Shown here: in pieces, positions 1 through 64,000 of the stretch
How positions within the stretch are numbered: position 1 is the stretch's first letter
Layout of the letters: every line of letters begins with the position of its first letter
Source of the DNA: an uncultured Ignavibacteriota bacterium
GTDB taxonomy: Bacteria; Bacteroidota; Ignavibacteria; UBA10030; UBA8401
Assembly (NCBI GenBank): GCA_903861125.1
Contig: CAIOTF010000042.1
Coordinates: 186,001 to 250,000 of the forward strand
Length of the DNA: 64,000 nucleotides
Direction of reading: 5' to 3'
Made by a program: the position numbers and the translations under genes
Notes under the pieces: model-generated
The model's input: only the letters and a program-made list of their open reading frames with translations
Databases searched by the model: none
Told to the model about the DNA's origin: nothing

Positions 1-316
1 CTTCTTTCACAGCTTCAATTCCGTCGTTGTCTCCCAATTGAACCAAAGCAACGGCTGCGGCCATACGTAATTGTTCTACTTTATCATTTTTCAGCACTTC
101 AACAAGAGGTTTCACGGCACCTGTTAATCGGTATTCAGCAAGGAACAATGCTGCACTTTGCCGTAATCCAACGTTATCCGAGGATAGGGCGGCAAGATAA
201 TTTTTTTCAGCTCTTTGCCAGTCAATTTTATCATAGTTCGTAGATCGTGGTATCGCTGCGTAAGCTGACACTGCGATCATAATTGTCAAAAGTGCGGTCG
301 CCAATATTTTTTTCAT
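1..316 (-). CDS. HEAT-repeat exported protein, N-terminal part (runs off the window)
   Basis: My own translation from the ATG at 316 gives 105 codons with no stop before the window edge, so only the N-terminus is present. It opens with a signal peptide (MKKILATALLTIMIAVSAYA), then helical repeats of HEAT type: a unit around residues 45-65 (LRQSAALFLAEY) and another around 75-95 (LRMAAAVALVQLGD). Such repeats usually make scaffolds for protein contact; no catalytic function can be named. The start is preceded by a purine-rich GGGGGAAAAG. The 160 bases between this gene and the regulator gene upstream of it hold no gene I can support. Confidence 0.75.
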   Translation of the reverse strand, partial: MKKILATALLTIMIAVSAYAAIPRSTNYDKIDWQRAEKNYLAALSSDNVGLRQSAALFLAEYRLTGAVKPLVEVLKNDKVEQLRMAAAVALVQLGDNDGIEAVKE

Positions 317-476
317 CTTTTCCCCCTGAGTGTTTAATTGTGTGACCTTGTTGTATTCGTAAGGAAATGAGAAAAGTTGCAGTGTTTTCCTTCTGCATGG
401 GAAAATAATTGATGATTGTTTAGTACAAGCGAACGGAATCTGTGCCGCACATCAATGTTAATGTTTTCGGAGGAAG

Positions 477-1853
477 TTACTTGTTTTCTTCTTGCGTGGG
501 AATGGAGTAGCGTTTGATCTTCAGATACAGCGTCTTCAGCGTGATGCCGAGTGCCTTGGCTGTCTTGCCCCTGTTGTAGTTGAATCTCTTCAGTGTAAGT
601 TCGATATGCATTTTCTCCAATTCCTCCATCGTCATTGTCGAAGGATCGGAAGCGGCGACGTTCGGTGCATTCTGTCCGACATTCGATTGCGTCAGTGCAA
701 AATCTTTCGATGTTATCGTTTCTTCATGTGACAACAGCATTGCACCTTCAATCGCGTGTTCCAACTCGCGGATGTTTCCCGGCCAGTCGTACGCAAGCAG
801 TGCGTGCATGGCAGTATTGTCAATTTTTTTTGGAGATTTCGTCTTCGCTTTTCTCTTCAAAAAATATTCAACAAGCAGCGGAATATCTTCTTTGCGGTCT
901 TTCAAAGGAGGGATACGCAATGTAACAACATTCAGCCGATACAGCAGGTCCTCACGGAACCGTCCTGCCTTAACCTCACCGTGAAGATCTTTGTTCGTGG
1001 CAGAGATGATCCTAACATCCACTTTCATAGATGTGTTGCCGCCAACCCTCCGGAATTCTCCCGTTTCCAGAAAGCGGAGCAATTTCGGCTGAACGATAGG
1101 GCTGATATCTCCCACTTCGTCCAGAAAAAGTGAACCGCCGTTTGCGACTTCGACGAGGCCCTGTTTCATCTGATGTGCATTCGTGAATGCACCTTTTTCG
1201 TGTCCGAACAATTCGCTTTCCAAGAGGGTATCCGGCAGCGACGCGCAATTCACCACGACGAACGGTCGATCATGCCTCATACTTTCGTCGTGGATCAAAT
1301 TTGCGATCAGTTCCTTACCTGAACCGCTTGCCCCGTGAATATGCACGATAGAATCGCTCGCCGCAACTTTTTTTGCCGTTGCAATCATGGCCTTCATCGC
1401 CGCGCTTCGTGCAATGATCTCTTTCTCGCCGGTCTTGCGGGAAAGTTCATACTTCATCAATTCAACATCGATCGTCAAACGGCGGTGCTGAATGGCCCGG
1501 TTAACCGTTGCAAGAAGTTCATCCCTGCTGTACGGCTTCCCGACAAAATCATACGCGCCGAGTTTCGTGGCTTCAATAGCGGTCTTCACATCCGCATAAT
1601 TGGAGAGCATGATCACAAGGGTTTTGGGATGATGTTCGTTGATGAATTTCAGAACCTCCATCCCGCCGATGCGCGGCATCTTTACATCCAACAGCACCAC
1701 ATCAATCGGGCGCTGCTGCAATGCATTCATTGCGGCAACACCGTCGTTCGCGGTAAAGACATCGAATTTTTTCTGTTCGGAGAGTTCTTCTTTAAGGAGA
1801 AAACAAACGGATGGTTCATCATCAACAACAAGAATAGTATGATTACGAACCAT
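477..1853 (-). CDS. Sigma-54-dependent response regulator, NtrC/AtoC type
   Basis: 458 aa. Domains in order: receiver (about 5-120, acidic pocket DD at 11-12, phospho-acceptor D56, K106); AAA+ ATPase with Walker A GASGSGKE at 174-181, loop GAFTNA at 221-226 and Walker B SLFLDE at 241-246; C-terminal Fis-type helix-turn-helix (ALGITLKTLYLKIKR). In this family the phosphorylated receiver lets the AAA+ ring remodel sigma-54 RNA polymerase; the GAFTGA loop contacts sigma-54, and here it reads GAFTNA. It lies 37 bp downstream of a single-domain regulator whose receiver is clearly related, so the two probably share a transcript. No sensor kinase is adjacent. The role is certain at family level; target genes are unknown. 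Confidence 0.93.
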   Translation of the reverse strand: MVRNHTILVVDDEPSVCFLLKEELSEQKKFDVFTANDGVAAMNALQQRPIDVVLLDVKMPRIGGMEVLKFINEHHPKTLVIMLSNYADVKTAIEATKLGAYDFVGKPYSRDELLATVNRAIQHRRLTIDVELMKYELSRKTGEKEIIARSAAMKAMIATAKKVAASDSIVHIHGASGSGKELIANLIHDESMRHDRPFVVVNCASLPDTLLESELFGHEKGAFTNAHQMKQGLVEVANGGSLFLDEVGDISPIVQPKLLRFLETGEFRRVGGNTSMKVDVRIISATNKDLHGEVKAGRFREDLLYRLNVVTLRIPPLKDRKEDIPLLVEYFLKRKAKTKSPKKIDNTAMHALLAYDWPGNIRELEHAIEGAMLLSHEETITSKDFALTQSNVGQNAPNVAASDPSTMTMEELEKMHIELTLKRFNYNRGKTAKALGITLKTLYLKIKRYSIPTQEENK

Positions 1854-1890
1854 TGCTGGCCTTCTTCACAAGGAATGAAAACGGGAATGA

Positions 1891-2262
1891 TTATTCGGCG
1901 GAAAGTACTCGTTCGATCGTCGTGAGCAGATCAACAAGATCGTACGGTTTGCTGACAAAATCTTCTGCCCCGAGTTTTTTCGATTCGATGGCATTCTTCA
2001 GATCGGCAAATCCCGTAAGCATGATCACTTTGGTATCCGGACGCTTTTCTTTGATGAATTTTAAAACTTCAAAACCATCGACCCTGGGCATTTTGATATC
2101 GAGCAAAACAAGATGGAATGACTTCTGCTCAAGTATCGAGATCGCTTCATCTCCGTCCGCTGCTGAAACTACGGAATACCCTTCACCCTGCAATTCACTG
2201 CTTAATACATTGCGAAGTGCATCTTCATCATCAACAACAAGAATATTAAATGGTTGCGCCAT
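1891..2262 (-). CDS. Single-domain response regulator (CheY-like receiver)
   Basis: 123 aa, a complete receiver with no output domain: acidic pair D11-D12, phospho-acceptor D55 (LVLLDIKMPR) and K105 (SKPY). It is close in sequence to the receiver of the sigma-54 regulator immediately downstream (both carry LLD-KMPR, GFEVLKFI/GMEVLKFI and KLGA-DFV-KPY), which suggests duplication. A lone receiver normally works by docking to another protein or by moving phosphate in a relay. The ATG at 2262 is 50-80 bp downstream of a predicted promoter. Confidence 0.9.
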   Translation of the reverse strand: MAQPFNILVVDDEDALRNVLSSELQGEGYSVVSAADGDEAISILEQKSFHLVLLDIKMPRVDGFEVLKFIKEKRPDTKVIMLTGFADLKNAIESKKLGAEDFVSKPYDLVDLLTTIERVLSAE

Positions 2263-2313
2263 AAATGCCTCTAGAATAGTGGTATATTGTTTTTACCAAA
2301 CAATAACGATGAA

Positions 2314-2342
2314 ATAATAGCCAAACCTCAATAAAAAATCAA
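2314..2342 (-). promoter_or_regulatory. Predicted promoter for the receiver/sigma-54 regulator pair
   Basis: On the minus strand TTGATT, 17 bp, TATTAT; it matches the -35/-10 layout repeated elsewhere in this window and points at the 2262 start. Predicted by eye only. Confidence 0.45.
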
Positions 2343-2370
2343 CAAGAAAGTTATTACAATTTACAAATTC

Positions 2371-2399
2371 TTGCTCATTCTGCAATCTTCTTGTATCTT
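2371..2399 (+). promoter_or_regulatory. Predicted promoter for ispE, nearly leaderless
   Basis: TTGCTC, 17 bp, TATCTT. The -10 box ends 8 bases before the ispE ATG, so transcription would begin at or one or two bases before the start codon. Confidence 0.5.
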
Positions 2400-2407
2400 G
2401 GGACAGA

Positions 2408-3256
2408 ATGATTTCAAAAGCATACGCTAAAATCAATTTAGGATTGCATATTGTCGGCAAACGGATCGATGGTTTTCACAATATCGAAACCGTCTTCCAT
2501 CGTATCGATCTTTATGATGAAATCAATATAGAGAATTCAGACGACATTTCCATTTCCTGTAACGACATTTCCATTCCAACCGACGGTAATAATCTATGCT
2601 GGAAAGCAGTAGAATTGCTTAGAAAAGAGCTTGGAGTCGGGAACGGCGCAAAAATTGAAATTACGAAGAACATTCCGACCGGTGCGGGGCTTGGCGGGGG
2701 AAGCAGTGATGCAGCTGCAATGCTTCTGCTGCTGCCTGAATTGTGGAAAATGAAGGTAGAACGCACAGTTATCGTGAAAATGGCTCTTCGCCTTGGTTCC
2801 GATGTCCCCTATTTTCTGCAGGATTCAACCGCGTATGCCGAAGGACGCGGCGAAGTGTTGAATCAGCTCGATCTTTCGCTGCCGTATTGGATCGTTGTGA
2901 TTCATCCGAACATTCACTTGTCGACACCCTGGGCGTATCAAAAACTTGCCGAAAAAAGAAAAGGAATTTTCCCGGATAGGCCCGGCATGCTGGATGCATA
3001 CTCCGATGATCCTCTCCGGGCGGTATTGAACTCGGAGAATGATTTTGAAGAGATTGTTTTTGAAGCACATCCGAAAATCAAAACAATAAAAACGCAGTTG
3101 AAGGAATGCGGAGCGGTACTGTCATTGATGTCCGGAAGCGGTTCTTCAATGTTCGGCCTGTTCAGCGACATGAATTCCGCCAAGATAGCCGCCGAATTAT
3201 TTAAGAAAGAACATTTTGTTCATATGACCGAACCATTCTTTACTCTTCGACAATGA
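2408..3256 (+). CDS. ispE: 4-diphosphocytidyl-2-C-methyl-D-erythritol kinase
   Basis: 282 aa GHMP-kinase. It phosphorylates CDP-methylerythritol in the non-mevalonate (MEP) route to isoprenoids, in the cytoplasm. The N-terminus (SKAYAKINLGLHI) is the family's substrate-binding start, and the glycine-rich ATP loop PTGAGLGGGSSDAAA lies near residues 96-110; a C-terminal GHMP motif (LMSGSGSSMFGLF) follows. Length is usual for IspE. The last 4 bp overlap the next gene (ATGA junction), so the two are translationally coupled. dxr of the same pathway is 5 kb downstream, and squalene synthesis genes (hpnCDE) in this window use the product. Confidence 0.97.
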   Translation: MISKAYAKINLGLHIVGKRIDGFHNIETVFHRIDLYDEINIENSDDISISCNDISIPTDGNNLCWKAVELLRKELGVGNGAKIEITKNIPTGAGLGGGSSDAAAMLLLLPELWKMKVERTVIVKMALRLGSDVPYFLQDSTAYAEGRGEVLNQLDLSLPYWIVVIHPNIHLSTPWAYQKLAEKRKGIFPDRPGMLDAYSDDPLRAVLNSENDFEEIVFEAHPKIKTIKTQLKECGAVLSLMSGSGSSMFGLFSDMNSAKIAAELFKKEHFVHMTEPFFTLRQ

Positions 3257-5277
3257 TGAAGACAATCCTCCTGTGTTTCCTTTCCCTGGCGTATTATTCT
3301 CTGCCGATTCTTGCTCAGCAAAAGGATTCCGTTCAGGTTCGTCCGGATTCTACCGGCCGGATTATTTCGGCCGCCAGCCAGCCGAACGATTCTTCACAGG
3401 CACGAAAGGATTCCGTTGTGCGGATAATTCCCATACCGGAACTCGGCTCCATAGAACCGTTCGGCGATTCTTCATCGTACATTTCGAACACGCAGATCAC
3501 GTTTATGGAATACCGTTCTCTGTATGATATAATTTCGCACGAACCCGGCGTATTCATCCGCGACCTTGCCAGTGCCGGACAAAAGAATCAGATTGTTATC
3601 AACGGTATAGACGATAAGAATATCGCCGTCATGGTCGACGGCATTCCGTACAACGACCATTATACCGGCACGTTCAACCTTTGGAACATCCCTGTTGATG
3701 CAATTGAACGGGTGGAATTCATCACCGGTACAACCGCTATGTTCTATGACGGAAAATCGGCCGGGGGCGCCATCAACATTGTAACAAAGAATTTTAACAA
3801 CAACCGCGCATCAACGCATCTGCGCTACAGCCAGGGAATTTCGGGATATACGCATACGGATGCAATGTTCGCACAGAATATTGCCGCTGGTCTGAATCTC
3901 TCCTTTGCACTGGCACACTACGGCTTCGGCTCGAACAAGGAAAGTCAGGATTATCGCGCCCGATTCTATAATTCCAACGACGATGAATGGCTCATCCGAT
4001 CCAAACTGCGGTATAACATTACGCAATGGATGGATCTTTCGTTCGCGTATTCCTATGAAAGAAAATGGACCGGCTTGAACGGCGGAGTAAACTATTATCA
4101 CACTGCATCGTTGTTCGACGGACTGAACGCAGATGTAAATAATTTTGAATCGTACGAAAAGGAATACAACAGCCATTACCACATGACAGCTGCATTTTAT
4201 CCGTTCCAGGATTCTACGCTGCTGACATCGTTATCGCTGTATTCATTCGATCGATTGCGCGAATACAGGGATGAGGAAAATAGAAGTGTAACATTGAATG
4301 GAATCGTTGCAAAAAGAGATTTTGCATCAATCGGAAAAGGATTGAAACTGAACATTCTCTCCCAGTATTCCGAACTGCGGTTCATCGGATATGCCGATCT
4401 TGCCCGCATACAGTCGACCGATATACTTACGATGGGACTCAAAGCAGATATTCTGCCGCATTCATTCTTCACACTTTCGCCATTCGTTTCATTCAAAGAC
4501 TACGGGAATCAGTTTATTGCCAACGGCGGTATTGAAGGAAAACTTATTCTCACTTCATCAGTTACTCTGTTCGGCGGTATCGCTCAAAATATCATTAATG
4601 ATCGAACGGTCTCTGTAACTACAGGCGTTTCTCCGGCAGATGCTTCGGCATTGTCATACGCACACAAATCCAAAGAAGTGTTTTCGGTTATGGAAACCGG
4701 AATACGATATTCACTTCCTTCTCTGCTAACGGCGGAAGTTACCTATAAGCACATTATTCAGAACGATCCAGTCGTTTTCGATACGATATCGTTTGCCGGA
4801 TCTGGTTCATATTATTTTCCGGAACAGTACGCGATTGATGCACTCTCTGCTTCCATTCATGCTGTGTGGAATGATTTCCACGTTGAAGCGACGGGAAATT
4901 ATCTGAAGTATCCGGCGATCACACGCAACGCAGTTTCTCTTACGCTGTTTCCGGAGTTCACGGCGAACGGTTCTGTCTATTATCAGGGATTACTCGCCAA
5001 AGGTCATTTGGATATCAAGATAGGCCTGCGGGGGAATTTCTATTCAGTACAGACGGGTATGAGACCGTATGACGAATACGGTGTATGGATCCCTTCCATC
5101 ATGACGAAGTACGGTCCCGGCGGTTCGCTGGATTTCTTCGCCGTGGGAAAAATCGGCGACGCTTACGTTCATCTTATCTGGGAAAATCTTGGGGGAAATC
5201 AATATCTGCTCGCACCTGTCTATCCTATGTATGACAGAAATATCCGCTTTGGTGTTTCGTGGGAATTTATTGATTAG
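3253..5277 (+). CDS. TonB-dependent receptor-like outer-membrane protein
   Basis: 674 aa. A signal peptide (LLCFLSLAYYSLPILAQQ) is followed by a short Ser/Asp-rich linker, a plug domain (about 75-180; typical phrases VFIRDLASAGQKNQIVINGIDDKNIAVMV and AGGAINIVTKNF) and a long beta-barrel ending RFGVSWEFID. The family brings bulky ligands such as siderophores, vitamins or glycans across the outer membrane, powered by TonB. I see no N-terminal carboxypeptidase-like domain and no clear TonB box. It overlaps ispE by 4 bp, an odd partner for an uptake receptor. The substrate cannot be told from sequence. Confidence 0.85.
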   Translation: MMKTILLCFLSLAYYSLPILAQQKDSVQVRPDSTGRIISAASQPNDSSQARKDSVVRIIPIPELGSIEPFGDSSSYISNTQITFMEYRSLYDIISHEPGVFIRDLASAGQKNQIVINGIDDKNIAVMVDGIPYNDHYTGTFNLWNIPVDAIERVEFITGTTAMFYDGKSAGGAINIVTKNFNNNRASTHLRYSQGISGYTHTDAMFAQNIAAGLNLSFALAHYGFGSNKESQDYRARFYNSNDDEWLIRSKLRYNITQWMDLSFAYSYERKWTGLNGGVNYYHTASLFDGLNADVNNFESYEKEYNSHYHMTAAFYPFQDSTLLTSLSLYSFDRLREYRDEENRSVTLNGIVAKRDFASIGKGLKLNILSQYSELRFIGYADLARIQSTDILTMGLKADILPHSFFTLSPFVSFKDYGNQFIANGGIEGKLILTSSVTLFGGIAQNIINDRTVSVTTGVSPADASALSYAHKSKEVFSVMETGIRYSLPSLLTAEVTYKHIIQNDPVVFDTISFAGSGSYYFPEQYAIDALSASIHAVWNDFHVEATGNYLKYPAITRNAVSLTLFPEFTANGSVYYQGLLAKGHLDIKIGLRGNFYSVQTGMRPYDEYGVWIPSIMTKYGPGGSLDFFAVGKIGDAYVHLIWENLGGNQYLLAPVYPMYDRNIRFGVSWEFID

Positions 5278-5307
5278 AAGTTATTTCAAAAAACCAGATT
5301 GGTCTTT

Positions 5308-5358
5308 TGCTTTCATGCTTGTTCGAATAATGCGTAGGTTAAGAATAATATGAAAGCA
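5308..5358. repeat. Inverted repeat between convergent genes
   Basis: Arms TGCTTTCAT (5308-5316) and ATGAAAGCA (5350-5358) are perfect complements, separated by 33 bases. There is no T-run after either arm, so it is not a classic terminator. Confidence 0.3.
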
Positions 5359-5365
5359 TTATCTT

Positions 5366-5383
5366 ACTGAGCGGAATCGAAGT
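5366..5383. repeat. Single degenerate copy of a dispersed intergenic word
   Basis: ACTGAGCGGAATCGAAGT closely resembles the CACTGAGCGGAGTCGAAGTG word that I recall as a dispersed intergenic repeat in Bacteroidota genomes. Only one copy is seen here. Confidence 0.3.
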
Positions 5384-5428
5384 ATAACAACGCTTTACGC
5401 GAATTCATTTTGATGTGACTTTGATAGA

Positions 5429-6160
5429 TCACTGCCGAAGATCGCTTACCTTTACAATCTCAAATCCCCGTTTCCGTAACCGTTCGATAATCTCGGGCAA
5501 AGCTTCAGCAGTGTGCCAGCCTCGCTTGTTCATATGCATAACAATGATTGATCCGTTCTGCGCCATTTCGCCAACATACTCGATCAGCCTTTTTGCCGAA
5601 ATCAATGAATCCGGATCTCCCGAAGCAAGATCGTATTGAATCGTTCGCATGCCAAGCGATGCCGCGCATTGTACGATCGAATCGTTTTGTTCGCCATACG
5701 GCGGACGGAACAGAAGCGGTACCGTTCCGGTTACCGTATAAATTATATTTTGTGTCATCAACAGTTCTTCTTTCATCCGCGAAGCAGTTACTGTTGACAG
5801 ATATGGATGGATAAATGAATGATTTCCGATCTCAAATATTTTCTGCTGTGCAAGAAAGCGAGTTTCCTTTCTATGTTCAATGACCCATTTCCCGGAGAGG
5901 AACAGGGTTGCCGGAGTATTCGTTTTTACTAATGTTGCAATAATACTCGAGTCATACCGGCTTTTCGGTCCCGTTGCACAGGCGTCGAATGTTAGTGCGA
6001 TACGTTGTTCATTTCGGGAACCATGCATGATTACAGTTGAGGCCGCCGTGGGAAGATCGGGAGCTTGTTTGATGACAAATGAAGCGGGGATGTATTTCGA
6101 CAATTCCTGACCGAAAACAAAAAGAGGAAAAAACAGGCAGAGCAATTGAAGATGTTTCAT
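5429..6160 (-). CDS. Polysaccharide deacetylase (NodB-homology) family protein
   Basis: 243 aa with a short signal peptide (MKHLQLLCLFFPLFVFGQ). NodB-fold motifs: IALTFDACATG near 53-63 (catalytic Asp; the usual DDG metal Asp is replaced by the DAC variant seen in part of the family), the metal-binding H-x3-H in NHSFIHPYL near 118-126, and RPPYGEQND near 153-161. The fold removes acetyl groups from peptidoglycan or other GlcNAc-type polymers with a bound metal ion. It overlaps the MmcQ-type gene by 4 bp and is last in a three-gene operon with the TPR protein. The true polymer is unknown; it probably acts in the periplasm. Confidence 0.85.
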   Translation of the reverse strand: MKHLQLLCLFFPLFVFGQELSKYIPASFVIKQAPDLPTAASTVIMHGSRNEQRIALTFDACATGPKSRYDSSIIATLVKTNTPATLFLSGKWVIEHRKETRFLAQQKIFEIGNHSFIHPYLSTVTASRMKEELLMTQNIIYTVTGTVPLLFRPPYGEQNDSIVQCAASLGMRTIQYDLASGDPDSLISAKRLIEYVGEMAQNGSIIVMHMNKRGWHTAEALPEIIERLRKRGFEIVKVSDLRQ

Positions 6161-6516
6161 TTTTTTAATTTACTCAACAATTTCTTCGGCAGTTTTTTTA
6201 CCACTTCCTCAAATGAATGGTCGATCAGTTCATACACAATTTTTTCCGGCACTGTTCCGTCGATGGTAATAGTGTTCCACATCTTTTTATTCATATGCCA
6301 GGCAGGCGTTATTGATGCGTAGCGTTCTCGTAATTCTATGGCACGTTCCGGATCGCATTTCAGATTGAATGCAAGGGGAATGCCGTTGATATTGGTCAGC
6401 AGGAATATTTTGCCGAACACTTTAAACACTAGCACCTCTTCATCAAACGGGAATTCCTCGGTAATCTTCCCTTGCTTACCAAGACAATATATTCGGACGG
6501 ATTCCAGGCCTATCAA
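6157..6516 (-). CDS. MmcQ/YjbR family protein
   Basis: 119 aa, matching the size of this small family with a CyaY-like fold, sometimes annotated as DNA-binding. Recognisable features are KIFLLTNINGIPLAFNLKCDP, the Tyr-Ala-Ser-Ile-Thr-Pro-Ala-Trp-His stretch, and WNTITIDGTVPEKIVYELIDHS near the C-terminus. No biochemical role is established. It overlaps both neighbours by 4 bp (TPR gene upstream, deacetylase downstream), so the three are co-translated. Confidence 0.85.
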   Translation of the reverse strand: MIGLESVRIYCLGKQGKITEEFPFDEEVLVFKVFGKIFLLTNINGIPLAFNLKCDPERAIELRERYASITPAWHMNKKMWNTITIDGTVPEKIVYELIDHSFEEVVKKLPKKLLSKLKK

Positions 6517-8357
6517 ATTGCATCACCCCTCAATCTGCGGATCCGTATCCGTGCTTCTTCGACAAAGAGAGAAAACGGATATTTTTCGAGGATCACTTCG
6601 TATGATGCTATCGCCTTCTGCTTATCCATAATCTGGAACTGATACAGTTCACCGATCTTGAAATAGGTTCTATCCTTTTCGATGCTCTCTTTATACTCTT
6701 CCAGTAATTTTTGATAAGCCGCAAGAGCCTCCGGATACCTCTTCAGACGGATCGAATATTCTGCCATCTTCAGCAAAACATCATCCGCCAGTGGCGCCGT
6801 TGGATAAATGTCGATGATCGAAGAGAATTCATTCTCCGACTCGCTGAGTTTACCCTGGCGGGCGAGCAGCTCCGCATGGGAAAACTGTTTGAGTGCTTCC
6901 GGAAACTGGAGCCTGCTTTCAGTAACAAAATATTGCAGGAGCAGTGCATCGTTCGATTCGTCCGCTTTCAGATTTTCGGTGAGCGGTTTCAGAATGGAGA
7001 GAGTGCTGTCAAAATTACATTTGAAAAACTGGACCTCTGCAAGACGGAATTGTGCGAATGTCCTCCGGTCCTGATCGGCATACGGCGACACACTCATCAT
7101 TTGGAATTTCTTAGCCGCTGCATCCAGTTTGTTCTGTGCAATATAAATATCTCCGGTCGTTGACAGCACCTCCGGCACCAATGGACCAGTCGGCGCAACG
7201 GTCAGCACCGAATCGAATATTTGAAGTGCACCGTCAAGATCGAACATCTGTTTGTAACGGATCCAGCCGATGCGGTAGAGAGAGTTGCCACCGATGTTCG
7301 AAAATGGAAATTCCTTTGCGATGGCCGCAAAAAGATTGACTGCACCGGAAAAACTGGGACGGGTCTCAAGCGTGGAGATATTCTTCTCTTCCATCTCCGT
7401 GAATTGCTGTCCGCGCAGACTCAATTCTTCGATGCATCGTGCATAGCCGTATCGAGCGGCGGGAACGAATTGCATCTTCGGCCCTCTCATCAACGCTTGT
7501 TGATATGCCGCCGCCGCTGTAGTGAACTCATTCTCACGGAAGACCCGTTCTGCGAAAGCAAATAATTCCTGTCCTTGTGAATTCACCAGTTGTTCCAACT
7601 TTTGAGCAACGGTCAGAGCTTCGGCATAATGACTTCCCTCCATTAAAAGCCACATCTGCAGACGCATTACCGGTATCGTCTGATGTACTAACAATTCTTC
7701 TTCAACAACTGTGGTGGCTGCTTTCAGTCCTTCCGGGCGGTCAGCAACCGCTGCAAGGCGCGACTGCACAAAATCATACTGCTGCTCGTTCTGGTTCAGA
7801 AGCCGTAAATATTCGCGCGTCATATCCCCGTAGTTCATCATGAATGAATAGAGATATCCGAGTTCGTTCGCAAAAACAAATAGATCGCCGATCTCCTTCC
7901 TTCCGCGAAGGTACGTGGAAACCGCTTTGTCGAACAGACGCAGATTAGCCTGTTCGTTCGCTACCGCACGGTAATACATCTGGTTCCTGTTCGCAATCGT
8001 AAGGATCGTGTTCCATACAGAGTCCGCCTTATGCTCCTTCCCTGCCATGGAATACAGTGTGCCGATGTTTGCTTGAAGACTGAAATCGAACGGCTGCGCG
8101 CGGAAGCGCCGGGTGCTGAGTTGTATGGCTTCATCATAGCGCTTAAGTTGGACCTGCATTCGCCGCAGCGCGTCGAAATACACCGTGTTATTTGTATCTG
8201 CTCTGAAAAGGTCGGAGTACATTTGATGTGCACGTTCAAAATCGCTTTGTTGTTCGAACGCCTGTGCAAGGCGGAACATGTTCTGGCTTTGGTCCTGCTG
8301 TGAGAAGAGGAACCCTGCCAAGGAGACAATGCTTACTATGGTGTAGAATAACTTCAT
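6513..8357 (-). CDS. Exported tetratricopeptide-repeat protein
   Basis: 614 aa with an N-terminal signal peptide (MKLFYTIVSIVSLAGFLFSQ). Most of the length is TPR units, for example around residues 30-60 (FERAHQMYSDLFRADTNN) and the C-terminal set (YPEALAAYQKLLEEY; KQKAIASYEVILEKYPFS). TPR arrays hold partner proteins; the C-terminal part resembles YbgF/BamD-type outer-membrane assembly TPRs, but no lipobox is seen. First gene of the operon with the MmcQ-type and deacetylase genes, with a predicted promoter just upstream. Exact function unknown. Confidence 0.8.
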   Translation of the reverse strand: MKLFYTIVSIVSLAGFLFSQQDQSQNMFRLAQAFEQQSDFERAHQMYSDLFRADTNNTVYFDALRRMQVQLKRYDEAIQLSTRRFRAQPFDFSLQANIGTLYSMAGKEHKADSVWNTILTIANRNQMYYRAVANEQANLRLFDKAVSTYLRGRKEIGDLFVFANELGYLYSFMMNYGDMTREYLRLLNQNEQQYDFVQSRLAAVADRPEGLKAATTVVEEELLVHQTIPVMRLQMWLLMEGSHYAEALTVAQKLEQLVNSQGQELFAFAERVFRENEFTTAAAAYQQALMRGPKMQFVPAARYGYARCIEELSLRGQQFTEMEEKNISTLETRPSFSGAVNLFAAIAKEFPFSNIGGNSLYRIGWIRYKQMFDLDGALQIFDSVLTVAPTGPLVPEVLSTTGDIYIAQNKLDAAAKKFQMMSVSPYADQDRRTFAQFRLAEVQFFKCNFDSTLSILKPLTENLKADESNDALLLQYFVTESRLQFPEALKQFSHAELLARQGKLSESENEFSSIIDIYPTAPLADDVLLKMAEYSIRLKRYPEALAAYQKLLEEYKESIEKDRTYFKIGELYQFQIMDKQKAIASYEVILEKYPFSLFVEEARIRIRRLRGDAI

Positions 8358-8365
8358 TCTAAAAT

Positions 8366-8394
8366 AATATACAATTTGGGAGAATGAATACCAA
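8366..8394 (-). promoter_or_regulatory. Predicted promoter for the TPR operon
   Basis: Minus strand TTGGTA, 17 bp, TATATT, 8 bases from the ATG at 8357. It stands back to back with the dxr promoter in a 113-bp divergent gap. Confidence 0.45.
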
Positions 8395-8425
8395 AAAATA
8401 CCGGTGAGTCTCTCCGTTCCTTACA

Positions 8426-8454
8426 TTGCTTCCATCGCTCTATTTAAGTATTTT
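8426..8454 (+). promoter_or_regulatory. Predicted promoter for dxr-rseP
   Basis: TTGCTT, 17 bp, TATTTT followed by G; the ATG of dxr is 17 bases after the -10 box, giving a leader of about 9 bases. Confidence 0.5.
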
Positions 8455-8470
8455 GAATTCAGAATAAAAA

Positions 8471-9622
8471 ATGCAGAATAATAGAGTCCATAAAAATATA
8501 GCACTTCTTGGATCCACCGGTTCCATCGGAACGCAAACGCTGGATGTTATTGCAAATTTTCCAAAAGATTTCAAAGCAACGTATCTCACGGGAAATAACA
8601 ATACGTCTCTTTTGTTGGAACAAATACGGCGTTTTCAGCCGAAGGGTGTTGTCGTTTCTAATGAAAAGTCAGCAAAAGAATTACGGAAGCAACTCGGCGG
8701 GAAAACAGAAGTGCTTGTTGGCGAAGAGGGATTGCTTGAAATTGTACAAAGAGATGACGTCGATATTGTCATCAGTGCCCTGGTTGGTTTTGCCGGATTG
8801 AAACCAACGATTAAAGCAATTGAAGCGAAAAAAAAGATCGCCCTTGCCAACAAGGAAACACTCGTCGTAGCCGGCGAAATCATTATGCCGCTCGTTGAAA
8901 AACACCGGATCGATCTTCTCCCGGTGGACAGCGAACATTCGGCCATCTTTCAGTGTCTTGTCGGTGAATTGCCGAACAAGATCGAAAAGATCATACTGAC
9001 CGCGTCGGGCGGACCATTCAGAACAAAATCAAAGGCAGAGTTATCGAAGGTTACGCGGGAGCAGGCACTAAAGCATCCAAACTGGACGATGGGAAGCAAG
9101 ATTACGATCGATTCGGCTACTTTAATGAACAAAGGTCTCGAGGTAATAGAGGCGCATTGGCTGTTTGGAATTCCTCTTGATAATATTGAAGTGGTTGTGC
9201 ATCCGCAATCTATCATTCATTCAATGGTTGAATTCGTGGATGGATCAATTAAAGCGCAGCTCGGAATTCCGGACATGAAGATCCCCATACAGTATGCGCT
9301 GACATACCCGTCGCGCTCCCGTTCAATATTTCCGCGGGTGCATTTCCCTACTCTAAGTGAAATGACGTTTTTTGAACCAGACCATGAAAATTTCCCCTGC
9401 CTGCAGCTTGCATACGATGCCTTGCGGGAAGGGGGCACAATCCCGGCCGTGATGAACGCTGCAAACGAAGTTGCTGTGGCAAAGTTTCTGAGGGATGAGA
9501 TCACGTTTTTGGATATTCCAAAAATGATCTCAAAAGCAATGGAAAAACATACGAACAAAGCGAACCCTTCTGTGGAAGAAATTGTTGATGTAGATAGAGA
9601 AACAAGAAGAAACTTTCAATAA
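8471..9622 (+). CDS. dxr: 1-deoxy-D-xylulose 5-phosphate reductoisomerase
   Basis: 383 aa. It catalyses the NADPH-dependent rearrangement and reduction of DXP to 2-C-methylerythritol 4-phosphate, the first committed step of the MEP pathway. Seen: NADPH loop LGSTGSIGTQTLDV near residue 13, metal/substrate motif PVDSEHSAIFQCL near 150, and ASGGPFR near 178; the C-terminal segment has NAANEVAVAKFL. Length is normal. It is separated from rseP by 20 bases, a pairing common in bacteria, and belongs to the same pathway as ispE at 2408. Confidence 0.97.
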   Translation: MQNNRVHKNIALLGSTGSIGTQTLDVIANFPKDFKATYLTGNNNTSLLLEQIRRFQPKGVVVSNEKSAKELRKQLGGKTEVLVGEEGLLEIVQRDDVDIVISALVGFAGLKPTIKAIEAKKKIALANKETLVVAGEIIMPLVEKHRIDLLPVDSEHSAIFQCLVGELPNKIEKIILTASGGPFRTKSKAELSKVTREQALKHPNWTMGSKITIDSATLMNKGLEVIEAHWLFGIPLDNIEVVVHPQSIIHSMVEFVDGSIKAQLGIPDMKIPIQYALTYPSRSRSIFPRVHFPTLSEMTFFEPDHENFPCLQLAYDALREGGTIPAVMNAANEVAVAKFLRDEITFLDIPKMISKAMEKHTNKANPSVEEIVDVDRETRRNFQ

Positions 9623-9642
9623 TTAAAAAGGCTATCATCGAA

Positions 9643-11004
9643 ATGGAAACAATCAGCACGGTAATATATTTTCTACTCACCATCGGCATTCTTGTTTTTG
9701 TCCACGAACTGGGACATTTCATCGCCGCTATTGCCTGCGGTATGCGGGCCGAAGTGTTCGCTCTCGGAATGGGAAACAGAGTGTTCGGCTGGAACAAGGT
9801 CACCAAATTCTCCTTCGGCAAACTGAACGAAGAGATCGATCTTGAAGGGAATACTGATTACCGCGTCTCCGCGTTCCCCATTGGCGGATATGTGAAGATC
9901 TCCGGAATGATCGACGAGAGCCTGGATGCGGAACTGCAGAAGACAGAACCGAAGCCGTGGGAATACCGTTCAAAACCGGTGTGGAAGAGAATGATCGTAA
10001 TCTCCGCCGGAGTAATCATGAATATTTTTCTTGCCATCGGAATATTCTGGGGAATCAATTATGTGCAGGGCGAATCGTTCATGCAGACAACCGAGATCGG
10101 AATGGTGATTAAAGATTCTCCTGCTGCGCATGCCGGCCTTCAGTCCGGCGACAGAATTATTTCCATCAACGGTAGAAAGATGGAATATTGGGAAGCGATA
10201 CAAACTTCCATCTATATTGATTTCCCCGGAAAAGATCTTCTGCTTGAATTTGAACGGGGAGGAATTCAGCGGAACATTTCCATCCCGCAGAGCGATATTC
10301 CCGATGTTTCCGAAACGACATTCGGTATTTTTCCCAATAATACGGAAGCACTGATCAACGACGTAATCGCAGGAAAGCCCGCCGCAAAAGCAGGGTTCCT
10401 TGCCGGCGATATCCTGCTTTCCATCAACGGTGTACCGGTGTTTAATCAGGAACATGTCATCAATATTGTAGGCGCAAATGCCGGCAAGCAAGTGACTGTG
10501 ATCGTAAAAAGAAACAACGAAGTAAAAACAATACCTGTCACTCCATCGCCTGAAGGAAGGATCGGAATCACCGTTGGCAGCAGATACAACGGACCGATCA
10601 TTACCAGAAGCTATGGACTCTTTGAATCGTTTCCGCGCGGAGTGCTCCAGACAATCAGTGCAACATCATTATATGCCCGTTCAATTTGGCAGTTGATTGC
10701 CGGAAAAGCGGAGTTCACAAAATCTGTCGGCGGACCGGTAAAGATCGCGCAAATGGCAACACGGAGTGCCGAAGTCGGTATCATCAGTTTCCTTGCATTC
10801 ACTGCATTGCTCAGTATCAGTCTTGCAGTTATGAATATTCTTCCCTTCCCCGCACTCGACGGCGGACATTTGATCGTTCTCCTCTATGAAGCGATCTTCA
10901 GAAAACCGCTTCCCAATACGGTACAGATACGGATACAACAAACCGGCATGGCGATCCTGTTGGCGTTTATGGTATTTGTGTTATACAATGATATTTTCGG
11001 ATAA
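9643..11004 (+). CDS. rseP: RIP metalloprotease RseP (site-2 protease)
   Basis: 453 aa inner-membrane zinc protease. Catalytic HELGH sits in the first membrane segment (VFVHELGHFIAA, about residues 19-30); two PDZ domains follow (about 130-205 and 215-290, each with a GLQSGD/GFLAGD-type carboxylate loop); the third catalytic ligand motif NILPFPALDGGHL is near 397-409 between C-terminal membrane helices. The family cleaves anti-sigma factors and remnant signal peptides within the membrane. It is in an operon with dxr. Two PDZ domains match the E. coli layout. Confidence 0.95.
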   Translation: METISTVIYFLLTIGILVFVHELGHFIAAIACGMRAEVFALGMGNRVFGWNKVTKFSFGKLNEEIDLEGNTDYRVSAFPIGGYVKISGMIDESLDAELQKTEPKPWEYRSKPVWKRMIVISAGVIMNIFLAIGIFWGINYVQGESFMQTTEIGMVIKDSPAAHAGLQSGDRIISINGRKMEYWEAIQTSIYIDFPGKDLLLEFERGGIQRNISIPQSDIPDVSETTFGIFPNNTEALINDVIAGKPAAKAGFLAGDILLSINGVPVFNQEHVINIVGANAGKQVTVIVKRNNEVKTIPVTPSPEGRIGITVGSRYNGPIITRSYGLFESFPRGVLQTISATSLYARSIWQLIAGKAEFTKSVGGPVKIAQMATRSAEVGIISFLAFTALLSISLAVMNILPFPALDGGHLIVLLYEAIFRKPLPNTVQIRIQQTGMAILLAFMVFVLYNDIFG

Positions 11005-11092
11005 AAATTTTGCCGTTTTTTTCAGGGTGACAATGGACACTTTGGAATAATAAAAATTGTATAATTTGTTATCGCACTGCAGGAGTATAACT

Positions 11093-12244
11093 ATGAAAAA
11101 AATTGCGCTATCGTCCATCCTTACAATTGTTTTATTGTCGGCCGGTTTCGGACAGTCGATCACTGTCGTTCCAACGATCACGGAGGCCGATATCATCAAT
11201 GCTTCGGTATTGGTCGATCCGATGGCCGAGAAAGTGAAGGAGATCGCCCCGACAACTTTCTCGCTTAATATCTTCAATAACACGAGTCCAAAGGTCGCGG
11301 TAAAGACAAGCATGCTCTTTGAAGCATACGTAACGCTGGAAGAAGATCGTCAGCGCACATCGATGTTCGAAGGCAATAACGCCGCCGTTACGAAAAATCC
11401 ATTTTTAGTTCCCCCCGCAGGACGCATCTTTACCAGCAAAGATGCAGACAATCCATCATCGGATATAGACCTTAATTTTACCGTTAATGAAACATTGAAG
11501 AAAAAATTAAAGGATAAAATTCTGGAACCCGAAAGCGGAGGCCGGGTTCCGTCGGGACTTTATGAAATCCGTATCATTATCACCGTCGATTCGGTGAATG
11601 GAATTGCCGTGCACGAATCACCGATAGAGATCTATCGGTCGGTGAATGTAACCAATCCGACAACGGCTGTGCTGGACGTACCGTTCACTAACGGATACGT
11701 CTATCCAACACCCTTCCCGCAATTTCAGTGGACGTATGACACGCGTTCTATTATGCTGACAATCTATGAACTTCGGCCTGAGCATCAGTCATTGCAGGAT
11801 GCGATCGGAGCATCAGATCCGTTTCTGCAGGTAAAGATCGACCGCCGTCTTTCAGGCAACCTAAGTACATTCACGTATCCGCAGAGTGCTGCAAGCAGAC
11901 CCGGAGTCGATATTGTCCGAGGTCCGCGTCAATTGGAACGGGGGAAAATGTATGTGGTTGTACTTGATGGATTAACAACCGCATTCGGTTTTGATGTTGA
12001 ACCGCTGCGCACGATCCGTTCATTTGCCATTGCCGATCCGCAGGGACAAGTTGTGATCAATATTCTGCAGACCACATTCGGCGGAAGCGAATTCCAAAAT
12101 ATGTTCAACCTCATCCAGGACCAGAATCTTCAGCTGAATGTCAATGGCATTACACTGAACGGTGTGGCGCTGAGTGCGCAGGATCTTCAGAAACTGCTGC
12201 TGGAAAAAAAGGACAGGATCATCTCTGTCCGCTTTGAAGATTAA
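11093..12244 (+). CDS. Exported protein of unknown function
   Basis: I place the start at the ATG at 11093 (383 aa): it follows AGGAG at a good distance and gives a clean signal peptide (MKKIALSSILTIVLLSAGFGQ), while the longer frame from 11057 adds 12 residues ahead of it. The mature part is beta-rich with no catalytic motif; a phrase near residues 202-218 (YVYPTPFPQFQWTYD) is of the kind found in fibronectin-like surface domains of this phylum. It precedes the FecR-domain gene by 18 bp, so they are likely co-transcribed. I do not recognise the family. Confidence 0.7.
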   Translation: MKKIALSSILTIVLLSAGFGQSITVVPTITEADIINASVLVDPMAEKVKEIAPTTFSLNIFNNTSPKVAVKTSMLFEAYVTLEEDRQRTSMFEGNNAAVTKNPFLVPPAGRIFTSKDADNPSSDIDLNFTVNETLKKKLKDKILEPESGGRVPSGLYEIRIIITVDSVNGIAVHESPIEIYRSVNVTNPTTAVLDVPFTNGYVYPTPFPQFQWTYDTRSIMLTIYELRPEHQSLQDAIGASDPFLQVKIDRRLSGNLSTFTYPQSAASRPGVDIVRGPRQLERGKMYVVVLDGLTTAFGFDVEPLRTIRSFAIADPQGQVVINILQTTFGGSEFQNMFNLIQDQNLQLNVNGITLNGVALSAQDLQKLLLEKKDRIISVRFED

Positions 12245-12262
12245 GGCATAAAAGGGACAATT

Positions 12263-13351
12263 ATGAACTATTCGTTTAAAATATTAAGCATCCTTCTTCT
12301 TGCCTGCACGTTCGTTTCCGTTTCACCGGCACAGAAGAAAAAAGCGCTGGCAACAGTCTTTAAACCGGTCGGAACGGTTGAATATAAAACAGGAGACAAG
12401 GATTGGACAAAAGCAAAACCGGGAACTCCTCTTGTGGCTGGAGACGTTGTGAGGGCCGGTGAAAATTCTTTTGCCATCATAAAATTTTTAGAGAATTCCA
12501 TCATCCGTGTTCAGGAACGTTCGGAAGTAACGATCAACGGTGAAATTACCAAAGGGGAATTTTCAAAAAATGTGTATCTGCAGCGCGGCGAGGTCGGGTT
12601 TCAGGTAAAAAAACGTCCTAACGAAAAGTTCGAATTCTCCACCCCGACATCGGTCGCTTCCATCAAAGGAACGAGCGGTCTGTTGATCGCCGGAGATGAC
12701 AGCAACGATGTGCTCATCCTCGGTACCGGAATTATTGATTTCAAGAATCTTATTTCAAATACTATCCTGAACATTAAAGCGGGACAAACAGCATACTCCA
12801 TGGCGAACGGAACAATCAAAGTCGAGCAATCATCCAACGAGGATCAGCGATTGCTCAACCAGGGAACGGCTGACAGCACACGATCCGACGGAGGAACACA
12901 CGGCGGGTCAAAATCTGATTCGTCCACTTCAACGACCGGGATCACACTTGGGTTAGCAGTCAATGCACCCGTCGGCAGGGAGAATCAAGACCTGATCGTG
13001 ACTGTTGAACTGACGCAATCATCCATTCTGTTTGATTCATTAAAACATTCTGCGTTCGACATGACCTTGTATTATCGTTCGAAAACAGACCAGCCGTTCA
13101 AAATGTTGAAATTACCGTTCACTGAACGCTTAACAAAATTCACCGTTCCGGCTGCAGATGTATTTTCGCCGGGTATTTCCGTGTATGCGGTATTGAAACT
13201 CCGTGACGGTTCAGAGTTCAGTGCTCCTTCTGCTTCACCGGAAATGAATCCGGTCATGCTGCCGGTGCAAGCCGGACAGAAGAATGAATTGCGCATACCG
13301 TTCACCGACCCGGCCGGAAAAAAGAAGACAATGATCATCGAATACAAATAG
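12263..13351 (+). CDS. FecR-domain exported protein
   Basis: 362 aa, signal peptide at the N-terminus (ILSILLLACTFVSVSPAQ). Residues about 30-170 form a FecR domain: GTVEYKTGDKDW, GDVVRAGENSFAIIKF, VQERSEVTI, VASIKGTSGLLIAG. A low-complexity Ser/Thr/Gly linker (about 205-228) leads to a beta-domain (about 232-345) that is visibly related to the N-terminus of the next protein at 13492. FecR domains usually sit in the periplasm or at the envelope; in other genomes such proteins often neighbour CHASE2 cyclases, and one is encoded two genes downstream. A strong terminator follows, so the downstream genes have their own promoter. Confidence 0.85.
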   Translation: MNYSFKILSILLLACTFVSVSPAQKKKALATVFKPVGTVEYKTGDKDWTKAKPGTPLVAGDVVRAGENSFAIIKFLENSIIRVQERSEVTINGEITKGEFSKNVYLQRGEVGFQVKKRPNEKFEFSTPTSVASIKGTSGLLIAGDDSNDVLILGTGIIDFKNLISNTILNIKAGQTAYSMANGTIKVEQSSNEDQRLLNQGTADSTRSDGGTHGGSKSDSSTSTTGITLGLAVNAPVGRENQDLIVTVELTQSSILFDSLKHSAFDMTLYYRSKTDQPFKMLKLPFTERLTKFTVPAADVFSPGISVYAVLKLRDGSEFSAPSASPEMNPVMLPVQAGQKNELRIPFTDPAGKKKTMIIEYK

Positions 13352-13370
13352 GAACAATCACACCGTTCAC

Positions 13371-13408
13371 ATGTCCGGTACTTTATCGTGTACCGGACAT
13401 TTTTTTTT
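13371..13408 (+). terminator. Rho-independent terminator after the FecR gene
   Basis: Perfect 11-bp stem ATGTCCGGTAC / GTACCGGACAT with a 6-base loop, followed by eight T residues. Confidence 0.9.
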
Positions 13409-13429
13409 GATTCTTTCAAACTGTATTGC

Positions 13430-13458
13430 TTGCAACTCTTTTGCCGTTTTAATAGATT
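13430..13458 (+). promoter_or_regulatory. Predicted promoter for the barrel-cyclase pair
   Basis: TTGCAA, 17 bp, TAGATT; lies between the terminator and the ATG at 13492. Confidence 0.4.
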
Positions 13459-13491
13459 AAAAACACTTTTTTTGTCAATAAATCTATCCAC

Positions 13492-15858
13492 ATGAAATTT
13501 TTCATACGCGCCGTATTGCTCTGTTCGTTGTTTTCAATACCAATGGCGGCGCAGATCAACACATATCTCAAAGCAATCCGTCCAATCACCACGACAGAAA
13601 AACAGAATCTTTCCGTTTCCGTTCAATTGCAGCAATCATCCGAACTTGCCCGCGTAATATTGTATTACAGGCAATTCGGACAAACGGAGTTCCGCACACA
13701 GGAGATGCAGATCATGCGCGATTCGGCATTCGCTGAAATTCCGGCTGCCGATGTTATCGCCCCGTTCATAGAGATCTATGTCGCAGCAATAACACAGTCC
13801 GGCAATACTGAATCGTTTCCCCTCGAAAATCCCCAGGTCAATCCATTCAGAATAACGGTTAATCTTAATCAGAAGTCTGAATCCGAGATCATTATTCTAA
13901 GTCCGGAAGAGAATGAACAAGTGAAGGAAGGTGAAACATATATCTCGATTTCATTTGTCTATGCGGATACAACAATCGATAAATCGAAAACTAAAATTCT
14001 GCTCAACGGCATAGATCTCTCTGGCAGTATGGTTATCTACGATGATCTGCTGATTGTTCCCCCTGAAGTGATTCCCTCTTCAGCTTTTACCGGCGGCGCG
14101 GAACTAACCGTTAGAACATTCGATGCATCGGGAAAAGAAACGTCAACGATGCGCCGGGGATTCACGGTGCTGACAACACAACAGGCGGAAGACATTGAAA
14201 GCGCATTCCAGGGAAACGGGAACGCTCAGATAGAATCACGGAACGAAAGTATTAAAGGAACGAAAAAGACATATAACCGGCTGGATGCGCGTGCATTCGG
14301 GTCGTATGCACAATTTCTGCGCACCAATGCCCAATTGACTTTGACCTCCGAAGAAAAACCGCAGAATCAGCCGCAGAACCGTTATTTTCTGGGTATCGAT
14401 GCGCGCTATGCAAAACTCGGACTTGGCGATGCGTATCCGCGTTTTCCTTATTCGATCATGGATGGACGCAGAGTCCGCGGTGTTACGTTCGACCTGCTTC
14501 TCGGCGCATTCAACATCAATGCAGCCAAAGGAGAATTGCTGCGCCGCGTTGAGTATAATAACTCGCCGGCAACTTTGAAACGTGATATGCTGATCGTCCG
14601 CCCAAGTTTCGGCAAAGGTGAAAAATTTCAATGGGGTTTCACCTACATGAAAGCAAACGATGCATTCAATGCCGCTCATCTGGCCGCTGTCCGGCCGCAG
14701 GAAAGTGTCGTGTTCGGTTCAGACATCCTTGTTGCTCTTGATGACCGAAGGATCGAATTCACTGCACAAGCCGCCGTGAGTCTAAATAACGTCGATATTT
14801 CAACGCCAAAATTTGATGCAGACAGCATCGATGCGGCGATCAGAAAAGGAACATTTTCGTCGAGCGACGGAAATCAACTGAAAAAATTCCTTCCGGTCCT
14901 ATCGCTGTTCATAACTCCGAACGAGAATCTTATTCCCATAAATCCTGTCGGCGGAACATCTCTTGTGTACGAATCCGGACTGTCACTGAATTATTTCGGC
15001 AATTACATTAAAGCATCATATCTATTTCATGGAAAGGATTACAACTCCGCAAGCGCAACATCGCTCCGGAAGGACATCAACGGATTTAATCTTATAGACC
15101 GCCTGCGGCTGCTCGACAACAGACTGTTCTTAACGGCAAGTTTGGAACAACTGATGAACAATACTTCAGGACGCGAGATCACAACAACAACATATAAAAC
15201 GATCAATACGGCTGTTTCCTATTATCCTTCCCGCAATTATCCAAATCTTACACTCGGCTACGGTTTGAACACTAATTCCAATCCGCTCAGTCCCATTCCG
15301 ACGGATTCAACAAGTATCTCGCAGCAAATAGCACTGCGTGCGGTGAATGACAAGACAAAGCGATTTTTCATCCAAAGCTCGTACGATTTTTCATATTGGG
15401 GAAGGCATACTGCCTCGGTGAACCTCGACGTATCGAATAAGAATGATCTCACTCCCAAACGACAGGATGTTTCAACGTTCAATGTTTTAACTCTTATTAG
15501 CACGGTACACGATCCGAAATTGGAAAGCACCGTCGGTCTGTCGTTCAGCAATTTGAAATTCCCGCAGGTTGATTCCCTGGGGATTCGTTCGCAGGCGTCG
15601 CTTTCCTACCAGACAGTTTCGCTCAGCGGACGGTATAAATTGTATGAAGAAATTCTTCGGCTGAATGTAACATGCGCACCAACATTCGGTGATCTTGCGC
15701 GGACGCTGTTCGAAACAGGTGTGCAGTATAACATCACACAGCATCAGACTGCGGTGCTGCAATTTCAGTTCATTGCAAATTCCTCTTCCGCATTATCAAC
15801 AGCGGCGGCAGACAGGAATGATTCATACATCAGTCTGTTGTATCGGATAGATTTTTGA
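13492..15858 (+). CDS. Large outer-membrane barrel-like protein with N-terminal beta-domains
   Basis: 788 aa, signal peptide (MKFFIRAVLLCSLFSIPMAAQ). Residues about 25-125 match the C-terminal domain of the FecR protein encoded just upstream (shared run: N-L-x-V-x-V-x-L-x-QSS, LYYR, IPAADV/VPAADV, NP). A second Ig-like stretch (about 130-230) and a charged linker (240-265) lead to a long region of alternating strands that ends in YRIDF, as outer-membrane barrels do. The cyclase gene starts one base after its stop codon, so the two are co-translated. I infer a surface or outer-membrane component of the cyclase module; no known family is recognised. Confidence 0.7.
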   Translation: MKFFIRAVLLCSLFSIPMAAQINTYLKAIRPITTTEKQNLSVSVQLQQSSELARVILYYRQFGQTEFRTQEMQIMRDSAFAEIPAADVIAPFIEIYVAAITQSGNTESFPLENPQVNPFRITVNLNQKSESEIIILSPEENEQVKEGETYISISFVYADTTIDKSKTKILLNGIDLSGSMVIYDDLLIVPPEVIPSSAFTGGAELTVRTFDASGKETSTMRRGFTVLTTQQAEDIESAFQGNGNAQIESRNESIKGTKKTYNRLDARAFGSYAQFLRTNAQLTLTSEEKPQNQPQNRYFLGIDARYAKLGLGDAYPRFPYSIMDGRRVRGVTFDLLLGAFNINAAKGELLRRVEYNNSPATLKRDMLIVRPSFGKGEKFQWGFTYMKANDAFNAAHLAAVRPQESVVFGSDILVALDDRRIEFTAQAAVSLNNVDISTPKFDADSIDAAIRKGTFSSSDGNQLKKFLPVLSLFITPNENLIPINPVGGTSLVYESGLSLNYFGNYIKASYLFHGKDYNSASATSLRKDINGFNLIDRLRLLDNRLFLTASLEQLMNNTSGREITTTTYKTINTAVSYYPSRNYPNLTLGYGLNTNSNPLSPIPTDSTSISQQIALRAVNDKTKRFFIQSSYDFSYWGRHTASVNLDVSNKNDLTPKRQDVSTFNVLTLISTVHDPKLESTVGLSFSNLKFPQVDSLGIRSQASLSYQTVSLSGRYKLYEEILRLNVTCAPTFGDLARTLFETGVQYNITQHQTAVLQFQFIANSSSALSTAAADRNDSYISLLYRIDF

Positions 15859-15859
15859 T

Positions 15860-18067
15860 ATGGCGGCTAATTACACTGAACATCGGTTTCGACAATGGAT
15901 GCTTCGCGCTGCGGTCAGTTTCGGGATTGCAGTCATCGTTATTCTGTTCGTTCAGGATACGGTATTCCATTTTGGATTTTTTGAACGGACATCGCTCACA
16001 TTCATCGACCGTGCTTTTGAAAAAAGAGGTCCGCTTTCCTATTCAAAAGATTCACTCGATGTCATCATCATATCCATTTCCGATAAATCGGAAACGACCG
16101 TTCCTGACCGTTTTCCCTTCCCAAGAAGTTATTACGCCCGTGCCATCCGAAATCTGAACCGTGCCGGAGCGCAGGTGATTGGCATCGATCTTACGTTCGA
16201 ACAGACCGACACGCACGGACCGTATAATGATGATGAATTATTCAAGACCATTCAGCAATACAGAAATGTGATCGTCGCAGGCAAGACCGATCTGCGCCGG
16301 GAAGATGCAACCATTTCACGCCAGGATGAGAATTATCATTCAATCTTCTACGCGGCAGACAGTTCTGTCGGCGGTGTCTTCGTCCCGAACGATGCTGACG
16401 GCATTTTTCGCCGTTACATGCCCTTCGCGAAGATGCCGAACCAGGAACGCTACATTCCATCGTTTGCTTTTGCCGTACTGAACAAAGCTCTCGGGCTCCC
16501 TTCTGCCTCATACGCTCTGAATACGGACAATCATTTCATTCTTGGCGGCCGACCAATTCCGAAATTTGATGATGTTTCGATGCTGATAAATTTTCACGGT
16601 CCGGCGGGAAAGACGTTCAAGGAATTCGATATTGTAAACATCCTGGATGATTCTGATTTTCAGACCATTGAAGAACGTGAACTCCGCACTTCCATCAATA
16701 CATTCGATGATCCCGATATCGGCCTGCTGTATGACGGAACATTTAAGAATAAGATCGTACTGATCGGTCCGTATTTTGCCGAATCGAAAGACCTATTTAA
16801 TGTATCGGTATCCGAGTCCGGATCGGGTGACAGGAACCAAATGTACGGCGTTGAACTGCACGCCAACGCAGTTCAGACATTGCTCCACCAAAACTATCTG
16901 TCGAAACTGTCCGCGTGGAAAGAATCGTTTCTCATTATCCTGCTTTCCATTTTTACGTTCGCCGGCGTAACTTCGTTGAAATTGATCAAAACGCGGTACG
17001 CATTCATTATCGAGATCGCCGCGGTAATCATTATTGCAGGATTTATCAACGGCATCCTTTCGCTGTACTATTACACATTTGCACATCACAACCTTGTTCT
17101 GCCGGTCGTTTCACCGATCGCCGCTGTAATCATGAATTATGTTGGAAGCGCTGTGTACCAATATCTGACCGAACGGAAACAAAAAACCATGATCAAAGGA
17201 ATGTTCAGTCAATATCTGAATCCAACGGTCGTCAACGAACTGATCGCAAATCCGGAAAAACTGCGGCTCGGCGGCGAGAAAAAGGAATTGACCGTTTTCT
17301 TCTCCGATATTGCATCGTTCACTAATTTTTCGGAAAAACTCGATGCCGTTGATCTTGTCGGAATTTTGAACGAATATTTGAGCGCGATGACGGACATCAT
17401 TCTGAAGAACAACGGAACACTTGATAAATATGTCGGCGACGCTGTGATGGCTGTGTGGGGTGCACCGATGCAATTGCCGAACAGTGCAATGAGTGCGTGC
17501 CGTGCCGCACTGCAGATGCAGGAAAAGACGCAGGAAATTGCTTCACGCTGGGAGAAGGAAGGAAAACCTCCTCTTATTGTCCGCATGGGATTGAACACCG
17601 ATTATATGATTGTTGGAAATATCGGCGGTTCCAGCAGATTTGATTATACCGTCATCGGCGATGCTGTGAATCTCGGCTCACGTATGGAAGGTGCGAACAA
17701 AATTTACGGCACGAGTGTTATGATCAGCGAACGGACCTGGATATTGGTGAAGAGTGAATTGCTTTGCCGCGAACTTGACTATCTGATCGTAAAAGGGAAA
17801 ACAGAACCGATCCGTGTTTTTGAACTCGTCGGCGATCTTCAAAACGGAGTCAGTGAAAAGAAGAAAGAATTAATCGAGATCTATAACCTTGGACTTCTTT
17901 TTTATCGCGACCGAAAATTTAAAAAAGCAATCGAGGAATTCCAGTTTGCTCTAAAGATCGATCCAACCGATGGGCCAACGCAGCTCTATCTGCAGCGTTC
18001 GGAGACATATCTGAAAAAACCGCCGCCAAAGGATTGGAACGGCGTGTTTGAAATGAAGACAAAATAA
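15860..18067 (+). CDS. CHASE2-domain class III adenylate/guanylate cyclase
   Basis: 735 aa. One N-terminal membrane helix (residues 14-32), a periplasmic CHASE2 sensor domain (about 50-345; typical ISDKSETTVPDRFPFPRSYYARAI and VIGIDLTFEQTD), three membrane helices (about 350-430), a class III cyclase domain (about 460-640) and C-terminal TPR-like helices (FKKAIEEFQFALKIDP). Cyclase residues: metal Asp in FFSDIASFTNF and in YVGDAVMAVWGAP, transition-state Asn/Arg in GDAVNLGSRMEG. It makes cAMP or cGMP from NTP; the substrate is not settled by eye, though the motif pattern is usual for bacterial adenylate cyclases. A cyclic-nucleotide-binding kinase is encoded at 25996. Confidence 0.92.
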   Translation: MAANYTEHRFRQWMLRAAVSFGIAVIVILFVQDTVFHFGFFERTSLTFIDRAFEKRGPLSYSKDSLDVIIISISDKSETTVPDRFPFPRSYYARAIRNLNRAGAQVIGIDLTFEQTDTHGPYNDDELFKTIQQYRNVIVAGKTDLRREDATISRQDENYHSIFYAADSSVGGVFVPNDADGIFRRYMPFAKMPNQERYIPSFAFAVLNKALGLPSASYALNTDNHFILGGRPIPKFDDVSMLINFHGPAGKTFKEFDIVNILDDSDFQTIEERELRTSINTFDDPDIGLLYDGTFKNKIVLIGPYFAESKDLFNVSVSESGSGDRNQMYGVELHANAVQTLLHQNYLSKLSAWKESFLIILLSIFTFAGVTSLKLIKTRYAFIIEIAAVIIIAGFINGILSLYYYTFAHHNLVLPVVSPIAAVIMNYVGSAVYQYLTERKQKTMIKGMFSQYLNPTVVNELIANPEKLRLGGEKKELTVFFSDIASFTNFSEKLDAVDLVGILNEYLSAMTDIILKNNGTLDKYVGDAVMAVWGAPMQLPNSAMSACRAALQMQEKTQEIASRWEKEGKPPLIVRMGLNTDYMIVGNIGGSSRFDYTVIGDAVNLGSRMEGANKIYGTSVMISERTWILVKSELLCRELDYLIVKGKTEPIRVFELVGDLQNGVSEKKKELIEIYNLGLLFYRDRKFKKAIEEFQFALKIDPTDGPTQLYLQRSETYLKKPPPKDWNGVFEMKTK

Positions 18068-18089
18068 TCACTGACAGTGATAAGGTTTT

Positions 18090-18701
18090 TTACTCCTGCC
18101 GATCGTACAGCGTTACCGCAAATGCAGTAAGATCATTTGTCAACGCGTCAAACTCCGCCGATAAATGTTCCTGCATCAGTTCCAACTCCATCAATCTATT
18201 CTCTCGTTTAAAAACAACGACCCTGCGCAGCAATCCATTTTCGATATACGCATAGGATGAAATATTTCTTTTGGCATCAATCAAGGACGGTACTCGAGTA
18301 ACGCGGAAATCCGGATTATTCTCCGGAATCTTCCCGTGAAGCGAGATCGTAGCGATAAGGGTCATCTCTTCCCTAAACAGTAACTGCTGCGTTGTTGAAT
18401 CAGTCTGCAGTTCGCGCAACACCATGGTCGCCGAAAAATCGCGGTTGACGATCCACATTTTGATCTGTGAGTGTTTTGATCGCGACGTGATATCAGCCCA
18501 ACCTTCCGGCAGAAATGGTTTTACTGATGCAGAGGGAAGCGTATGCTTCTTTGCCGGAGACGGAACGTACCGAGGTTCAAGGTTCGACGAGGAACAGGAA
18601 GAAAGGAACAAACTCACTAATGCTGCTGCGATGGATGCAAGCATCCATCGTGTCCGGGACCTGTAAAATAATGCAGCGCGAGTCTTTTTATTCCGCACCA
18701 C
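18090..18701 (-). CDS. Putative lipoprotein of unknown function
   Basis: 203 aa from the ATG at 18701, overlapping the end of the PorV-like gene by 14 bp. The N-terminus has basic residues, a membrane span and a lipobox (LFLSSC, Cys near residue 36), so it is probably an envelope lipoprotein; an internal ATG at 18644 would give a shorter, more usual signal peptide and is the other possible start. The mature part (LPEGWADITSRSKHSQIKMWIVNRDFS) is reminiscent of small outer-membrane-associated proteins but I do not recognise a family. Co-transcribed with the PorV-like gene. Confidence 0.7.
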   Translation of the reverse strand: MVRNKKTRAALFYRSRTRWMLASIAAALVSLFLSSCSSSNLEPRYVPSPAKKHTLPSASVKPFLPEGWADITSRSKHSQIKMWIVNRDFSATMVLRELQTDSTTQQLLFREEMTLIATISLHGKIPENNPDFRVTRVPSLIDAKRNISSYAYIENGLLRRVVVFKRENRLMELELMQEHLSAEFDALTNDLTAFAVTLYDRQE

Positions 18702-19749
18702 GACGGTATTTTTCTTCCTGCAGGGTTAAGCGAATGGAAATGCGATGGGTGTTGCCGGGTTGATCGGCCGCATCGAATTTTGCGAAAGAATAGTCGATAT
18801 CAAGTTTACGCAGGTGAATACCTGCTCCTAGTGTAAGATTGCCTATGTCGTTGTATCCCGCACGCACGGCTACGGTATTTTTGTAATCGAATTCGATACC
18901 CGCCTGCGGATCGAAACTGACCGGACCGAGATTCGCTACGGCTGAAAACCGCCTGTTTTCGAAACGAACATCCGTTCCAAACGCCGGAGTAAGTTTCCCA
19001 TCAAAAAGATCTAAGGCATATGCGGCACCAAGCTTCAGTGTCGGTGAGATCAATTCATTTGTTCCGGTATTCCACGAAACAAGCGTTGTGGTCGCATCCT
19101 GCAGATTAGCGCCAAGTATAAGATTCTGCGCTGCTATATATTGCACACCAACATCAAATCCTATCCCGGTGCCATGAAAAGCACCGATGTTGCGGCGGAT
19201 CAATTTTACGTTCGCGCCGTAGAAAAAATTTCCGGAATATTGCTGCGCAAATGTTCCATACACAACCCAGTCGCTTGCATTAAAGAATGTGATTGCCGTG
19301 TAATCGGGACGAAGATTTGCGCCGTCATCGAAGAGTCCGTTACCGTTGCTGTCCGCCCACGCTTTGCGTGTATCGGGAATTCCGTCAACGCCAAGGCGTA
19401 TAACGCTGATCGCAAACGATTCGGCGTGATATTCCGTCTCGCCGCTTTCACTATTGACCGTATTCGATCCGGAAGGAAATGCAAAGGCGGCATAATCATA
19501 ATTGATAAGATTGCCGTACCGCTCGTCGTGCGAAATTGCGACCTGCGGATATTCTATCCGGGCAAGTCCGGCAGGATTCCAATATCCGGCAGTAACGTCG
19601 TTTGCCAATGCAGCATAAGCGCTGCCAATTCCTAATGCACGTCCGCCGATACCAATTGCCATGAACTCACCGGAATATTTCCCGAATGTTTGTCCGAAAG
19701 ACACTGCCGGCAAAGCAAAAAAAAGAATAAATACAAAACGTGTTTTCAT
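18688..19749 (-). CDS. PorV/PorQ-family outer-membrane protein
   Basis: 353 aa, signal peptide (MKTRFVFILFFALPAVSFGQ). The segment from about residue 30 (FMAIGIGGRALGIGSAYAALANDVTAGYWNPAGLA) is the hallmark of the FadL-like PorV/PorQ family, whose members serve type IX secretion as outer-membrane shuttles for cargo with C-terminal sorting domains. The rest is a strand-rich barrel. Two such cargo proteins are encoded in this window (27759 and 30223), which fits, but paralogues of this family are numerous and not all are part of the secretion machine. It is preceded by a GAGG ribosome site and a structured 5' leader with a possible attenuator. Confidence 0.8.
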   Translation of the reverse strand: MKTRFVFILFFALPAVSFGQTFGKYSGEFMAIGIGGRALGIGSAYAALANDVTAGYWNPAGLARIEYPQVAISHDERYGNLINYDYAAFAFPSGSNTVNSESGETEYHAESFAISVIRLGVDGIPDTRKAWADSNGNGLFDDGANLRPDYTAITFFNASDWVVYGTFAQQYSGNFFYGANVKLIRRNIGAFHGTGIGFDVGVQYIAAQNLILGANLQDATTTLVSWNTGTNELISPTLKLGAAYALDLFDGKLTPAFGTDVRFENRRFSAVANLGPVSFDPQAGIEFDYKNTVAVRAGYNDIGNLTLGAGIHLRKLDIDYSFAKFDAADQPGNTHRISIRLTLQEEKYRRGAE

Positions 19750-19771
19750 ACATCCTCACAGAAGCGGTAAA

Positions 19772-19900
19772 AATGAAAAAACCGAATCCCTCTCCAACGC
19801 TCGAGTGAAATTCGGTTGAAATTGTTAGAGGGAATAATTGTGCCTGACATCATTATTATTGAAAATCTCTAACAATTGTTCTGTGTCTTTTCTCCTATTT
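19772..19900 (-). promoter_or_regulatory. Structured 5' leader with terminator/alternative-helix arrangement (candidate attenuator or sRNA)
   Basis: Read on the minus strand: arm A with GTTAGAG (19868-19878), arm B CCCTCTAAC (19824-19832), arm C AACCGAAT (19810-19817), then D1 GTTGGAGAGGG (19788-19798) directly joined to D2 ATTCGGTT (19780-19787) and a T-rich tract (about 19769-19779). A pairs with B; C pairs with D2 to make an intrinsic terminator; B can instead pair with D1, which conflicts with A:B and crosses C:D2. This is the layout of an attenuator or riboswitch ahead of the PorV-like gene; an independent small RNA ending at the same terminator is the alternative. No known riboswitch class is recognised. 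Confidence 0.5.
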
Positions 19901-19908
19901 TCTATAGA

Positions 19909-19936
19909 AAGATACGGCTTTTTCACGGATTGTCAA
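19909..19936 (-). promoter_or_regulatory. Predicted promoter for the PorV-like leader
   Basis: Minus strand TTGACA, 16 bp, TATCTT. Expected start near 19902, giving a leader of about 150 bases before the ATG at 19749. Confidence 0.5.
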
Positions 19937-20001
19937 ATAGCGCAAACGTCATTCATTATTCAAAATGACATTCAAATGCTTCGCATTCACGGAAATCTCA
20001 T

Positions 20002-20037
20002 CTTACGGAAATGATTATCGTTATTTATTTCCGTAAG
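20002..20037. repeat. Perfect 11-bp hairpin without T-run
   Basis: CTTACGGAAAT (20002-20012) and ATTTCCGTAAG (20027-20037), loop of 14 bases. Neither side is followed by a T-tract. It lies just past the decayed nucleotidyltransferase end; the ACGGAAAT core is repeated nearby (19989-19996). The rest of 19937-20052 is AT-rich with nothing else I can name. Confidence 0.45.
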
Positions 20038-20052
20038 AATCAGGACTTAGCG

Positions 20053-20118
20053 TCACATCAAATTTTCAAGGTCATTAAGATCCTTATGTCTTCCGCTTGC
20101 TTTCTTATTTTCCTTCAA
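20053..20118 (-). pseudogene. C-terminal remnant of a nucleotidyltransferase gene
   Basis: Directly after the 66-aa gene the minus strand reads an open frame without a start codon: LKENKKASGRHKDLNDLEN, then L, M and a stop at 20053-20055. The GR-x-KDL-x-DLE ending is what I know as the C-terminus of nucleotidyltransferases (DUF6036/AbiEii-like) that usually follow a small ORF of exactly the kind encoded here. The ribosome-site-like GAAGGA is still present, but the body of the gene (about 140 codons in intact relatives) is missing, which points to an internal deletion. Confidence 0.6.
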
Positions 20119-20120
20119 AC

Positions 20121-20321
20121 TTATGGAATTTCAGCAATTGTAAGAATTCTTTGAAGTCGTTTGGAAGTTGCTGCATAGCCAAAATTCCTTTGGCGAAGAG
20201 TTTCGACCATCACTAATCGTTCTTCGGGAGTTTGTTTTAACCAATATTCTTTCTCGTCCGATTCATCATAAAGATACGCGGTCGATACTTTTGATTTGTC
20301 TATTTTGTTAAACCTATCCAT
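20121..20321 (-). CDS. Small protein of nucleotidyltransferase-associated type (orphaned antitoxin-like)
   Basis: 66 aa. The middle (EKEYWLKQTPEERLVMVETL) and the end (SKRLQRILTIAEI) match a family of about 70-aa proteins with the pattern YWL-K-TPEER-x-x-E-x-LR-x-x-x-Y-x-RLQRV, normally encoded just upstream of a nucleotidyltransferase in a two-gene unit thought to act like a toxin-antitoxin pair. Here the partner is reduced to its last 20 or so codons (20053-20118). The reading frame is intact. The pairing is from memory of gene neighbourhoods; no function has been shown for the small protein. Confidence 0.65.
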   Translation of the reverse strand: MDRFNKIDKSKVSTAYLYDESDEKEYWLKQTPEERLVMVETLRQRNFGYAATSKRLQRILTIAEIP

Positions 20322-20363
20322 ATCTATATTAAAGGTCAGAATTTATTAATTGAATTGCAAACA

Positions 20364-23300
20364 TTACATCAATGTATCATTCAGCAGTTGCTCCTGCTCC
20401 ATTTGATGGCGTTTCAACGAACCGGTGGCCGTACTAGCGGAAGCGGCGCGTCCGGCATAACGGACCTTCTGCGAAGGAAGAACATCATCGCGCAATCTAT
20501 CCGAAAGGAATTGCCATGCTCCCATGTTTTTCGATTCTTCCTGCAGCCAAACCACATCCGATGCATTCCGGTATTTTTCGAAGATCTCTTTCAATTCCTT
20601 CTTCGGATACGGATAGAATTGTTCAACACGGACAAGCGCAACATTGTCGATCTTCTTTTCACGCTGCATGTGCAGTGCATCATAATAGACCTTTGCGGAG
20701 CAAAGAACGATGCGTTGAATTTTTCCCGCCACTGCATCGGCATCATCGATGACGAGATTGAATTTGCCGTCGGTTAATTCCTTTACTGAAGAAGAGACTA
20801 ATGGAAGACGGAGAAGGCTTTTCGGCGTCATCATGATAAGCGGTTTCCGTTTTGCATCGCGCATTTGCCGGCGCAGCACATGAAAATATTGTGCTGCCGT
20901 CGATAGATTGCAGACCTGCATATTTTCTTCCGCACAGAGCTGCAGAAATCGCTCAAGCCGTGCGCTGGAATGTTCAGGTCCCTGTCCCTCATATCCGTGC
21001 GGCAGCAGCATAACAAGATCACACGGCTGCTGCCATTTTGCTTCGGATGCCGCAATAAACTGATCGATGATCACCTGAGCACCGTTCGCAAAATCGCCGA
21101 ACTGCGCTTCCCATACCACAAGCGATAGCGGATCGGAAACGCTGTACCCAAATTCATACCCAAGAATGGCATATTCGGAAAGTAGGCTGTCGAAGACGTA
21201 TACTTTTCCCTGGCCGTCGCGAATATTTTGAAGCGGCACATATTCTTCTGCGGAGTTCGCATCGTAGAGAATGGCATGACGATGGCTGAACGTACCGCGG
21301 CCGACATCCTCGCCGCTCAACCGCACATCGTTCCCTTCGTGAACCAATGTGCCGAAAGCCAGCGCCTCTGCAAATCCCCAGTCGATCTTCGTTTCAGCAT
21401 TGAAATGTTTCCGCTGTTCAAGCATCTTCACCAATTTTGCATTCACGGTGAAATGTTCCGGAACGGTGCCAAGTTTTTCAGACACTTCCCGAAGCATATC
21501 AAAATCAACTCTGGTTTCACGGAACGGCTGCATCGCTTCGATCTGTTCCTGCGTCACTGCCAGAGCAACCTCTGCTTTCAAATGCATTTCACGTTTGTGC
21601 GAAGCCTCGTGTGCACGTTCATACCGTTCTTTTGAATCGTGCTGCATCTGTTCGTACTCTTCGCGCGTCAGCTCTTTGTCAAGAATGAGCCGTTCACCGT
21701 ACAACTGGTGAACCGTCGGATGTGATTTAATTTTTTTATACAGCAGTGGCTGCGTATAACTTGGTTCGTCCCCTTCGTTGTGACCGTATTTTCTGAAGCA
21801 GAACATATCGATCACAACATCTTTCTTAAATGTGTTGCGATAGGCAACTGATAACGATGCGACACGGGCACATGCTTCAGGATTATCGCCGTTCACGTGG
21901 AAAATCGGCGCCTGCACCATCTTAGCAACATCCGTGCAATACGGTGTGGAACGGGCATCATCCGGCGATGTTGTGAAACCGATCTGATTATTGATAATGA
22001 CATGGATCGTTCCGCCGGTGCGGTAACCTTTCAATTGGGAGATATTCAGTGTCTCGGCCACAATTCCCTGTCCGGCAAAAGCTGCATCGCCATGCACAAG
22101 GATCGGTATTGCTTTCCCGCGATTCGTATCGCCCACACGGTCCTGCATGGCACGCACCATCCCTTCAACAACAGGGTTCACCGCTTCAAGGTGACTTGGA
22201 TTCGGAGCTACTTCTACGGTGATCTCTTTTCCGTTCAGCGTTTTGTGAACGCCGTGGGCGCCGAGATGATATTTCACATCGCCGGAGCCCTGGATTGATT
22301 TCGGATCGACATTCCCCTCGAATTCAGAAAAGATTTTCGCAAGCGACTTGCCAATTGTATTTGCGAGCACATTCAAACGGCCACGGTGTGCCATACCGAT
22401 AACGGCACGTTCACCACCGTAGTCTGCAAGTTCGTCCAGCACCACATCAAGGATCGTCATGAACGATTCTGCCCCTTCAAGCGAGAAGCGTTTGTGTCCG
22501 ATGAATTTTGTATGAATATAATTTTCAAATCCTTCGGCATGGATCAGTTTCTTCAGCAGTTGAATCTTTCGTTCTCTCGGAAGCGGCGGCCGGTTTCTTG
22601 AAGGTTCCATCTTCTGAATGAGCCACTTTTTCTGTTCGGGATCCTGGATGTTCATAAACTCGACACCGATGGAGCCGCAGTACGTGGCATAGAGAATATC
22701 AAGGATCTCGCGCAGTGTTGCTTTGCTATATCCTTCCTTATTGGAGAAAAGGAATTCACGGTCAAGGTCCCACACGGTGAGACCATAATAATTCGGATCA
22801 AGTTCGGGATGGTTCTTCGGTTCGTCAACGAGAGGATCGAGATGTGCAATAAGATGACCGCGCACACGGTACGCATTCACCAGCTGCTGCACACGCGCCT
22901 GTTTTTCGATGATCTCCTGATTTGCTCCGCTTCCTATTCCGATGGAAGTAACATCGCTCGACCATTTTACGGATGAGAATGGGATATGGAGATCGGAAAA
23001 AAGATCGTCATAAAATTTTTCCTCTCCGTTCAACAGCGTATGGATGTACTGCAGGAACTGTCCTGACTCGGCACCCTGGATAACACGGTGATCGTATGTG
23101 CAGGTAATGTTCATCACTTTGCTGACGCCGAGCGCCGAAAGCGTTTGCGGCGACATTCCCTGATGCGCAGCATCGTAGCCGATCGAACCAGCTGCAATGA
23201 TCGCACCTTGGCCCGGCATTAAGCGCGGCGTGGAAGAGACCGTACCGACTGTGCCGGGATTAGTCAACGTAATTGATGTCGATTGGAAATCGGAAGGATC

Positions 23301-23999
23301 AAGTGCCGACCTGCGCGACTTATCGATGATGGAATCATAAGCCGCTACGAATTCCGCAAAATTCATTCCTTCAGCATCTTTAATGTTCGGAACCAGAAGC
23401 GTGCGTGATCCGTCTTTTCTCGTCTTGTCAACCGCTATGCCGATATTGATCTGCGTTTTTTCATCGCGGTATGCCTGTCCTTCAACGCGTGCAAACGAAG
23501 CATTGATATTCGGATATTTTTTCAGCGCTTTCACAATGGCCCAGGCAACGATGTGCGTATATGATACTTTTCCCCGTGATCGTGAACCAAGATATTTGTT
23601 CAGCAGCGACCGGTTCTCATCCAACACTTTCACCGGAATAATGCGAAGCGAGGTTGCCGTCGGCAATGAAAGTGATGCCTCCATGTTTTCCACAATCTTA
23701 CCGGCCACGCCGCTGATTGCAGAAAGCTGTTTATGTACTGACGCTAACGTTGTCGATAATTTCGCGGATGGTTCCGGCGCGTGATCGCTGTTGGAAATGG
23801 ATGGTTTCTGCCGTTCTGTTTTTTTAGGAAGATCTACGGATCCGGAAGCGACGACTTCTGCAAATAATTGCTGCCACGATTCGTTCACCGAGTTTGGATC
23901 GTCGATATATTGCTGCAGAACATCCCACACATAACTCGTGTTCGGACCGAATGATTCCAAAACCTGTTCAAATTTTTCTGAAATGCTGTTTACCGGCAT
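20364..23999 (-). CDS. Fused 2-oxoglutarate dehydrogenase (E2o catalytic domain + E1o), Kgd-type
   Basis: 1211 aa. An N-terminal segment (MPVNSISEKFEQVLESFGPN) and linker lead to a succinyltransferase (E2o) catalytic domain at about 100-330, with catalytic His304 in TYDHRVIQGAESG; no lipoyl domain is present. The rest is E1o: thiamine-diphosphate enzyme with GMAHRGRLNVLANTIGKS, HGDAAFAGQGIVAET, FRKYGHNEGDEPSYTQP and LPHGYEGQGPEHSSARLER. The same order, and the HRxIQGAESG variant of the E2 motif, typify mycobacterial Kgd (about 1230 aa). It oxidises 2-oxoglutarate in the TCA cycle with a separate lipoyl protein and E3, neither of which is in the window. It stands alone, with a predicted terminator-free gap to the next small gene. 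Confidence 0.95.
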   Translation of the reverse strand: MPVNSISEKFEQVLESFGPNTSYVWDVLQQYIDDPNSVNESWQQLFAEVVASGSVDLPKKTERQKPSISNSDHAPEPSAKLSTTLASVHKQLSAISGVAGKIVENMEASLSLPTATSLRIIPVKVLDENRSLLNKYLGSRSRGKVSYTHIVAWAIVKALKKYPNINASFARVEGQAYRDEKTQINIGIAVDKTRKDGSRTLLVPNIKDAEGMNFAEFVAAYDSIIDKSRRSALDPSDFQSTSITLTNPGTVGTVSSTPRLMPGQGAIIAAGSIGYDAAHQGMSPQTLSALGVSKVMNITCTYDHRVIQGAESGQFLQYIHTLLNGEEKFYDDLFSDLHIPFSSVKWSSDVTSIGIGSGANQEIIEKQARVQQLVNAYRVRGHLIAHLDPLVDEPKNHPELDPNYYGLTVWDLDREFLFSNKEGYSKATLREILDILYATYCGSIGVEFMNIQDPEQKKWLIQKMEPSRNRPPLPRERKIQLLKKLIHAEGFENYIHTKFIGHKRFSLEGAESFMTILDVVLDELADYGGERAVIGMAHRGRLNVLANTIGKSLAKIFSEFEGNVDPKSIQGSGDVKYHLGAHGVHKTLNGKEITVEVAPNPSHLEAVNPVVEGMVRAMQDRVGDTNRGKAIPILVHGDAAFAGQGIVAETLNISQLKGYRTGGTIHVIINNQIGFTTSPDDARSTPYCTDVAKMVQAPIFHVNGDNPEACARVASLSVAYRNTFKKDVVIDMFCFRKYGHNEGDEPSYTQPLLYKKIKSHPTVHQLYGERLILDKELTREEYEQMQHDSKERYERAHEASHKREMHLKAEVALAVTQEQIEAMQPFRETRVDFDMLREVSEKLGTVPEHFTVNAKLVKMLEQRKHFNAETKIDWGFAEALAFGTLVHEGNDVRLSGEDVGRGTFSHRHAILYDANSAEEYVPLQNIRDGQGKVYVFDSLLSEYAILGYEFGYSVSDPLSLVVWEAQFGDFANGAQVIIDQFIAASEAKWQQPCDLVMLLPHGYEGQGPEHSSARLERFLQLCAEENMQVCNLSTAAQYFHVLRRQMRDAKRKPLIMMTPKSLLRLPLVSSSVKELTDGKFNLVIDDADAVAGKIQRIVLCSAKVYYDALHMQREKKIDNVALVRVEQFYPYPKKELKEIFEKYRNASDVVWLQEESKNMGAWQFLSDRLRDDVLPSQKVRYAGRAASASTATGSLKRHQMEQEQLLNDTLM

Positions 24000-24087
24000 A
24001 CGGACTTTCTACAAAGAGTTTTTTTTCGATAAAGAATGATTGAAATATACGTTTTTTCGGGTAGTATAAAAAACACGCTGGAATGCA

Positions 24088-24126
24088 TAAAAAAAGCACA
24101 ACTGTATAACAACAATTGTGCTTTTA
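24088..24126 (-). terminator. Terminator after ettA
   Basis: Minus strand AAAAGCACAATTG / CAGTTGTGCTTTTTTT with one mismatch and a loop of about 8 bases, ending in a long T-run, 24-60 bases past the ettA stop. Confidence 0.8.
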
Positions 24127-24149
24127 AAGTGCAATACTTATGAAAAGGC

Positions 24150-25844
24150 TCAGCTTCTCATCAGTTTTTTATAGTGTATCCTGTGGGGCTGGCTTGCGTC
24201 AATTCCGAGTTTTTTCTTACGGAATTCCTCGTATTCGGAATAGTTACCGTCGAACCACTGAACCTGACTCTCCCCTTCAAATGCCAGAATGTGCGTTGCA
24301 ACTCGGTCGAGAAACCAGCGGTCATGGGAAATGACTACGGCGCATCCGGCAAATTCCGTCAGCGCTTCTTCCAGTGCACGGAGTGTGTTCACATCCAGAT
24401 CGTTCGTCGGTTCGTCTAGCAGAAGAACGTTCGCTTCCTGTTTCATCGTCTTCGCAAGATGCACGCGGTTGCGTTCGCCGCCGGATATTTGTCCGACCAA
24501 TTTTTGCTGATCACCGCCGGTGAAATTGAACCGAGCAACGTACGCGCGTGAGTTCACCTCGCGAGTTCCGAAGTGCAGAATTTCTTCTCCACCGCTGATC
24601 TCTTCCCAAATATTTTTGGTCGGATCGAGCGGTCGGTTTTGATCGACGTAAGCAAGTTTTACTGTTTCGCCGATCGTGATGATGCCGGAATCCGGCTTTT
24701 CCTGTCCGGTGATCATTCTGAACAGCGTCGTCTTACCGGCGCCGTTCGGTCCGATAACGCCGATGATGCCGCCGGGAGGAAGATTGAAGTTCATATTTTC
24801 GTACAGAAGATTATCGCCGTATCCTTTGGCCAGATTTTCCGCTCTGATCACTACGTCGCCAAGACGCGGACCTTTCGGGATGAAGATTTCGATCTCTTCA
24901 TTTCGTTTCTCGTGTTCTTCCGAAAGCATCTGTTCGTACGATGTAATGCGCGCCTTGCTCTTTGCGTGGCGTCCTTTCGGATTCATCCGTACCCACTCAA
25001 GTTCTTTCTTCAGGACTTTCTGGCGTTTCGATTCCTGTTTTTCTTCCACTTCAAGCCGTTTCTGTTTTTGTTCAAGCCACGACGAATAATTCCCTTCGAA
25101 CGGAATTCCTTCACCGCGGTCCAATTCCAGAATCCATCCGGCAACATTATCCAAGAAATACCGGTCATGCGTTACCGCCAGCACCGTTCCTTTATACTGT
25201 GCAAGATGCAGTTCGAGCCACGCAACAGATTCTGCATCGAGATGGTTTGTCGGTTCATCCAGCAGAAGCACATCCGGTTCCTGCAGCAGAAGTCTGCACA
25301 ATGCAACGCGGCGGCGTTCGCCTCCGGAAAGAACTTTCACCGAAGTGTCGCTGGCCGGACAACGCAACGCGTCCATCGCCTGTTCCAGTTTACTGTCAAG
25401 ATCCCACGCGCCGATTTGGTCGATCTTTTCCTGCAATGTTCCCTGTTTTTCAAGCAGCTTATCAAAATCAGCATCCGGTTCGGCAAATTTTGCATTGATC
25501 GCTTCGTATTCCTTTAAAAGATTAACCGTATCCTGCACACCTTCTTCAACAATCTCTTTCACCGTTTTATTCTGGTCAAGTTCAGGTTCCTGGGAAAGAT
25601 AACCGAACGTGATCCCTTTCTGCGACTGAATTGTTCCGAGAAAATCGGTATCAACTCCGGCAATGATCTTAAGCAATGTCGATTTTCCAGCGCCGTTCAA
25701 TCCAAGCACACCGATCTTTGCGCCGTAATAAAATGAGAGGTAAATGTCTTTCAGGACCTGTTTGTTCGGTTTGTGCACTTTACCAACGCCAACCATCGAA
25801 AATATAATTTTTGTATCGCTCAAAATATTCCTTTCGTTTAACAA
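24150..25844 (-). CDS. ettA: Energy-dependent translational throttle protein EttA (ABC-F ATPase)
   Basis: 564 aa with two ABC ATPase domains and no membrane segments. First: Walker A GLNGAGKS, signature LSGGERRR, Walker B LLLDEPTNHLD; second: GPNGAGKT, ISGGERNR, LLLDEPTNDLD. The opening IFSMVGVGKVHKPNKQVLKD and the arm insertion in the first domain fit EttA (E. coli protein 555 aa) rather than other ABC-F members. EttA binds the ribosomal E site and gates the first elongation steps according to ATP/ADP level. It stands between two terminated units and has no operon partner. Confidence 0.94.
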   Translation of the reverse strand: MLNERNILSDTKIIFSMVGVGKVHKPNKQVLKDIYLSFYYGAKIGVLGLNGAGKSTLLKIIAGVDTDFLGTIQSQKGITFGYLSQEPELDQNKTVKEIVEEGVQDTVNLLKEYEAINAKFAEPDADFDKLLEKQGTLQEKIDQIGAWDLDSKLEQAMDALRCPASDTSVKVLSGGERRRVALCRLLLQEPDVLLLDEPTNHLDAESVAWLELHLAQYKGTVLAVTHDRYFLDNVAGWILELDRGEGIPFEGNYSSWLEQKQKRLEVEEKQESKRQKVLKKELEWVRMNPKGRHAKSKARITSYEQMLSEEHEKRNEEIEIFIPKGPRLGDVVIRAENLAKGYGDNLLYENMNFNLPPGGIIGVIGPNGAGKTTLFRMITGQEKPDSGIITIGETVKLAYVDQNRPLDPTKNIWEEISGGEEILHFGTREVNSRAYVARFNFTGGDQQKLVGQISGGERNRVHLAKTMKQEANVLLLDEPTNDLDVNTLRALEEALTEFAGCAVVISHDRWFLDRVATHILAFEGESQVQWFDGNYSEYEEFRKKKLGIDASQPHRIHYKKLMRS

Positions 25845-25930
25845 TGAACCGGTGGGAACTCTTTAAAATCTGCATGAATATACCGAAATAATGCGTCAAA
25901 ATGAACCATTTTCCCCCTTCGTCGGCAAAG

Positions 25931-25959
25931 TTGCTTCTCGTACATCAGTTACGTATTTT
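25931..25959 (+). promoter_or_regulatory. Predicted promoter for the cNMP/GAF histidine kinase
   Basis: TTGCTT, 17 bp, TATTTT; 37 bases before the chosen ATG at 25996. Because it overlaps the longer upstream frame, it supports the shorter start. Confidence 0.45.
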
Positions 25960-25995
25960 CTGCAAGTATATTACTTCACCTTACCACTATTGACC

Positions 25996-27633
25996 ATGGA
26001 ACAATCACTACTCACAGTAGAAAATCTCCGTTTCAATTCCGCGTTCAAGTATGTGGCCGATTTGAACTTGAATGCCATCCTCAAAATGTGCAAAGAGGAA
26101 AAATTTCCGGCGAACACGCCGATCTTTCAGGAAAATACGCGCGGCGAGCGTTTGTATTTTGTGCTGGACGGCAGGATCAAGATCTCCAAGGTAACCAAAT
26201 ACGGCGCGGAGACCGTGCTTGCGTACCTGACCAAGGGAGATTTTTTCGGCGAGATGGAACTGCTCGACGATCAGGTCCGATCAGCGCGCACGACAGCCGT
26301 TGAACCTACTACTTGTGCGAGCATCAGCAAGCAGGATTTCGACAACATGCTGAAATCGAACAACATTATTCAGCTGAACATTCTGCGAAGTGTTACGAAA
26401 CGATTGCGCAGTGCGGACCAGACGATCGTGAATGAACTCGACAGAACGGTGGAGATTTCAAAACAGCATATCGGCAAGCTAAACATGCTCATCGACGCTG
26501 CGAAAACTATCAACTCATCGCTCGACCTCGACAAACTTCTCGACATCATTCTTGAAACGGCGATCAAATCGATCAGTGCGGACCGCGGAACGTTATATCT
26601 TCTTGACGAACTGAAAGGCGAGATTTGGTCGAAGGCGTTGCGCGGAAGCGAAGTGATAGAGATCAGGCTTCCGCTCGGAAAAGGTCTTGCCGGCTACGTA
26701 GCAAAGACCGGAGAGATCGTCAACATTCCGGATGCATACAACGATCCGCGCTTCAATCCCGAAGTGGACAAAAAATCCGGTTACCGTACCAACAATATGC
26801 TGACGATGCCGATGCGCAATCGCGACGGCAAAACAATCGGCGTTTTTCAGATGCTGAATAAAAAAGGGGGACCGTTCACACCCTCCGATGAAGAATTTTT
26901 GAATGCGCTTTCCATCCACGCATCCGTGGCGATCGAAAATGCCCGGCTTGCGCAGGAGATGGTGCAAAGCGAACGTCTTTCCGCCGTGGGAAGAATGGCA
27001 AGCACGATCATTCACGACATCAAGAATCCGATGGGGACATTGCGCGTCTATGCGCAGGTGATGAAGAAAAAAGGGGGCAACGAAGAGGTCTCCAAACTTG
27101 CCGATGAAATGATCCATCAGGTGGACCGCTTTGTGAATATGGCGCAGGAGATCCTCGATTTCAGCAAAGGTGGCGCATCGATGAACATAGAAGAAGTGCA
27201 GTTTGAAGATGTGATGGAAGGTGTGCTGATGTTCATTGAAAAAGATCTGACAAAAAACAACATTACACTGGATAAGAAACTGACGTTCAAAGGGAAAGTG
27301 AAACTCGATCAGGACAAACTGGTGCGGGTGTTTTATAATGTTGCCAGCAACGCACGCGACGCCATGCCGCAAAGCGGAACACTGACAGTGCTGACGGAAG
27401 ATATTGGCGGATTTGTTAAGATCGAATTCACCGATACCGGCACCGGTATGCCTGAAGAAGTGAAACGGAAGATCTTTGAACCGTTCGTAACCTACGGCAA
27501 AAAACATGGAACCGGTCTTGGCATGTCAATCGTAAAGAAAGTGATCGACGATCATAAAGGAAAGATCGAGATCGAAAGTGAGATGGGAAAAGGTACGACA
27601 ATCCGCATTATGCTGCCGACAATGCAGGCGTAA
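25996..27633 (+). CDS. Histidine kinase with cyclic-nucleotide-binding and GAF sensor domains
   Basis: 545 aa from the ATG at 25996 (MEQSLLTVENL); a frame from 25891 would add 35 residues that overlap the predicted promoter and look non-coding. Domains: cNMP-binding/Crp fold (about 15-135; GERLYFVLDGRIKISK, GDFFGEMELLDD), a short helix linker, GAF (about 165-320), and a kinase core with phospho-acceptor His340 in IIHDIKNPMG, N-box VFYNVASNARDAMP, G1 FTDTGTGMPEE and G2 GTGLGMSIVKKV. No membrane segments, so it senses cytoplasmic signals, plausibly cAMP or cGMP. No receiver gene is adjacent; candidate partners are the receivers at 477-2262 or in 54601-59856. A bidirectional terminator follows. 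Confidence 0.92.
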   Translation: MEQSLLTVENLRFNSAFKYVADLNLNAILKMCKEEKFPANTPIFQENTRGERLYFVLDGRIKISKVTKYGAETVLAYLTKGDFFGEMELLDDQVRSARTTAVEPTTCASISKQDFDNMLKSNNIIQLNILRSVTKRLRSADQTIVNELDRTVEISKQHIGKLNMLIDAAKTINSSLDLDKLLDIILETAIKSISADRGTLYLLDELKGEIWSKALRGSEVIEIRLPLGKGLAGYVAKTGEIVNIPDAYNDPRFNPEVDKKSGYRTNNMLTMPMRNRDGKTIGVFQMLNKKGGPFTPSDEEFLNALSIHASVAIENARLAQEMVQSERLSAVGRMASTIIHDIKNPMGTLRVYAQVMKKKGGNEEVSKLADEMIHQVDRFVNMAQEILDFSKGGASMNIEEVQFEDVMEGVLMFIEKDLTKNNITLDKKLTFKGKVKLDQDKLVRVFYNVASNARDAMPQSGTLTVLTEDIGGFVKIEFTDTGTGMPEEVKRKIFEPFVTYGKKHGTGLGMSIVKKVIDDHKGKIEIESEMGKGTTIRIMLPTMQA

Positions 27634-27682
27634 AATTAAGGCGACTTACACTCCCAAAGTTAAAGTCACCTTTAAGAGTATT

Positions 27683-27717
27683 AAAAAACCCGAGTATTAC
27701 ACTCGGGTTTTTTGTTT
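27683..27717. terminator. Bidirectional terminator between convergent genes
   Basis: AAAAAACCCGAGT, 5-base loop ATTAC, ACTCGGGTTTTTT: a symmetric stem with A-tract and T-tract, able to stop transcription from both sides. Confidence 0.92.
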
Positions 27718-27758
27718 TTAAATGCTATGTATAACGAAGCGCCGCTCCGTCTCCCCTT

Positions 27759-30011
27759 TTATTTCATTAGAATCATCTTTTTTACATTTACAAAATTACC
27801 GGCACGCATTTCGCAGAAGTATAATCCACTGGCAAGTGTATGTGCATTAAATGTTGCCGTATGAGCACCCGCTTCTTTTTGCTCGTTTACTACGGTTGCT
27901 ACGCGCTGCCCCAAAGCATTATACAATACGATCTGCACTTGTTCACGAGAAGGAATTTCGTAATTGATCGTTGTTGCAGGATTAAACGGATTGGGATAAT
28001 TTTGAGAGAGCGAATATATTAATGGAATATTCTCTCCCGATTGTTTCACATCGGTGACTTCATCGAAGAAGGAATTGGAAAGAGATTTAACATCGGCAAT
28101 CCACCGATATTTAGGATCGGTAATCGTTGTATACCCGGAATTATGCAGCGATGTATCGCTGCGAAACTGCAATGCACCCGCATCGAATGCGAGGAACACT
28201 GCGTTGAAGGCCACACCGCTGTTTCGTACACCATAAACACTTTCTCCTGTAGTATTCTTAAAGAGCGGTTTTGCAGAAGCTGTCGGGGTTATGAAGTCAG
28301 GATATGCTGAGAACGCCAATTCAAACGACGGATAATGCCACAAAGTGGTGGAACTATCGGCATTGTATTTAATGAGATAGTTCGTCACGGTATCTGCCTG
28401 CGGAATAATTTTTACCGGACGGTTCGTAGGTCCTTGATCTTGCGGTCCAAGTGTTGAGATACCGAGATATTTCTCTTCGAACGAGCCGACGGGGAAAGTA
28501 GTGTCAGCGCATTTTTCCTGGATATAGCATCCGTAATCTTGGCTGGAGTAGAATAAACTTTTCTTTGCTGCTGCTGTTCCCATAGCCAACCATGCGTTTA
28601 ATGAAGGGTAAACGTTGTGCGAGGGGAATAAACCGTCGGCGACGATAACTTTATCATACAAAGCAAGAAGATCAGCGAGTTCGCTTGTTCCTTCATTTGG
28701 CGTCGACCAACGATCGTATTTGGCCGAACTGCTGGTGTAGATGAGTGCACCGTTAGATAATCCGTATTGTGTATTGTTATAGATAAACAATCGATCTTGC
28801 GTCTTTTGGAATATTTTATAAAACCGTGTTGGGAGAATGGTTTTATATCCGTTCACATCGGTAATATTTATGTACCAATATACCGTATCACCAACATGTG
28901 CCCTGGGAATTTCAGCGCAATATTCAGATCCGGCAGAAATCATTTGCACACTATCATGTTTTGCCATTCCTCCAAATCGATAGAATAAATATGCTGTAAA
29001 TGGTGAAGGCCCGCCACCCGGATTGTCGTCGTATATTGTTCCACAAATTTTTCGAGGGCCGGGATTCAATGTTGTTCCGTAATTTCCTAAAAAATGCCTG
29101 GGATGAGGAATTTCTACATATTCAATAACAACATACATCCCCCAATCAAAGTCACCACGCAGCCACCAGCCACCGTCAGTGGGCGGCGTAAAGTCGAGGC
29201 GTCCATTCTCATAATATTTATACGAATGGTAAGGGGCCGGATTGTTCTGCGGTATGGTATACATCAGCATCACTGAATCCTTACCGGGAATCGGTGTATC
29301 AGTTTTTCTAGAATCGTTCGAAAGTGTGAAACCAAATGGCTGACCGAGAAGAACGTCCATTGATCCTCCCCAATCTTCCAGCTTAATTCCCTGCCACACG
29401 TTTGTATCCAACGTTACCTGTAATCCGGTTCCTGGGCGCCATGTTTGCACTTCCGTACCGAGTGGATCGAAATTCCATGTTGAAGAATCTGCCGGATTGC
29501 CGTTGTAGAACCATTGATCACCCGCTGCAGGTTTAAACGGAGTTTTCAAACCGTCTTCATCACTTGTATCCTTATAATAACCCAAGTATCGTGTTTGCAC
29601 ATTTGCCGGACGTGAGGCAACATTCGGATTCACCATCCAGGCACGGATTGTTGCTTTACGGGCAAGAGTTTCGGATGACAATTTCCGCCACCAGAATTCT
29701 TTTACCTTGCCGTTTGATGCCGAAACATACCATTGCATCGCCACATCTTGATGCGCAAACGAAAAAGATGTGGTTAGCTGATAGTCGGTTGTCCAATACC
29801 GTAACGTATCAACTAAAGGATATTTTTTCGTAGTTAACGCAGCTTTGGCATGTTCAAGATTTTCAATCACATCCTGCGCGCGTTGACCTTTTTTGAGCGG
29901 GATCGCTTCCTGCTCCCCATTATTGCCGATGTGGAGCAAGAGACGTTCTTGTGCGAATGATTGATAGGAGAAAGAAATGACGAAAAAGAGAACCAACGTC
30001 TTCATAACCAC
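27759..30011 (-). CDS. Secreted protein with type IX sorting domain
   Basis: 750 aa: a signal peptide (LVLFFVISFSYQSFAQ), a long body of unrecognised domains (a GPRKICGTIYDDNPGGGPSPF stretch near 330 and a possible Ig-like region near 350-420), and at about 665-750 a type IX sorting domain (SQNYPNPFNPATTINYEIPS, then YNALGQRVATVV and SGLYFCEMRAG, ending in VKKMILMK). Such cargo crosses the outer membrane by the Por system and is usually anchored to the surface. It has a predicted promoter of its own. The body contains no catalytic motif I recognise. Confidence 0.8.
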   Translation of the reverse strand: MVMKTLVLFFVISFSYQSFAQERLLLHIGNNGEQEAIPLKKGQRAQDVIENLEHAKAALTTKKYPLVDTLRYWTTDYQLTTSFSFAHQDVAMQWYVSASNGKVKEFWWRKLSSETLARKATIRAWMVNPNVASRPANVQTRYLGYYKDTSDEDGLKTPFKPAAGDQWFYNGNPADSSTWNFDPLGTEVQTWRPGTGLQVTLDTNVWQGIKLEDWGGSMDVLLGQPFGFTLSNDSRKTDTPIPGKDSVMLMYTIPQNNPAPYHSYKYYENGRLDFTPPTDGGWWLRGDFDWGMYVVIEYVEIPHPRHFLGNYGTTLNPGPRKICGTIYDDNPGGGPSPFTAYLFYRFGGMAKHDSVQMISAGSEYCAEIPRAHVGDTVYWYINITDVNGYKTILPTRFYKIFQKTQDRLFIYNNTQYGLSNGALIYTSSSAKYDRWSTPNEGTSELADLLALYDKVIVADGLFPSHNVYPSLNAWLAMGTAAAKKSLFYSSQDYGCYIQEKCADTTFPVGSFEEKYLGISTLGPQDQGPTNRPVKIIPQADTVTNYLIKYNADSSTTLWHYPSFELAFSAYPDFITPTASAKPLFKNTTGESVYGVRNSGVAFNAVFLAFDAGALQFRSDTSLHNSGYTTITDPKYRWIADVKSLSNSFFDEVTDVKQSGENIPLIYSLSQNYPNPFNPATTINYEIPSREQVQIVLYNALGQRVATVVNEQKEAGAHTATFNAHTLASGLYFCEMRAGNFVNVKKMILMK

Positions 30012-30038
30012 TCTGATAATTTTGCGAGGTTGTATTAC

Positions 30039-30067
30039 AATATAATCTTACACTCAGAGTTTAGCAA
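30039..30067 (-). promoter_or_regulatory. Predicted promoter for the type IX cargo gene at 27759
   Basis: Minus strand TTGCTA, 17 bp, TATATT, 27 bases before the ATG at 30011. Confidence 0.5.
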
Positions 30068-30222
30068 TAAGCTGAAAGACCGTATTTGGAGGACTGTTTC
30101 TCACCACGCATAAAAACTCTCATACATTTTTACGAAACCATTCATTGTTGCCGTACTGCTTTCAAAAGACTTGGAGAACATCGTTATATTTGCAGGATGG
30201 GCCGCCTCTCAGCTTTTATTTC

Positions 30223-31665
30223 TCATTTCATTAAAACTAATTTTTTAGTCTGAATGAATTCTCCGGCAGATAGTCTATAGAAATATATTCCGCTGACGAG
30301 TTTCGAAGCATCAAAAGTAGCAGAATAAATTCCCGGCTCTTTCGATTCATTCACCAACGCTGTAATCTCTTTCCCTAACAGATCGAAAATCTTCAGCGAC
30401 ACAAATCCGGATACTGGAAGATTATAAGATATCGTTGTCGTTGGATTGAAGGGATTCGGGTAATTTTGCCCGAGTGAAAATTGCTTCGGTATTTCTTCCG
30501 ATATGGTCACAATTGTAGATGTTCCGGTAGAAAAATTCCATTGCTGGCTGAATGCACCTTCATATTCCTGTGTTTCAGCGGAAACTCGCCAGTAGTGTTT
30601 CTTGGTCAGTTGCAGTCCGGACATTTGTTTTACCGTGTCCACGATCCCTTTTTGATCGAATACAATGCCGGCCTGCGTAAATGTTGATGTCGTCGATACC
30701 TGCAGATGATACGATACCGCAACCGGAACAACATTCCACCTGAGCCATACATTTGCCGGAACATTAGTGCTTCCCGATACCGGTTGCAGCATGGCAGGGA
30801 TGGATATAGCAGTCGTGAACGACCGAACCGTCGTGAATGCACTACGGTGTCCTCCGTTATTCGCACAGACGCGCCAGAAATATTTTTTCATTCCAAGCTG
30901 AACGCTTTTTAGCGTGTACCCAGGCGATGCGATTTCCCCCGAAAATATTTTCGTAGAAAAATTAGAGTCAGCTGCAATCTCCACCAGGTACAGAACTGCT
31001 CCTGATACCGCCGACCAGGTAAGACTCGAATCAAGCGTAATACGGCCGGCATTGTTTGCGGGACCAATAGTTACGGGAACTGCCGGCACGCTGTCATTCG
31101 TTCCGATCTTCGTTACAAACATGTCGATCTTTTTCAGCGGATTGTCATTTGCATCGCGCGGTGACGCAACGATTGAATCGCAGATATTTATACCGGAGAC
31201 GACTTTGCCATACGCAGTGTACTGTGCATTCAGCGAGGTTGCATTCGCAACACAAATGAAAAATTGAGAATTGGCACTGTTCGGATCGGTATCGCGCGCA
31301 GCACCGAGGACACCCCGCGCATATGAAACATTGCTAAACTCCGCCGGAACATTCGTCTGGCTCGTATCTCCGTTCCCCCACGTTTCGCGCGGAAGGTGCT
31401 TAGAATTCGGATCACCTCCCTGTATAACGAAGCCGGGAACAACACGATGGAATGCGGTACTGTCGTAGAATTTTATTGTGACCAGACTATCAAAATACCG
31501 GACAGCCTTGGGTGCAATAAGCGGAAAGAGTTCCACATTGAATGAACCGATCGAAACACCTTCGCGGAACGATTCAATCTTATAGATCGGTTTTGCCGCT
31601 TCCTGCTGTGAATAGATTGAAACAGAAAGAATTACCATTGCTAATCCGAGGATGGTTTTTTTCAT
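30223..31665 (-). CDS. Secreted cyclophilin-type peptidyl-prolyl isomerase with type IX sorting domain
   Basis: 480 aa. After a signal peptide (TILGLAMVILSVSIYSQ) comes a cyclophilin domain (about 30-190: FHRVVPGFVIQGGDPNS, ANSQFFICVANATSLN, YTAYGKVVSG), which turns X-Pro bonds. Two fibronectin-like modules follow (about 195-290 and 290-380, each with a W/Y-R-V-x-A/C pattern), then a type IX sorting domain (SLGQNYPNPFNPTTTISYNL, YFYRLSAGEFIQTKKLVLMK). A surface-bound foldase is the likely role. The gene for the squalene desaturase HpnE ends 3 bases before its start, so it may be read through from the hpn operon. Confidence 0.88.
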   Translation of the reverse strand: MKKTILGLAMVILSVSIYSQQEAAKPIYKIESFREGVSIGSFNVELFPLIAPKAVRYFDSLVTIKFYDSTAFHRVVPGFVIQGGDPNSKHLPRETWGNGDTSQTNVPAEFSNVSYARGVLGAARDTDPNSANSQFFICVANATSLNAQYTAYGKVVSGINICDSIVASPRDANDNPLKKIDMFVTKIGTNDSVPAVPVTIGPANNAGRITLDSSLTWSAVSGAVLYLVEIAADSNFSTKIFSGEIASPGYTLKSVQLGMKKYFWRVCANNGGHRSAFTTVRSFTTAISIPAMLQPVSGSTNVPANVWLRWNVVPVAVSYHLQVSTTSTFTQAGIVFDQKGIVDTVKQMSGLQLTKKHYWRVSAETQEYEGAFSQQWNFSTGTSTIVTISEEIPKQFSLGQNYPNPFNPTTTISYNLPVSGFVSLKIFDLLGKEITALVNESKEPGIYSATFDASKLVSGIYFYRLSAGEFIQTKKLVLMK

Positions 31666-31668
31666 ACA

Positions 31669-33051
31669 TCACCTTTTCGATTTGATAAATTTATCTGCAG
31701 TTTCAGCACACTCATAACCGCTCTGCACGGCCCCTTCAATCGTTGCCGGTAGTTTTGTGTCGGTCCAATCCCCTGCAAGAAAGAGATTTTGAACCGGCGT
31801 TTTATGTTGAGGTCGAAATTGTTCCAGACCGACCTTTGGAGAAAATGTTGCCCGTTTTTCTTTAATGACTAACGAATGGATCACCTTCGCGATCGACGCC
31901 GACGGATAAAAGCGTTTCAGCTCGTGATGAGCCATAGTAATCAGTTCATCTTTTTCTTTTTCCACAAGATTGTGAGCTCCGCTCACCACCATTGCAAGAT
32001 ACATCAGTCCTTCGTCTTCTCTTCCATAGATCTTTGATTTATTGAACACCCAGTGGATGGGAGAATTGATCAGCGCGACAAACTGTTCCTGCATAAAATG
32101 TGCATCGAACCAAACATGGATAGTGACGATCGGCGAAGAGATGAACTGATCCATACCAGTCAAACCAATTGTTCCGGGATTCTCAAATAATCTTGGAATA
32201 TCGAAATACGGAACAGCCGAGATCACTGCTTTTGGCGTGATCACGTCACCGGATTCAAGCTCCACACTGGTAATTTGAGTTGTAATATCCGGAATACGTT
32301 TCACCGACGTGTTTGTCAGTATTATTCCCCCCCGCTGTTGAATATATTCAACGGCTCCGTCAACCAGCACTGTGCTCAATCCTTTTTTCGGTATCACCAT
32401 GGATGAATTGAGACGGCTTCCGAAGAAAGCACTTTTCAGCACTTTTACAAACAGTGCGGCGGAGATCCTGTCCGTCGAATCGTTCAGCGCGCCGATCGCA
32501 ATAATGTCCCACAAATATTTTTTATTCTCTTCCGGCTGTTTCAATTCGTCCAGCCATTCCGCAACGGTGATTGATTGCAGATGTTTATTCGTATCCGGAT
32601 TTTTCAGGATCAGTTCCATACCAACGCGGAGCAGTGCCAGCCGATGTGCGAAAGAAATGTTTTCCAACCGCAACAGTCCAACAAGCACGTTGAAAGGGGC
32701 AGGGAGCGAAACTGTTTGGAATAGTGACGGACGTTTTTTGGGGTCACGGAAAATGATGGAAAGATTGCTTTGAATTTCAACAAGTGAACTCCGTCCGATC
32801 GTTTCCAAATAGTTCAGCGTTGAATGATAGCATCCCATCATTAGATGCTGGCCGTTATCCACCTCGTCCCCTGTTTCGGGATGGACGAATGAGTACGTGC
32901 GTCCGCCAAGATGCTGTTTTTGTTCCAGAAGAAGGATTGAAATACCGCGGGAAGTGAGTTCCACCGCTGCTGATAATCCTGCAAGACCGCCGCCGATAAT
33001 GAGCACATCAGGAGAACTGGAAGGCATTTTTACTTTCTGTTGTTCCACCAC
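31669..33051 (-). CDS. hpnE: Squalene-associated FAD-dependent desaturase
   Basis: 460 aa amine-oxidase fold with the FAD dinucleotide motif VLIIGGGLAGLSAAVELTSRG at residues 15-35, the GGR motif (LGGRTYSF) near 44, and a C-terminal FAD contact (NLFLAGDWTDTKLPATIEGAVQSG). With HpnC and HpnD it makes squalene from two farnesyl diphosphates; HpnE reduces the hydroxysqualene intermediate. It overlaps hpnD by 22 bp. Plant-type phytoene desaturases share the fold, but the neighbours make HpnE the better name. Confidence 0.9.
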   Translation of the reverse strand: MVEQQKVKMPSSSPDVLIIGGGLAGLSAAVELTSRGISILLLEQKQHLGGRTYSFVHPETGDEVDNGQHLMMGCYHSTLNYLETIGRSSLVEIQSNLSIIFRDPKKRPSLFQTVSLPAPFNVLVGLLRLENISFAHRLALLRVGMELILKNPDTNKHLQSITVAEWLDELKQPEENKKYLWDIIAIGALNDSTDRISAALFVKVLKSAFFGSRLNSSMVIPKKGLSTVLVDGAVEYIQQRGGIILTNTSVKRIPDITTQITSVELESGDVITPKAVISAVPYFDIPRLFENPGTIGLTGMDQFISSPIVTIHVWFDAHFMQEQFVALINSPIHWVFNKSKIYGREDEGLMYLAMVVSGAHNLVEKEKDELITMAHHELKRFYPSASIAKVIHSLVIKEKRATFSPKVGLEQFRPQHKTPVQNLFLAGDWTDTKLPATIEGAVQSGYECAETADKFIKSKR

Positions 33052-33875
33052 ACTTTTGCCGTAATCAGAAGTTTTTTTGCGGTGGATATTTTAATGCGGC
33101 GTGAGAAAACATTGTAATCCGCTTTTTCAATATCCTGCAGCAGACGGAAATAGATCTCCTGCATGATCAAAGCAGCAATGAAGAGCGGTTTATCATCTTC
33201 GGAAAGATGCTTGATCGCTTCGGCAAAATACGCTCGTGCACGTTCAGCCTGGTGCATCATCAGCCGTTTGAACTTTACATTGTACTTTCCGGCAAACAGT
33301 TCCTCTTCACTGTAGCCGAAGAAATCAAGATCGCGCTGCGGAAGATAGATCCTCCCTTTTTTCGAATCCGTTGCAACGTCGCGCATGATATTGGTCAATT
33401 GAAGTGCGATCCCGAGGTTCTCCGCATATACTTTTGCTTCTTCGTGCTTGTAGCCGAAGATCTCCGTACAGATCAGTCCGACAGTAGAGGCAACGCGGTA
33501 GCAATACATCTTCAGATCATCGAATGTTTCGTACCTGGTTTTTACCAGATCCATTTCCATTCCTTTGATCAATTCGGTAAAGTGATTGAGTGGAATATTG
33601 AAGAGTTTGATGATCTGCGAAAGTCTGTTGACCATCTGATAGCGTGATGTTCCCGCAAGTCCGAGTTCGAATTCCCTGGCCCACTGCAACAGCCGCTGGC
33701 GCTTCGTGGAGACACTTTCATCTTCATCCACAATATCATCGGCAACACGGCACCATGCATAGACGATGTTGATCGCTTCCCGTTTTGGTTTGGGAAGGAG
33801 CAAGAACGAGTAATAGAAACTGCTCTTTTTGTTCTTGTCAACAAAATCATCTGTCAATAACTGTTCCATGCTCAC
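33030..33875 (-). CDS. hpnD: Presqualene diphosphate synthase
   Basis: 281 aa, trans-isoprenyl diphosphate synthase fold. The two Asp-rich metal motifs are visible: AWCRVADDIVDEDE (about 40-53) and LQLTNIMRDVATDSKKGRIYLPQRDL (about 163-188). It joins two farnesyl diphosphates into presqualene diphosphate. A 4-bp overlap with hpnC and a 22-bp overlap with hpnE show tight coupling. HpnD and phytoene synthase resemble one another, so the name leans on gene order. Confidence 0.9.
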   Translation of the reverse strand: MSMEQLLTDDFVDKNKKSSFYYSFLLLPKPKREAINIVYAWCRVADDIVDEDESVSTKRQRLLQWAREFELGLAGTSRYQMVNRLSQIIKLFNIPLNHFTELIKGMEMDLVKTRYETFDDLKMYCYRVASTVGLICTEIFGYKHEEAKVYAENLGIALQLTNIMRDVATDSKKGRIYLPQRDLDFFGYSEEELFAGKYNVKFKRLMMHQAERARAYFAEAIKHLSEDDKPLFIAALIMQEIYFRLLQDIEKADYNVFSRRIKISTAKKLLITAKVWWNNRK

Positions 33876-34699
33876 CGGTTCAATGCTCTCAGAAAGATCC
33901 TTGCTGTATCCAAGGCGTTCAATGTAGGCCGTACGTTTCTCGTATCAAAATTCTGTTGTTCTATCTTTTCCAATATCCTCATCCCGCCGTGCCAGATCAA
34001 TGCCAGTTCAAAACGAAGATCTTTCGCCGCAAGATCAAGGAGAGGTTCTCCCAACCGGAATAATTCCTTTGTGCGCAGGACTTGTTTTTTGATCAATTCA
34101 CAAAATGCTTCTTGATGTTCTTTGGCGAGCAAAGTCTCGTTCTCAAGTCCGAAATCCCTCATTTCCGACAGGGGAATATAGAAACGATTTTTCCCTGTAT
34201 CAACAGAAATATCCTGCCAGAAATTCGTTAGTTGCAGTGCCGTGCAGATATAATCGGATAATTCTGCGGTCCGGTCGTTCGAACATTCAAATATCTGCAA
34301 TAACAAGCGCCCGATGGGATTTGCGGAGAAACGGCAATATCCAAGTAAGTCATCAAAGCTATTATATGTAGGGTTCGTCGAGTCTCTCCGAAATGCTACC
34401 AGCAGGTCGGTCAATAACTCGGGTGAAAGTTTGAACGTATGAACGGCATTTGCCAGATCTATGAAGAATGTTTCGCTCCCCGTTCCCTGCAGAGCGATTT
34501 CCAGGGAGTGCTGCCATTGGTCGATCTTAGCAATGCGTTCTTCCGGAGCCATCGTCCCTTCGTCCGCTATATCATCGGCGGTCCGGGCAAAAGCATAAAT
34601 CAGATGGACCGGTTTTCGATATCGTTTTGGAACGAACCGTGAGCCAACCGGAAAATTTTCATAATGCTTTTTTGCAAGGTCTTCAAGTGAACTAAGCAT
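33872..34699 (-). CDS. hpnC: Squalene synthase-like hydroxysqualene synthase
   Basis: 275 aa, same fold as its neighbour: first Asp motif AFARTADDIADEGT (about 33-46) and second LQLTNFWQDISVDTGKNRFYIPLSE (about 156-180). It converts presqualene diphosphate to hydroxysqualene. The FARTADDIADEG opening is typical of HpnC. First gene of the hpnC-D-E run, with a predicted promoter 14 bases upstream. No squalene-hopene cyclase or carotenoid genes are in the window, so the final product is unknown. Confidence 0.92.
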   Translation of the reverse strand: MLSSLEDLAKKHYENFPVGSRFVPKRYRKPVHLIYAFARTADDIADEGTMAPEERIAKIDQWQHSLEIALQGTGSETFFIDLANAVHTFKLSPELLTDLLVAFRRDSTNPTYNSFDDLLGYCRFSANPIGRLLLQIFECSNDRTAELSDYICTALQLTNFWQDISVDTGKNRFYIPLSEMRDFGLENETLLAKEHQEAFCELIKKQVLRTKELFRLGEPLLDLAAKDLRFELALIWHGGMRILEKIEQQNFDTRNVRPTLNALDTARIFLRALNR

Positions 34700-34712
34700 G
34701 ATCGTTTATCAA

Positions 34713-34741
34713 ATCTTATACAAAAGGAAAATTGTCTTCAA
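34713..34741 (-). promoter_or_regulatory. Predicted promoter for hpnCDE
   Basis: Minus strand TTGAAG, 17 bp, TAAGAT followed by TTG; leader of about 7 bases to the ATG at 34699. Confidence 0.45.
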
Positions 34742-34875
34742 CTGATTGAATTTGCACAATAATCGTTATAATTGACACTGTTTTCCACCTCTTCCACGAA
34801 TATCAACCACACCGTCAACGGCATCCTTTTCCTGTTCTAAATAATCATTTCAATTTCATCATTTTGCACAAATTC

Positions 34876-34931
34876 ATCCTGTTTTCGTAGGCAATATGTG
34901 AGATAAATATCACACAGCCGTAAAACAGGAT
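34876..34931. promoter_or_regulatory. Possible operator in the hpnC / HD-gene divergent region
   Basis: The 313-bp divergent gap (34700-35012) holds two promoters and, between them, a 10-bp inverted repeat ATCCTGTTTT (34876-34885) / AAAACAGGAT (34922-34931). Inside it lies TGTGA-N8-TCACA (34897-34914), which looks like a Crp/Fnr-type half-site pair but with 8 rather than the usual 6 bases between. It ends about 10 bp before the -35 box of the HD gene. Binding is inferred only. Confidence 0.35.
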
Positions 34932-34940
34932 ATTTCACCT

Positions 34941-34969
34941 TTGACTCTGTACTTCTCTTGTTGTAATTT
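34941..34969 (+). promoter_or_regulatory. Predicted promoter for the HD-domain gene
   Basis: TTGACT, 17 bp, TAATTT; lies 44 bases before the chosen ATG at 35013 and overlaps the longer upstream frame, which argues for the shorter start. Confidence 0.5.
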
Positions 34970-35012
34970 CTATAATCAAATTCAATCTCCTACGAATTTC
35001 GGAAGTTACTTC

Positions 35013-35675
35013 ATGAGCCAGAGCAACATTATTATTTTGGAAGCAAGTAAATATGTGAATGATCTGTTCGATCGAAAGAGCACTATTGCAGCGCTCTACC
35101 ACAATTTCGATCATACGCTGGATGTCGTAGCAAGCGTAAAAGAAATCGCAAAAGCGATGGATATCCACCATGATAAAACAGAAGTGATTGTGATCGCAGC
35201 ATGGTTTCACGATACAGGATATCTCTTCTCTCCTGTAGACCATGAGGAACGCAGCGTAAAAATCGCAACAGAATTTTTACGCAAAGAGGGTTATTCTGCC
35301 GCAAAGATAAAAGAAGTTGCCGGATGTATCCGTGCCACCAAGGTTCCGCAGCGTCCGAAAAATCTGATACAAAAAGTTATGGCGGATGCAGATCTATTGA
35401 GTCTCGGCAAAAAGGACAGCATTGAAAAAGGAGAACTTCTCCGCACTGAGGTCGAGAATTTGTCCGGTAAGACCATGAGTGAAAAGGAATGGATCAAGCA
35501 GAGCATAAAATTCTTTCAGGGACATCACTATCATACAACGTATGCAATCATATATTACAGCGAGAACCGTGAAAAAAATCTGAGAATACTGCAGCAGAGA
35601 CTGAATAAACTTGAATCGAAGAAACAAAAAACAATCGCAGATAAACCGAAGAAAATAAAACCAAAAAAGAAATAA
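35013..35675 (+). CDS. HD-domain metal-dependent phosphohydrolase
   Basis: 220 aa from the ATG at 35013 (MSQSNIIILEASKYVNDLFD); the frame extends 24 codons upstream but only through the predicted promoter. HD motifs: YHNFDHTLDVV near 29-39, the HD pair in AAWFHDTGYLF near 68-78, HEERS near 83, and a late Asp (MADADLLSLG) near 126, the full set for a metal-bound phosphohydrolase. A Lys-rich C-terminal tail (KPKKIKPKKK) follows. Relatives cleave nucleotides or small phosphate esters, and no specific substrate can be named. A terminator lies right after it. Confidence 0.88.
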   Translation: MSQSNIIILEASKYVNDLFDRKSTIAALYHNFDHTLDVVASVKEIAKAMDIHHDKTEVIVIAAWFHDTGYLFSPVDHEERSVKIATEFLRKEGYSAAKIKEVAGCIRATKVPQRPKNLIQKVMADADLLSLGKKDSIEKGELLRTEVENLSGKTMSEKEWIKQSIKFFQGHHYHTTYAIIYYSENREKNLRILQQRLNKLESKKQKTIADKPKKIKPKKK

Positions 35676-35697
35676 CATGATGCGAAGATTTTTTATG

Positions 35698-35722
35698 GCC
35701 GAACCTGTGTTCGGCTTTTTTA
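35698..35722 (+). terminator. Terminator after the HD-domain gene
   Basis: GCCGAAC, 4-base loop CTGT, GTTCGGC, then TTTTTTATT. The following 158 bases up to wecB hold no supported gene. Confidence 0.88.
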
Positions 35723-35880
35723 TTCAGTGAATCATCATCGTAAATATCTATTCTCAATCCTTACCGCCGGTATCGATCAAGCCTCAGCGGACAAAGGGTG
35801 CTGCGGAGAGATACTATGAAACGATAAAAGTGGATTGGATCCCGCAACCGCTGAAGATAATGAATGCAAAAAATGAGAGT

Positions 35881-37050
35881 CTATTTGCCATTCGGCGAGA
35901 ACTCCTCCGCTTTTTTCTTTGCAAATCCGAAGTAGCGCAGCAGCGAATGCCCAATTCGTTCCGATGCTTTTCCATCGCCATACAGATTGAATGCTTTTGA
36001 TAATCCACGGAACATTTTCTTATCTCTTAATAATGTATGTGCTGCGATCACAATGTTCTTCACATCCATACCGACCAATTTCACTCTCCCATTTTCCGCC
36101 GTTTCGGAATGCTCAGTCACATCACGCAGCAGCAAAACCGGTTTCCCAAGCGCCGTCGCCTCTTCCTGTAATCCGCCGGAATCCGTGATAACCGCATACG
36201 AACTGGCAATAAGATTGACAAAATCGGGATACTTCAGCGGTTCCATCAGCACAATATTCGGGATTTCATTCAGCATACCCAAAACAGTATCCCGCACAGT
36301 CGGGTGTACGTGAACCGGAAAAACAAAGTTGACGTTCTTATGCCGTACAGAAAGTTCTTTAAGCGCAGAACAGATTATCATAATCGGTTCACGAAGATTC
36401 TTTCGACGGCTGATCGCAACGAGCACGATCCTTTTTTTTTGAAGAACGACATCGCTCACGTGATGTGAGATAAATTCATATCCCGGACGAACTGTGCGGT
36501 GCAGCGCATCGATCACAGTACTGCCGGTGCAGACGATGCCGCTTTTGGCGATCCCTTCTTTCCTTAATGCTCTTGATGCCAGCGGAGTTGTTGTGAAATG
36601 CAGATCCGCTATCTGCGATATCAGACGTTTATACGTTTCTTCCGGGAAACGATTCATCTTTTCATACGAACGAACACCTGACTCCACATGTGCAACCGGA
36701 ATCTTCCGGTGAAACGCCGCCAAACTTGCATCGAATGTTGCTGCCGAATTTCCCAACACTATTACAAGGTCAGGATTCTCCATTGCAAGTACATAATCAA
36801 GTTTTTCCAGAATATTCTGCGCCAATAATGACAACGATTGCCGCATGCTCATCACCTTTAAGTCATAATCCGGCTGTAAGCTGAACGCCGATAGGACATC
36901 GTCCAGCATCTCGTGTTGTGTCACAGTTGTGATCAGACAAAGAGTGACATACCGGCTTGCATTCTGTAGTTCCTGGATAACGGGGGCAAGTTTGATCGCT
37001 TCGGTACGCGTGCCGAGGATTACTGCAATTTTTTTTCTGGCAAAGTTCAT
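35881..37050 (-). CDS. wecB: UDP-N-acetylglucosamine 2-epimerase (non-hydrolysing)
   Basis: 389 aa, GT-B fold. N-terminal [19 protein letters not shown] (about 10-28), [29 protein letters not shown] (about 142-170) and the C-terminal UDP site [29 protein letters not shown] (about 285-315) are diagnostic. It interconverts UDP-GlcNAc and UDP-ManNAc for surface polysaccharides. Length is usual. Divergent from nagB with 76 bases between, so amino-sugar supply and use sit side by side. Confidence 0.95.
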
Positions 37051-37126
37051 TGGGTGTCAAGATAAAAATAAAAGTGAAAAGAATCCTTCTATTTTTTATA
37101 TTATAGCAATCATTGAAAGGATTTTT

Positions 37127-37939
37127 ATGCGCGTCATCATACAATCAAGCTACGATCTGGCAAGTAAATGGACAGCAGCATTCATCGTCAAACGTATCCG
37201 CGAATTCAAAGCAACAACTAACAGTCCGTTCGTTCTCGGACTCCCCACCGGATCGTCGCCGATCGGCACATACAAAGAACTTATTGCAATGCACAAAGAA
37301 GGACTCGTGTCATTCAAGAATGTCGTAACATTCAATATGGATGAATATGTCGGCCTTCCCGAAAATCATCCCGAAAGTTACCACTCCTTCATGTGGAATA
37401 ATTTCTTCAAACACATCGATATTCAGGCAAAGAACGTCCACATCCTTAACGGTATGGCAAAAGACCTGGGGAAAGAATGCGAAGAGTACGAAAAGAAAAT
37501 AAAACGGCACGGGGGAATTCAGCTTTTTCTCGGCGGGATAGGACCGGACGGACATATTGCGTTCAATGAACCAGGATCATCACTCGCTTCACGTACCCGG
37601 ATAAAAACACTGACGTACGATACGATCGTAGCAAATTCCCGGTTTTTCAATAATGATGTCGCGAAAGTACCTAAAACAGCATTGACCGTCGGCGTCGGCA
37701 CGATCCTGGATGCCGCGGAAATTCTGCTGATCATTTCCGGACACGCAAAAGCGCGGGCGCTGGCCCATGTTGTTGAAGCGGGAGTAAACCATATGTGGAC
37801 GGTGAGTGCACTTCAATTGCATCCAAAAGGGGTCATCGTCTGCGATGATGATTCCACCTATGAACTAAAGGTAGGAACAGTGAAGTATTTCAAAGACATT
37901 GAAGCAATGCACCTCGATCCGAAATCATTATTGAAGTAA
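37127..37939 (+). CDS. nagB: Glucosamine-6-phosphate deaminase
   Basis: 270 aa from the ATG at 37127 ([15 protein letters not shown]), which follows GAAAGGA; a longer frame from 36929 runs through wecB sequence and is not coding. Motifs: [39 protein letters not shown] and [26 protein letters not shown] with the catalytic Asp/His/Glu set. It converts glucosamine-6-phosphate to fructose-6-phosphate and ammonia. E. coli NagB is 266 aa. Terminated directly downstream; no nagA or transporter nearby. Confidence 0.95.
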
Positions 37940-37961
37940 CATTCTTTTGTGCCATTTCAAT

Positions 37962-37999
37962 ATCCGGAAGCTCATAAGAGTCTTCCGGATTTTTTTTTC
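37962..37999 (+). terminator. Terminator after nagB
   Basis: ATCCGGAAG, 11-base loop, CTTCCGGAT, then nine T residues. The convergent gene at 38002 ends immediately past the T-run. Confidence 0.9.
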
Positions 38000-38001
38000 T
38001 A

Positions 38002-39840
38002 TTACCGTTCCCCAGCTATGATCTGCTTCAAATTCTCAACATCACTCCGCACCGATGCTGTTTTATCTCTGTCCGGTTCCATGGAAAGATATGTTTCAAG
38101 TTCCACCAATGCCAGTCGATAGCTTCCTTTATACCAATACGAAAGTCCGGCATTCAGATATGCCGGTGCAAATCGCGGATTGATGAGTTTCGCTTTTCGA
38201 AAACAGACTAGTGCGGAATCAAATTGTTGGACACGCACAAACGCGGTTCCCATGGAAAATACCGAGATCGCCTGCTTCGGATTGATCACTGATCCCTGCT
38301 GATATTCCTTCATCGCAGCCGCAATATTCCCAGTGGCAGAATAAACATTTCCGATATTATTGTGGATATGAAACGTATCCTTGTATCGAATTGCCTGCTG
38401 ATATTCATAAAGTGCTTTTTCATACAACTTCATGTCAAAATAATTCATGCCAATATATTCATGCTCCGTAGAGAATTCGTCATCAATACGGACATTCAGA
38501 AAAGTTGAAAGTGAGACCGCGATGATAATTGATCCGCCGCCGATCATGATCACTTTACGGCGCTGATTGTTCCACTGTACCAGCATCCAGTCCAGACCAT
38601 ACCCGGCAAAAAGGATTAGGAACGGGATCGATGACAACCGGAACCGGTCCGTGACAAAGAACAGTATCACCGCCAGAATTTGAGCAGCTAAAAATCCGTA
38701 TAGGAGAAAATATTTTTTCCATTCAGTCCGTAAAGCAACAATACCCGCAACTGAGAAAGGAAAAAGCAGGACAAATGTTATCAGGTATCCCAATGCGGGG
38801 ACTGCATTCTGTGAAATAAAATAATAATTATACCCTAACTGACCGATCTCTTTATAATGAAAGAACAATAGACCTTTCAACCCTACGAGTGTGATAAAAT
38901 TAGCCGGTTGCGAAGTCACATAGTTCAATGCTTCAGTCATCCAGAAGGAAGAGGCTTCTCCTGCGGTAAAATTCCTCCCTTGCGTTGTTTCCAAAAAAAC
39001 TCTTCCGTCCGGATCATTGGCAAGGTCAAGGCCGTCAACATTGTAATACACGCCGACCGCCTTAGGATTATTGCCGAGATAAAAATTCAATCCTCCGTTG
39101 GAGGTAATGGGTATAAACTCTTTCGAGACCGAGTAATTACGGATTGTCACCGGTAGAACAATCAGCATCACAGCGGCGAGCAGTGCGGATGCGGCACGGA
39201 GACGTAAGGAAAATGTTTTAACTGCTATAAGAAAAATCCAAAGCAAGGCAACACCGACAACAAAACCATCAGTCGGCCGGCAGAGCATAGCGGCCCCGAG
39301 CGAGATTCCGGAAGCAAACCACCGTTGTATATTTTTTTTCTCCGGTGCGGTGATAAGTAAATAGAACGATAGCATCAAGAAAAATACCTTCACTGTTTCC
39401 ACCAACAGAAGATTGGCATGAAGATAGAGCGGACCGTAGAGCGCAGCTGCTACTGCGGCAAAGAACGCAGCACGGCGGTTAAACATTATTTCCGCGGTCA
39501 GGTAAATGAGAACGATCGTACCTAAACCGACAGCATTCTGGATCAACCGGACCGCATCCAGACTCTCCCCCGTGATGGAATAGATGACGGCAAGGAAATA
39601 AGGATAGAATGGAGTCATGAGAAATGGATTTGAACCGATCCAATCTCCTGTGGTAATGATACTTCTGGCCCATTGGTTATAGGTGGCGGAATCCGACCAA
39701 ACAGCAAAATGAAAGACCGAAGCATTCCATTGGTCAAGAATAATGATCCTCAGAATGATGCTTATTCCCAGCACTATCGATAATGAACGCAGACGATGTT
39801 CAAAAAATGGCATGGCTTTTTGCTGTCGGTTCTTTTTCAT
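38002..39840 (-). CDS. Membrane glycosyltransferase (GT39/PMT-like) with C-terminal TPR repeats
   Basis: 612 aa. Roughly ten membrane helices between residues 15 and 430, with an acidic loop residue in FAVWSDSATYNQWAR (about 41-55) of the type that binds polyprenyl-phosphate sugar in ArnT/PMT-like enzymes. The periplasmic C-terminus (about 460-600) is TPR: YEKALYEYQQAIRYKD, IAAAMKEYQQGSVINPKQ, FDSALVCFRKAKLINPRF, YRLALVELETYLSMEPD. The family passes sugars from lipid carriers to proteins or lipids outside the inner membrane; the acceptor is unknown. It ends right beside the nagB terminator. Confidence 0.8.
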   Translation of the reverse strand: MKKNRQQKAMPFFEHRLRSLSIVLGISIILRIIILDQWNASVFHFAVWSDSATYNQWARSIITTGDWIGSNPFLMTPFYPYFLAVIYSITGESLDAVRLIQNAVGLGTIVLIYLTAEIMFNRRAAFFAAVAAALYGPLYLHANLLLVETVKVFFLMLSFYLLITAPEKKNIQRWFASGISLGAAMLCRPTDGFVVGVALLWIFLIAVKTFSLRLRAASALLAAVMLIVLPVTIRNYSVSKEFIPITSNGGLNFYLGNNPKAVGVYYNVDGLDLANDPDGRVFLETTQGRNFTAGEASSFWMTEALNYVTSQPANFITLVGLKGLLFFHYKEIGQLGYNYYFISQNAVPALGYLITFVLLFPFSVAGIVALRTEWKKYFLLYGFLAAQILAVILFFVTDRFRLSSIPFLILFAGYGLDWMLVQWNNQRRKVIMIGGGSIIIAVSLSTFLNVRIDDEFSTEHEYIGMNYFDMKLYEKALYEYQQAIRYKDTFHIHNNIGNVYSATGNIAAAMKEYQQGSVINPKQAISVFSMGTAFVRVQQFDSALVCFRKAKLINPRFAPAYLNAGLSYWYKGSYRLALVELETYLSMEPDRDKTASVRSDVENLKQIIAGER

Positions 39841-39846
39841 CGCACA

Positions 39847-39876
39847 AACATACTATAAAAAACCTGTTCAACGCAA
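39847..39876 (-). promoter_or_regulatory. Predicted promoter for the GT39-like gene, leaderless
   Basis: Minus strand TTGCGT, 18 bp, TATGTT followed by TG (matching the Bacteroidota TAnnTTTG box); the ATG at 39840 is 6 bases after TATGTT. Confidence 0.45.
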
Positions 39877-39884
39877 GATTTCAT

Positions 39885-39913
39885 TTGCACGGGAGTCCAT
39901 CATTCTCTAACTT
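39885..39913 (+). promoter_or_regulatory. Predicted promoter for the ATP-grasp gene, leaderless
   Basis: TTGCAC, 17 bp, TAACTT; the ATG at 39919 begins 5 bases after the -10 box, about where transcription should start. Confidence 0.45.
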
Positions 39914-39918
39914 CGTTC

Positions 39919-40836
39919 ATGGCAGAAATATTCGATGTCGGTCTCGCCTGGGACTGGGAATTTGACAAAGATTTTATATTCGGAATAGAGAACGAATGCA
40001 TCTCATCCGGACTTTCCACATTCCGTATTGAACATCATAATATTGAAGCAGTCATACGGTTGGTGCGTACAAAAAAGATTTCCTTCCGTACATTTCTGGA
40101 CAGGGCTTCCGATTCCAACGATACATTCATCCCGTTGGCAAAAATTATCACCCGATCGCGAACCATCATCTTCAACGAATATGCCCGGGTTGATTATGCT
40201 AAAGATAAAGCGAACATGCATCTTGCTTTAATGGGCGAAGGTATCCATGTTCCCTATACGATCATCATCTCGCCGTACAGCAAGAATAAGGAGGTTGAAT
40301 TGAGCTTGACGGAACTTGCTCATCTTGGCCGCCCCTTTATTATTAAACCGGCAAACACCACCGGCGGCGGAATCGGCGTTGTTCTGGGTGCGGAATCACT
40401 GAAAGACATTCTTGAAACCCGCCAACATCATAAAAATGATACATATCTTCTGCAGGAGACAGTACAGCCGGTCACTCTTGGCGGGACAATAGGATGGTTT
40501 CGGGTATTTTATGCTTTCGGGATTACGCTGATCTGCTGGTGGGACCACAGGACTCATATCTACCGAGAATTGAGTAAACAGGATGAACGCAAATTCAAAT
40601 TGCAGAAATTACATGCCATTATTCTCACCATTCATAAGATCTGCCGGCTTGATTTTTTCTCGTCCGAGATAACATTAACCGAAGAAGGTAAGTTTATCGC
40701 TGTAGATTATGTCAATGAAATATGCGATATGCGTCTGCAATCAAAACATTTCGACGGTGTTCCCGATGCATCCGTGGCATTAATACAGAGGCAATTCGCA
40801 AAATACGTTCGATCACAAATAAAAAAGTCGTCTTGA
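39919..40836 (+). CDS. ATP-grasp family protein (RimK/PurK-like ligase fold), substrate unknown
   Basis: 305 aa. ATP-grasp features: a nucleotide-binding Lys and glycine loop in RPFIIKPANTTGGGIGVVLG (about 133-152), a hinge region YLLQETVQPVTLGG (about 174-187), and a metal-site end FIAVDYVNEICDMR (about 255-268). The fold joins a carboxylate to an amine or thiol through an acyl phosphate. The N-terminal 100 residues do not match a ligase I recognise. Monocistronic by eye, between the GT39-like gene and the CpoB-like lipoprotein. Its partner and substrate cannot be named. Confidence 0.7.
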   Translation: MAEIFDVGLAWDWEFDKDFIFGIENECISSGLSTFRIEHHNIEAVIRLVRTKKISFRTFLDRASDSNDTFIPLAKIITRSRTIIFNEYARVDYAKDKANMHLALMGEGIHVPYTIIISPYSKNKEVELSLTELAHLGRPFIIKPANTTGGGIGVVLGAESLKDILETRQHHKNDTYLLQETVQPVTLGGTIGWFRVFYAFGITLICWWDHRTHIYRELSKQDERKFKLQKLHAIILTIHKICRLDFFSSEITLTEEGKFIAVDYVNEICDMRLQSKHFDGVPDASVALIQRQFAKYVRSQIKKSS

Positions 40837-40861
40837 CTTTTCACCGAGCTATTGATACATT
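40833..40861 (+). promoter_or_regulatory. Predicted promoter for the CpoB-like lipoprotein gene
   Basis: TTGACT, 17 bp, TACATT; overlaps the ATP-grasp stop codon. Leader of about 35 bases with a GGAGG site at 40894-40898. Confidence 0.55.
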
Positions 40862-40903
40862 CAATAGGGTTAACTGAATTTTGAACATATTTTGGAGGCA
40901 TTC

Positions 40904-41710
40904 ATGTTTCGTTTATCATTACTGCGACTTTTTCTTATTGTATGTCTCGTGTCCATCGGTCTCATCGGTTGTGGCGGATCGGAAGAAGCGGTGTCGGAAG
41001 ATGAATTAGTGACTGATACCGGCATTACAGAAGAAACACCAGTAGAACAAGCTCCGGTTGAAGAACAAACGCCGCTGGTTCAACAACCAGTACAGGAACT
41101 GCCGGTGCAGACACAGCCTGTCCAGCAGGAAGGTCCCACAAGAGAACAGCTTCAAAACGATCTTGATGCACAGAAATCCGAGAACGTTCAGTTGAAAGAT
41201 CAAGTTTCCTCTTTACAACAATCCAACAACGTATTGACCAACAAAGTCTCCGATCTTGAAGCGGCGAATGCAGCATTAACGTCTGCTCCAAAAAAGAGTG
41301 AACCGGTAAGAATTGAAAAGCGGACTGCAAAACCCGGCACATCGTCGGTGGAAGAAGTTCGAGCGTATGAGGGTGCCGTGAGTCTCGCACGCAAAAAGAA
41401 CTACCGTGACGCAATGAGTGAAATGCAGACTCTGCTGAATACGGGAATCAAAGATGATTATGCAGATAATTGCCACTACTGGCTCGGCGAATGCAGCTAC
41501 CAATTGAAGGAATATTCACAGGCCATACAGCACTTCCAGCACGTTCTGGGATATAAATTCTCAGAGAAGAAAGATGATGCCCAACTGATGATTGCACAAA
41601 GCTATGAACGGCTTGGCGATAAAATGAAGGCACAGGCTGAATATCAACGCCTTGTAGAGATGTATCCGACAAGCGAATACGCAAAACGAGCACGTGCAAA
41701 ATTAAAATAG
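40904..41710 (+). CDS. CpoB/YbgF-like periplasmic TPR lipoprotein
   Basis: 268 aa from the ATG at 40904, six bases after a clear GGAGG. Lipobox LIGC (Cys near residue 24) marks a lipoprotein. Then a Pro/Val/Gln/Glu-rich spacer (about 40-78), a coiled coil (about 85-125, EQLQNDLDAQKSENVQLKDQ onward) and three C-terminal TPR units (YRDAMSEMQTLLNTG, YSQAIQHFQHVLGYKF, AEYQRLVEMYPTSEYAKRA). That order matches CpoB, which helps the Tol-Pal system and peptidoglycan synthesis during division; here it stands alone, with no tol genes. CpoB normally has a plain signal peptide rather than a lipobox. Confidence 0.85.
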   Translation: MFRLSLLRLFLIVCLVSIGLIGCGGSEEAVSEDELVTDTGITEETPVEQAPVEEQTPLVQQPVQELPVQTQPVQQEGPTREQLQNDLDAQKSENVQLKDQVSSLQQSNNVLTNKVSDLEAANAALTSAPKKSEPVRIEKRTAKPGTSSVEEVRAYEGAVSLARKKNYRDAMSEMQTLLNTGIKDDYADNCHYWLGECSYQLKEYSQAIQHFQHVLGYKFSEKKDDAQLMIAQSYERLGDKMKAQAEYQRLVEMYPTSEYAKRARAKLK

Positions 41711-41743
41711 TTTTTTTGAATATTTTCCGCTTCACCAATAAAA

Positions 41744-41772
41744 ATCCCCCGCGCTGCGGGGGATTTTATTTT
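41744..41772. terminator. Bidirectional terminator between CpoB-like gene and fbp
   Basis: AATCCCCCGC / GCGGGGGATT, 2-base loop, with an A-tract before and T-tract after; it serves both convergent genes. Confidence 0.9.
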
Positions 41773-41795
41773 GTCGCTGTATAGAAATATTTTTC

Positions 41796-42800
41796 TCAGC
41801 CTTCCCGTAAGAATTTTTCGCATAATGTAACATCTTCTTCGCTGCCGATAAATAACGGAGTCCGCTGATGAAGTTCGGTCGGAATAACATCAAGGATGCG
41901 CTTTTCGCCATTGATCGCCCGCCCGCCCGCCTGTTCGCAGAGATACGCCAACGGATTGTTCTCGTACATCAGGCGTAATTTTCCGTTCCTGTTCCGCGCA
42001 TCGCCCGGATAAAGATAAATCCCTCCGTACAGAAGATTGCGGTGAAAGTCTGCTACGAGCGATCCTATATACCGGCTTGCATACGGACGAGATGTTGCTG
42101 CATCCTCTTCCTGCAAATGTTTGATATATCGTTTCACACCATTATCCCACCATTTGTAATTGCCTTCGTTCACACTATAGATCTTTCCGCGCTTAGGGAT
42201 CTTGATATCCTCATGAGAAAGCAGGAATTCTCCGATACTAGGGTCCAGCGTAAAGCCGTGAACACCGTCGCCGGTTGAGTAAACAAGCATCGTGCTCGAA
42301 CCAAACACTACATACCCTGCAGCGATCTGTTTGTAACCAGGCTGAAGAATATCTTCGATTGTTCCGTTCCCTTGGTGCGAAATCCGCCGGTAGACCGAGA
42401 AGATCGTGCCGATGCTGACATTGGCATCGATATTTCCGGAACCATCCAGAGGATCGTACAACAGCACGTACTTCCCTTTCGGATATTGGTCTGGGATGGC
42501 GATGATGGATTCATGCTCTTCCGATGCCATAACGCAGAGATGGCCGCTATGATCCATTGTTTTGAAAATGGTTTCGTCGGCAAAAACATCCAGTTTCTTT
42601 ACCGAATCACCGGAAACATTCTGCGTTCCGGCAGCGCCAAGGATATTTACCAGTCCGGCTTTACTTACTTCCCTCCAGATGATCTTAAAGGCAAGCGACA
42701 GATCGCGAAGCACATTCGAAAAATTTCCCGTAGCACCGGGATGCCGGCGTTCTATCTCGATGATATGACGTTCGAGTGTGACAATTTTACTTTGTCCCAT
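41796..42800 (-). CDS. fbp: Fructose-1,6-bisphosphatase class I
   Basis: 334 aa. The metal site LLYDPLDGSGNIDANVSIGTIFSVYR (about 108-133) contains DPLDGS, with an upstream Glu-Glu pair (ASEEHES near 92-98) and a substrate-binding YSVNEGNYKWW (about 205-215), as in class I enzymes. It removes the 1-phosphate in gluconeogenesis, in the cytoplasm. E. coli Fbp is 332 aa. A single gene ending at the shared terminator. Confidence 0.96.
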   Translation of the reverse strand: MGQSKIVTLERHIIEIERRHPGATGNFSNVLRDLSLAFKIIWREVSKAGLVNILGAAGTQNVSGDSVKKLDVFADETIFKTMDHSGHLCVMASEEHESIIAIPDQYPKGKYVLLYDPLDGSGNIDANVSIGTIFSVYRRISHQGNGTIEDILQPGYKQIAAGYVVFGSSTMLVYSTGDGVHGFTLDPSIGEFLLSHEDIKIPKRGKIYSVNEGNYKWWDNGVKRYIKHLQEEDAATSRPYASRYIGSLVADFHRNLLYGGIYLYPGDARNRNGKLRLMYENNPLAYLCEQAGGRAINGEKRILDVIPTELHQRTPLFIGSEEDVTLCEKFLREG

Positions 42801-42883
42801 GTTGTTTTCTCCGGAACTTTTCAGATAGAAATTTTATTGTAAGAAAGTATGAAAATTGAGACGAAGGAGCAAGAAGAGAAAAC

Positions 42884-44665
42884 CTATGCCGCCTCCTGAT
42901 CCTTATACTGCAGAAGATACAGCTTGTGATAGATTCCTTTGTTCAACAGCAGTTCCTGATGAGTTCCCATTTCACGTATCTCCCCCTTGTGCATCACCAC
43001 GATCGTATCGGCATTCTGGATTGTGGAAAGCCGGTGTGCAATGACGATTGCTGTCCGGTTAGAAAGTAGTTTCTGAATGGCCGATTGAATGAGCATTTCC
43101 GTCTCCGTATCGACGCTTGACGTTGCTTCGTCCAGTACGAGGATCTTGGGATTGAACGCAAGCGCACGAGCAAACGACAGTAATTGTTTCTGTCCGACGG
43201 AAAGAGTCGAGCCGCGCTCTTTCACTTCCTCATCATATTTTTTCGGCATAGTTTCAATGAACCTGTCTACACCGACAACACGGCAAGCATTTTTTATCTG
43301 TTCAACGGAGATCTCATCGTTCCCAAGATTCACATTCCCTTTTATGTCTCCTGAAAAAAGGAAAACATCTTGCAGTACAACGGCGATATTCCTTCTCAGA
43401 TCGCTCAACGCTACATCGCGGATATTGATTCCGTCGATTAGAATTTCACCTTTTTGGATCTCATAGAAGCGGGAAAGCAGACTGATAATCGTTGTTTTAC
43501 CGGCTCCGGTATGACCAACAAACGCAGCCGTTTCGCCCGGATTGATTGTAAACGATACGTCTTTCAGTACCCAGTTTTCTTCTCCGGCATGGGATTGATA
43601 TGCAAACCATACATTCTTGAATTCGATCTTACCGGCAATATTAATGAAAGGCTTCGGCGTTTCTGATTCCGCAATATATGATGTATCATCCAGTAATTTG
43701 AAAATCCGCTCCGACGATGCCATGGCGGTTTGCATGATATTATATTTTTCTGAAAGGTCGCGGATCGGCCGCCAGAACATTTCGTTGAACTGCAGGAATG
43801 CCATTACTGTTCCGATCGTTACGCTTCCCTGCAAAGCATTCCCGCCGGCATACCATATGATCAGGCCGACAGAAACAGCACCGATAAGATCGACAGCCGG
43901 ATAAAATATTGCATAATAGAAGACCGATTTAATATTGGCTTCGCGATGGCCGGCGTTGTGTTTCTCAAATTCATCCAATGCTTTTTTTTCACGGTTGAAT
44001 ATCTGATCCACGAGCATGCCGGTAATGTGCTCCTGCATGAATGAATTAATTCTGGCAATGTATAAGCGAACCTCACGATATGCTTCACGTGCCTTCTTGC
44101 GGAAAATTACCGTACCGTAGATCAGGAACGGCAGTACGCTAAGCGAAATCAGTGCAAGTTCCGCATTCATGGTTACCATGAACCAAACTATGCCGATGAT
44201 CATAAAAACATCGCTGAACACCATAACAATGCCGGAGGAGAACATTTCATTCAGCACCTCAACATCATTCGTTACGCGGGTGATAAGCCGTCCGATGGGA
44301 TTGGTATCGTAGAATTTCAGCGAAAGCTTTTGCAGATGCCGGAATAACTCCATCCGCAGATCGAAAATCGTCTGCTGTCCAATCTTTTGCGTAATGTATG
44401 CATTGTAGTACTGAACAATACCGCGTACGATCATCAGCAACAGGAAGAGTACCGTTGTCGTCAGCAATCCTTTGCTGTCCTTGTTTGCAATGTTTACGTC
44501 AACAGCGATCTTCGTGAAATATGGGCGCACGGCTTCGAGTCCTGACACCGTCAGCGACAACAATATCGCCAGTAGCACCTGCCATTTGTACGGACGCAAA
44601 TAGATGACCAAACGCCGCATCAGCTGGGCATCGTATGCTTTCCCTAATATATCGTCATCTTGCAT
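42884..44665 (-). CDS. ABC exporter subunit with canonical nucleotide site (YheH/BmrD-like)
   Basis: 593 aa: six membrane helices in about 20-320, then an ATPase with Walker A GHTGAGKT, signature LSVGQKQLLSFARAL, and Walker B LVLDEATSSVDTETE with the catalytic Glu. In heterodimeric exporters such as BmrCD and TM287/288 one subunit has this form and the partner has an altered Walker B; the partner is encoded directly upstream (44845-46605). The pair probably exports lipids or drugs. A small open frame lies between the two genes. Confidence 0.9.
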   Translation of the reverse strand: MQDDDILGKAYDAQLMRRLVIYLRPYKWQVLLAILLSLTVSGLEAVRPYFTKIAVDVNIANKDSKGLLTTTVLFLLLMIVRGIVQYYNAYITQKIGQQTIFDLRMELFRHLQKLSLKFYDTNPIGRLITRVTNDVEVLNEMFSSGIVMVFSDVFMIIGIVWFMVTMNAELALISLSVLPFLIYGTVIFRKKAREAYREVRLYIARINSFMQEHITGMLVDQIFNREKKALDEFEKHNAGHREANIKSVFYYAIFYPAVDLIGAVSVGLIIWYAGGNALQGSVTIGTVMAFLQFNEMFWRPIRDLSEKYNIMQTAMASSERIFKLLDDTSYIAESETPKPFINIAGKIEFKNVWFAYQSHAGEENWVLKDVSFTINPGETAAFVGHTGAGKTTIISLLSRFYEIQKGEILIDGINIRDVALSDLRRNIAVVLQDVFLFSGDIKGNVNLGNDEISVEQIKNACRVVGVDRFIETMPKKYDEEVKERGSTLSVGQKQLLSFARALAFNPKILVLDEATSSVDTETEMLIQSAIQKLLSNRTAIVIAHRLSTIQNADTIVVMHKGEIREMGTHQELLLNKGIYHKLYLLQYKDQEAA

Positions 44666-44697
44666 AAATCAAGTATAAATGTAAAAGATGTACAATG

Positions 44698-44811
44698 TTA
44701 TAGTTTTCTATTTATTGCTCTCGCCATTCGCACGTTTGGACCAATTATCTGTTTTTTTTCTTCTGTTTCTAACACCAATTCACCAATGGTGTCAGCAATG
44801 ATCAATTTCAT
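44698..44811 (-). CDS. Possible 37-aa protein between the two ABC genes
   Basis: Too short for routine calling. From the ATG at 44811, preceded at once by GGGGAT, it reads 37 residues with an amphipathic, charged composition (IADTIGELVLETEEKKQI, then IIGPNVRMARAINRKL) and a TAA stop. It lies 33 bases after one exporter gene and 32 before the other, on the same strand. I recognise no family; chance open frame or gene remnant are both possible. Confidence 0.3.
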   Translation of the reverse strand: MKLIIADTIGELVLETEEKKQIIGPNVRMARAINRKL

Positions 44812-44844
44812 ATCCCCAACAATTCTTAAGCAATTTTATTTCTT

Positions 44845-46605
44845 TTAAAGACCTTCCAGTTCCTTTTCTAACAACTGCTTTTGATATAATCCTGCATAAA
44901 TGCCGTTCAATGCCACCAACTGATCGTGCGTTCCCTGCTCTGCAATTTTTCCGTTATTGAGCACAATGATATTATCGGCATCCTTCACCGTTGAAATTCT
45001 GTGTGCAATAATGATGCTCGTCCTCGCAACCATCAATTTACGCAAACGCTGAAGGATTGTCTCTTCGGTATATGTATCGACTGCAGAAAGTGCATCATCA
45101 AGGATGAGAATATTCGGTCTGCGCAATATCGCACGGGCAATGCTGGTTCTTTGTTTTTGTCCTCCGGAAAGGGTAATACCCCGTTCGCCGAGCATCGTTT
45201 CAAACCGCTGCGGAAAATCTGCAACATCCTTTGCGATCTGTGAAACATCGGCAGCATCATGGATTAATTCGCGCTGAGCATCGTCATCGCCGTATCGAAT
45301 ATTTTCGGCGATCGATTCGGAGAATAGAAACGTCTCCTGCGGAACATATCCGATATTCTTCCTCAGCACTTCAACTGGTATCTTTTGGATCTGAATCCCG
45401 TCGATCAGCAATTCTCCGTCCGAAATATCGTAGAGTCTTGGAATAAGATTAACCAGCGAACTTTTTCCCGTGCCGGTATATCCAACAATCGCCAGCGTTG
45501 ATCCTTTGGGTATCTTTAAATTGATGTTCTGAAGTGCCGGAGTTTGTGCACCTTCGTGTGTAAAAGTGACATTTTTGAATTCGATCTCCCCATTAACGGA
45601 ATCGATCCCATGATCAGTCAGTTCTGTATCGCGGATCGTCGGAACCGTATCAAAGACCTTGGCAAGACGTTTCATGGACGCTGCACCTTGCTGCCACATG
45701 TTCGTCACCCAGCCTAATGCGATCATCGGCCAGATAAGCAGTGAAAGATATGTCATGAATGCTGTAAGCGTTCCGATCGTCATTTCACCGCTGATCACTT
45801 TCAATCCCCCCACATAGATGGTGATAATGATCGAGAGACCAACAAGGATGAACATTAATGGCCACATTACGGACTGCGCTTTCGCCAGGACAAGGTTCTT
45901 TTTGAAGTAGTCCCAGCTTGCCGTACGGAATTGCTCTATTTCATATTCTTCCCGAACGTATGCTTTTACCACACGGGCACCGGAAAGATTCTCCTGCGCT
46001 TTCGTTGTCAGAACGGAATATTGTTCCTGCCGTTCGTTGAACTTTTCGTGAATCACTTTCCCCAGATAATAGACAGCATACGATACAAGCGGCATCGGAA
46101 TCAGTGCAAGTAATGTCAATTGCCAGTCTTTCACAAACATCAGCACCAGAGACATGGAGAGCGTCATTATCGTATCAGCCGGATACATAATGCCGGGACC
46201 AAGCACGTTGCGTACCGCGCTAATATCGTTTGTTGCCAGGGCCATCAGATCGCCGGTAGGGGTCTTCTGGAAATACGAGAGCGGAAGTTTTTGAATATGG
46301 GAAAGAAAATCATTTCGTAGATCATACTCGATCTTACGTGATACGACAATAATCGTCTGCCGTGTGAAGAAAAGCATCACTCCTGCAATGGCCGCAAAGC
46401 CGATGACGATGCCGGCGTACCACAGCAGGTCGGTATGCTGCAGCGAACCCTTTTCCAATCCTCGCTTTAATTCATCAATTGCTTCGCCGATGAACCACGG
46501 TGTAGCAACGGTAAAAAGGTTGCTGATCATGACAGCAATCAGACCGAGGTATAACGTTGTTCTGTATCTGGATAAGTATGGAAGAAGACGCGTTAGGGAT
46601 TTCAT
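44845..46605 (-). CDS. ABC exporter subunit with degenerate nucleotide site (YheI/BmrC-like)
   Basis: 586 aa, six membrane helices (about 15-310) and an ATPase with Walker A GYTGTGKS and signature LSGGQKQR. The Walker B reads LILDDALSAVDTYTE: the catalytic Glu after Walker B is Asp, as in the YheI/BmrC half of heterodimeric exporters, whose second site is non-hydrolysing. Its partner is encoded 180 bases downstream. Substrate unknown. The gene starts just past the serS terminator, so it should have its own promoter, although I do not see a clear one. Confidence 0.9.
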   Translation of the reverse strand: MKSLTRLLPYLSRYRTTLYLGLIAVMISNLFTVATPWFIGEAIDELKRGLEKGSLQHTDLLWYAGIVIGFAAIAGVMLFFTRQTIIVVSRKIEYDLRNDFLSHIQKLPLSYFQKTPTGDLMALATNDISAVRNVLGPGIMYPADTIMTLSMSLVLMFVKDWQLTLLALIPMPLVSYAVYYLGKVIHEKFNERQEQYSVLTTKAQENLSGARVVKAYVREEYEIEQFRTASWDYFKKNLVLAKAQSVMWPLMFILVGLSIIITIYVGGLKVISGEMTIGTLTAFMTYLSLLIWPMIALGWVTNMWQQGAASMKRLAKVFDTVPTIRDTELTDHGIDSVNGEIEFKNVTFTHEGAQTPALQNINLKIPKGSTLAIVGYTGTGKSSLVNLIPRLYDISDGELLIDGIQIQKIPVEVLRKNIGYVPQETFLFSESIAENIRYGDDDAQRELIHDAADVSQIAKDVADFPQRFETMLGERGITLSGGQKQRTSIARAILRRPNILILDDALSAVDTYTEETILQRLRKLMVARTSIIIAHRISTVKDADNIIVLNNGKIAEQGTHDQLVALNGIYAGLYQKQLLEKELEGL

Positions 46606-46608
46606 TCT

Positions 46609-46643
46609 TTAAAAAATATCGGAACGGCCATAGGACCGTTCCG
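46609..46643 (-). terminator. Terminator after serS
   Basis: Minus strand CGGAACGG, 8-base loop TCCTATGG, CCGTTCCG, then ATATTTTTT. It closes the hisB to serS run. Confidence 0.85.
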
Positions 46644-46680
46644 TGTGTAAAATTCCGATACAAAGTTTTTTGTTATTCCA

Positions 46681-47946
46681 TTACTCGATCACTGCAAATT
46701 TTGTGTATTGCTGCAGTACTTTCGGAACGATCACCTTACCTTCCGGCGTCTGGTTGTTTTCGATGATGGCGGCTACAATTCTCGGCAGAGCAAGACCGGA
46801 TCCGTTGAGCGTGTGTACAAATTCCTGTTTTCCTGTTTCGCGCGATTTGAATTTAATGTTCATTCTGCGTGCCTGGAATGATTCGAAATTGCTGCAGGAA
46901 GATACTTCAAGCCACTTCTGCTGCCCGGCCGCCCACACTTCAAGATCGTATTTCTTTGTCTGCGTAAATCCCATATCGCCCGTACACATCAGCAAGACCC
47001 GATATGGTAAACCAAGAAGCTGCAGCAAATGTTCCGCGTCGGTGCGCAGTGTTTCCAGTTCATCGTATGAAGTGCTCGGGTGGACGAATTTCACCAATTC
47101 TACCTTATCGAATTGATGCAGACGGTTCAATCCGCGCACATCTTTTCCGTACGAACCAGCTTCGCGCCGGAAGCAGGGCGTATATCCGGCATATTTTACA
47201 GGCAGATCTTTCTCTTCAAATGTCTCTTTCCGGTGGAAATTCGTTACCGGAACTTCCGCCGTTGGTATCATATACAAATCGTCGCGTGTCGCGATATACA
47301 TCATATCTTCTTTATCGGGAATCTGGCCCGTACCGCGCGCACTCTCTTTATTCACAACAATCGGTGCCTGCAGTTCCGTATATCCGCGTTCCGAAGCCTG
47401 ATCCAGAAAAAAATTGATGAGTGCCCGCTGCAACGTTGCTGCTTTCCCCACATAGAACGGAAAACCTGCTCCGGCTACTTTTGAACCGCGTTCGAAATCG
47501 ATGATACCAAGCTTACCGGTGATATCCCAGTGCGGTTTCAAAACGAAATCCGATTGCGGTTTTTCGCCCCATTCAAAAATTGATTTATTATCGTCCGGCG
47601 TTGTGCCGACAGGAACCGACGGATGCGGGATGTTCGGAACGGTGAGGAGAAGATCTTCCATTTTCTCATCCGTAATTTTCAGTTCATCGTCGATCTGCTG
47701 GATCCGTGTTTTTACCGCGTTCATCTCTTCGATTACTGCACCGGCATCTTCGCCGGATTTTTTCATCTGGCCTACTTTTGACGAGACCTCATTTCGTTTT
47801 GCTTTCAGTCCCTCCCCTTCGCCAATGAGCGTGCGGCGCTGTTGATCCAGCACAAGGATCGCATCGATATTATCGTCTGCTTTTTTTAATTTGATACCGT
47901 TCTTTACGATATCGGCATGTTCGCGGATGAATTTTAAGTCTAACAT
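46681..47946 (-). CDS. serS: Seryl-tRNA synthetase
   Basis: 421 aa class II synthetase. The N-terminal coiled-coil arm (about 30-105, rich in Lys/Glu, with IDDELKITDEKMEDLLLTVPNIPH) binds tRNA; the core carries motif 2 FRREAGSYGKDVRGLNRLHQFDKVELV and motif 3 NGSGLALPRIVAAIIENNQ. It charges tRNA(Ser) and tRNA(Sec) with serine. Last gene of a long run that begins with hisB; 9 bases separate it from the degenerate EEP lipoprotein gene. Confidence 0.97.
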   Translation of the reverse strand: MLDLKFIREHADIVKNGIKLKKADDNIDAILVLDQQRRTLIGEGEGLKAKRNEVSSKVGQMKKSGEDAGAVIEEMNAVKTRIQQIDDELKITDEKMEDLLLTVPNIPHPSVPVGTTPDDNKSIFEWGEKPQSDFVLKPHWDITGKLGIIDFERGSKVAGAGFPFYVGKAATLQRALINFFLDQASERGYTELQAPIVVNKESARGTGQIPDKEDMMYIATRDDLYMIPTAEVPVTNFHRKETFEEKDLPVKYAGYTPCFRREAGSYGKDVRGLNRLHQFDKVELVKFVHPSTSYDELETLRTDAEHLLQLLGLPYRVLLMCTGDMGFTQTKKYDLEVWAAGQQKWLEVSSCSNFESFQARRMNIKFKSRETGKQEFVHTLNGSGLALPRIVAAIIENNQTPEGKVIVPKVLQQYTKFAVIE

Positions 47947-47955
47947 ATTTTTTTC

Positions 47956-48756
47956 CTATTGTGTTACTTCGAGCGTTACGAGAATTCCGGTTGCGTTAAG
48001 TGTCTTATAATGTACTTTTTCCGATGAAATCACTTTTACCTTGCCATTCGACGGCAGATACACATGCTCAAGAAGTCCGATGGTTTGGTCTGTTGTGCTG
48101 TTTACACAAGTAAATTTTTCAGTCATTTTTGCAGGCGCTTTACCTTTTGATGTTTCACCAAAATTTCCCGCAATGATCATCGGATACTCTTCTACTGATT
48201 TCTGGATTGACAGAATTTCATACACCTGTTTTATGCGCTCACTGAGGTCCTCTTCATCAAGATCGGTCGACGCGAACGCCATGGGTTTCAATCCCATCTC
48301 AAAAACGCCGAATGACAATGAACGTCTGGTCTTTCCTTTTCCCGTCGGCAGCACATACACATTCGACTGCAGCAGCGGGTACATGCAAAAAAGCGCATTG
48401 CCGGAATCCCAACCCTGATAGTACCGGGCTTTGGCAAATGTGCCGCGCATATCCAGGTATTTCATCAATTCCGTAAAAGCATCAAACTCAGGCTTAGATT
48501 CAGTCGCACGTATGATCTGCTGAACAGCTACGAGCTCAGCACCCGATACCTTGATCCATTCAGCAAATTTTTTCACATCACTTCGCTCTTTCAATCCATG
48601 CTGTGTATTAATGGACAACATTTTGAATTGATTCGTCAGCATTTTTGATGGATTCTTCAACTCTCCTGAACCATCGATAGTTTTTTCGGAGGTAGTGCAC
48701 GAGCCATAAATACATGCGGCCATAACAGCTGCAATAAAAATGAATATTTTTTTCAT
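47956..48756 (-). CDS. Lipoprotein with degenerate endonuclease/exonuclease/phosphatase fold
   Basis: 266 aa; lipobox YGSC with Cys20. The fold is recognised from FKMLSINTQHG (about 44-54) and AVQQI (77-81), NALFCMYPL (120-128) and AGNFGE (196-201). In active family members these positions read N, E (LQEV), and D-x-N (GDFN), followed by a C-terminal SDH motif. Here Asn50 remains, but Glu is Gln80, the GDFN Asp is Asn198 and there is no SDH motif, so catalysis is unlikely. It sits between the RmlD-like reductase gene (1 base) and serS (9 bases). A binding role at the membrane is the simplest reading. Confidence 0.7.
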   Translation of the reverse strand: MKKIFIFIAAVMAACIYGSCTTSEKTIDGSGELKNPSKMLTNQFKMLSINTQHGLKERSDVKKFAEWIKVSGAELVAVQQIIRATESKPEFDAFTELMKYLDMRGTFAKARYYQGWDSGNALFCMYPLLQSNVYVLPTGKGKTRRSLSFGVFEMGLKPMAFASTDLDEEDLSERIKQVYEILSIQKSVEEYPMIIAGNFGETSKGKAPAKMTEKFTCVNSTTDQTIGLLEHVYLPSNGKVKVISSEKVHYKTLNATGILVTLEVTQ

Positions 48757-48757
48757 A

Positions 48758-49669
48758 TCAATTTAGATGGATCCCCGTTAGTTCTTCCTGAAGTAATTTT
48801 AATCCTTGCGTAATATTCATTGGATTGTACATAAATGTGCGTTTCGCCTTGTCAACCACGAACGTAGTGTGCAACGGACGTTGTGCCAATTGCGGCAGAT
48901 CAGAGGATTTTACTTTACTGATCAACTCCGGATCAAAGCCAAACACTTCAGCGATGCGAATGGCAAATTCATACCGGCTGACCGCTTCAGCGCCGGCAAC
49001 GTGATAGATTCCATCCGCATTGTATTCGATGCATTGTTTCATGGCGAACGCAAGATCGTGAACATACGTGGGATTGCTGATCTGATCGACCGCACAATGG
49101 ATCGGTTTTTTTTCCTGCAAATTATTTATCACCCACAGCGCATAATTATTCCGCACGCTCACGCCCGTACCATAGATAACGATGGTTCGGAGAATGCAAT
49201 AATTAATTCCGCTTGATACAAGTACATTCTCTCCTGCAAGTTTTGTTTTTCCGTAATAGTTGACCGGATTCACCCGATCAGTTTCGGTATATTGTCCTGT
49301 TTTTCCGTCGAAGACATAGTCGGTGGAAATATGAATCAATTTGGCGTCGATTCTTCTGCTCACTTCCACAAGGTTCTCGACCGCAGTCACATTCATTTTC
49401 CACGCCTGTTCGCGTCCTCGTTCACACGCATCCACATTCGTCATAGCAGCAGCATTCAAGATCACATCGGGACGAAAACTCGTCACCAGACTTTTTACAT
49501 CGCTGCGGTTGGAGATATCCAATTGGGTATAATCGATCAGGATATCGGACTGAACAAATGACCGGTGGTGCGAGGAATGCAATACTTCATATTCATCGTC
49601 CGAATGGAACAGCCTGGCTAATCGTTGGCCGAGCAGACCGTTGCTGCCGCACACCAGCACACGCTTCAT
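48758..49669 (-). CDS. RmlD-like sugar-nucleotide reductase (extended SDR)
   Basis: 303 aa. N-terminal Rossmann motif VCGSNGLLGQRLARLF (about 5-20), catalytic Y-x3-K in VNYYGKTKLAGEN (about 136-148) and ISTDYVFDGKTGQYTE upstream of it, the layout of dTDP-4-dehydrorhamnose reductase. It likely reduces a 4-keto nucleotide sugar for surface glycan. The gene overlaps the PfkB-type kinase by 4 bp and is not next to rmlA, B or C, so the exact substrate is open. Confidence 0.85.
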   Translation of the reverse strand: MKRVLVCGSNGLLGQRLARLFHSDDEYEVLHSSHHRSFVQSDILIDYTQLDISNRSDVKSLVTSFRPDVILNAAAMTNVDACERGREQAWKMNVTAVENLVEVSRRIDAKLIHISTDYVFDGKTGQYTETDRVNPVNYYGKTKLAGENVLVSSGINYCILRTIVIYGTGVSVRNNYALWVINNLQEKKPIHCAVDQISNPTYVHDLAFAMKQCIEYNADGIYHVAGAEAVSRYEFAIRIAEVFGFDPELISKVKSSDLPQLAQRPLHTTFVVDKAKRTFMYNPMNITQGLKLLQEELTGIHLN

Positions 49670-50571
49670 AAAAGTTCCCTCATCGCCCGCAGCTGCTGAT
49701 GCTTTTCCGTAAGGGAGAATTTTGTACTGTGCGATGCTATTTTCTGGGCATATGTCGCTGCGTCGATATAATTCTTCTTCTTTAAATAAAAATAGAGGAA
49801 CGAAACTCCAAAGATGTCGCCGGAACCGATCGTTGAAACAGGTTCATTATTTTTTTCAAATGCAATCTCGGTTGTGAGCAGCACCTTATGTTCTTCCTGG
49901 TACATTGTTGCGCCATTCTCTCCCCGTGTAATAACAAATGCTTTCACCATCAGCGGAAGCATATGCTTTGCCAGAAGTTCGTTGTTTAACTGTTCAATGG
50001 ATAATTCGGACGCTTCTTCCTCATTCATCTGCACACTGTCCGTCATAAAGCACCAGCGCCGCCAGTCCGCCATCGGTTTTCGTACACGGGTTCCGTCTTC
50101 GTTCACCGACAGCGTCAGGCAATGCATATCCAAATGCAGCGGAATTTTCTTTCCGCGGATCTCCAACCGTATCTCGTCGAGGGTATCGACGGTGATATCA
50201 TTTCCCGAGATCATATTGACATAGACTGCATCGACATTCAGGAATTTTTTGATATGCGAAAAAGGAATCGGTTTTGAGACCTTCACCGAACATTCATTCG
50301 GACTGTCATCGAAATAATGAACGGTATTCGATTCTTCCGAAAATTGAAATATTCCTGCAGGATCAATATTCTTATATTGCGAAAGAAGTGACCGCACTTC
50401 CTTGTATTCCGTTTCACCCACGCCGAAAACAGGATAGACCGTATCACGGTCCGATGCAAGATTTGCCAATGCCGCCGCGGAATGGAATATCCCTCCGAAT
50501 TTCTTTTCTTCGGTTCCATCAGCGCGATGGAAGACATCCATACAAAAATGTCCGATAACAGTTAACTTCAT
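49666..50571 (-). CDS. PfkB-family carbohydrate kinase
   Basis: 301 aa. N-terminal glycine site [12 protein letters not shown] and the PfkB end-signature [19 protein letters not shown] (about 249-267), in which GSGD replaces the usual GAGD; Asp is the catalytic base. The family phosphorylates sugars or nucleosides with ATP. No signal peptide. It overlaps hisI and the RmlD-like gene by 4 bp each, so it is translated with both. The substrate is unknown; a link to nucleotide-sugar supply is suggested by the neighbour. Confidence 0.82.
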
Positions 50572-50972
50572 TTTTTATAGACCGCCTTTGGATCGAACAT
50601 GATATCATTTTTTTCAATATATGCGTTCCCACCTTCGGCTACTTCACGGAAGAAACAGCTGCGGTGTCCGGTATGGCATGCCGCTTCCCCTATTTGATTT
50701 ACTCTGAGAAGTATGACGTCGGCATCGCAATCGATATGTATCGAAAGAACTTCCTGCACATTCCCTGATTCTTCACCTTTGCGCCACAATTTACTGCGCG
50801 ACCGGCTGTAATACACGGCGCGTTTTGTTCTTACCGTTTCTTCTAAACTTTCCCGATTCATCCACGCCATCATAAGAATATCGCCGGTCTTTTCATCCTG
50901 CGCTATTGCCGGAATAAGGCCGTTTGAATCGTATTTCACATCGTCGAGAAGTTTCATATTCATCAGTTCCAT
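50568..50972 (-). CDS. hisI: Phosphoribosyl-AMP cyclohydrolase
   Basis: 134 aa, a stand-alone cyclohydrolase without the HisE half. The metal-site motif [15 protein letters not shown] (about 88-102) and [16 protein letters not shown] (about 105-120) are diagnostic. It opens the purine ring of PR-AMP in histidine synthesis. The start ATG at 50972 lies 28 bases after the hisF stop; internal ATGs at residues 4 and 6 are alternatives. Confidence 0.95.
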
Positions 50973-51000
50973 TTCGAAGTCGGCTTCGCTTTCTTCGGCA

Positions 51001-51759
51001 TTACGTTCTTACTAAAATATTTTTTGATCGTAAAAATTCTTTTGCTTGTGCAATGGTGAACTGCCGGAAGTGAAAGATCGACGCCGCAAGCACAGCATCA
51101 ACATCCGCTTGTGCAAACGCCTGATATAAATGATCAAGATTTCCGGCTCCGCCGCTCGCGATGACAGGTATTCTCACAGCGCCAGTTACCCTCTTCAGCA
51201 GTTCTATATCGTATCCATCTTTTGTTCCGTCGCGATCCATGCTCGTCAGCATAATTTCACCTGCGCCACGCTGTTCGCATTGCTGCGCCCATTCTATCAC
51301 GTCAAGTTCAGTTTTCGTCCGTCCGCCGTGGATGAATACTTTCCAATTATCATTCACATCCCTTTTTGCATCGATGGCTACAACGATGCACTGCACTCCG
51401 AACTTCTCCGCCCCGTCGCTGATCAGCTGCGGGTTTGTTACCGATGCCGTATTGATGCTCACTTTATCCGCACCGCTCCGGAGCATTTCGCGCATATCAT
51501 CCGTTGTCCGGATACCGCCCCCGATCGTGAACGGAATAGAGACCTCTTCCGCAGTATTCCTCACAATATCCAGCATCGTTGACCGGTTATCCGATGATGC
51601 AGTGATATCAAGAAAGATCAGTTCATCGGCACCTTCGCTGTCGTAAAATTTTGCCTGAACAACGGGATCGCCCGCATCAACAAGTTCAATAAAGTTCGTC
51701 CCTTTTACGACGCGGCCTTTATCCACATCCAAACAAGGAATAATTCGTTTCGCTAACAC
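51001..51759 (-). CDS. hisF: Imidazole glycerol phosphate synthase cyclase subunit
   Basis: I take the GTG at 51759 as the start ([20 protein letters not shown]), giving 252 aa, the usual length; the longer frame starts with TTG at 51807 and adds 16 residues unlike the family. The half-barrel repeat is clear: [12 protein letters not shown] at the start and [18 protein letters not shown] in the middle, ending with [17 protein letters not shown]. With HisH it makes IGP and AICAR from PRFAR. Preceded by hisA with a short gap. Confidence 0.95.
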
Positions 51760-51810
51760 AGAGTATGTTTTTCCATTCGTTCGCTTCGCCGGGAATCGCC
51801 GGTTCAATTA

Positions 51811-52575
51811 CTATATTCTTCTTGTCGGACCCATATCATCTAAAACTTTTTCATTTTCACGCCATAACGCCTGACAGGAAAAGCGGTTTTCATACAACGC
51901 TTTCCCTATGATGACGGAATCAACACCAAACTTCTCGAGTTCCTGAAGTTTTATTAGATCGTTATAATCCGAAACTCCGCCGGATGCGGTGATTTTCAAG
52001 CCGGTACGCTGTGCCATAATCCGGATGGCTTCAAAATTCGGACCGGACAGCATTCCGTCTCTGGTAATATCGGTGTAGACAATCCGTGCAACGCCGAGTG
52101 ATTTCATGTTGAGTGCCAGAGAGACTGCTTCAATGCCTGTGTTCTCAAGCCAGCCTTTGGTCATAACAACGCCGTTTTTTGCATCGATGCCGACCACAAT
52201 CTTGCGTGCACCAAAATCCTTCACGCACCGTGAGACAAGTTCCGGATCGTCGATCGCCGATGTTCCAATGACGACACGATAAACGCCGATCTCGAACAAC
52301 TGTTTTACCTGTTCATACGTTCTGATCCCGCCGCCAATCTGGATCGGAATATCAACCGCCTTCATCATTCGTCGCAGAACATCAAGATTCCTCATCTCCC
52401 CTTCAAAAGCGCCGTCAAGGTCCACAACGTGGAGGGTTTTAGAATTCTCGCCTCGCCAGAGAATTGCCATCTGCACCGGATCATCCGAATAGATTTTTTC
52501 CGTCCCCTTTGCGCCTTGCACAAGCCGGACGCAGCGTCCGTCTTTGATATCGATAGCCGGTAATATAAGTAACAT
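51811..52575 (-). CDS. hisA: Phosphoribosylformimino-5-aminoimidazole carboxamide ribotide isomerase
   Basis: 254 aa TIM barrel. LLILPAIDIKDGRCVRLVQG at the start (Asp general base), IQIGGGIRTYEQVKQLF (about 93-109) and the mirror half VYTDITRDGMLSGPNFEAI (about 170-188) with ITASGGVSDYNDL. It opens the ProFAR ribose ring. The start ATG shares a base with the hisH stop (TAATG), so they are coupled. Confidence 0.96.
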   Translation of the reverse strand: MLLILPAIDIKDGRCVRLVQGAKGTEKIYSDDPVQMAILWRGENSKTLHVVDLDGAFEGEMRNLDVLRRMMKAVDIPIQIGGGIRTYEQVKQLFEIGVYRVVIGTSAIDDPELVSRCVKDFGARKIVVGIDAKNGVVMTKGWLENTGIEAVSLALNMKSLGVARIVYTDITRDGMLSGPNFEAIRIMAQRTGLKITASGGVSDYNDLIKLQELEKFGVDSVIIGKALYENRFSCQALWRENEKVLDDMGPTRRI

Positions 52576-53171
52576 TATAGCTCTGAGAAATTTTTCAATA
52601 GTTGCAGTCCGGTTGCTTGACTTTTTTCCGGATGGAATTGGATACCGTAAATATTTTTTTGCTGAATAATCGACGGGAACCGATTCCCATACTCCGTCCT
52701 GCTCAATGTCACATTCTCTTTCGGCTCAACAAAATATGAATGAACAAAATAGACAAAACTTTTTTCCTGCACATTTTTCAGTATCGGCGACTGCTGCACA
52801 ATCTCAATCTGGTTCCATCCCATATGTGGCACCTTGACGGAACCAGGGAACAGTTTCACTTCACCGCTGACAAGACCTAGACCCTCGTATTCCCCAAGTT
52901 CATAACTTTTTGTAAAGAGCAGCTGCATTCCAAGACAAATTCCAAGCAGCGGACGACCGGCAATTGCATGATTCATCAGCATTTCATGCAGACCAAGCGT
53001 TCGTATATTTTCCATTGCCTGACCGAATGCCCCGACTCCCGGAAGAACAAGCCTTTCCGCTTTTTGAAGTTCGCTCGCCGTGTCAGAGACGAACGACTGC
53101 ACACCGACTTTTTCGAACGCTTTTTGAACGGAACGAAGGTTGTTCAAATGATAATCTATTATTCCAATCAT
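52575..53171 (-). CDS. hisH: Imidazole glycerol phosphate synthase glutamine amidotransferase subunit
   Basis: 198 aa class I amidotransferase: nucleophile Cys in PLLGICLGMQLLF (about 74-86), VPHMGWNQIE (about 114-123) and the His/Glu pair GIQFHPEKSQATGLQLL (about 175-191). It feeds ammonia to HisF. About 76 bases separate it from hisB, in which I see nothing besides AT-rich sequence. Confidence 0.96.
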   Translation of the reverse strand: MIGIIDYHLNNLRSVQKAFEKVGVQSFVSDTASELQKAERLVLPGVGAFGQAMENIRTLGLHEMLMNHAIAGRPLLGICLGMQLLFTKSYELGEYEGLGLVSGEVKLFPGSVKVPHMGWNQIEIVQQSPILKNVQEKSFVYFVHSYFVEPKENVTLSRTEYGNRFPSIIQQKNIYGIQFHPEKSQATGLQLLKNFSEL

Positions 53172-53247
53172 ACGTTTACAGCGACAGGTCTCTCATGACA
53201 CGTGCCTATTCATCTTTTTCCCGGAGATTGTTCGCAGCAGCATGCGG

Positions 53248-53832
53248 CTATAATTTCCCCTTCGTAGAAAGGACTCCCTTTACCCGCGGATCAATTTCGC
53301 ACGCTTGACGCATTGCACGGGCGAATGATTTGAAGATCGCTTCTATCTTATGATGCGTATTCCTTCCATAAAGAACTTCAATGTGAATATTCGCTTTCAC
53401 ATTTTCCGCAAACGAGTGGAAGAAATGCTCAATCATTTCCGTGGACAGGTCACCGACTTTTTTTCTGTTGAATTCTGCTTTGAACACAAGTGCAGAGCGT
53501 CCGCTGAGATCGATCACACACCGTGCAAGCGATTCGTCCATAGGAACATAGGCCGTTCCGTAACGGGCTATCCCTTTTTTCTCCCCCAGCGCTTCGGTAA
53601 ACGCCTTGGCAAGCGCGATTCCAACATCTTCCGTCGTATGATGGTCATCAACATGCAGATCGCCTTTACACGAAACAACAATATCGAACAGACCATGCTT
53701 TGCAAAAAGATCGAGCATATGATCAAGAAATCCGATTCCTGTTGAAATGGAAGCTTTTCCGCTCCCGTTCAGTTCAACCGAAACGGAAATGTTTGTTTCT
53801 TTGGTTTTTCGTTTGAGTATGGCTTTGCGCAT
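53248..53832 (-). CDS. hisB: Imidazoleglycerol-phosphate dehydratase
   Basis: 194 aa, the single-function form without the phosphatase domain of enterobacterial HisB. Manganese-site motifs: GIGFLDHMLDLFAKHG (about 33-48), DLHVDDHHTTEDVGIALAKA (about 58-77) and, near the end, HIEVLYGRNTHHKIEAIFKS. It dehydrates IGP to imidazoleacetol phosphate. First gene of hisB-H-A-F-I; hisG, D, C and E are not in the window. Its ATG is immediately preceded by the T-run of a hairpin. Confidence 0.96.
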   Translation of the reverse strand: MRKAILKRKTKETNISVSVELNGSGKASISTGIGFLDHMLDLFAKHGLFDIVVSCKGDLHVDDHHTTEDVGIALAKAFTEALGEKKGIARYGTAYVPMDESLARCVIDLSGRSALVFKAEFNRKKVGDLSTEMIEHFFHSFAENVKANIHIEVLYGRNTHHKIEAIFKSFARAMRQACEIDPRVKGVLSTKGKL

Positions 53833-53863
53833 AAGAAAAATAGGGACGCATGTGTCGTCCCTA
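53833..53863 (-). terminator. Terminator-like hairpin abutting the hisB start
   Basis: Minus strand TAGGGACG, 7-base loop, CGTCCCTA, then TTTTTCTT running straight into the hisB ATG, which leaves no room for a ribosome site after it. It may end tag transcription, or act as an attenuator for the his genes; I see no His-codon leader peptide. Confidence 0.6.
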
Positions 53864-53911
53864 TATGAAAATGCGCAAAATTTCGGAGAGTTTCAAGAAA
53901 CACAGCCAATT

Positions 53912-54475
53912 TCAGATAACTTCTCGATACCGGAAGCACTTCATTTCATGGTCGTTCACCATTCCGCATGCTTGCATGAACGCATAACAGATGGTTGAAC
54001 CGGAAAACTTGAAACCGCGCTTTTTCATATCGTTGCTCATAGAATCAGATTGAAGAGTGAATGGAGGAATATCTTTCATGGTCTTTCTTTTGTTCACACG
54101 TGGTTCTCCGTTGACAAAACGCCATATATAGGCGTCGAAACTACCGAATTCATTTTGGATCGACACAAATAATTTTGCATTGGATATGGCCGACAATATT
54201 TTTAACCGGTTGCGGACGATCCCTTCATTGGCGAGCAATTGTTTTATTTTTTTATCACTGTATGCAGAAACTTTTTTGGGATCAAAATTGTCGAACGCCT
54301 TTCTGTACGCTTCGCGTTTCCGAAGGATCGTGATCCAACTCAGACCTGCCTGTGCTCCCTCAAGAATCAGCATTTCAAACAATTTCCTATCGTCATGCAC
54401 CGGGACACCCCATTCTGTATCATGATACAAAATGTATAAAGGATCGGTTCCGGCCCAAGTGCATCGGTGTTTCAT
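53912..54475 (-). CDS. tag: DNA-3-methyladenine glycosylase I
   Basis: 187 aa. Zinc ligands of the Tag family are present: Cys5 (HRCTWAG), His in LYHDTEWGVPVHDD, and the C-terminal His-x3-Cys in NDHEMKCF. The substrate-pocket region reads LEGAQAGLSWITILRKREAYR. It removes 3-methyladenine from alkylated DNA. Normal length (E. coli 187 aa). Monocistronic by eye. Confidence 0.96.
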   Translation of the reverse strand: MKHRCTWAGTDPLYILYHDTEWGVPVHDDRKLFEMLILEGAQAGLSWITILRKREAYRKAFDNFDPKKVSAYSDKKIKQLLANEGIVRNRLKILSAISNAKLFVSIQNEFGSFDAYIWRFVNGEPRVNKRKTMKDIPPFTLQSDSMSNDMKKRGFKFSGSTICYAFMQACGMVNDHEMKCFRYREVI

Positions 54476-54506
54476 AATTATTCTCCAAAGATTGTTGTGC
54501 GGTGTG

Positions 54507-54534
54507 ATTTCTGCTTTCAGCGTTCTGATTTCAG
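54507..54534. repeat. Two tandem 14-bp units upstream of tag
   Basis: ATTTCTGCTTTCAG (54507-54520) and CGTTCTGATTTCAG (54521-54534) match at 11 of 14 positions; a short, diverged tandem repeat in the gap ahead of tag. Confidence 0.35.
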
Positions 54535-54600
54535 AGTTTGGCGCATGCAGATTTGTCCGTTTGTAAGATATTAACGAGGGGTGTAAAAAGAGGGGCCAAT

Positions 54601-54966
54601 TTATTCTATAATGTGGTATTTCTTTAGAACATCTGCGATGACCGTTTGTGAAATCGGTTTCGGCAGAAATTCATCGGCTCCGCATGAATCAACAATTTTT
54701 TTTATATCCTCTGTATTAGTCAGTGCAGACATAAGGATGGCGGTAAAATTTGGCGTGATTAATTTCATCTGCTTGATTGCATCAGAGCCGTTTTTCCTTG
54801 GCATTATCTGATCAATAAAGACAATATCCGGAGTCAGGGATGCAAATTTATGTACAGCCTCGTCACCGTCTTCGGCATAATCAACCGCAAGACCAAATTT
54901 TTCAACAATCGCACCAATCACTATCCGATTTGCTTCAGCATCATCAACAACAAGGGCTTTTTTCAT
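54601..54966 (-). CDS. Single-domain response regulator (third receiver of the ATPase operon)
   Basis: 121 aa from the ATG at 54966 (MKKALVVDDAEANR); a frame starting at 54996 adds 10 residues with no support. Receiver residues complete: D8-D9, phospho-acceptor D52 (DIVFIDQIMPRKNG), S80 and K103. It closely resembles the receiver at 59491 (both MKKAL-VDD, F-PDIVF-D-IMP-K-G, INPNF/ITPNF, LKKY at the end), so it is a third copy in the same operon, after the second ATPase (71 bases). Single receivers act by docking. Confidence 0.9.
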   Translation of the reverse strand: MKKALVVDDAEANRIVIGAIVEKFGLAVDYAEDGDEAVHKFASLTPDIVFIDQIMPRKNGSDAIKQMKLITPNFTAILMSALTNTEDIKKIVDSCGADEFLPKPISQTVIADVLKKYHIIE

Positions 54967-55037
54967 TTGCAATGTTTTTTTCAGCAATAGGTTCATTCAA
55001 AATATTATTTTGAAGGATCGTCAATGTTCTGATATGT

Positions 55038-56732
55038 TTAACCAAGAACGCGCAGATACTCTTCCAACGAAATGATGCCCGACACAAGTTTTTTTGCAGC
55101 ATCAAATCGTATAGACTCAAAGCCTTTTTTCGTGGCAGTCTCTTTCACTTTTATCGGTGACGTTTGATTGAAGATCATATCCTTCAATTCTTCGTCTACA
55201 ACTAACACCTCATGAATTGCAGTTCTGCCTAAATGTCCGTCGCCGCCGCACATATCACATCCGCGGCCCCGGTAGAGAACAATTGAATCTTCAAGTTGAC
55301 TCAGTCCGGAGGCAACAAGCATATGTTTTTTCGGTTTATAACTTTCGCGGCAGTGTTTACAGATTTTTCGTACAAGTTGCTGATAAATGATTCCGTTCAA
55401 TGTTGGTGCAAGCCAGGATGGCGGTATGCCGAAATTCGTCATCCGCGGAATGCACGAAAGTGCATCGTTAGAAAGAATGGTGCTGACAACCATAGTTCCG
55501 GTAAGCGCAGCTTCTGCCGCAGCGGCTCCTGCTTCGGCATCGCGGATCTCACCAAGAAAGATTAAGTCCGGATGCTGTCGCAATACTGCCCGCATCGCAG
55601 AGGCATAATCTAGTTTTTGTTCCACGTCCACCTGAACTTGACTCGCAAACTCCAGCCGATACTCTATCGGATTTTCTACCGTAATAATATTTTTTTGAGA
55701 ATCACGTAATTCGTTCATACAGCCGTAGACCGTGGTTGTTTTACCACCCACCGAAGGCCCCGCTATCATCAACAAGCCCCGGGGCCGGTGAAGCAGATAA
55801 CGCACAAGTGCCAGGTTTTCAAATGAAAATCCCAGATCTGTGATATTGACAACACGGTTGGATTTTTTTAAGATCCGGACAGAGAACCGTTCCCCTTCAA
55901 CAGTCGGCAGTGTGCTGACCCGCATGTCAAATGAAAATTTTCCGTAGATCGAAGCATATCGCCCGTCCTGCGCCTTCTTTTTATCGAACATATTCAAACT
56001 GCCGCGAGAGCGCATCACATTACACAATGCTTCAGTCATTTCTTTAGGAAGCGAAACAGCATATTCCAATACGCTGTCAATATTATACCGAACACGAAAC
56101 TCCTGCTCCATCGGTTCAAAATAGATATCGGTCGCACCGTCTTTGATAGCCCTGATAATAATCTCATCGATCAGAACATCGGCATTGGGTATTCTTCCGG
56201 ACCTGTATAATTCATACACTTTTTCTTTTCCGCGCTTGCGCATATCCAACGTCTCAAGCTGGAATTTTGACGGCAGTTGTTGGAATTCATCAATATCTTC
56301 CACCGGCTCTTTCATCACTACCGCATCGAAAGCGGACCGCTTCACGGCAACAGGTATAATGAATACTTGAGCATCACGTCTCATCGACTCGATTGTCTCT
56401 TTGTAAGGAGGATCAGTGAATGCAACGGTCAATTCCACACCGCTCCGTATGATCGGCACGGCATTATATTTTTCAACAAATTCGTCCTTAAAAATCTGAT
56501 TGTTAACGGTCACAATGGAAGGCGTCAGATTGACAAAAGGAATCTTAAATTCTTCCGATATTGTTGAGGCAACAATTTCTTCATTCACTCCAAGAGCATC
56601 AATGAGCACTTCGGAACATTTTTTTTGTTCCACTTCGCCCATGATCCGATGGAATTTATCGAATTTGGTCTTGTCGACATATCCTTTGGAGAACAGGATT
56701 TTTATAATTCGTACGTCTTCGTCCCTGATCAT
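55038..56732 (-). CDS. Degenerate GspE/PilB-type secretion ATPase (second copy)
   Basis: 564 aa, collinear with the ATPase at 57456 to about residue 460 without a gap. N-terminal GspE/MshE-like domain (about 5-145), then N2 and RecA-like domains. Changes from the active copy: H204 of the SDIHVEP box is Y (TDIYFEP), R217 is N, G220 is S, G328 in Walker A is V (GPSVGGKT, still with K331 and T332), and the His-box H420 is L (STILSND instead of STLHTND). Walker B GEIRD (394-398) and the four-Cys zinc site (C458, C461, C492, C495) remain. ATP may bind but hydrolysis is doubtful. Possibly a regulatory partner in a mixed ring. Confidence 0.87.
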   Translation of the reverse strand: MIRDEDVRIIKILFSKGYVDKTKFDKFHRIMGEVEQKKCSEVLIDALGVNEEIVASTISEEFKIPFVNLTPSIVTVNNQIFKDEFVEKYNAVPIIRSGVELTVAFTDPPYKETIESMRRDAQVFIIPVAVKRSAFDAVVMKEPVEDIDEFQQLPSKFQLETLDMRKRGKEKVYELYRSGRIPNADVLIDEIIIRAIKDGATDIYFEPMEQEFRVRYNIDSVLEYAVSLPKEMTEALCNVMRSRGSLNMFDKKKAQDGRYASIYGKFSFDMRVSTLPTVEGERFSVRILKKSNRVVNITDLGFSFENLALVRYLLHRPRGLLMIAGPSVGGKTTTVYGCMNELRDSQKNIITVENPIEYRLEFASQVQVDVEQKLDYASAMRAVLRQHPDLIFLGEIRDAEAGAAAAEAALTGTMVVSTILSNDALSCIPRMTNFGIPPSWLAPTLNGIIYQQLVRKICKHCRESYKPKKHMLVASGLSQLEDSIVLYRGRGCDMCGGDGHLGRTAIHEVLVVDEELKDMIFNQTSPIKVKETATKKGFESIRFDAAKKLVSGIISLEEYLRVLG

Positions 56733-56736
56733 CTTG

Positions 56737-57057
56737 TTATTCGAATAATTTATCTATATCGTTTTGTGTTGCAGCGTTTGCAGAATGTTCAGACGTTGAA
56801 TGGATCTGCTGAACTTCTATGATACGCATCAGTTCCTGTTCGGTAAATTGCGGTACCGTATGGATGTTCGATTCCAACCTCTGTATACGAGAGATCCCTG
56901 TCGTTTTTATCAATTGTTTTCCGCATGACCCGCAGAATGAGTCCATCAGTGAATTTAAAAATCCGCACCGACATCGGACCACATTCAGTTTGGCTCCGCA
57001 ATTGAGACATTCCTGCGATGCCCGGGGACTGTCACTGCCGCAAGAAGAACAGATCAC
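56737..57057 (-). CDS. Double zinc-ribbon protein with C-terminal receiver-docking-like peptide (second copy)
   Basis: 106 aa. Four cysteine pairs: C3/C6, C17/C20, C29/C31 (spaced by one residue, unlike the usual CxxC) and C42/C45, so two zinc ribbons are expected. A helical linker follows (about 60-88). The last ten residues TQNDIDKLFE match the end of the first copy (TQADLDKLFE) and resemble the FliM CheY-binding peptide LSQAEIDALL. Overlaps the receiver gene upstream by 4 bp and precedes the ATPase by 4 bases. No family name known; an adaptor role between receiver and ATPase is my inference. Confidence 0.72.
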   Translation of the reverse strand: MICSSCGSDSPRASQECLNCGAKLNVVRCRCGFLNSLMDSFCGSCGKQLIKTTGISRIQRLESNIHTVPQFTEQELMRIIEVQQIHSTSEHSANAATQNDIDKLFE

Positions 57058-57443
57058 GACAATTCTCCTTCAATGTTCAATAGTTTTTTCATTACATCAA
57101 CAATCCTGGATGGCAGATATGGTTTAATAAGGTAGTAACTTGCCCCTTTGGTCTTCGCTTCCTGGACAGATTCTATGTTTGAAACAGCTGAGACGATGAC
57201 AACAATAGCATCCGGTTTCACATTCCGGATCTCACGCAGCACATCCATGCCGGACATTTTCGGAAGCATATTATCAAGAAATGTGATCGTCGGTTTATCC
57301 TGCGTATACCGTAACAATCCTTCCGCACCGTCGGCAGCATAATGGACCTTTTTGATCCCCATTTTTTTCAATGTCATGGCAAACAATGTCCGGATATGAT
57401 CAGAGTCATCAACAACGAGAACGGAGATATCTTCAATCTTCAT
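57054..57443 (-). CDS. Single-domain response regulator (second receiver of the ATPase operon)
   Basis: 129 aa; D12-D13, phospho-acceptor D57 (TFLDNMLPKMSG), S85 and K107 (LIKPYLPSR) are all present. It overlaps the zinc-ribbon gene by 4 bp and follows the first ATPase gene by 12 bases. The sequence is more diverged from the other two receivers of the operon than they are from each other. Confidence 0.9.
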   Translation of the reverse strand: MKIEDISVLVVDDSDHIRTLFAMTLKKMGIKKVHYAADGAEGLLRYTQDKPTITFLDNMLPKMSGMDVLREIRNVKPDAIVVIVSAVSNIESVQEAKTKGASYYLIKPYLPSRIVDVMKKLLNIEGELS

Positions 57444-57455
57444 AATGCAGATTCG

Positions 57456-59159
57456 TTATAAAGTAGAACGCGTAACACGTTGGATCTCTTCCAACGTTGT
57501 AAGGCCGGCCACAACTTTTTTCATTCCGTCAAAACGCAGATCACGGAAACCATTTTTCAATGCCGCCTCACGTATTTTTGTTGTTGTTTCGTTTTTATAG
57601 ATCAAGGTTTGTATCTCTTCGTTCACGAAAAAAACTTCATGAATTGCTATCCGGCCGCTGTACCCCTGATAGTTACATTTTTTACAACCTATACCTCTAA
57701 AAAACGGCACTCTGCCCGATAAACCGCTGAGGCTGGCTTTATACAGAACTTCTTCGGATGGTTCATATTCATCTTTACAGAAATCGCAAACTTTTCTCAC
57801 CAAACGCTGTCCAAGAACTCCGATTAACGCAGGGGCCAGCCAATACGAAGGAACTCCCATATTGATCAAACGCGGAATTGCACCAACGGCATCGTTCGTG
57901 TGCAAGGTACTTAATACAAGGTGACCGGTAAGCGCTGCCTCCGTTGCAATGATACCTGTCTCTGAATCACGTATCTCACCAACAAGTGCAACATCCGGAT
58001 CCTGACGAAGAATTGCACGCAGGGCGGTCGCAAAAGTTAAGTCGCGGTCGGGATCAACATTGACCTGATTAATTGTATCAACCTGATACTCCACCGGATT
58101 TTCAACGGTAACAATATTTTTCTCAACCGATTTGATATGATTGATCGCCGCGTAAAGCGTAGTGCTTTTTCCGCTCCCCGTCGGTCCGGTAACAAGGAAT
58201 AGACCGTTCGGTTGGTTCAGCAAATGCTCAAGCATTGCCATGTTATGATTTGCCATCCCCAGTTCGGTGATCTTTTTGTTGATGGAACTTTTGTTGAGAA
58301 TACGAAGAACAATCTTCTCGCCCCCCACGGTCGGCAGCGAATTGACACGCAGATCGAACGAACGGGATTCAAGCGTTAGTGATATGCGGCCGTCTTGAGG
58401 TTTTTTCTTTTCAAAAATATCCATTGCCGCTTTGTTCTTGATAACGGCAGCAACACCTTCGGATATTTTTTTGGGAAATGATGCCACGCGCTGCAGCACG
58501 CCGTCTAGCCGGTACCGAAGTCGCAGTTCATCTTCAAACGGCTCAACGTGGATATCGCTTGCTCCGATCTTGACGGCTCGCAGGAAGATCTCGTCTACCA
58601 GTTCAATGAGTGGTGGAAATTCACCCATCTTTTCCAAACGCTCAACTTCTTTTTCCCCCGTCCGGACAACATCATACTTTTCAATATCGATAGCGCTAGC
58701 TATCCGTTTCAACTCGTCAAATCCCCCCTGCTGAATCTTGAGTGTTTCGTCAAAATCGTTCACACCCGCAACGACCGGAATGATTTTCTTTTGGGTCAGT
58801 CTGGCAAGTTCATCCACAACTTCTTTATACGGAGGGTCGGTGACCGCAACGGTCAGTTCATTCCCAAACAGAAACATTGGAATAACACGGTGCTTACGGA
58901 TAAATGAGATCGATACGATCTCTTTCGGCGCTGAATTCGTTTCGGCATATAACTTCATAACGGGAAGATTGAACGCTTTACCGAAATGGTGAACCAATTC
59001 GTCCGCGGAAAAGTAATTAAACTGTATCAACGCGCGGGCAATTCCGTCATTCATGCCGTAATTATTGGCGGTGTCGGCGAACTGCTTCCAACGCTCTTCC
59101 GTCAGCACATTATTGGCAAGACAATAATCACGAAATATGATATCTTCACGTGCAAACAT
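57456..59159 (-). CDS. GspE/PilB-type secretion or pilus assembly ATPase (active copy)
   Basis: 567 aa. N-terminal GspE/MshE-like domain (about 5-145; I do not see the conserved c-di-GMP-binding Arg/Leu pattern of MshEN), N2 domain with SDIHVEP (201-207) and LRYRLDG (R217), RecA core with Walker A GPTGSGKS (325-332, K331), Asp box TVENPVEY, Walker B GEIRD (394-398) and His box STLHTND (H420); zinc site C458, C461, C492, C495. All residues for a hexameric ATPase are there. The family drives type II secretion or type IV pilus assembly. No pilC, pilin or secretin gene is adjacent; instead a receiver and zinc-ribbon gene precede it with almost no gap. Confidence 0.93.
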   Translation of the reverse strand: MFAREDIIFRDYCLANNVLTEERWKQFADTANNYGMNDGIARALIQFNYFSADELVHHFGKAFNLPVMKLYAETNSAPKEIVSISFIRKHRVIPMFLFGNELTVAVTDPPYKEVVDELARLTQKKIIPVVAGVNDFDETLKIQQGGFDELKRIASAIDIEKYDVVRTGEKEVERLEKMGEFPPLIELVDEIFLRAVKIGASDIHVEPFEDELRLRYRLDGVLQRVASFPKKISEGVAAVIKNKAAMDIFEKKKPQDGRISLTLESRSFDLRVNSLPTVGGEKIVLRILNKSSINKKITELGMANHNMAMLEHLLNQPNGLFLVTGPTGSGKSTTLYAAINHIKSVEKNIVTVENPVEYQVDTINQVNVDPDRDLTFATALRAILRQDPDVALVGEIRDSETGIIATEAALTGHLVLSTLHTNDAVGAIPRLINMGVPSYWLAPALIGVLGQRLVRKVCDFCKDEYEPSEEVLYKASLSGLSGRVPFFRGIGCKKCNYQGYSGRIAIHEVFFVNEEIQTLIYKNETTTKIREAALKNGFRDLRFDGMKKVVAGLTTLEEIQRVTRSTL

Positions 59160-59161
59160 AA

Positions 59162-59494
59162 TTATTCAAAAAGTTTATCAAGATCTGCTTGAGTAAGAGT
59201 TTGAACATCTTTCTTGGCAACAAGACGCTCGCCTTCTTCCAGTAATTCAGTGATGTCGTTCTCGTTGTATTGAGGGATGTTCATCGTGCGCAGTTGTTTC
59301 CCTTCATTGATCATTGCTGCTATAACGGTCGGTATCGGTATTCCACATTTACCGCAGCGCCGATAGACCAGAGGATTTCCGTGATTGCACGAAGAACACT
59401 TCCAACCCATTTCCGTTCCGCAATCCGTACACTCGAACGGAGGGTCGTAATATTTTTTATTGCACGTCGGACAGGCGTAATTAGGGATCGTCAT
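59162..59494 (-). CDS. Double zinc-ribbon protein with C-terminal receiver-docking-like peptide (first copy)
   Basis: 110 aa. Cysteines C8/C11, C22/C25, C33/C36 and C47/C50 form four CxxC pairs, giving two zinc ribbons; a helix-forming tail (about 60-90, with an ENDITELLEEGERL stretch) leads to TQADLDKLFE at 101-110. That end resembles the FliM N-terminal peptide (LSQAEIDALL) bound by phosphorylated CheY. It overlaps the upstream receiver gene by 4 bp, and the ATPase gene begins 2 bases after its stop. Role inferred, not known: bridge between receiver and ATPase. Confidence 0.72.
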   Translation of the reverse strand: MTIPNYACPTCNKKYYDPPFECTDCGTEMGWKCSSCNHGNPLVYRRCGKCGIPIPTVIAAMINEGKQLRTMNIPQYNENDITELLEEGERLVAKKDVQTLTQADLDKLFE

Positions 59495-59856
59495 TCTGTC
59501 GTAAGGTTATATTTTTTTAGCACTTCATAAATTTTTTCTGCTTCATATGGCTTTAAGATGTATGCATTCGCTCCCGCGGCCTTCGCTTCCTGAACATCTT
59601 CCGATGCCGAGATGGATGTAAGCATAACCCCGATAAAATTAGGATTAATTTTTTTCATTTCAGTCAGTGCTTCCACTCCGGATTTTTTAGGCATAATGTA
59701 GTCTAAAAAAACAATGTCCGGCTGAAACATTGTAAATTTTTGCACCCCCTCATCACCGTTCTCTGCCAATTCTATTGCCAGGCCTTTTTTTCTAAGAATG
59801 GCGTTCAAGAGTGTTCGATTGTACGCTGAGTCGTCAACAATAAGGGCTTTTTTCAT
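59491..59856 (-). CDS. Single-domain response regulator (first receiver of the ATPase operon)
   Basis: 121 aa with D8-D9, phospho-acceptor D52 (VFLDYIMPKKSG), T80 and K102. First gene of the seven-gene run; a predicted promoter sits 32 bases upstream. It overlaps the first zinc-ribbon gene by 4 bp. The kinase that would phosphorylate it is not adjacent; the orphan histidine kinase at 25996 is one candidate. Confidence 0.92.
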   Translation of the reverse strand: MKKALIVDDSAYNRTLLNAILRKKGLAIELAENGDEGVQKFTMFQPDIVFLDYIMPKKSGVEALTEMKKINPNFIGVMLTSISASEDVQEAKAAGANAYILKPYEAEKIYEVLKKYNLTTE

Positions 59857-59887
59857 CTCTCAAGATTTTAAGTTCATGTGTGTCTAG

Positions 59888-59916
59888 ATAGTATGAATAA
59901 TTGGATTCCGATGCAA
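59888..59916 (-). promoter_or_regulatory. Predicted promoter of the receiver/zinc-ribbon/ATPase operon
   Basis: Minus strand TTGCAT, 17 bp, TACTAT. No other promoter-like box or terminator was seen inside the seven-gene run. Confidence 0.5.
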
Positions 59917-60035
59917 CGAAGAAAACAGCTCCATTTTCAACCATTTTTCTTCATTATTACATGAAACAACGTCTGCAGGTGTGAAGGATAATATTAACGA
60001 CTTTGTTCTGCGTGTAAATCAGTTTTGGAAAATAA

Positions 60036-60065
60036 AGAAAAAGCCGGCAGAAATCCGCCGGCTTG
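60036..60065 (-). terminator. Terminator after the alpha/beta hydrolase gene
   Basis: Minus strand AAGCCGGC, 8-base loop, GCCGGCTT, then TTTCTTTATT. Confidence 0.85.
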
Positions 60066-60085
60066 TTTTCATTGTAAAACGATTT

Positions 60086-61027
60086 TTATTTTATCAAATC
60101 AATTACCACAGCGTTGAATTCATCCGGCCGTTCCATCTGCAGCATATGACCTGCGCTGGGTATGAATGTGAGCGTTACGTTCGGTATTGCATCTGTTCCG
60201 ATCTTTGCAATGTCTGCTGATGCAGCACCATGAAGAATCGGATTCGGTATCAATCCATCATTTTCACCGAAGATGATGTTTGTAGGAACGGATATTTCAT
60301 GCAGCCGTTTTGTAGTCGGTTCATCAATCATTCCACTCACGGAACGGATCACTGCATAGCAAAAATCTTCAAAATCCTTTGCCTTCGCCATCCGCGTACG
60401 CTCTTCAACCATCCATTCAAATTTATCGTCATAATTATAGAAGTTCAACGCAAGATTAGCACGGACACGGTCTTCAGGAGTCTTCTTCACAAAATCAATC
60501 GTCATCACGCTCTTGAGCCAGTCGCCGTCGCCGCGCGAGAATGGCTCCAGTCCTGCCGGAGCGGCTAGAATAAGTCTCTCGAGCTGATCCTTATGCCGGA
60601 ATGAAAAATGGATCCCTATTTGCCCACCCATGGAATGTCCCATATACACAACTTTTGCAACATTCAGTTTCTGGAGCAGACCGCTGACGATGTCTGCATA
60701 AAATGACATTGTGTATGGATAAACACCTTTATCGGATTTTCCGTATCCGGGAAGATCGACCGCAATCACGCGGTAATGTTTCGACAACTCTCCGATGTTG
60801 TATCTCCAGAATCCGGCGTTGCTCGCCAGTCCATGAACAAGAAGAAGTGTTTTTTCACCGCTTCCTTCATCGATATAACTTACATTGATCCCATTCACCG
60901 GTGCGAAATGGGATTTGAAACCGTAGTCAAATTCGCTAAACTCCAATGGCGGGGCATCTTTGTACACAAAACCTCCTGAACATCCGAAGAAGAAAAGAGT
61001 GACTAAAAATAATATTAGGTTTTTCAT
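60086..61027 (-). CDS. Alpha/beta hydrolase lipoprotein
   Basis: 313 aa from the ATG at 61027, preceded by GAAAGGAG; the longer frame from 61057 overlaps the upstream gene and adds 10 residues. Lipobox FFGCSG (Cys near 15). Hydrolase fold: oxyanion HGLASNAGFWR (about 65-75), nucleophile elbow GHSMGGQIG (Ser near 132), acid FGENDGL (about 257-263) and His in PSAGHMLQMERPD (about 292-304). The triad is complete. Resembles meta-cleavage-product hydrolases and lipase-like enzymes of this fold, so an ester or C-C bond is the likely target. Follows the porin-like gene by 14 bases. Confidence 0.87.
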   Translation of the reverse strand: MKNLILFLVTLFFFGCSGGFVYKDAPPLEFSEFDYGFKSHFAPVNGINVSYIDEGSGEKTLLLVHGLASNAGFWRYNIGELSKHYRVIAVDLPGYGKSDKGVYPYTMSFYADIVSGLLQKLNVAKVVYMGHSMGGQIGIHFSFRHKDQLERLILAAPAGLEPFSRGDGDWLKSVMTIDFVKKTPEDRVRANLALNFYNYDDKFEWMVEERTRMAKAKDFEDFCYAVIRSVSGMIDEPTTKRLHEISVPTNIIFGENDGLIPNPILHGAASADIAKIGTDAIPNVTLTFIPSAGHMLQMERPDEFNAVVIDLIK

Positions 61028-61041
61028 TGTTCGCTCCTTTC

Positions 61042-62613
61042 TTAGAACATTAACCACATCATGTTAATAAATGCCACCCACGGATCGTGCGATGGACGGA
61101 CATGATTATATGTAACATCCGGACTGTCATAAAAATCTCCCATCGCCATATAGCCAGCACTGAAACCGAACGTGAGAAATACTTTATACGTATATTGCGC
61201 CTCAACATTAAATTCAGAACCCACAAGATTTCCTCCCTGCCGGGGAGTAGTATTGGAAATAGCAAGAGCGGAACCAATTTTCACCATCCATTTATTCGGA
61301 ACAATGTCTTTTGATGCATTCAGGAAGAGACCGGTAACTCCGTACCCCATATTGGAAATATCCTGCACGGCAGAATAATATCTGTTCACAACCTTAGGAT
61401 CGGGAAATAATAATAATGCGCGGTGATTACTGTAAATTGCCGTAGGCGAACCGTAAATGTTTCCGGTAATAACGCTGTTCACAGATTTATCTGCAACACC
61501 ATTATTATCGCCGGTCGTATACAATGCTTCAAAACTGATCTTATCGTTCACCGTTTGACCATATTTGTAATTGATTGATCCATTCGCTGCAACACCGAAT
61601 ATGTCTGCAAACTTCTTCGCTGTCGTTGCACCAACTGTGTCTATCGTACCAAGATTCGTCATTACAAACCCGTCATACCAGAATCGTCCGAGAGAAAAGT
61701 CGCGATTGTAGGAGGCATGTCCTCCAAGCCAAACAATGTTCGCTTCATATTTCGACGTAGGAAATGATAATCGAGCTGCGCCATTATAGTCTGCCAACGA
61801 GCTGTTGAGTCCTTGCCCTAAGACCGAAATTCCGCCGTTATTTTTCCCTCTATCCCAAACAAACCATGCATCTGCACCAACCTCTAATTTCGGAGCAATT
61901 CGTGACTCAATATCAAGCATCCAAAGCCCGACATCGTCATTCTCGGAAATAATGTTCTCATACAATTGATAATAGCCTGCACGGAATTGCGTCTCTTTAT
62001 TTAGATATGCATAGACGGATGCACCGACTCCCTGTGTACCCCAATAGGAAAGTTTATATGCGCTTGTCTGTGCCGTACTGATAGCGGCTATATTTGGATC
62101 ACGCACATTGTCGAATACACGCTGTAGCCCAAAAACAGCATTCCATGTCGCATCGGTGGGATGAATATCAACATTCGCCAGAAGCGTCTGCAAATTCACC
62201 TGTCCGCCATTAAATCCTCCCCCCTTATTTCCTCCAACTCCATATGCGGCATCTCCCCATGTCATATCGATCTTAAATAGACTACGGAATGTCGCAACCC
62301 CGTCAAGAATTTGGGGCGAATAGATGAACATTGGCACAAACCGCTGTTCAACATATGAAGCAGTTTTCCCCGTGTTCGTGGTATTTTGTCCGAACAATCG
62401 TCCGATGATCTGTCCTTGTAGCAATTCATTGGTCGGCGAGATGTTCGATGCCGTGGCGCGGTTGAACCAATAACCGATGAACCTGAACTCCGGAGTTTTG
62501 GGATCGGGTATTCTCTTCGTGCGGTCAAAGAATGATGTGGTATCTTGTCCAAATGCGGCGACCGTTGCAAAAGTGAAGAGAACAAGTCGAAGAAGAAATT
62601 TTTTCGTTTTCAT
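61042..62613 (-). CDS. Porin-like outer-membrane barrel protein
   Basis: 523 aa, signal peptide (KFLLRLVLFTFATVAAFGQ). The rest alternates hydrophobic and polar residues as in a barrel and ends FINMMWLMF with a terminal Phe, as outer-membrane proteins do. Phrases such as ISFEALYTTGDNNG and KYEANIVWLGGHASYNRDFS are reminiscent of alginate-export-like porins, but no substrate can be named. It lies 14 bases ahead of the hydrolase lipoprotein gene, so the two are probably co-expressed. Confidence 0.75.
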   Translation of the reverse strand: MKTKKFLLRLVLFTFATVAAFGQDTTSFFDRTKRIPDPKTPEFRFIGYWFNRATASNISPTNELLQGQIIGRLFGQNTTNTGKTASYVEQRFVPMFIYSPQILDGVATFRSLFKIDMTWGDAAYGVGGNKGGGFNGGQVNLQTLLANVDIHPTDATWNAVFGLQRVFDNVRDPNIAAISTAQTSAYKLSYWGTQGVGASVYAYLNKETQFRAGYYQLYENIISENDDVGLWMLDIESRIAPKLEVGADAWFVWDRGKNNGGISVLGQGLNSSLADYNGAARLSFPTSKYEANIVWLGGHASYNRDFSLGRFWYDGFVMTNLGTIDTVGATTAKKFADIFGVAANGSINYKYGQTVNDKISFEALYTTGDNNGVADKSVNSVITGNIYGSPTAIYSNHRALLLFPDPKVVNRYYSAVQDISNMGYGVTGLFLNASKDIVPNKWMVKIGSALAISNTTPRQGGNLVGSEFNVEAQYTYKVFLTFGFSAGYMAMGDFYDSPDVTYNHVRPSHDPWVAFINMMWLMF

Positions 62614-62623
62614 GGCTTCTTCC

Positions 62624-62662
62624 TAAAAAAGCCCGTGAGATCACAAAGACCTCACAGGCTTG
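62624..62662 (-). terminator. Terminator after the lipocalin-like lipoprotein gene
   Basis: Minus strand AAGCCTGTGAG / CTCACGGGCTT (one mismatch), then TTTTTT. It separates that gene from the porin-like gene. Confidence 0.85.
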
Positions 62663-62672
62663 AATGAATGAA

Positions 62673-63206
62673 TTATTGCTTTACATATTTTTGGATATAG
62701 ATCGGGTATTTTGTTGTTCCAACCGAGGTGCTGCCGAAACCTGCTGCCGGCGTTGGTGCCGTTACACCGAGGTTCGGTGAGGTCTGAATGATCTCATATG
62801 TCATATTCGTACCGTTGATTGCATAGATTCCGGTGGAAGTGACCACTGTCGGCGTTGCTTGACTTGCAACGATGGTAAAGATCTTTGCGCTTTTCGTTGT
62901 CGAGGTAGAAACCGTATCGCTGTAGGTTGATTCAGTATACGTGATCGTACCGGTGAACGTGGTTTGCACATTCGCACTGTCAACTTGAACTACGGTGTAC
63001 GATTTGTTCTCATTAAACGTTGCCGTGATCTTCTTTACTTTGAACGGTGCAACGCGCAGGCCGTACGGAACATTTGTTCCTTCGGAAACCCACGTTGCAA
63101 CGATAGGATCTTTAGGTGTTACCACTGCTGTTGCGGTATCGTCTTTTTTACAGCCGATAACTGTCAACAGTGCCAAAGTAACAAGAAGCATGAATTGTTT
63201 TTTCAT
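62673..63206 (-). CDS. Lipocalin-like lipoprotein
   Basis: 177 aa; lipobox VIGCKK (Cys near 19). The mature part begins DPIVATWVSEG and has TATFNENKSYTVVQVDS, the pattern of lipocalin-like domains common in Bacteroidota lipoproteins, then a Thr-rich strand set. These small barrels may bind hydrophobic ligands; no ligand is known. Terminated directly downstream. The acyl-CoA synthetase gene ends 42 bases upstream of its start. Confidence 0.7.
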   Translation of the reverse strand: MKKQFMLLVTLALLTVIGCKKDDTATAVVTPKDPIVATWVSEGTNVPYGLRVAPFKVKKITATFNENKSYTVVQVDSANVQTTFTGTITYTESTYSDTVSTSTTKSAKIFTIVASQATPTVVTSTGIYAINGTNMTYEIIQTSPNLGVTAPTPAAGFGSTSVGTTKYPIYIQKYVKQ

Positions 63207-63248
63207 AAATCCTCCTTAAGGAATTTATTGTGTTGGAAGTGTGGTGAA

Positions 63249-64000
63249 TTAGGTTGAATGATGCATCTCTTTTAGTGCCCGTTTAAGAATTTTACCGCTA
63301 TGCCCTTTCGGCAGTTCGCCGATAAATTCAAAATATTTTGGAACCTTATATTTGGCGACTTTTCCGGTGCAATATTGTCGAAGTTCATCGTCGGAAACCG
63401 TCATATTTTTTTTCAAGACTACAAAAGCTTTACCAACTTCTCCCCATTTTTCATCCGGAACTCCCACAACGGCAACTTCGGCAATTGACGGATGAGAATA
63501 CAGAAAGTGTTCTATCTCGGCGGGGTACACATTTTCGGCTCCGCTGATGAACATATCCTTTTTACGGTCGACAACATAGAAATATCCTTCTTCATCCTTT
63601 CGCACAATATCTCCGGTATGAAACCAACCGTTGACGATCGTTTCGGCTGTGGCTTTTGCATTGTTCCAATACCCGGGAGTCACAACAGGGGACTTAAACA
63701 GCAGTTCACCCGGCTGGTTTATTCCGACTTCCGCACCGGAATCATCGACAATCTTTGTGTCAATATAGAAATTCGGAAATCCGATCGATCCTTTTTTTCG
63801 GATAGCATCTTCTTCCGGCAGCGAGAAACAGTTCGGACCGACTTCGGTAAGACCGAAACCTTGGCGAATCGGCACTCCTTTGTGCTGCCACAATTCAATT
63901 TGCGGGATCGGCATCGGTTCGCCGCCAACGATCGCAAAACGGACCGACGCAAACGTTGTCTGTGCAAATATTTTCGTTTCGCTCATCATCTTCATCATCG
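63249..64000 (-). CDS. Acyl-CoA synthetase (AMP-forming), C-terminal part (runs off the window)
   Basis: About 249 codons are present and the frame is open to the window edge, so the N-terminus lies beyond it. Seen: GFGLTEVGPNCFSL (A5-type motif), PGYWNNAKATAETIVNGWFHTGDI, the hinge YFYVVDRKKDMFISGAENVYPAEIE and the C-terminal catalytic Lys in GHSGKILKRAL. The family activates fatty or aromatic acids with ATP and CoA. The chain length and true substrate cannot be told; the best guess is a long- or medium-chain acyl-CoA ligase. Upstream of the lipocalin-like lipoprotein gene. Confidence 0.9.
   Translation of the reverse strand, partial: MMKMMSETKIFAQTTFASVRFAIVGGEPMPIPQIELWQHKGVPIRQGFGLTEVGPNCFSLPEEDAIRKKGSIGFPNFYIDTKIVDDSGAEVGINQPGELLFKSPVVTPGYWNNAKATAETIVNGWFHTGDIVRKDEEGYFYVVDRKKDMFISGAENVYPAEIEHFLYSHPSIAEVAVVGVPDEKWGEVGKAFVVLKKNMTVSDDELRQYCTGKVAKYKVPKYFEFIGELPKGHSGKILKRALKEMHHST

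Follow-up and report, generated by a model that had tools for sequence, protein, structure and literature searches.

What would two PilB/GspE-family ATPases drive when they are encoded together with CheY-like receivers and zinc-ribbon proteins, with no platform gene beside them? This question is posed by an operon of an uncultured Ignavibacteriota bacterium (contig CAIOTF010000042.1), contained in a window of 64,000 nucleotides, by which we mean the whole stretch of DNA that was analyzed.

Organization of the Operon

Open reading frames and Pfam matches bear out the gene order given in a preliminary description of this DNA, namely receiver (R), zinc ribbon (Z), and ATPase (A) twice in succession and then a further receiver: R1-Z1-A1-R2-Z2-A2-R3, all on the minus strand. 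The first triad consists of the CheY-like single-domain receiver R1 (59491..59856; PF00072, 2e-24), the double zinc-ribbon protein Z1 (59162..59494), which overlaps R1 by four bases and ends in a FliM-like C-terminal tail, and the ATPase A1 (57456..59159; PF00437, 1.1e-125). The second comprises the CheY-like single-domain receiver R2 (57054..57443; PF00072, 1.9e-23), the double zinc-ribbon protein Z2 (56737..57057), again with a FliM-like tail, and the ATPase A2 (55038..56732; PF00437, 8.8e-94). The third CheY-like receiver, R3 (54601..54966, with a longer start at 54996; PF00072, 5.4e-20), is accessory. From R1 to R3 the gaps measure -4, 2, 12, -4, 4, and 71 bases; the tight packing noted earlier holds for both triads (-4 to 4 bases inside each, and 12 between them). 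The single promoter proposed at the same time was not confirmed: promoter-like sites numbered 17 in a scan, where shuffled sequences gave 10.9 (sd 3.2). One pair (60018-59990) does lie between R1 and the terminator-like hairpin that follows the upstream gene.

Conservation of the Three-Gene Cassette

R, Z, and A are inherited together as a unit among certain uncultured Bacteroidota. Within the order of the source organism, 31 of 98 genomes contain a total of 48 Z genes in 35 loci. An R gene precedes Z in all 47 cases that can be judged, and an A gene follows it in 48, although two of these A genes are seen only as fragments at contig ends. Wherever the contig permits judgment, every Z has both partners. 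Occurrence of the ribbons with unrelated genes in relatives, which the preliminary description had named as grounds for abandoning the idea of a system, was thus seen for none of the 48 Z on judgeable contigs. The proposed system is indeed conserved, but its unit is the three-gene cassette, here doubled and joined by R3 as an accessory gene. Doubling is found in the source's family, and the loci seen outside that family contain a single cassette each.

Five loci retrieved by ribbon similarity only (L131, L140, L141, L142, L143) encode neither R nor A (0/5; phmmer, E 1e-3), and for this reason the reading of Z as a generic zinc ribbon was rejected. A fusion of R, Z, and A was likewise dismissed; L058 and L059 show long frames, but these are taken as over-extended ORF calls. 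Among 395 sampled genomes of the phylum, with at most 12 first-look candidates scored per genome so that some Z may be missed, strong full-length matches (>80 bits) occurred in four, all belonging to the source's order. Matches outside this order stayed below 48 bits and mostly covered the ribbon alone; in three genomes (G114, G355, G146) weak-scoring alignments spanned most of the model. Three of 72,556 plasmid records matched Z1 in part (41–43% covered). These results on Z cover the source's order, the 395-genome phylum sample, and the plasmid records, and little beyond the phylum.

The C-Terminal Tail of the Zinc-Ribbon Protein

Z2 scores above the cut-off of the double zinc ribbon family PF12773 (29.3 bits; cut-off 27.3) and Z1 below it (21.4 bits). 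Across 19 aligned Z, seven ribbon cysteines are invariant, and the eighth zinc-ligand position is, as judged by eye, C or H. The C-terminus of Z is near-constant, its usual form being [ST]Q-x-[DE]-[ILV]-D-x-L-F. In the window it reads LTQADLDKLFE in Z1 (59165..59197, minus strand), where motif and profile point to a putative receiver-docking helix, and ATQNDIDKLFE in Z2 (56740..56772, minus strand), recognized by C-terminal motif and profile. The preliminary description made no mention of these tails. The motif ends 47 of the 48 Z as called and none of 1231 other ORFs; in the 48th Z (L066) an in-frame TAG precedes the same motif. Copies with a single ribbon (the third copy of L056, L059, and L129) retain the tail, so what stays constant in Z is its tail and not the presence of two ribbons. 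These copies also argue against a model in which the motor is gated by ribbons that sense zinc or the redox state, with the receiver as a second, independent input; the clustered cysteines would suit such a sensor, which we nevertheless regard as very improbable.

The CheZ peptide binds CheY. In FliM, a peptide of the LSQxEIDxLL type is described as the docking site of CheY~P (PMC9126983, PMC6946799), and the Z tails contain the EIDALL-like sequence of this peptide class. When 24,084 windows of 90 Escherichia coli proteins were ranked with a Z-tail profile, the CheY-binding peptide of FliM (LSQAEIDALL) came first and the C-terminus of CheZ fifth, with windows of FliG, AspS, and MepM between them; in a wider set of 175,337 windows one internal kinase sequence ranked above FliM, and CheZ was 13th. 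The Z tail may thus represent a docking peptide for a CheY-type receiver. It differs from the peptides of FliM and CheZ in belonging to a zinc-ribbon protein, whose C-terminus it forms and which is linked to a pilus-type ATPase. The tail is the strongest mechanistic clue that the cassette offers, and its candidate role, if true, would mean that a FliM-type CheY-docking peptide is in use outside flagella. In a low-confidence predicted model the Z1 tail contains a helix at 102–108, the models of Z being poor (mean pLDDT 48.4 and 62.2). Compared with PDB chains, the Z1 tail stretch gave one chance match (E 1.6), and the Z profile matched zinc-ribbon, other cysteine-rich, or chance chains.

Could the tail dock the flagellar chemotaxis CheY instead, so that chemotaxis signals reach the pilus motor? 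The source genome encodes a FliM with LSQQEIDNLL among flagellar genes, a peptide nearly identical to the Z tails. FliM begins with LSQQEID[NS]LL in nine of ten cases among the triad genomes and with LSQQDIDNLL in the remaining one, compared with LSQQEIDSLF in the Z tail of L052. Yet a search at E 1e-5 detected no FliM in 21 of the 31 triad genomes, including 16 of the 25 well-complete ones, and because these genomes keep the tail, it does not appear to serve flagella. Moreover, Z adjoins a receiver of its own. Docking of the flagellar CheY is thus improbable.

Receivers and Kinases

R1, R2, and R3 are 121–131 residues long, with PF00072 as the sole family above cut-off. The residues of the phosphorylation site are kept in the triad receivers (D12 in 47/47, D13 in 46/47, D57 in 46/46 readable, T/S87 in 47/47, and K109 in 47/47), which supplies the acidic pair, aspartate, threonine or serine, and lysine of a phosphorylatable CheY-like receiver. 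Judged by these residues, the triad receivers are phosphorylation-competent. In addition, CheY position 99 is basic (K or R) in 47 of 47 triad receivers, R1 having K, versus five of 34 other receivers. R3, 71 bases away, lacks this typical basic residue; six genomes of the genus have such a third receiver, and its position varies among them. Kinases are encoded near 15 of the 35 triad loci. The 3 kb around the window triads contain none, nor do those around the 15 other loci of the same type (f1), several of which have short flanks.

Alternatively, the Z tail might bind the ATPase, with the receiver acting directly on this enzyme or another target. Such direct action has a precedent in cyanobacterial PixE, a CheY-like protein reported to bind PilB1 (PMC9090330, PMC7690835). 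Two observations speak against this arrangement, namely that the tail resembles two peptides known to bind CheY and that R has its basic residue on the corresponding face, and we consider it unlikely.

ATPases and the Machine They May Serve

Both ATPases exceed the curated cut-off of PF00437, and the MshEN domain (PF05157; cut-off 23.1) scores 43.3 bits in A1 and 25.0 in A2. Neither attains the equivalog level of PilB (TIGR02538: 543.7 and 403.7 bits for A1 and A2; >675.65 needed) or of GspE (TIGR02533: 526.6 and 381 bits; >630.25 needed). GspE and PilB are the solved chains closest to A1, which is equally near to both.

A standard pilus or secretion locus would include pilC or gspF, and the locus of the window ATPases has neither. 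All PilC matches of the genome (E 0.001) fall on two other contigs, C17 and C39, in agreement with the absence of pilC reported for the neighborhood, and the suggested search elsewhere yielded a pilC-pilB locus on each. Among the matches listed, a triad and PilC share a contig in G061 alone, 31 kb apart. Of the 31 triad genomes, 27 encode PilC, but so do 58 of the 67 genomes without a triad, so that its co-occurrence proves nothing. Pilins beside triads, related to pilC-linked pilins, number four against 0.098 expected; they concern four of 35 loci in three genera, the window locus not being among them. Of the earlier proposal of a phosphorylation-controlled motor acting on a distant pilus, the conserved and apparently phosphorylation-competent receivers support the first part, and the second is probable in view of the pilins beside triads in four relatives.

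Motility pili, secretion machines, and DNA-uptake machines share a common motor-platform design. The cassette could possibly drive a secretion or DNA-uptake machine with pseudopilins and not a motility pilus, a tentative reading compatible with an adaptor role of Z. The equal nearness of A1 to GspE and PilB and a weak ComP match of one C39 pilin (E 0.0011, below the cut-off) are in its favor, but nothing in the data separates the two kinds of machine.

As to mechanism, we favor as reasonably likely that R-Z-A is a signaling cassette for a pilus whose other genes lie elsewhere, with Z as the adaptor between the CheY-like receiver, once phosphorylated, and a PilB-type motor dedicated to this task. 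A histidine kinase would phosphorylate R, which via its alpha4-beta5-alpha5 face would dock on the C-terminal helix of Z, a putative mimic of the FliM N-terminal peptide. The ribbons and middle helix of Z would be seated on the hexameric ATPase, and Z could then alter the engagement of A with the platform PilC, either its occurrence or its mode. The binding of R to Z and of Z to A, the action on PilC, and the direction of the effect are what we infer.

Relation to Known Systems

Among the closest likenesses are PixE and other PATAN-REC regulators of Synechocystis, where a CheY-like protein acts on the PilB motor PilB1; the receiver there is reported to carry a PATAN domain and to bind PilB1 (PMC9090330, PMC7690835). 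No PATAN domain was detected by Pfam on R1, R2, or R3. The cassette differs in that its receiver has no further domain, the FliM-like tail belongs to a zinc-ribbon protein encoded separately, and a dedicated ATPase is part of the same operon. The archaellum is related to type IV pili. Its motor is linked to CheY~P by the adaptor CheF, similar to Z in the role proposed for the latter and set apart by its description, which gives PH domains and docking on ArlCDE (PMC9126983); no CheF match is listed by Pfam for the window proteins. In PilZ-FimX-PilB, cytosolic effectors are described as setting PilB activity (PMC11656802). In contrast, the seven window proteins have no Pfam match to PilZ, GGDEF, or EAL, and the MshEN-like domain lacks the c-di-GMP motif of MshE: searched as a 24-residue motif (RLGxx..., a relaxed form of that in PMC5013675), it was absent from all 24 A1-type and 20 A2-type ATPases and present in one copy in ten of 22 others, in none of them twice. 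TackOD1 (arCOG06883) is a double-zinc-ribbon-like domain of thaumarchaeal pilus loci and REC-TackOD1 proteins, described as about 200 residues long with 11 cysteines and frequently fused to REC (PMC5847659, PMC4858521); neither Z1 nor Z2 matched it in Pfam up to E 1.

Among the matches listed, the open-licence literature contained no description of the R-Z-A cassette, and the available part of a 2024 review of PilB cofactors names c-di-GMP, PilZ/FimX, CpiA, and phage peptides and no zinc-ribbon adaptor (PMC11656802). The cassette looks like an undescribed way for signals to control a pilus motor. It bears on how receivers couple to PilB-type ATPases outside cyanobacteria. As a candidate for such coupling it is self-contained in three genes, and both its docking peptide and, by prediction, the face contacted can be named.

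The Doubled Cassette

A1 has Walker A, Walker B, His box, and tetracysteine motif all intact. The Walker A lysine is present in 24 of 24 A1-type and 19 of 20 A2-type ATPases, the Walker B glutamate in 24 of 24 and 18 of 20, and the four cysteines in all 44. The His-box histidine is missing in all 20 A2-type rows (VSTILSND in the window A2), which make up one side of a tree branch with support 100. This loss was not part of the preliminary description. A1 would be the fully conserved motor of the doubled cassette, and A2, without this histidine, probably a regulatory or partner subunit. More speculatively, and with rather low probability, the doubled cassette could be a two-input gearbox for one pilus. 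A1 and A2 would form a mixed motor or take turns at a single PilC, and each would be gated, via its own Z, by the phosphorylated receiver of its triad. If true, a linear pilus motor would have acquired CheY-style switching anew, with no dependence on flagella or c-di-GMP.

The ATPase family is common: A1 has matches in at least 5000 plasmid records, with 42.5% identity in the one ranked highest. Scanning with A1 revealed no close relatives in viral contigs and five in genome contigs.

Conservation of the Receiver–Zinc Ribbon–ATPase Unit

The preliminary description of seven minus-strand genes at 54601–59916 of the window was borne out by ORF calls, Pfam and a gap check: two triads, each consisting of a CheY-like receiver (R), a double zinc ribbon protein with a FliM-like C-terminal tail (Z) and a PilB/GspE-family ATPase (A), and an accessory third receiver, in the order R1-Z1-A1-R2-Z2-A2-R3. 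The genome (G000), whose contig C42 holds the window at 186001–250000, comprises 4.19 Mb in 54 contigs; its five named relatives are MAGs labeled Bacteroidetes, Bacteroidota or uncultured Ignavibacteriae. According to Pfam, the set is flanked upstream by an alpha/beta hydrolase gene and downstream by a methyladenine glycosylase gene, neither with any visible tie to the R-Z-A system. A row of apparent histidine biosynthesis genes, judged by ORF translations only, is also located downstream (50568–53832).

Relatives of Z1 occurred in 22 of 80 genomes searched; of 98 genomes from the order, 35 were matched at E 1e-8 by a 19-row Z alignment used as query. Four of these (G067, G474, G079, and G060) contain partial, ribbon-only matches with no adjoining R or A and were set aside. 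The neighborhoods of all 31 remaining genomes comprise 35 loci, including that of the window, with 48 Z genes. Seven rows below 55 bits were left out, as was one antisense frame (L049:9692-9868, 65 bits), which is taken as an artefact because over-extended frames of loci L058 and L059 had gone into the local profile. The alignment search also recovered 47 of the 48 genes, and the last (G018:C68, L059) was matched by the Z1 search. By script count, R lies at most 60 bases upstream of Z in 44 of 48 cases, and A at most 150 bases downstream in equally many. Among the exceptions, L047, L058, and L059 have over-extended or over-long frames, with R and A nonetheless present; L132 and L134 are at contig ends and hold A as a fragment only (392 bases off in L132), and in L063 the contig begins at Z, so that R cannot be judged.

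Outside f1, the family of the source genome, each locus carries a single triad; G070 and G471 have two loci each, of one kind, and G041 has two of different kinds. Doubling is the rule within f1 as far as contigs permit, but the triad is single in G009, G015, and at the second of the G018 loci, and tripled in G013. In doubled loci the best matches are R1, Z1, and A1 for the first triad and R2, Z2, and A2 for the second, so that R-Z-A was probably copied as one block. The search for Z covered 395 sampled genomes of the phylum (among the candidates scored in each), 98 of the order, and plasmids; absences are soft because many assemblies are split into dozens or hundreds of contigs and some are not complete, and a wider distribution beyond these genomes is possible.

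The Z Tail and its Putative Receiver Partner

The C-terminal motif is present in all 48 Z genes, 47 as called and L066 after an in-frame TAG, including three copies with one ribbon only (the third copy of L056, L059, and L129). The pattern was found at none of 1231 other ORF ends (six-frame calls of at least 80 residues, not all of them genes) and three times within the 244,485 residues of these ORFs. Of two low-confidence predicted models of Z alone, the better one has helices at residues 78–98 and 102–108, the latter being the tail.

A profile of 40 distinct tails was used to scan 90 annotated E. coli K-12 proteins from two regions of 45 kb each that surround flagellar and chemotaxis genes, excluding cut, very short and IS genes. 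The top of 24,084 windows was FliM LSQAEIDALL (17.6 bits), followed by windows of FliG, AspS, and MepM and then by CheZ ASQDQVDDLL (9.3 bits); the C-terminus of CheZ binds CheY. When the scan was widened to 531 ORFs (175,337 windows), true Z genes took the first two places, ahead of an internal histidine kinase stretch (18.2) and FliM, and CheZ ranked 13th. The FliM peptide is the docking site of CheY~P and occupies the alpha4-alpha5 groove of CheY (PMC9126983, PMC6946799). FliM itself was found in only 10 of the 31 triad genomes (9 of the 25 well-complete ones), with the N-terminus LSQQEID[NS]LL in nine and LSQQDIDNLL in one; the Z tail is thus retained without flagella.

Phospho-site residues are kept across 47 triad receivers, with one D13 replaced by Y and one row partly masked. 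The position aligned with CheY Ala99, a residue of helix alpha4 on the surface that FliM contacts, is occupied by K or R in 47 of 47 triad receivers and in 5 of 34 other receivers from these loci (two of those 34 have a gap); R3 has no basic residue there. Such a basic residue would suit the acidic tail of Z.

By manual count, a histidine kinase is encoded within 3 kb of a triad in 15 of the 35 loci. All 15 are among the 19 loci that are not of the window's type, namely L053 of f1 and the loci of families f2, f3, and f6; none of the 16 others, all of f1 and including the window, has one, several flanks being short. Pfam confirms the kinase in L053, L066, L130, and L135, and the others were assigned by similarity to these four. 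Four f2 loci have a receiver-kinase gene upstream in the same direction, and six f6 loci a divergent PAS-kinase gene.

Triad ATPases

According to Pfam, A1 and A2 both contain PF00437 and a weak MshEN-like N-domain, and neither reaches the equivalog cut-off for PilB or for GspE. A quick IQ-TREE analysis of 65 rows included 44 triad ATPases, 3 reference rows and 18 further ATPases from the order, namely those of the genome's own pilC-pilB loci (B17 and B39) and 16 relatives, not all necessarily next to a pilC. A branch with SH-aLRT 99.8 separates all 44 triad ATPases from the other rows, and another (support 100) sets off the A2 type. Two rows had been removed, L168 and L164, the latter with a very long branch (8.6) and regarded as a wrong frame; with both included, the deep forks are open and ten A1-type rows stand apart from the remaining triad rows, and the program issued a long-branch warning for both trees.

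The His box retains its histidine in 24 of 24 A1-type and 0 of 20 A2-type ATPases. The Walker A lysine is present in 24 of 24 and 19 of 20, and the catalytic Glu in 24 of 24 and 18 of 20, respectively. The relaxed c-di-GMP motif of PMC5013675 was found in neither type (0/24 and 0/20).

L168:1363-2643 (G050) encodes a stand-alone 426-residue ATPase, which grouped, on a long branch, beside the A2 type when it was included in the tree; the frames in the 4 kb around it show no evident R or Z.

Pilus Loci and Proposed Mechanism

Two loci of G000, on contigs C17 and C39, carry pilC and, directly after it in the gene order, a PilB-type ATPase gene. The C39 locus further carries three MGQQQ-type pilins, minor pilin-like genes, a PilT-like ATPase and a secretin. 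Homologs of the C39 pilins adjoin triads in G005, G018, G070, and G471 (best E 1e-26 to 3e-10 in a seven-sequence comparison). The 31 genomes contain 91 strong pilin matches (18 weaker ones, E above 1e-19, were left out). At least 37 of them lie no more than 4 kb from a listed pilC, 4 lie no more than 3 kb from a Z, and 50 are in other places. Among the 54 without a listed pilC close by, the number expected near a Z by chance is 0.098, and 4 were seen. As G070 and G471 belong to the same genus, these represent three independent cases; the probability of three or more by chance is 1.4e-4.

From sequence and gene order we infer the function of R-Z-A. In the simplest model, a kinase would phosphorylate R, R~P would bind the Z tail, and Z would then act on A, and A on PilC, with R-Z, Z-A, and A-PilC as the proposed contacts. 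As modeled, the system would match CheY-FliM in how the receiver docks and PixE-PilB1 in what is acted on, but it belongs to neither family. Further parallels come from archaea: the CheF adaptor and, at pilus loci, the double-ribbon TackOD1 proteins.

Although it has two pilC-pilB loci and is rated 100% complete, G000 yielded no A24 prepilin peptidase above the cut-off (best 12.4 bits). Its pilins at L015:7081-8434, in a pilus locus, start with MGQQQ, have a short leader and would lack a glutamate at +5 if cleaved after G. Both features suggest that pilin maturation may be unusual in this organism. Two of these genes (L015:7081-7494 and 7542-7955) are in tandem before pilC-pilB and share 98.5% identity, while for a third gene the figure is about 61%; more pilins are encoded on C15, C16, and C50. 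The same pilus operon encodes a 423-residue PilT-like ATPase with Walker motifs (L015:14461-15732), whose PF00437 match begins only at profile position 124.
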